The position numbers and the translations under genes were made by a program. A DNA stretch of 7,705 nucleotides, taken from assembly GCA_018260755.1 (NCBI GenBank), contig JAGTWP010000063.1:1-7705 (forward strand), given 5' to 3'. The notes under the pieces were generated by a model, which did no database searches, was not told where the DNA came from, and was given only the letters and a program-made list of their open reading frames with translations. The DNA is from Candidatus Altarchaeum sp. (GTDB lineage Archaea > Altiarchaeota > Altiarchaeia > Altiarchaeales > Altiarchaeaceae). This document shows, one piece after another, positions 1-7,705 of this stretch (within the stretch, counting starts at the first letter, position 1; every line of letters starts with the position of its first letter).

Positions 1-209
1 TTTACAATCTTACGCAAACCTCTTTCAATTCTTTTTCAATACAAGGTTACAACATTATAATTATATTGAAATAGTGTCGCAAGCCATTAATAAGATCGTT
101 ATTTTTTTGTACTTTTTACAATATCTAAAAAATAGACAATTTTTGAAAATTTTAACATCATTTTAAGTGTATCACTCTATTAAAAATATGAGCCAATTTC
201 ATTTTTAAA
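1..209. other. AT-rich leader region without a recognisable gene
   Basis: I see no supportable coding region here. The stretch is very A/T-rich. It holds a weak 8-bp inverted repeat (TTTCAATA at 34-41 and TATTGAAA at 64-71), which could be chance in such composition. The string CTTACGCAA at 9-17 recurs near the right end of the window at 7660-7668, inside a motif resembling a transposon end. The last 30 bp contain the candidate promoter of the first gene. Confidence 0.5.
179..188 (+). promoter_or_regulatory. candidate archaeal TATA box for the nucleotidyltransferase/HEPN/MNT run
   Basis: ATTAAAAATA is centred about 26 nt upstream of the ATG at 210, the spacing expected for a leaderless archaeal transcript. 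No Shine-Dalgarno sequence precedes the ATG. In DNA this A/T-rich the match alone is weak; the support is that the same spacing recurs before several other genes in the window. Confidence 0.35.
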
Positions 210-407
210 ATGATAAAAAATCCAAAAATTCTTGAAAAATTTGAGAAAGAAATTGTAAGGAAAGAGCGTGTGGATATAAATAGAAATTTTAAGCTCGTTG
301 AAGAAATGTATAAAGAAGCAGCGGAGATGGGCATTATCCCACTTCGTAATCCTCTTGATGGAATAGAAACAGTTATAAAAATTGCGAAAACAGTTAACAA
401 TGTTTAA
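210..407 (+). CDS. small partner protein of an AbiEii-like nucleotidyltransferase, 65 aa
   Basis: This is a 65-residue, highly charged, probably all-helical protein with no signal peptide or membrane segment. It begins MIKNPKILEKFEKE and has a NPLDGIETVIKIAK segment near the C-terminus. From memory, proteins of this size and pattern often sit directly upstream of nucleotidyltransferases of the AbiEii/DUF1814 type; I cannot confirm this here and know no established biochemical role. Its stop overlaps the next gene's ATG by 8 nt (ATGTTTAA), which implies translational coupling and a shared function, perhaps as an antitoxin or accessory subunit. The start at 210 is chosen because it is the first ATG of the frame and has a TATA-like box 26 nt upstream. 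The gene looks intact. Confidence 0.72.
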   Translation: MIKNPKILEKFEKEIVRKERVDINRNFKLVEEMYKEAAEMGIIPLRNPLDGIETVIKIAKTVNNV

Positions 408-963
408 AACCATTCTGAAAAGAATAGCAAAAGAGTTAGATAAGCACAAGATTCCTTATATGGTTATTGGAGGGCAGGCGGTTTTAATTTATGGCGAGCC
501 GAGATTTAGTAAGGATATTGACATCACAATAGGCATGAATGTTGATAAATTTGAAATTATGAAAAACATTGCAGATAATCTTTCACTTGAAATTTTGGTT
601 AGTAATGCAGAAGATTTTGTTAAAAGCACAATGGTTCTTCCTTTAATTGATAGAAAGAGCGGTATCAGGGTTGATTTTATTTTTTCGTTTTCTTTTTATG
701 AAAAACAGGCAATTGAGAGGGCAGTTAATGTAAAGATTGATGATGTTAAAGTTAAATTTGCATCACTTGAGGATATTATGGTTCACAAAATTATTGCCGG
801 AAGGGCGAGAGATATTGAGGATGTAAAGAATATTATTTTGAAAAATCCTGATTTTGATAGAAAATATGTTGTGACTTGGTTAAATAATTTTGATAAGTCA
901 TTAAATGAAAATTTCTTATCATTATTCAGAAAAATTTTGAAAGAAAATGAAAAATTTAGATGA
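400..963 (+). CDS. AbiEii/DUF1814-like nucleotidyltransferase, 187 aa
   Basis: This is a cytoplasmic protein of the DNA polymerase beta-like nucleotidyltransferase superfamily. Residues 23-28 (IGGQAV) form the glycine-rich nucleotide loop. D39 and D41 in SKDIDIT are the paired metal-binding aspartates, and D92 in IRVDFIF is the likely third acidic residue. The later segment LEDIMVHKIIAGRARDIEDV (122-141) resembles the conserved Lys/Arg-Asp block of AbiEii-type enzymes, some of which act as toxins by modifying tRNA or other targets with nucleotides. The substrate cannot be read from sequence. ATG 400 is preferred over an in-frame TTG at 382 because it gives the 8-nt overlap with the upstream gene, as seen at other junctions here, and begins at the family-like N-terminus. 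The 3' end overlaps the HEPN start by 17 nt. Toxin/antitoxin function is inferred from family and context. Confidence 0.82.
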   Translation: MFKTILKRIAKELDKHKIPYMVIGGQAVLIYGEPRFSKDIDITIGMNVDKFEIMKNIADNLSLEILVSNAEDFVKSTMVLPLIDRKSGIRVDFIFSFSFYEKQAIERAVNVKIDDVKVKFASLEDIMVHKIIAGRARDIEDVKNIILKNPDFDRKYVVTWLNNFDKSLNENFLSLFRKILKENEKFR

Positions 964-1338
964 AGTGGAAAGATGGATTAAGCAGGGTGAAAGGGACTTA
1001 GAAATTGCAGGAAAATTATTGAATTCAGAAATGTATGAAGCGGTTGCTTTCATACCCGGCAGGCAGCAGAAAAAGCACTTAGGGGTTGCTATATGGAAAG
1101 GGGTACAGATCAATAGTAACCCATTCTGTAAGGGAATTATTTAATGCTGTTAGTAAAGAATTTGATGATGTTGGGGCGCTTCTTAAAGAATGTATACAAG
1201 TAGATAAAGAACATATTCCATCCCGCTATCCGGATGCTTTTCCTTCGGGTTCGCCTTATGAATGCTATTCAAAAGAAGATAAATTCACTTCGTTCATATA
1301 TTTCAAAGACAAGCTTTGAAATGCTGAAAAATGTATAA
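947..1338 (+). pseudogene. HEPN-domain gene broken by three frameshifts
   Basis: Read across three shifts, this encodes a roughly 130-residue HEPN (PF05168-like) helical protein. The first frame gives an N-terminus MKNLDEVERWIKQGERDLEI and runs to AVAF near 1048. A one-base loss at about 1049-1050 leads to HTRQAAEKALRG in a second frame (1051-1086). A second one-base loss near 1084-1087 leads to LLYGKGYRSIVTHSVREL and RYPDAFPSGSPYE in a third frame. A final shift at about 1278-1282 leads to a C-terminus FEMLKNV ending at 1338. That stop overlaps the MNT start by 8 nt (ATGTATAA), matching the other overlaps here, which supports the reconstruction. HEPN proteins partner MNT proteins, and many are RNases acting as toxins. 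The restored protein has R-x4-H spacing (RSIVTH), but not clearly at the canonical catalytic place. Sequencing error is possible, although the large neighbouring genes are intact. Confidence 0.85.
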
Positions 1339-1672
1339 ATTATGCCGTCTTGATATTAAAGGAAGTGAGAAGATTGATAAAGAGCTTATAAATTTTGCTA
1401 AAAAATTAAAAGAGAAATTTAATATAAAGCATATCTATCTTTATGGATCTTATGCAAGAAAGGACTTTAATGAAGGTAGTGATATAGATTTAGTGCTTGT
1501 CGGGGATTTTAAAGAAAAATTTAAAGACAGAATTGCAAATGTATTAATGCTTACCGATATTCCAATTGAACCGTTATGCTATACTGAAGATGAATTTGAA
1601 AGAAAGATAAAGGAAGAAAATCCTTTTATATCGGATGTAATCAATGAATCAAAAAAGATAATGTATTCTTAA
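1331..1672 (+). CDS. MNT-type minimal nucleotidyltransferase, 113 aa
   Basis: This is a small nucleotidyltransferase (NTP_transf_2 fold). G39 and S40 with the following YARKDFNEGSDIDLVLV segment form the signature. D51 and D53 bind metal, and E80 in IPIEPLCYT is the likely third acidic ligand. The length suits the minimal MNT family, which lacks extra domains. MNT proteins are usually encoded beside HEPN proteins and in studied pairs act as antitoxins by AMP-modifying the HEPN toxin. Here the HEPN partner just upstream is frameshifted, so this enzyme looks like an orphan antitoxin unless it serves another HEPN protein. Its ATG lies in the 8-nt overlap with the restored HEPN stop. Its frame and catalytic motif are intact. 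Confidence 0.85.
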   Translation: MYKLCRLDIKGSEKIDKELINFAKKLKEKFNIKHIYLYGSYARKDFNEGSDIDLVLVGDFKEKFKDRIANVLMLTDIPIEPLCYTEDEFERKIKEENPFISDVINESKKIMYS

Positions 1673-1705
1673 TATTTAATGTTCTAAATGTAATTTAAAA
1701 TCTAA

Positions 1706-1715
1706 TTTTAAAATA
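1706..1715 (+). promoter_or_regulatory. candidate TATA box for the surface protein gene
   Basis: TTTTAAAATA is centred about 26 nt upstream of the ATG at 1736. The 63-bp gap after the MNT gene is almost pure A/T and has no Shine-Dalgarno sequence. The position fits a leaderless archaeal promoter, but other A/T runs in the gap could serve equally well. Confidence 0.4.
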
Positions 1716-1735
1716 AAAATTTATAAAATTTTAAA

Positions 1736-2551
1736 ATGGGTAGAATATTTGCAGATAAAGTAAGGACAGATGCAAGAGGAACGGATAATGATGATGAAAA
1801 AAAGAAAAATAAAAGAAGAATGATTTTTGCAGTAGTCGGTATAATTATAATAAGTATTGTTATGGCAGCATGGGTTTATGATAAATATGGGACTCTTTAT
1901 CTTAGTCCGGGAGAAAAATATACGGTGAATATTCCTTTTATCGGGGCATCAAATAATCCGGTAATTTGCGGGGCAGCAATTGATACAAGAAAAAATCCTG
2001 TTAAAGATGTTAATGTTACAGTAAAATTATATAATAAAAATGAAACAATAGCATGGAATATTACTGATAGTAAAGGAAAATATTGTATATATCTTCCAGA
2101 AATAACCAAAACTACAAGATATGATATTTATGTAGGATATAATGACTCAACAAACTTAACTCGCGGAAGTAATGATTATGTACTAGATTTAGGAACGGAT
2201 AAAAAGAATTATTCAAAAGGCGAGGTTGCAGGAATAAATGGAACAATTTCAAATGACAATGTAGATATAGAAAATGGAAGGGTATTTGTAAGTTTGGCAC
2301 ATTGTAGCGGAATAATGAATGGGACAAGTTGTAAAGATGAGTTTGGTCAGACAAAATATTGGGATTATCTTTACAAAGATGAAAGATATTATCTTAACAT
2401 AGTTAAAGATAAAGGTATGGATATTCCATCTGATGAATTTAATATTACATTTAATACAAGTGATGCAAGTATCGGAGGATATAAATTTATTTTGGAATTT
2501 TCGTTTAATGCAAAGGAAAAGACAAAGACATTATACTTTAATGTTGAATAA
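1736..2551 (+). CDS. membrane-anchored, sequon-rich extracellular protein with Ig-like/carboxypeptidase-regulatory-like domains, 271 aa
   Basis: Residues 1-28 are a charged cytoplasmic tail ending KKKNKRR. Residues 29-48 form one hydrophobic transmembrane helix, and the rest should lie outside the cell. Residues about 75-135 resemble a carboxypeptidase-regulatory-like (transthyretin-type) beta domain, with VICGAAIDTRKNPVKDVNV followed by DSKGKYCIYLP. Residues about 150-271 form a second beta-rich domain starting DLGTDKKNYSKGEV, a pattern common in macroglobulin/Ig-like modules. There are ten N-X-S/T sequons (N93, 102, 108, 136, 140, 158, 168, 195, 236, 240), so heavy archaeal N-glycosylation is plausible. 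Four cysteines (78, 117, 190, 199) could form two disulfides. The specific function is unknown; an envelope-anchored structural or binding role is likely. A decayed copy of its C-terminus follows, then galU. Confidence 0.75.
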   Translation: MGRIFADKVRTDARGTDNDDEKKKNKRRMIFAVVGIIIISIVMAAWVYDKYGTLYLSPGEKYTVNIPFIGASNNPVICGAAIDTRKNPVKDVNVTVKLYNKNETIAWNITDSKGKYCIYLPEITKTTRYDIYVGYNDSTNLTRGSNDYVLDLGTDKKNYSKGEVAGINGTISNDNVDIENGRVFVSLAHCSGIMNGTSCKDEFGQTKYWDYLYKDERYYLNIVKDKGMDIPSDEFNITFNTSDASIGGYKFILEFSFNAKEKTKTLYFNVE

Positions 2552-2561
2552 AACTTATTAG

Positions 2562-2729
2562 GGGTTAAAATTTAAAATAAATCAAATTGGCAATTCCCTA
2601 AATGATAAATTTAATGTCTCTTGGGAAATTCCAAGTGATGCAGCAATTGGAGAATATAAATTTTATGTTAAAACATCGTTCAATGCGAAAGAAAGGACAA
2701 AAAATGTGTACTTTAATATAACCGAATAA
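2562..2729 (+). pseudogene. remnant of a second copy of the surface protein's C-terminal domain
   Basis: The frame ending at TAA 2727-2729 is open from 2562 (after TAG 2559-2561) but has no ATG. From 2601 it reads NDKFNVSWEIPSDAAIGEYK, then FYVKTSFNAKERTKNVYFNI before TE and the stop. This aligns end to end with the last about 40 residues of the upstream protein (SDEFNITFNTSDASIGGYKF onward), including SFNAKE+TK and YFN. It therefore looks like the tail of a tandemly duplicated gene, or of a longer multi-repeat gene whose middle was lost. It lies between the surface protein and galU, and its last codons overlap the likely galU TATA box. Expression as a protein is unlikely. Confidence 0.8.
2712..2720 (+). 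promoter_or_regulatory. candidate TATA box for galU
   Basis: TTTAATATA is close to the archaeal TATA consensus and is centred about 23 nt upstream of the galU ATG at 2739. It sits inside the decayed domain copy, where it encodes the final YFNI residues, so the galU promoter may have been carried by or evolved in this remnant. No Shine-Dalgarno sequence precedes the ATG. Confidence 0.45.
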
Positions 2730-2738
2730 AGAATAAAA

Positions 2739-3596
2739 ATGAAATTTAAAGGAGTAATTCCCGTAGCAGGATTCGGAACAAGATTTTTGCCGATAACAAA
2801 AGCACAGCCAAAGGAAATGCTGCCTGTAATTGATAAACCGGTTATACAATATGTCGTTGAAGAATTTATAGATGCAGGAATAGATGACATTCTAATGATA
2901 ACCGGCAGAGAAAAAAGGGTTTTGGAGGATCACTTTGACAAAAGTATTGGTCTGGAGATGCTATTAAAAGAAAAAGGAAAAGAAGATGTTTTAAGGAAAA
3001 TTGAAGAAATTTCAAAAATTAATATATTTTACACGAGACAGAAAGACAGGAAGGGATTAGGAGATGCAATTTTACATGCGGAAAATTTTGTTGACGGAAA
3101 TCCGTTCATAGCACATGTGGGAGATACGATTTTAATTGCCGCTCAAAATCCATTAAAAGAACTGATGGAAATTTATAATAAACACAAAAAGCCGATAATC
3201 TTGTTTGAAAGGGTTAAAAAAGAGGATGTTGAAAAGTATGGAATTATTGAGTGCAAAAAAATAAATGAGAAATTATATAAAATTGAACATTTGGTTGAAA
3301 AGCCAAAAAAGGAAGAAGCAAAATCAGATATGGCTATAATAGGGGTTTATTTATTTGACAGTAAAATTTTTGATTGCATAAAGAAAACAAAACCTGGTGC
3401 CGGAAACGAAATACAACTCACAGATGCAATAAACCTGTTGCTTGAAGAAGAGGATGTTTATGCCTGTGAATTTAAAGGAAAGAGATATGATATCGGAAAT
3501 CCGTATTTATGGCTGACTGCCAATATTGAATTTGCATTGAAAAGAGATTACTTGAGGGATGATATCATTAAATTTATAAAAAATTTAAATTTATAA
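2739..3596 (+). CDS. galU: UTP-glucose-1-phosphate uridylyltransferase (UDP-glucose pyrophosphorylase), 285 aa
   Basis: This cytoplasmic enzyme makes UDP-glucose and pyrophosphate from UTP and glucose-1-phosphate. The N-terminal signature GFGTRFLPITKAQPKEMLP spans residues 11-29, with R15 and K25 as expected nucleotide/phosphate-binding residues. GLGDA is at 106-110 and the metal-binding GDT at 128-130. VEKP (186-189, with the conserved Lys188) and NEIQLTDAI (223-231) are the sugar-site motifs, and RYDIGNPYLWL (249-259) closes the family core. The length is normal for bacterial/archaeal GalU. It supplies the substrate of the dehydrogenase encoded at 5387. The gene is intact and has its own TATA-like box. 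A related nucleotidyltransferase specificity such as dTDP-glucose is possible in principle, but the motifs and the pathway neighbours favour UDP-glucose. Confidence 0.93.
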   Translation: MKFKGVIPVAGFGTRFLPITKAQPKEMLPVIDKPVIQYVVEEFIDAGIDDILMITGREKRVLEDHFDKSIGLEMLLKEKGKEDVLRKIEEISKINIFYTRQKDRKGLGDAILHAENFVDGNPFIAHVGDTILIAAQNPLKELMEIYNKHKKPIILFERVKKEDVEKYGIIECKKINEKLYKIEHLVEKPKKEEAKSDMAIIGVYLFDSKIFDCIKKTKPGAGNEIQLTDAINLLLEEEDVYACEFKGKRYDIGNPYLWLTANIEFALKRDYLRDDIIKFIKNLNL

Positions 3597-3691
3597 TTTA
3601 GGCAGAAAGATAATGAATACAGACAAATAAAAGTAAAGCCACAACTGATAAATTTATATGTGTTTCTATAAATTGTATTTGGTATGCGAAA
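3597..3691. other. A/T-rich gap after galU with a possible promoter of the decayed ORF6N copy
   Basis: No gene is visible. AAATTTATAT near 3650-3660 is TATA-like and lies about 35 nt upstream of the ATG at 3692 that starts the decayed ORF6N copy. The last bases before that ATG (TTTGGTATGCGAAAATG) resemble those before the intact paralogue (TTTGATGTGTGAAAATG), so the duplicated unit included sequence upstream of the start codon. Confidence 0.4.
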
Positions 3692-3897
3692 ATGATAAAC
3701 AATCAATTGTTATTAAGCATATTTACAATGTAGAAACAAGAGCATTAAATCAAGCTGTTAGAAGAAACATTTAACTGTTTCCCGAAGATTTTGTGTTTTC
3801 ACTAACAAGAGAGGAGATAAGGAACTTATCACAATTTGTGATAGGTTCAAAAATAAAGCACGCCCCAAACGTATTTGTTTTTACCTAACAATGAGTA
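3692..3897 (+). pseudogene. decayed ORF6N-domain gene, paralogue of the next gene
   Basis: ATG 3692 begins MINNQLLLS, matching MDENQLVLS of the intact downstream gene. About 26 codons are then missing and the frame shifts. From 3724 it reads YNVETRALNQAVRRN, against YDVEVKVLNQAVKRN, then LFPEDFVFSLTREEIRNLSQ and APNVFVFT. Three stops interrupt the homologous frame: TAA 3772 at the position of Glu51, TAA 3886 at Glu93 and TGA 3892 at Gly95. Each is one G-to-T change from a Glu or Gly codon. The C-terminal part after FTEQGV is not recognisable. It is a clear pseudogene, but it retains a 12-of-13 palindrome at 3822-3848 at the same place as in the intact copy. Confidence 0.87.
3822..3848. repeat. 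27-nt palindrome (13+1+13) in the decayed ORF6N copy
   Basis: The left arm is GAACTTATCACAA (3822-3834), the centre is T 3835 and the right arm is TTGTGATAGGTTC (3836-3848). Twelve of 13 positions pair; the exception is T3826 against G3844, which would be a G-U wobble in RNA. It encodes NLSQFVIGS in the homologous frame and corresponds exactly to the palindrome of the intact gene, although its outer arms have a different sequence. Confidence 0.85.
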
Positions 3898-3923
3898 ACT
3901 GATCTTCCGGACATAAGAAAAAA

Positions 3924-3931
3924 TTTAAATA
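3924..3931 (+). promoter_or_regulatory. candidate TATA box for the ORF6N gene
   Basis: TTTAAATA is a very good match to the archaeal TATA consensus. It is centred about 26 nt upstream of ATG 3954, the spacing expected for a leaderless mRNA. This is the best promoter candidate in the window and favours ATG 3954 over the in-frame GTG at 3948. Confidence 0.55.
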
Positions 3932-3953
3932 AAATCTGGTTTGATGTGTGAAA

Positions 3954-4841
3954 ATGGATGAAAATCAATTAGTGTTAAGCACAGATAGTATCAAAAGTAA
4001 AATTTATACGATAAGGGGCATGCAGGTAATGATTGATGCAGATCTCGCAGAACTTTATGATGTAGAGGTAAAAGTATTAAATCAAGCCGTTAAAAGGAAT
4101 AGTGAAAGATTCCCTGAAAATTTCATGTTCCAATTAACTAAAAATGAATTCGAAACTTTAAGGTCACAATTTGTGACCTTAAACAAAGGACGTGGAGCTC
4201 ACAGAAAATATCTACCTTATGGGTTCACGGAGCAGGGAGTTGCAATGCTTTCAGGAGTTTTGAAAAGCGATACTGCCGTAAGAATAAGTATTCAAATAAT
4301 TAGCGCATTTGTTGCCATGAGAAAATTTATCTCCTCAAACACATGGATATTTCACAGATTAGAAATTGTAGAGGAAAAACAAATTGAATACGATAAAAAG
4401 TTTGAACTTGTATTTGATGCGATACAAAGCAAAGACATCAAGCCGGAAAAAGGCATATTTTTTGACGGCCAGATATTTGACGCATATAAATTCGTTTCGG
4501 ATATAATCAGAACTGCTAATAAATCCATAGTTCTCATTGATAATTACATTGATGATTCGGTTTTGACACTGTTTAGCAAGAGAAACAAAGATGTGCAGGT
4601 TACAATATTCACCAAAGATGTCTCAATGCAGTTATCTCTTGACTTGGATAAATACAATGCACAATATCCTCTTATCAAAGTAATAGAATTTAAGCAGTCC
4701 CACGACAGGTTTCTCATAATAGACAACAAAGAAGTGTACCATTTCGGAGCTTCATTAAAAGACATGGGTAAAAAATGGTTTGCATTTTCTAAATTTGATA
4801 AAGAAGCATTTAATCTATTGGATAGATTAGGGTTGAAATGA
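3954..4841 (+). CDS. ORF6N-domain DNA-binding protein with a C-terminal PLD-like domain, 295 aa
   Basis: Residues about 12-97 form an ORF6N domain (KilA-N-like group, known from phages, large DNA viruses and prokaryotic accessory genes). Its hallmarks are LAELYDVEVKVLNQAVKRN (31-49), RFPENFMFQLT (52-62) and LPYGFTEQGVAML (87-99). A helical, partly coiled linker follows (about 110-160). Residues about 172-285 resemble a phospholipase-D-like module: FDAYKFVSDIIRTANKSIVL, then H250-x-R252-x4-D257 and G265-A-S. This is an HKD-type motif in which Arg replaces Lys, and I see only one copy, so nuclease activity is doubtful. The role may be regulation or defence, but the target is unknown. A perfect 27-nt palindrome lies inside the ORF6N-coding part. 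A decayed paralogue lies directly upstream, and the pair splits the UDP-sugar genes. ATG 3954 is chosen over GTG 3948 from the TATA spacing. Confidence 0.85.
   Translation: MDENQLVLSTDSIKSKIYTIRGMQVMIDADLAELYDVEVKVLNQAVKRNSERFPENFMFQLTKNEFETLRSQFVTLNKGRGAHRKYLPYGFTEQGVAMLSGVLKSDTAVRISIQIISAFVAMRKFISSNTWIFHRLEIVEEKQIEYDKKFELVFDAIQSKDIKPEKGIFFDGQIFDAYKFVSDIIRTANKSIVLIDNYIDDSVLTLFSKRNKDVQVTIFTKDVSMQLSLDLDKYNAQYPLIKVIEFKQSHDRFLIIDNKEVYHFGASLKDMGKKWFAFSKFDKEAFNLLDRLGLK
4157..4183. repeat. perfect 27-nt palindrome (13+1+13) inside the ORF6N coding sequence
   Basis: The left arm is TTTAAGGTCACAA (4157-4169), the centre is T 4170 and the right arm is TTGTGACCTTAAA (4171-4183), with no mismatch. It encodes LRSQFVTLN, the segment between the RFPENF block and the LPYGFTEQG block. 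It could be a two-fold symmetric protein-binding site in DNA, or a strong RNA hairpin of 12 bp with a 3-nt loop. The matching palindrome in the decayed paralogue shares only the six inner positions of each arm. Confidence 0.95.
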
Positions 4842-4946
4842 AACAAAAATAAAAAAATGGTTAAATCTCAGATAATTTTAAATTTTTGAAACAAAAATGG
4901 TTGATGTGATACAAATTTGATTAAAGAACGGTTTGAAATTTTATCG

Positions 4947-4955
4947 CCCTTTTTT
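4947..4955 (+). terminator. possible T-rich terminator after the ORF6N gene
   Basis: CCC followed by six T residues (4950-4955) lies about 105 bp after the ORF6N stop. Archaeal transcription can end at U-rich tracts without a hairpin, so this is a candidate only. Other T runs in the region are shorter or part of mixed A/T sequence. Confidence 0.25.
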
Positions 4956-4971
4956 GTTATTCAAAAAGTAA

Positions 4972-4998
4972 TTGATAAAAACAATCAAATTTTATCAA
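4972..4998. repeat. perfect 9-bp inverted repeat before a tiny ORF
   Basis: TTGATAAAA (4972-4980) and TTTTATCAA (4990-4998) are exact inverted copies separated by 9 nt. They end one base before an ATG at 5000. The site could be an operator or a hairpin, or chance in A/T-rich DNA. A related string, AATTTTATCG, occurs slightly upstream near 4938-4946. Confidence 0.55.
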
Positions 4999-4999
4999 A

Positions 5000-5180
5000 A
5001 TGGAAAAAATTGACTTAAAAAATTTAACAGAAGAAGAAAAGGAGAAAATATTGCATCAGGTAATAGGTTTTAGGTTTTATAAAAAGGCACGATCCGGAGG
5101 TTACAGCCGATGATTTTAAACGAAAGGTAACTATTCAGAGAGAACGAAGTCAGTGTAAAAAATCAAAAATTTATTTGTAA
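5000..5180 (+). pseudogene. tiny ORF of 37 codons, possibly the front of a frameshifted gene
   Basis: ATG 5000 opens a 37-codon frame ending at TGA 5111-5113. Its first part, MEKIDLKNLTEEEKEKIL, looks like a genuine charged helical N-terminus. Near 5090 another frame takes over with similarly protein-like sequence: DPEVTADDFKRKVTIQRERS, ending at TAA 5178-5180. Restoring two bases at GCACGA-TCCGG would join them into KKARDPEVTADDFKRK, a protein of about 67 residues. I do not recognise the family. It may be a decayed small gene or simply a spurious short ORF; the inverted repeat directly upstream is the only other support. Confidence 0.3.
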
Positions 5181-5227
5181 TTTTTTGAGTAGTGGAATAA
5201 TTACATTTATTTTATGCTTAAAATTAA

Positions 5228-5353
5228 TTAATAAACGGTTGATTGTAACATGAACTTAAAAGTAATTATCCAAATGGTATAAAAAATATCGTGCTCCTGC
5301 TGGGAAATTTCAAAAATTTTCAGCATCTTCACGGATTTTAAAATACATGCCAT
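5228..5353 (-). CDS. possible 41-aa minus-strand ORF, unrecognised
   Basis: Read on the minus strand from ATG at 5353-5351, this frame gives 41 residues. It includes SVKMLKIFEISQQEHDIFYT and ends FMLQSTVY before TAA (5230-5228). The composition is more protein-like than expected for random A/T-rich sequence, and TTTTATAT on the minus strand (5380-5373) lies about 23 nt upstream as a TATA candidate. I do not recognise a family. The ORF contains the 5290-5333 hairpin, so the conserved element, if any, may be the repeat and not a protein. It is divergent from ugd and shares its upstream region. Confidence 0.22.
   Translation of the reverse strand: MACILKSVKMLKIFEISQQEHDIFYTIWIITFKFMLQSTVY
5290..5333. 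repeat. long hairpin with a symmetric internal loop, upstream of ugd
   Basis: The inner stem is TGCTGG, one bulged G, AAATTT, loop CAA, then AAATTT and TCAGCA (5298-5325), closed with one G-T pair. An outer stem CGTG (5290-5293) with CACG (5330-5333) is separated from it by a 4-by-4 internal loop, CTCC opposite TCTT. The structure lies upstream of the likely ugd TATA box, so it is probably not in the ugd mRNA. It could be an end structure of a small mobile element, a terminator or a short structured RNA. Confidence 0.6.
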
Positions 5354-5354
5354 T

Positions 5355-5362
5355 TTTTAAAA
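5355..5362 (+). promoter_or_regulatory. candidate TATA box for the ugd-uxs pair
   Basis: TTTTAAAA is centred about 28 nt upstream of the ugd ATG at 5387, and no Shine-Dalgarno sequence precedes that ATG. Since uxs overlaps ugd, this promoter would drive both. The spacing agrees with the other genes, but the A/T-rich context limits confidence. Confidence 0.4.
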
Positions 5363-5386
5363 TTAACAAAAGATATAAAATTTAAG

Positions 5387-6692
5387 ATGAAAATTTCAAT
5401 TATCGGAACTGGCTATGTTGGACTAGTAACAGGGGTTTGTCTGGCAGACATTGGAAATGATGTTGTTTGCGTTGATATAATTAAAGAAAAGGTCGACGCA
5501 ATAAACAAAGGTACGGCAATAATCTATGAGGATAATTTAGAACAAAATTTAAGGAAAAATTTAAAGGAAAATAGAATAAGAGCAACAACTGATATGGAAG
5601 ATGCTGTAATGCATTCGGATGTTATTTTTATTTCTGTCGGAACACCAAGCAGAGAGAACAAGGCAATTGACTTGGGATTTATTGAAAATACTTCCTGCGA
5701 AATAGGAAAAGCCTTGAAGAATGAAACTAATTACAAAGTTATTGCAGTAAAAAGCACAGTAGTTCCCGGAACAACGGAAAATGTTGTAATTCCATTACTT
5801 GAAGAATTCTCAGGTAAAAAAGCAGGTAGGGATTTTGGAGTTTGTATGATTCCGGAATTTCTGAGAGAAGGACGGGCAATTTATGATTTCATGAATCCTG
5901 ACAGAATAATTATCGGCGAATACGACAAAAAATCTGGCGATAAAATTCTTGAGTTATTTAAAAATTTTTCCTGTCCGGTTTTAAGAACAAATTTAAGAAC
6001 TGCTGAAATGATTAAATATGCGAGTAATGCTTTTCTTGCGACAAAAATATCTTTTATTAATGAAATTGCAAATATCTGTGAGATAAAAGAAATTGATGCA
6101 AATAAAGTTGCCGAAGGAATCGGATTAGATAAAAGAATTAATCCTCACTTTTTACACGCCGGAATCGGATTCGGAGGAAGCTGTTTTCCAAAGGATGTTT
6201 CTGCTTTAATAGCAAGCGTCGATGAAAATGGTTATGAACCGAAATTGCTAAAAGAAGTTATGAGTTTAAATGAAAGACAGAAATTATGGCCAGTCAAAAA
6301 ATTAAAGGAAATTTTTGGCGATTTGAAAAATAAAAAGATTGCAATTCTCGGACTGGCGTTTAAAAGAGATAGCGACGATATGAGAGAAGCACCTTCAATT
6401 TCAATAATAAATTTTCTGCTTAAAGAAAAATGCATGATTCAGACATATGATTCAAAGGCGACTGAAAATGCAAAAAAGATTTTTGGAAACAGGATTGATT
6501 ATTGCAAAAATATTGATGAATGTCTAAAGGGTGCTGATGTCTGTATTATTGCCGCTGACTGGGATGAATTTAAAGAAATTTATGATAAATTTGAATTAAT
6601 GAAAGGCAAAATTGTTATCGACGGAAAGAGGATATTAAATCCGGAAAAATGCAAAGAAATAAATGTAAAATATTATGGGGTTGGATATAAAA

Positions 6693-6700
<8 letters not shown>
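5387..6700 (+). CDS. ugd: UDP-glucose 6-dehydrogenase, 437 aa
   Basis: This cytoplasmic NAD-dependent enzyme oxidises UDP-glucose twice to give UDP-glucuronate. Residues 1-30 hold the dinucleotide-binding loop GTGYVG (7-12) with D30 after the second strand. STVVPGTT (123-130) and PEFLREG (156-162, with catalytic-region Glu157 and Glu161) follow. K210 and N214 in MIKYASNAF are the conserved catalytic pair, and C266 in GFGGSCFPKD is the nucleophile. The C-terminal UDP-binding domain shows LGLAFK (321-326) and DDMREAPS (330-337). All key residues of the UDP-glucose/GDP-mannose dehydrogenase family are present, and the length is typical. Its substrate comes from GalU upstream and its product feeds the overlapping decarboxylase, which favours UDP-glucose over other nucleotide sugars. 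The stop overlaps the next ATG by 8 nt (ATGAATGA). Confidence 0.94.
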
Positions 6701-7634
<934 letters not shown>

Positions 7635-7655
7635 TTTCTAAATTTTAAATAATTT

Positions 7656-7705
7656 AGGACTTACGCAAGACAGACACGAACCCTTGGGTTTTTAAGTTCG
7701 TTTAT
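7656..7705. mobile_element. possible left end of a mobile element (terminal-repeat-like motif)
   Basis: AGGACTTACGCA (7656-7667) resembles terminal inverted repeats that I associate with some insertion sequences; the family cannot be named from this fragment. It is followed by a small inverted repeat, ACGAAC (7676-7681) with GTTCGT (7696-7701), and a near-palindrome AACCCTTGGGTT (7679-7690). The core CTTACGCAA also occurs at 9-17. The window ends before any transposase could be seen. Confidence 0.3.

Follow-up and report, generated by a model that had tools for sequence, protein, structure and literature searches.

Why should two related genes carry, at the same codon, palindromes of identical geometry whose arms differ in sequence on both sides? 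The question is raised by a 7,705-nucleotide stretch of DNA from Candidatus Altarchaeum (hereafter the window), belonging to a source genome of 1.32 Mb in 78 contigs. A first-pass annotation, made from the letters alone, had placed both palindromes at the homologous codon, and their geometry is as it described: a perfect 13+1+13 palindrome at 4157..4183 (TTTAAGGTCACAA-t-TTGTGACCTTAAA, half-site TTGTGACCTTAAA) within an intact ORF6N gene, and a 12/13 palindrome with one G-T mismatch at 3822..3848 (GAACTTATCACAA-t-TTGTGATAGGTTC, half-site TTGTGATAGGTTC) within a decayed copy. The arm pattern also holds exactly as listed, with six inner positions identical, all seven outer positions different and the G-T pair as the single exception. 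We propose, with a probability of about 0.78 and in the absence of binding or expression data, that the palindrome is the cognate binding site for the gene's own ORF6N product and most likely serves as an intragenic operator through which the gene is autorepressed.

The intact gene (3948..4841, forward strand) encodes 297 amino acids from a GTG start, comprising an N-terminal ORF6N domain, predicted to be a winged HTH, and a C-terminal PLD-like domain. Its ORF6N membership is secure, as residues 17-104 match PF10543 with 122.1 bits against a curated cut-off of 27.8. An AlphaFold2 model built from 34 sequences, of moderate confidence (mean pLDDT 78, pTM 0.45), places HTH helices at residues 30-37 and 41-50 and wing strands at 60-62 and 91-93, and by prediction only the domain qualifies as a winged HTH of the KilA-N-like superfamily; a sequence search of the PDB found no relative of the ORF6N part. 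The predicted recognition helix (codons 41-50, VKVLNQAVKR; 4068..4097, forward strand) is where the covariation described below peaks, at residues 42, 43, 46 and 50, and contains the codon of the main specificity residue, Q46 (4083..4085, forward strand). The palindrome itself encodes T-LRSQFVTL-N, residues 70-79.

The PLD-like domain (residues 169-297; 4452..4838, forward strand) resembles TrmB/TrmBL2 and PLD folds by Foldseek; the top matches are the regulators TrmBL2 and TrmB, and even the best of them superpose poorly (rmsd 15-19 Å). It does not meet the catalytic PLD nuclease motif HxK(x)4D. H252, D253 and R254 are invariant in 34 aligned homologues, all of which have arginine at the position of the catalytic lysine of HxK, and this favours a regulator over a nuclease.

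The decayed copy (3715..3891, forward strand) still scores 53.4 bits against PF10543 despite two internal TAA stops, and keeps a remnant of the recognition helix, TRALNQAVRRN (3736..3768, forward strand, in the frame from 3652), in which R replaces K42 while Q46 and R50 are retained. The closest match to the window protein comes from another Candidatus Altarchaeum (L003, 81% protein identity), an intact gene whose palindrome is identical to that of the decayed copy. As the relic's palindrome is present in an intact gene, the two window copies are old, separate lineages; the decayed copy is a degraded relative of the L003 gene, and the pair, which had been called paralogous, did not arise by recent duplication. 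Elsewhere in the window, positions 2600-2729, after the gene at 1736-2551, look noncoding and resemble a degraded repeat of the C-terminal end of that gene (GEYKFYVKTSFNAKERTKNVYFNITE versus GGYKFILEFSFNAKEKTKTLYFNVE).

Symmetry of the loop palindrome across the family

Our survey of archaea and several bacterial phyla brought together 232 distinct ORF6N domains, of which the 198 complete ones were scored. Under one fixed criterion, a palindrome was found in the loop of 193 of these, leaving five without a recognizable one; under the same criterion the count falls to 14 of 198 for stretches preceding the loop and 14 of 161 for those following the domain (7-9%). The position is tightly fixed: a single 25-nt bin contains 155 strong palindromes, and the rest of the domain has hardly any. 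The guess that the feature might be family-wide is thereby borne out by observation across many phyla. In two divergent phage-type ORF6N relatives (L206 and L213) the homologous place is taken by an unrelated palindrome, CGCTGTCCGAATTTCGGACAGCG.

Such symmetry might be a by-product of protein constraint or of chance, arising because a palindrome is what back-translation of LRSQ-x-VT happens to yield, and the conserved residues do by themselves supply some pairing, between the first bases of the Q and V codons and between those of S and T. In 144 LRSQ-type loops, however, pairing between the arms extends to 11.62 of 13 positions as against 5.85 (s.d. 0.14) in synonymous resamples, and for the intact window site the full 13/13 pairing was reached in 1 of 20,000 such resamples. 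Codon choice on one arm, moreover, predicts non-synonymous change on the other: serine TCA is paired with valine GTG 67 times and TCG with alanine GCG 37 times, roughly nine cases being exceptions or pairs of another kind, and the cross-arm codon pairs further include leucine TTG with serine TCA (82 times), leucine TTA with leucine TTA (25) and tryptophan TGG with serine TCC (13). Two close pairs of genes (L133/L229 and L021/L022) each combine a synonymous change on one arm with the matching non-synonymous change (A/V, T/I) on the other. Finally, one DNA core, GGTCRCAAnTTGYGACC, serves two reading frames, encoding RSQ-x-VT in one and VTNCD in the other, so that different peptides keep the same DNA. 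Protein constraint or chance is left with practically no credibility by these observations, as the first-pass annotation had argued from the difference in residues at the outer codons of the two copies, and its claim of selection on nucleic-acid symmetry is upheld by pairing far above codon-shuffled controls. It had named two findings that would refute it, homologues with intact protein and no palindrome in most lineages, or symmetry no greater than in codon-shuffled sequences; neither was obtained.

Long, near-perfect dyad symmetry within a transcribed region is also what an mRNA hairpin would display, whether as a processing, translation or attenuation signal, and a hairpin had indeed been suggested. 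Against this, mismatches on the coding strand are no more often G·T than A·C (35 and 68, respectively, of 1846 pairs), and wobble positions avoid G·U as strongly as A·C. With no tolerance of G·U pairs the hairpin is unsupported, and since it would also leave the recognition-helix code unexplained, we regard it as highly improbable. The constraint is one on the DNA itself rather than on peptide or mRNA.

Recognition helix and half-site

Read outward from its centre, the half-site has the form n-T-G-n-n-A-n-n; the alignment columns of our mutual-information and code analyses are numbered one above the residue numbering of the window protein. Across 193 genes, and outside the loop itself, residues 43 and 46 share 1.11 and 1.17 of 1.49 bits with half-site position 4 (shuffled maximum, 0.27 bits), and further links join residue 46 to position 5, residue 42 to positions 7-8 and residue 50 to position 3, the order of the helix residues being collinear with that of the bases. 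Residue 46 predicts bases 4-5 in 179 of the 193 discovery genes (shuffled mean 70, maximum 91), with Q giving TG in 91/97, E giving CG in 61/64, R giving GC in 19/22 and K giving GA in 8/9; by reading frame, the prediction is correct for 132/143 in frame 0, 28/30 in frame 1 and 19/19 in the MVSQ class. At residue 50, R goes with G (180/181) and N with T (11/12), and at residue 42, K goes with CC in 112 discovery genes, with R accompanied by TA, TC or CA at positions 7-8. Glutamine usually pairs with adenine, glutamate with cytosine, arginine or lysine with guanine and asparagine with adenine, and the residue/base pairs of the ORF6N code agree with these known preferences (Q-A, E-C, R/K-G, N-A).

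Columns 48-70, which lie between the helix and the palindrome, carry no covariation above shuffle level, so short-range linkage is not the cause of the code and was ruled out as its source. A tree that leaves out helix and loop has 68 changes at residue 46 and likewise 68 at the base, and on it independent pairs of residue 46 and base 4 are never opposite, with agreement in 6/6 Q/E pairs on well-supported branches, of which there are only six. The code was then frozen before we turned to 98 new loci from two further phyla (Desulfobacterota and Planctomycetota, as named from genome titles). A palindrome was present in 86 of 90 complete new domains, and the frozen residue-46 code was correct in 80 of 82 (97.6%; shuffled mean 27, maximum 43), or 40/41 for Q, 15/16 for E, 15/15 for R and 10/10 for K; R50 was matched by G in 82/82 and K42 by CC in 46/47. 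Exceptions to the code thus amount to 14/193 genes in the discovery set and 2/82 among those held out. Given that a single helix residue predicts site bases in 97.6% of unseen cases, protein and site evolve together.

Both window copies can be read with this code. In the intact gene, helix VEVK42VLNQ46AVKR50N pairs with half-site TTGTGACC, and the site at 4157-4183 agrees with the prediction from K42, Q46 and R50, Q46 calling for TG at positions 4-5; in the decayed copy, helix VETRALNQAVRRN pairs with half-site TTGTGATA. The inner bases TGTGA are common to the two because Q46 and R50 are kept in both, and the outer bases are CC in the intact gene and TA in the relic because residue 42 is K in the former and R in the latter. 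The outermost half-site bases remain unexplained by helix residues and instead track residues 85-87 flanking the loop, to which they may be merely linked.

It is conceivable that the site has no connection with the ORF6N protein, being either the target of another factor, such as a recombinase, integrase or methylase, or a symmetry maintained by template-switch mutation, and near-perfect arms together with frequent duplication are compatible with replication-based correction. Neither version, however, predicts that a helix residue should specify bases of the site, nor the 80/82 result in held-out genes, and we find both scarcely credible. There is likewise no need for the diversification or recombination site that had been suggested, even if extra palindromes do accumulate in the loop.

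An operator for the gene's own product, by contrast with these, calls for a site in the coding region that matches the predicted specificity, and this is what is found: the loop palindrome fits the helix of its own gene in 182 of 189 cases, beside the held-out 80/82. The earlier suggestion of an intragenic ORF6N binding site with copy-specific sequence accordingly gains strong support from the code, physical binding by the gene's own protein being strongly inferred. In the inferred dimer, each subunit would place its recognition helix (residues 41-50) against one half-site, with R50 reading position 3, Q46 and V43 positions 4-5 and K42 positions 7-8. The putative operator would occupy the long wing loop, about 220 nt past the start codon, and as it lies within the coding sequence, bound protein would most likely halt transcription of its own gene, amounting to negative autoregulation; that the outcome is repression rather than some other self-directed action is inferred from position only. 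ORF6N genes occur in many contexts, and by inference an operator inside the coding sequence would let them repress themselves behind any promoter. When specificity changes, the helix residue and both arms shift together, non-synonymous changes in the loop included.

Sites outside the loop and in related families

Elsewhere, sites of this kind are rare. The exact core occurs 38 times in 247 Bacteroidota genomes (0 for a reversed control), and of 30 such loci that we inspected, 22 fall inside ORF6N domains, 6 beside them and 2 elsewhere; with core sites almost confined to ORF6N genes, the evident target of the protein is its own gene. The source genome (G000) holds no further copy of the core within one mismatch, and one other site with two mismatches. 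Among viral contigs, the protein query found no relative of the window protein, and the core pattern found sites mostly without ORF6N, which we took as chance background; in E. coli genomes there was no DNA-level match to two ORF6N domains.

This distribution bears on whether the palindrome is a selfish coding element, comparable to the Rickettsia palindromic elements (RPEs) or PARCELs, for which the loop is a tolerant point of insertion. Such an element would account for the two or three tandem palindromes in some loops, for palindromic units with loop-like flanks upstream of some genes and for the use of two reading frames. Yet exact cores are almost restricted to ORF6N genes and their surroundings (28 of the 30 Bacteroidota sites), the position is fixed in 193/198 domains and an inserted unit would not be matched to the recognition helix that its host encodes. 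With core sites confined to ORF6N loci and fitting the host helix, we rejected a mobile palindromic element as the primary explanation and consider it very improbable.

The one-gene, one-site operator that we favour is nevertheless too simple a scheme, because extra palindromes often misfit the helix of their own gene. About one loop in eight has two or three palindromes above threshold, in a few cases of mixed specificity. Additional ORF6N-type palindromes lie upstream of about 15% of genes and match the gene's own helix about as often as expected by chance (16/45), and we did not retain them as promoter operators, given that chance-level fit. These extra palindromes may serve cross-regulation, or they may be scars or intermediate stages in a change of specificity.

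Individual loci illustrate the variety. Tandem loop palindromes, each an LRSQ-like unit, are found in L004, L018, L024, L035, L037, L042, L056, L072, L175, L251 and others, and are of mixed specificity in L035 and L038. Upstream of the ORF6N gene at L256, four palindromes spaced 34 bp apart, each of a different type (E, K, Q and R), come after a truncated ORF6N gene. At eight loci (L022, L030, L053, L059, L071, L147, L019 and L251) the ORF6N gene lies either between hsdM and hsdS of a type I restriction-modification operon or next to them, and three genomes (G1032, G982 and G946) each have 8-10 ORF6N matches of diverse specificities.

It is also possible that the protein binds the palindrome and that its main use lies elsewhere, in silencing or otherwise acting on newly arriving ORF6N genes that share its specificity, much as in phage immunity, which would drive diversification. 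A patchy gene distribution with up to 10 genes per genome, the clustering of foreign-specificity palindromes upstream of ORF6N genes (E, K, Q and R at L256) and the frequency of specificity change (68 changes) all fit such a use. Paralogues in the same genome, however, show no significant avoidance of common half-sites (7 nt, p=0.56; at 11 nt, 2/122 pairs share one against 4.4 expected, p=0.16), and upstream sites are limited to the 15% or so of genes mentioned above. We consider this use unlikely, without dismissing it.

The arrangement extends to Phage_pRha genes (PF09669; L509-L538), with an apparent helix code of their own. The best palindromes all lie at 113-141 nt of the domain, which is the homologous place, and in 17 of 31 domains the palindrome is stronger than in any of 20 synonymous shuffles. 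In this small sample, with a few rows unresolved, the helix/site pairs are HxNVLR with TTTGA, HxDVLR with TTTGCG, HxNVLQ with TTTCAG and HKDVLE with TTTCCG; one Rha gene (L525) has two palindromes in tandem. Bro-N (PF02498; L539-L568) may have a weaker version of the feature, its best palindromes clustering at 115-142 nt and only 8 of 31 beating all shuffles. Two Bro-N genes (L564 and L565) have VTNC-type palindromes much like those of ORF6N.

From this a wider picture can be sketched, as a tentative possibility that we do not yet hold to be probable: a superfamily of mobile regulators (ORF6N, Rha and perhaps Bro-N) would carry its own operator in the wing of the DNA-binding domain, silencing itself behind any promoter as well as newcomers of the same specificity, while foreign sites upstream would let genes respond to other members. 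Each gene would thereby possess an address of its own, and the members would make up a network of competitors, each addressable by the others, diversifying in the manner of phage immunity types.

Relation to known regulators and palindromes

We know of no characterized DNA site for the ORF6N family, and a literature search that covered few subscription journals found little on ORF6N and no account of a site such as this one. The results point to the probable target site of a widespread DNA-binding family and yield a code that predicts its recognition. They describe a case in which coding sequence and the protein's DNA specificity are locked together, with amino acids of the wing loop dictated by operator symmetry, and they supply natural protein-site pairs for the study of how recognition specificity evolves, as well as a ready set of candidate self-repressing regulators of differing specificities.

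In overall build, the window protein is like TrmB and TrmBL2, its best Foldseek matches, in combining a winged HTH with a PLD-like domain, although no sequence relationship to them was found in the PDB search. In the placement of the site, the nearest parallel is with autorepressors such as E. coli purR, an autoregulated repressor with an operator inside its own coding region. Both have the regulator's site in their own coding sequence, for which negative autoregulation is the simplest use. The ORF6N site differs in its fixed place throughout a family spanning bacteria and archaea and in shaping the protein's own loop; it is, besides, the only core site found in the source genome, and it co-evolves with the recognition helix.

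Palindromic DNA that is translated in frame, with tandem copies in some genes, is shared with RPEs and PARCELs. RPEs are found in unrelated genes. PARCELs consist of tandem repeats of 25 amphipathic residues (PMC2996958). The ORF6N site, unlike either, is bound to one position, to one DNA-binding family and to the recognition helix of that family.

Cluster A mycobacteriophages have stoperators, repressor sites in transcribed regions that are proposed to halt elongation and whose variation is tied to superinfection immunity (PMC9283540). The ORF6N sites are like them in lying within transcribed regions; stoperators, however, are 13-mers without symmetry to which a monomer binds, number more than 20 per phage genome and lie in short intergenic spaces (PMC9283540), whereas the ORF6N site is a single palindrome in the regulator's own coding sequence. 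In the MerR family, mutual information between protein columns and site columns marks contacts between side chains and bases, the sites lying in target promoters (PMC5045206). ORF6N proteins resemble MerR in this covariation of specificity and depart from it in that the site is written into the coding sequence of the same gene.
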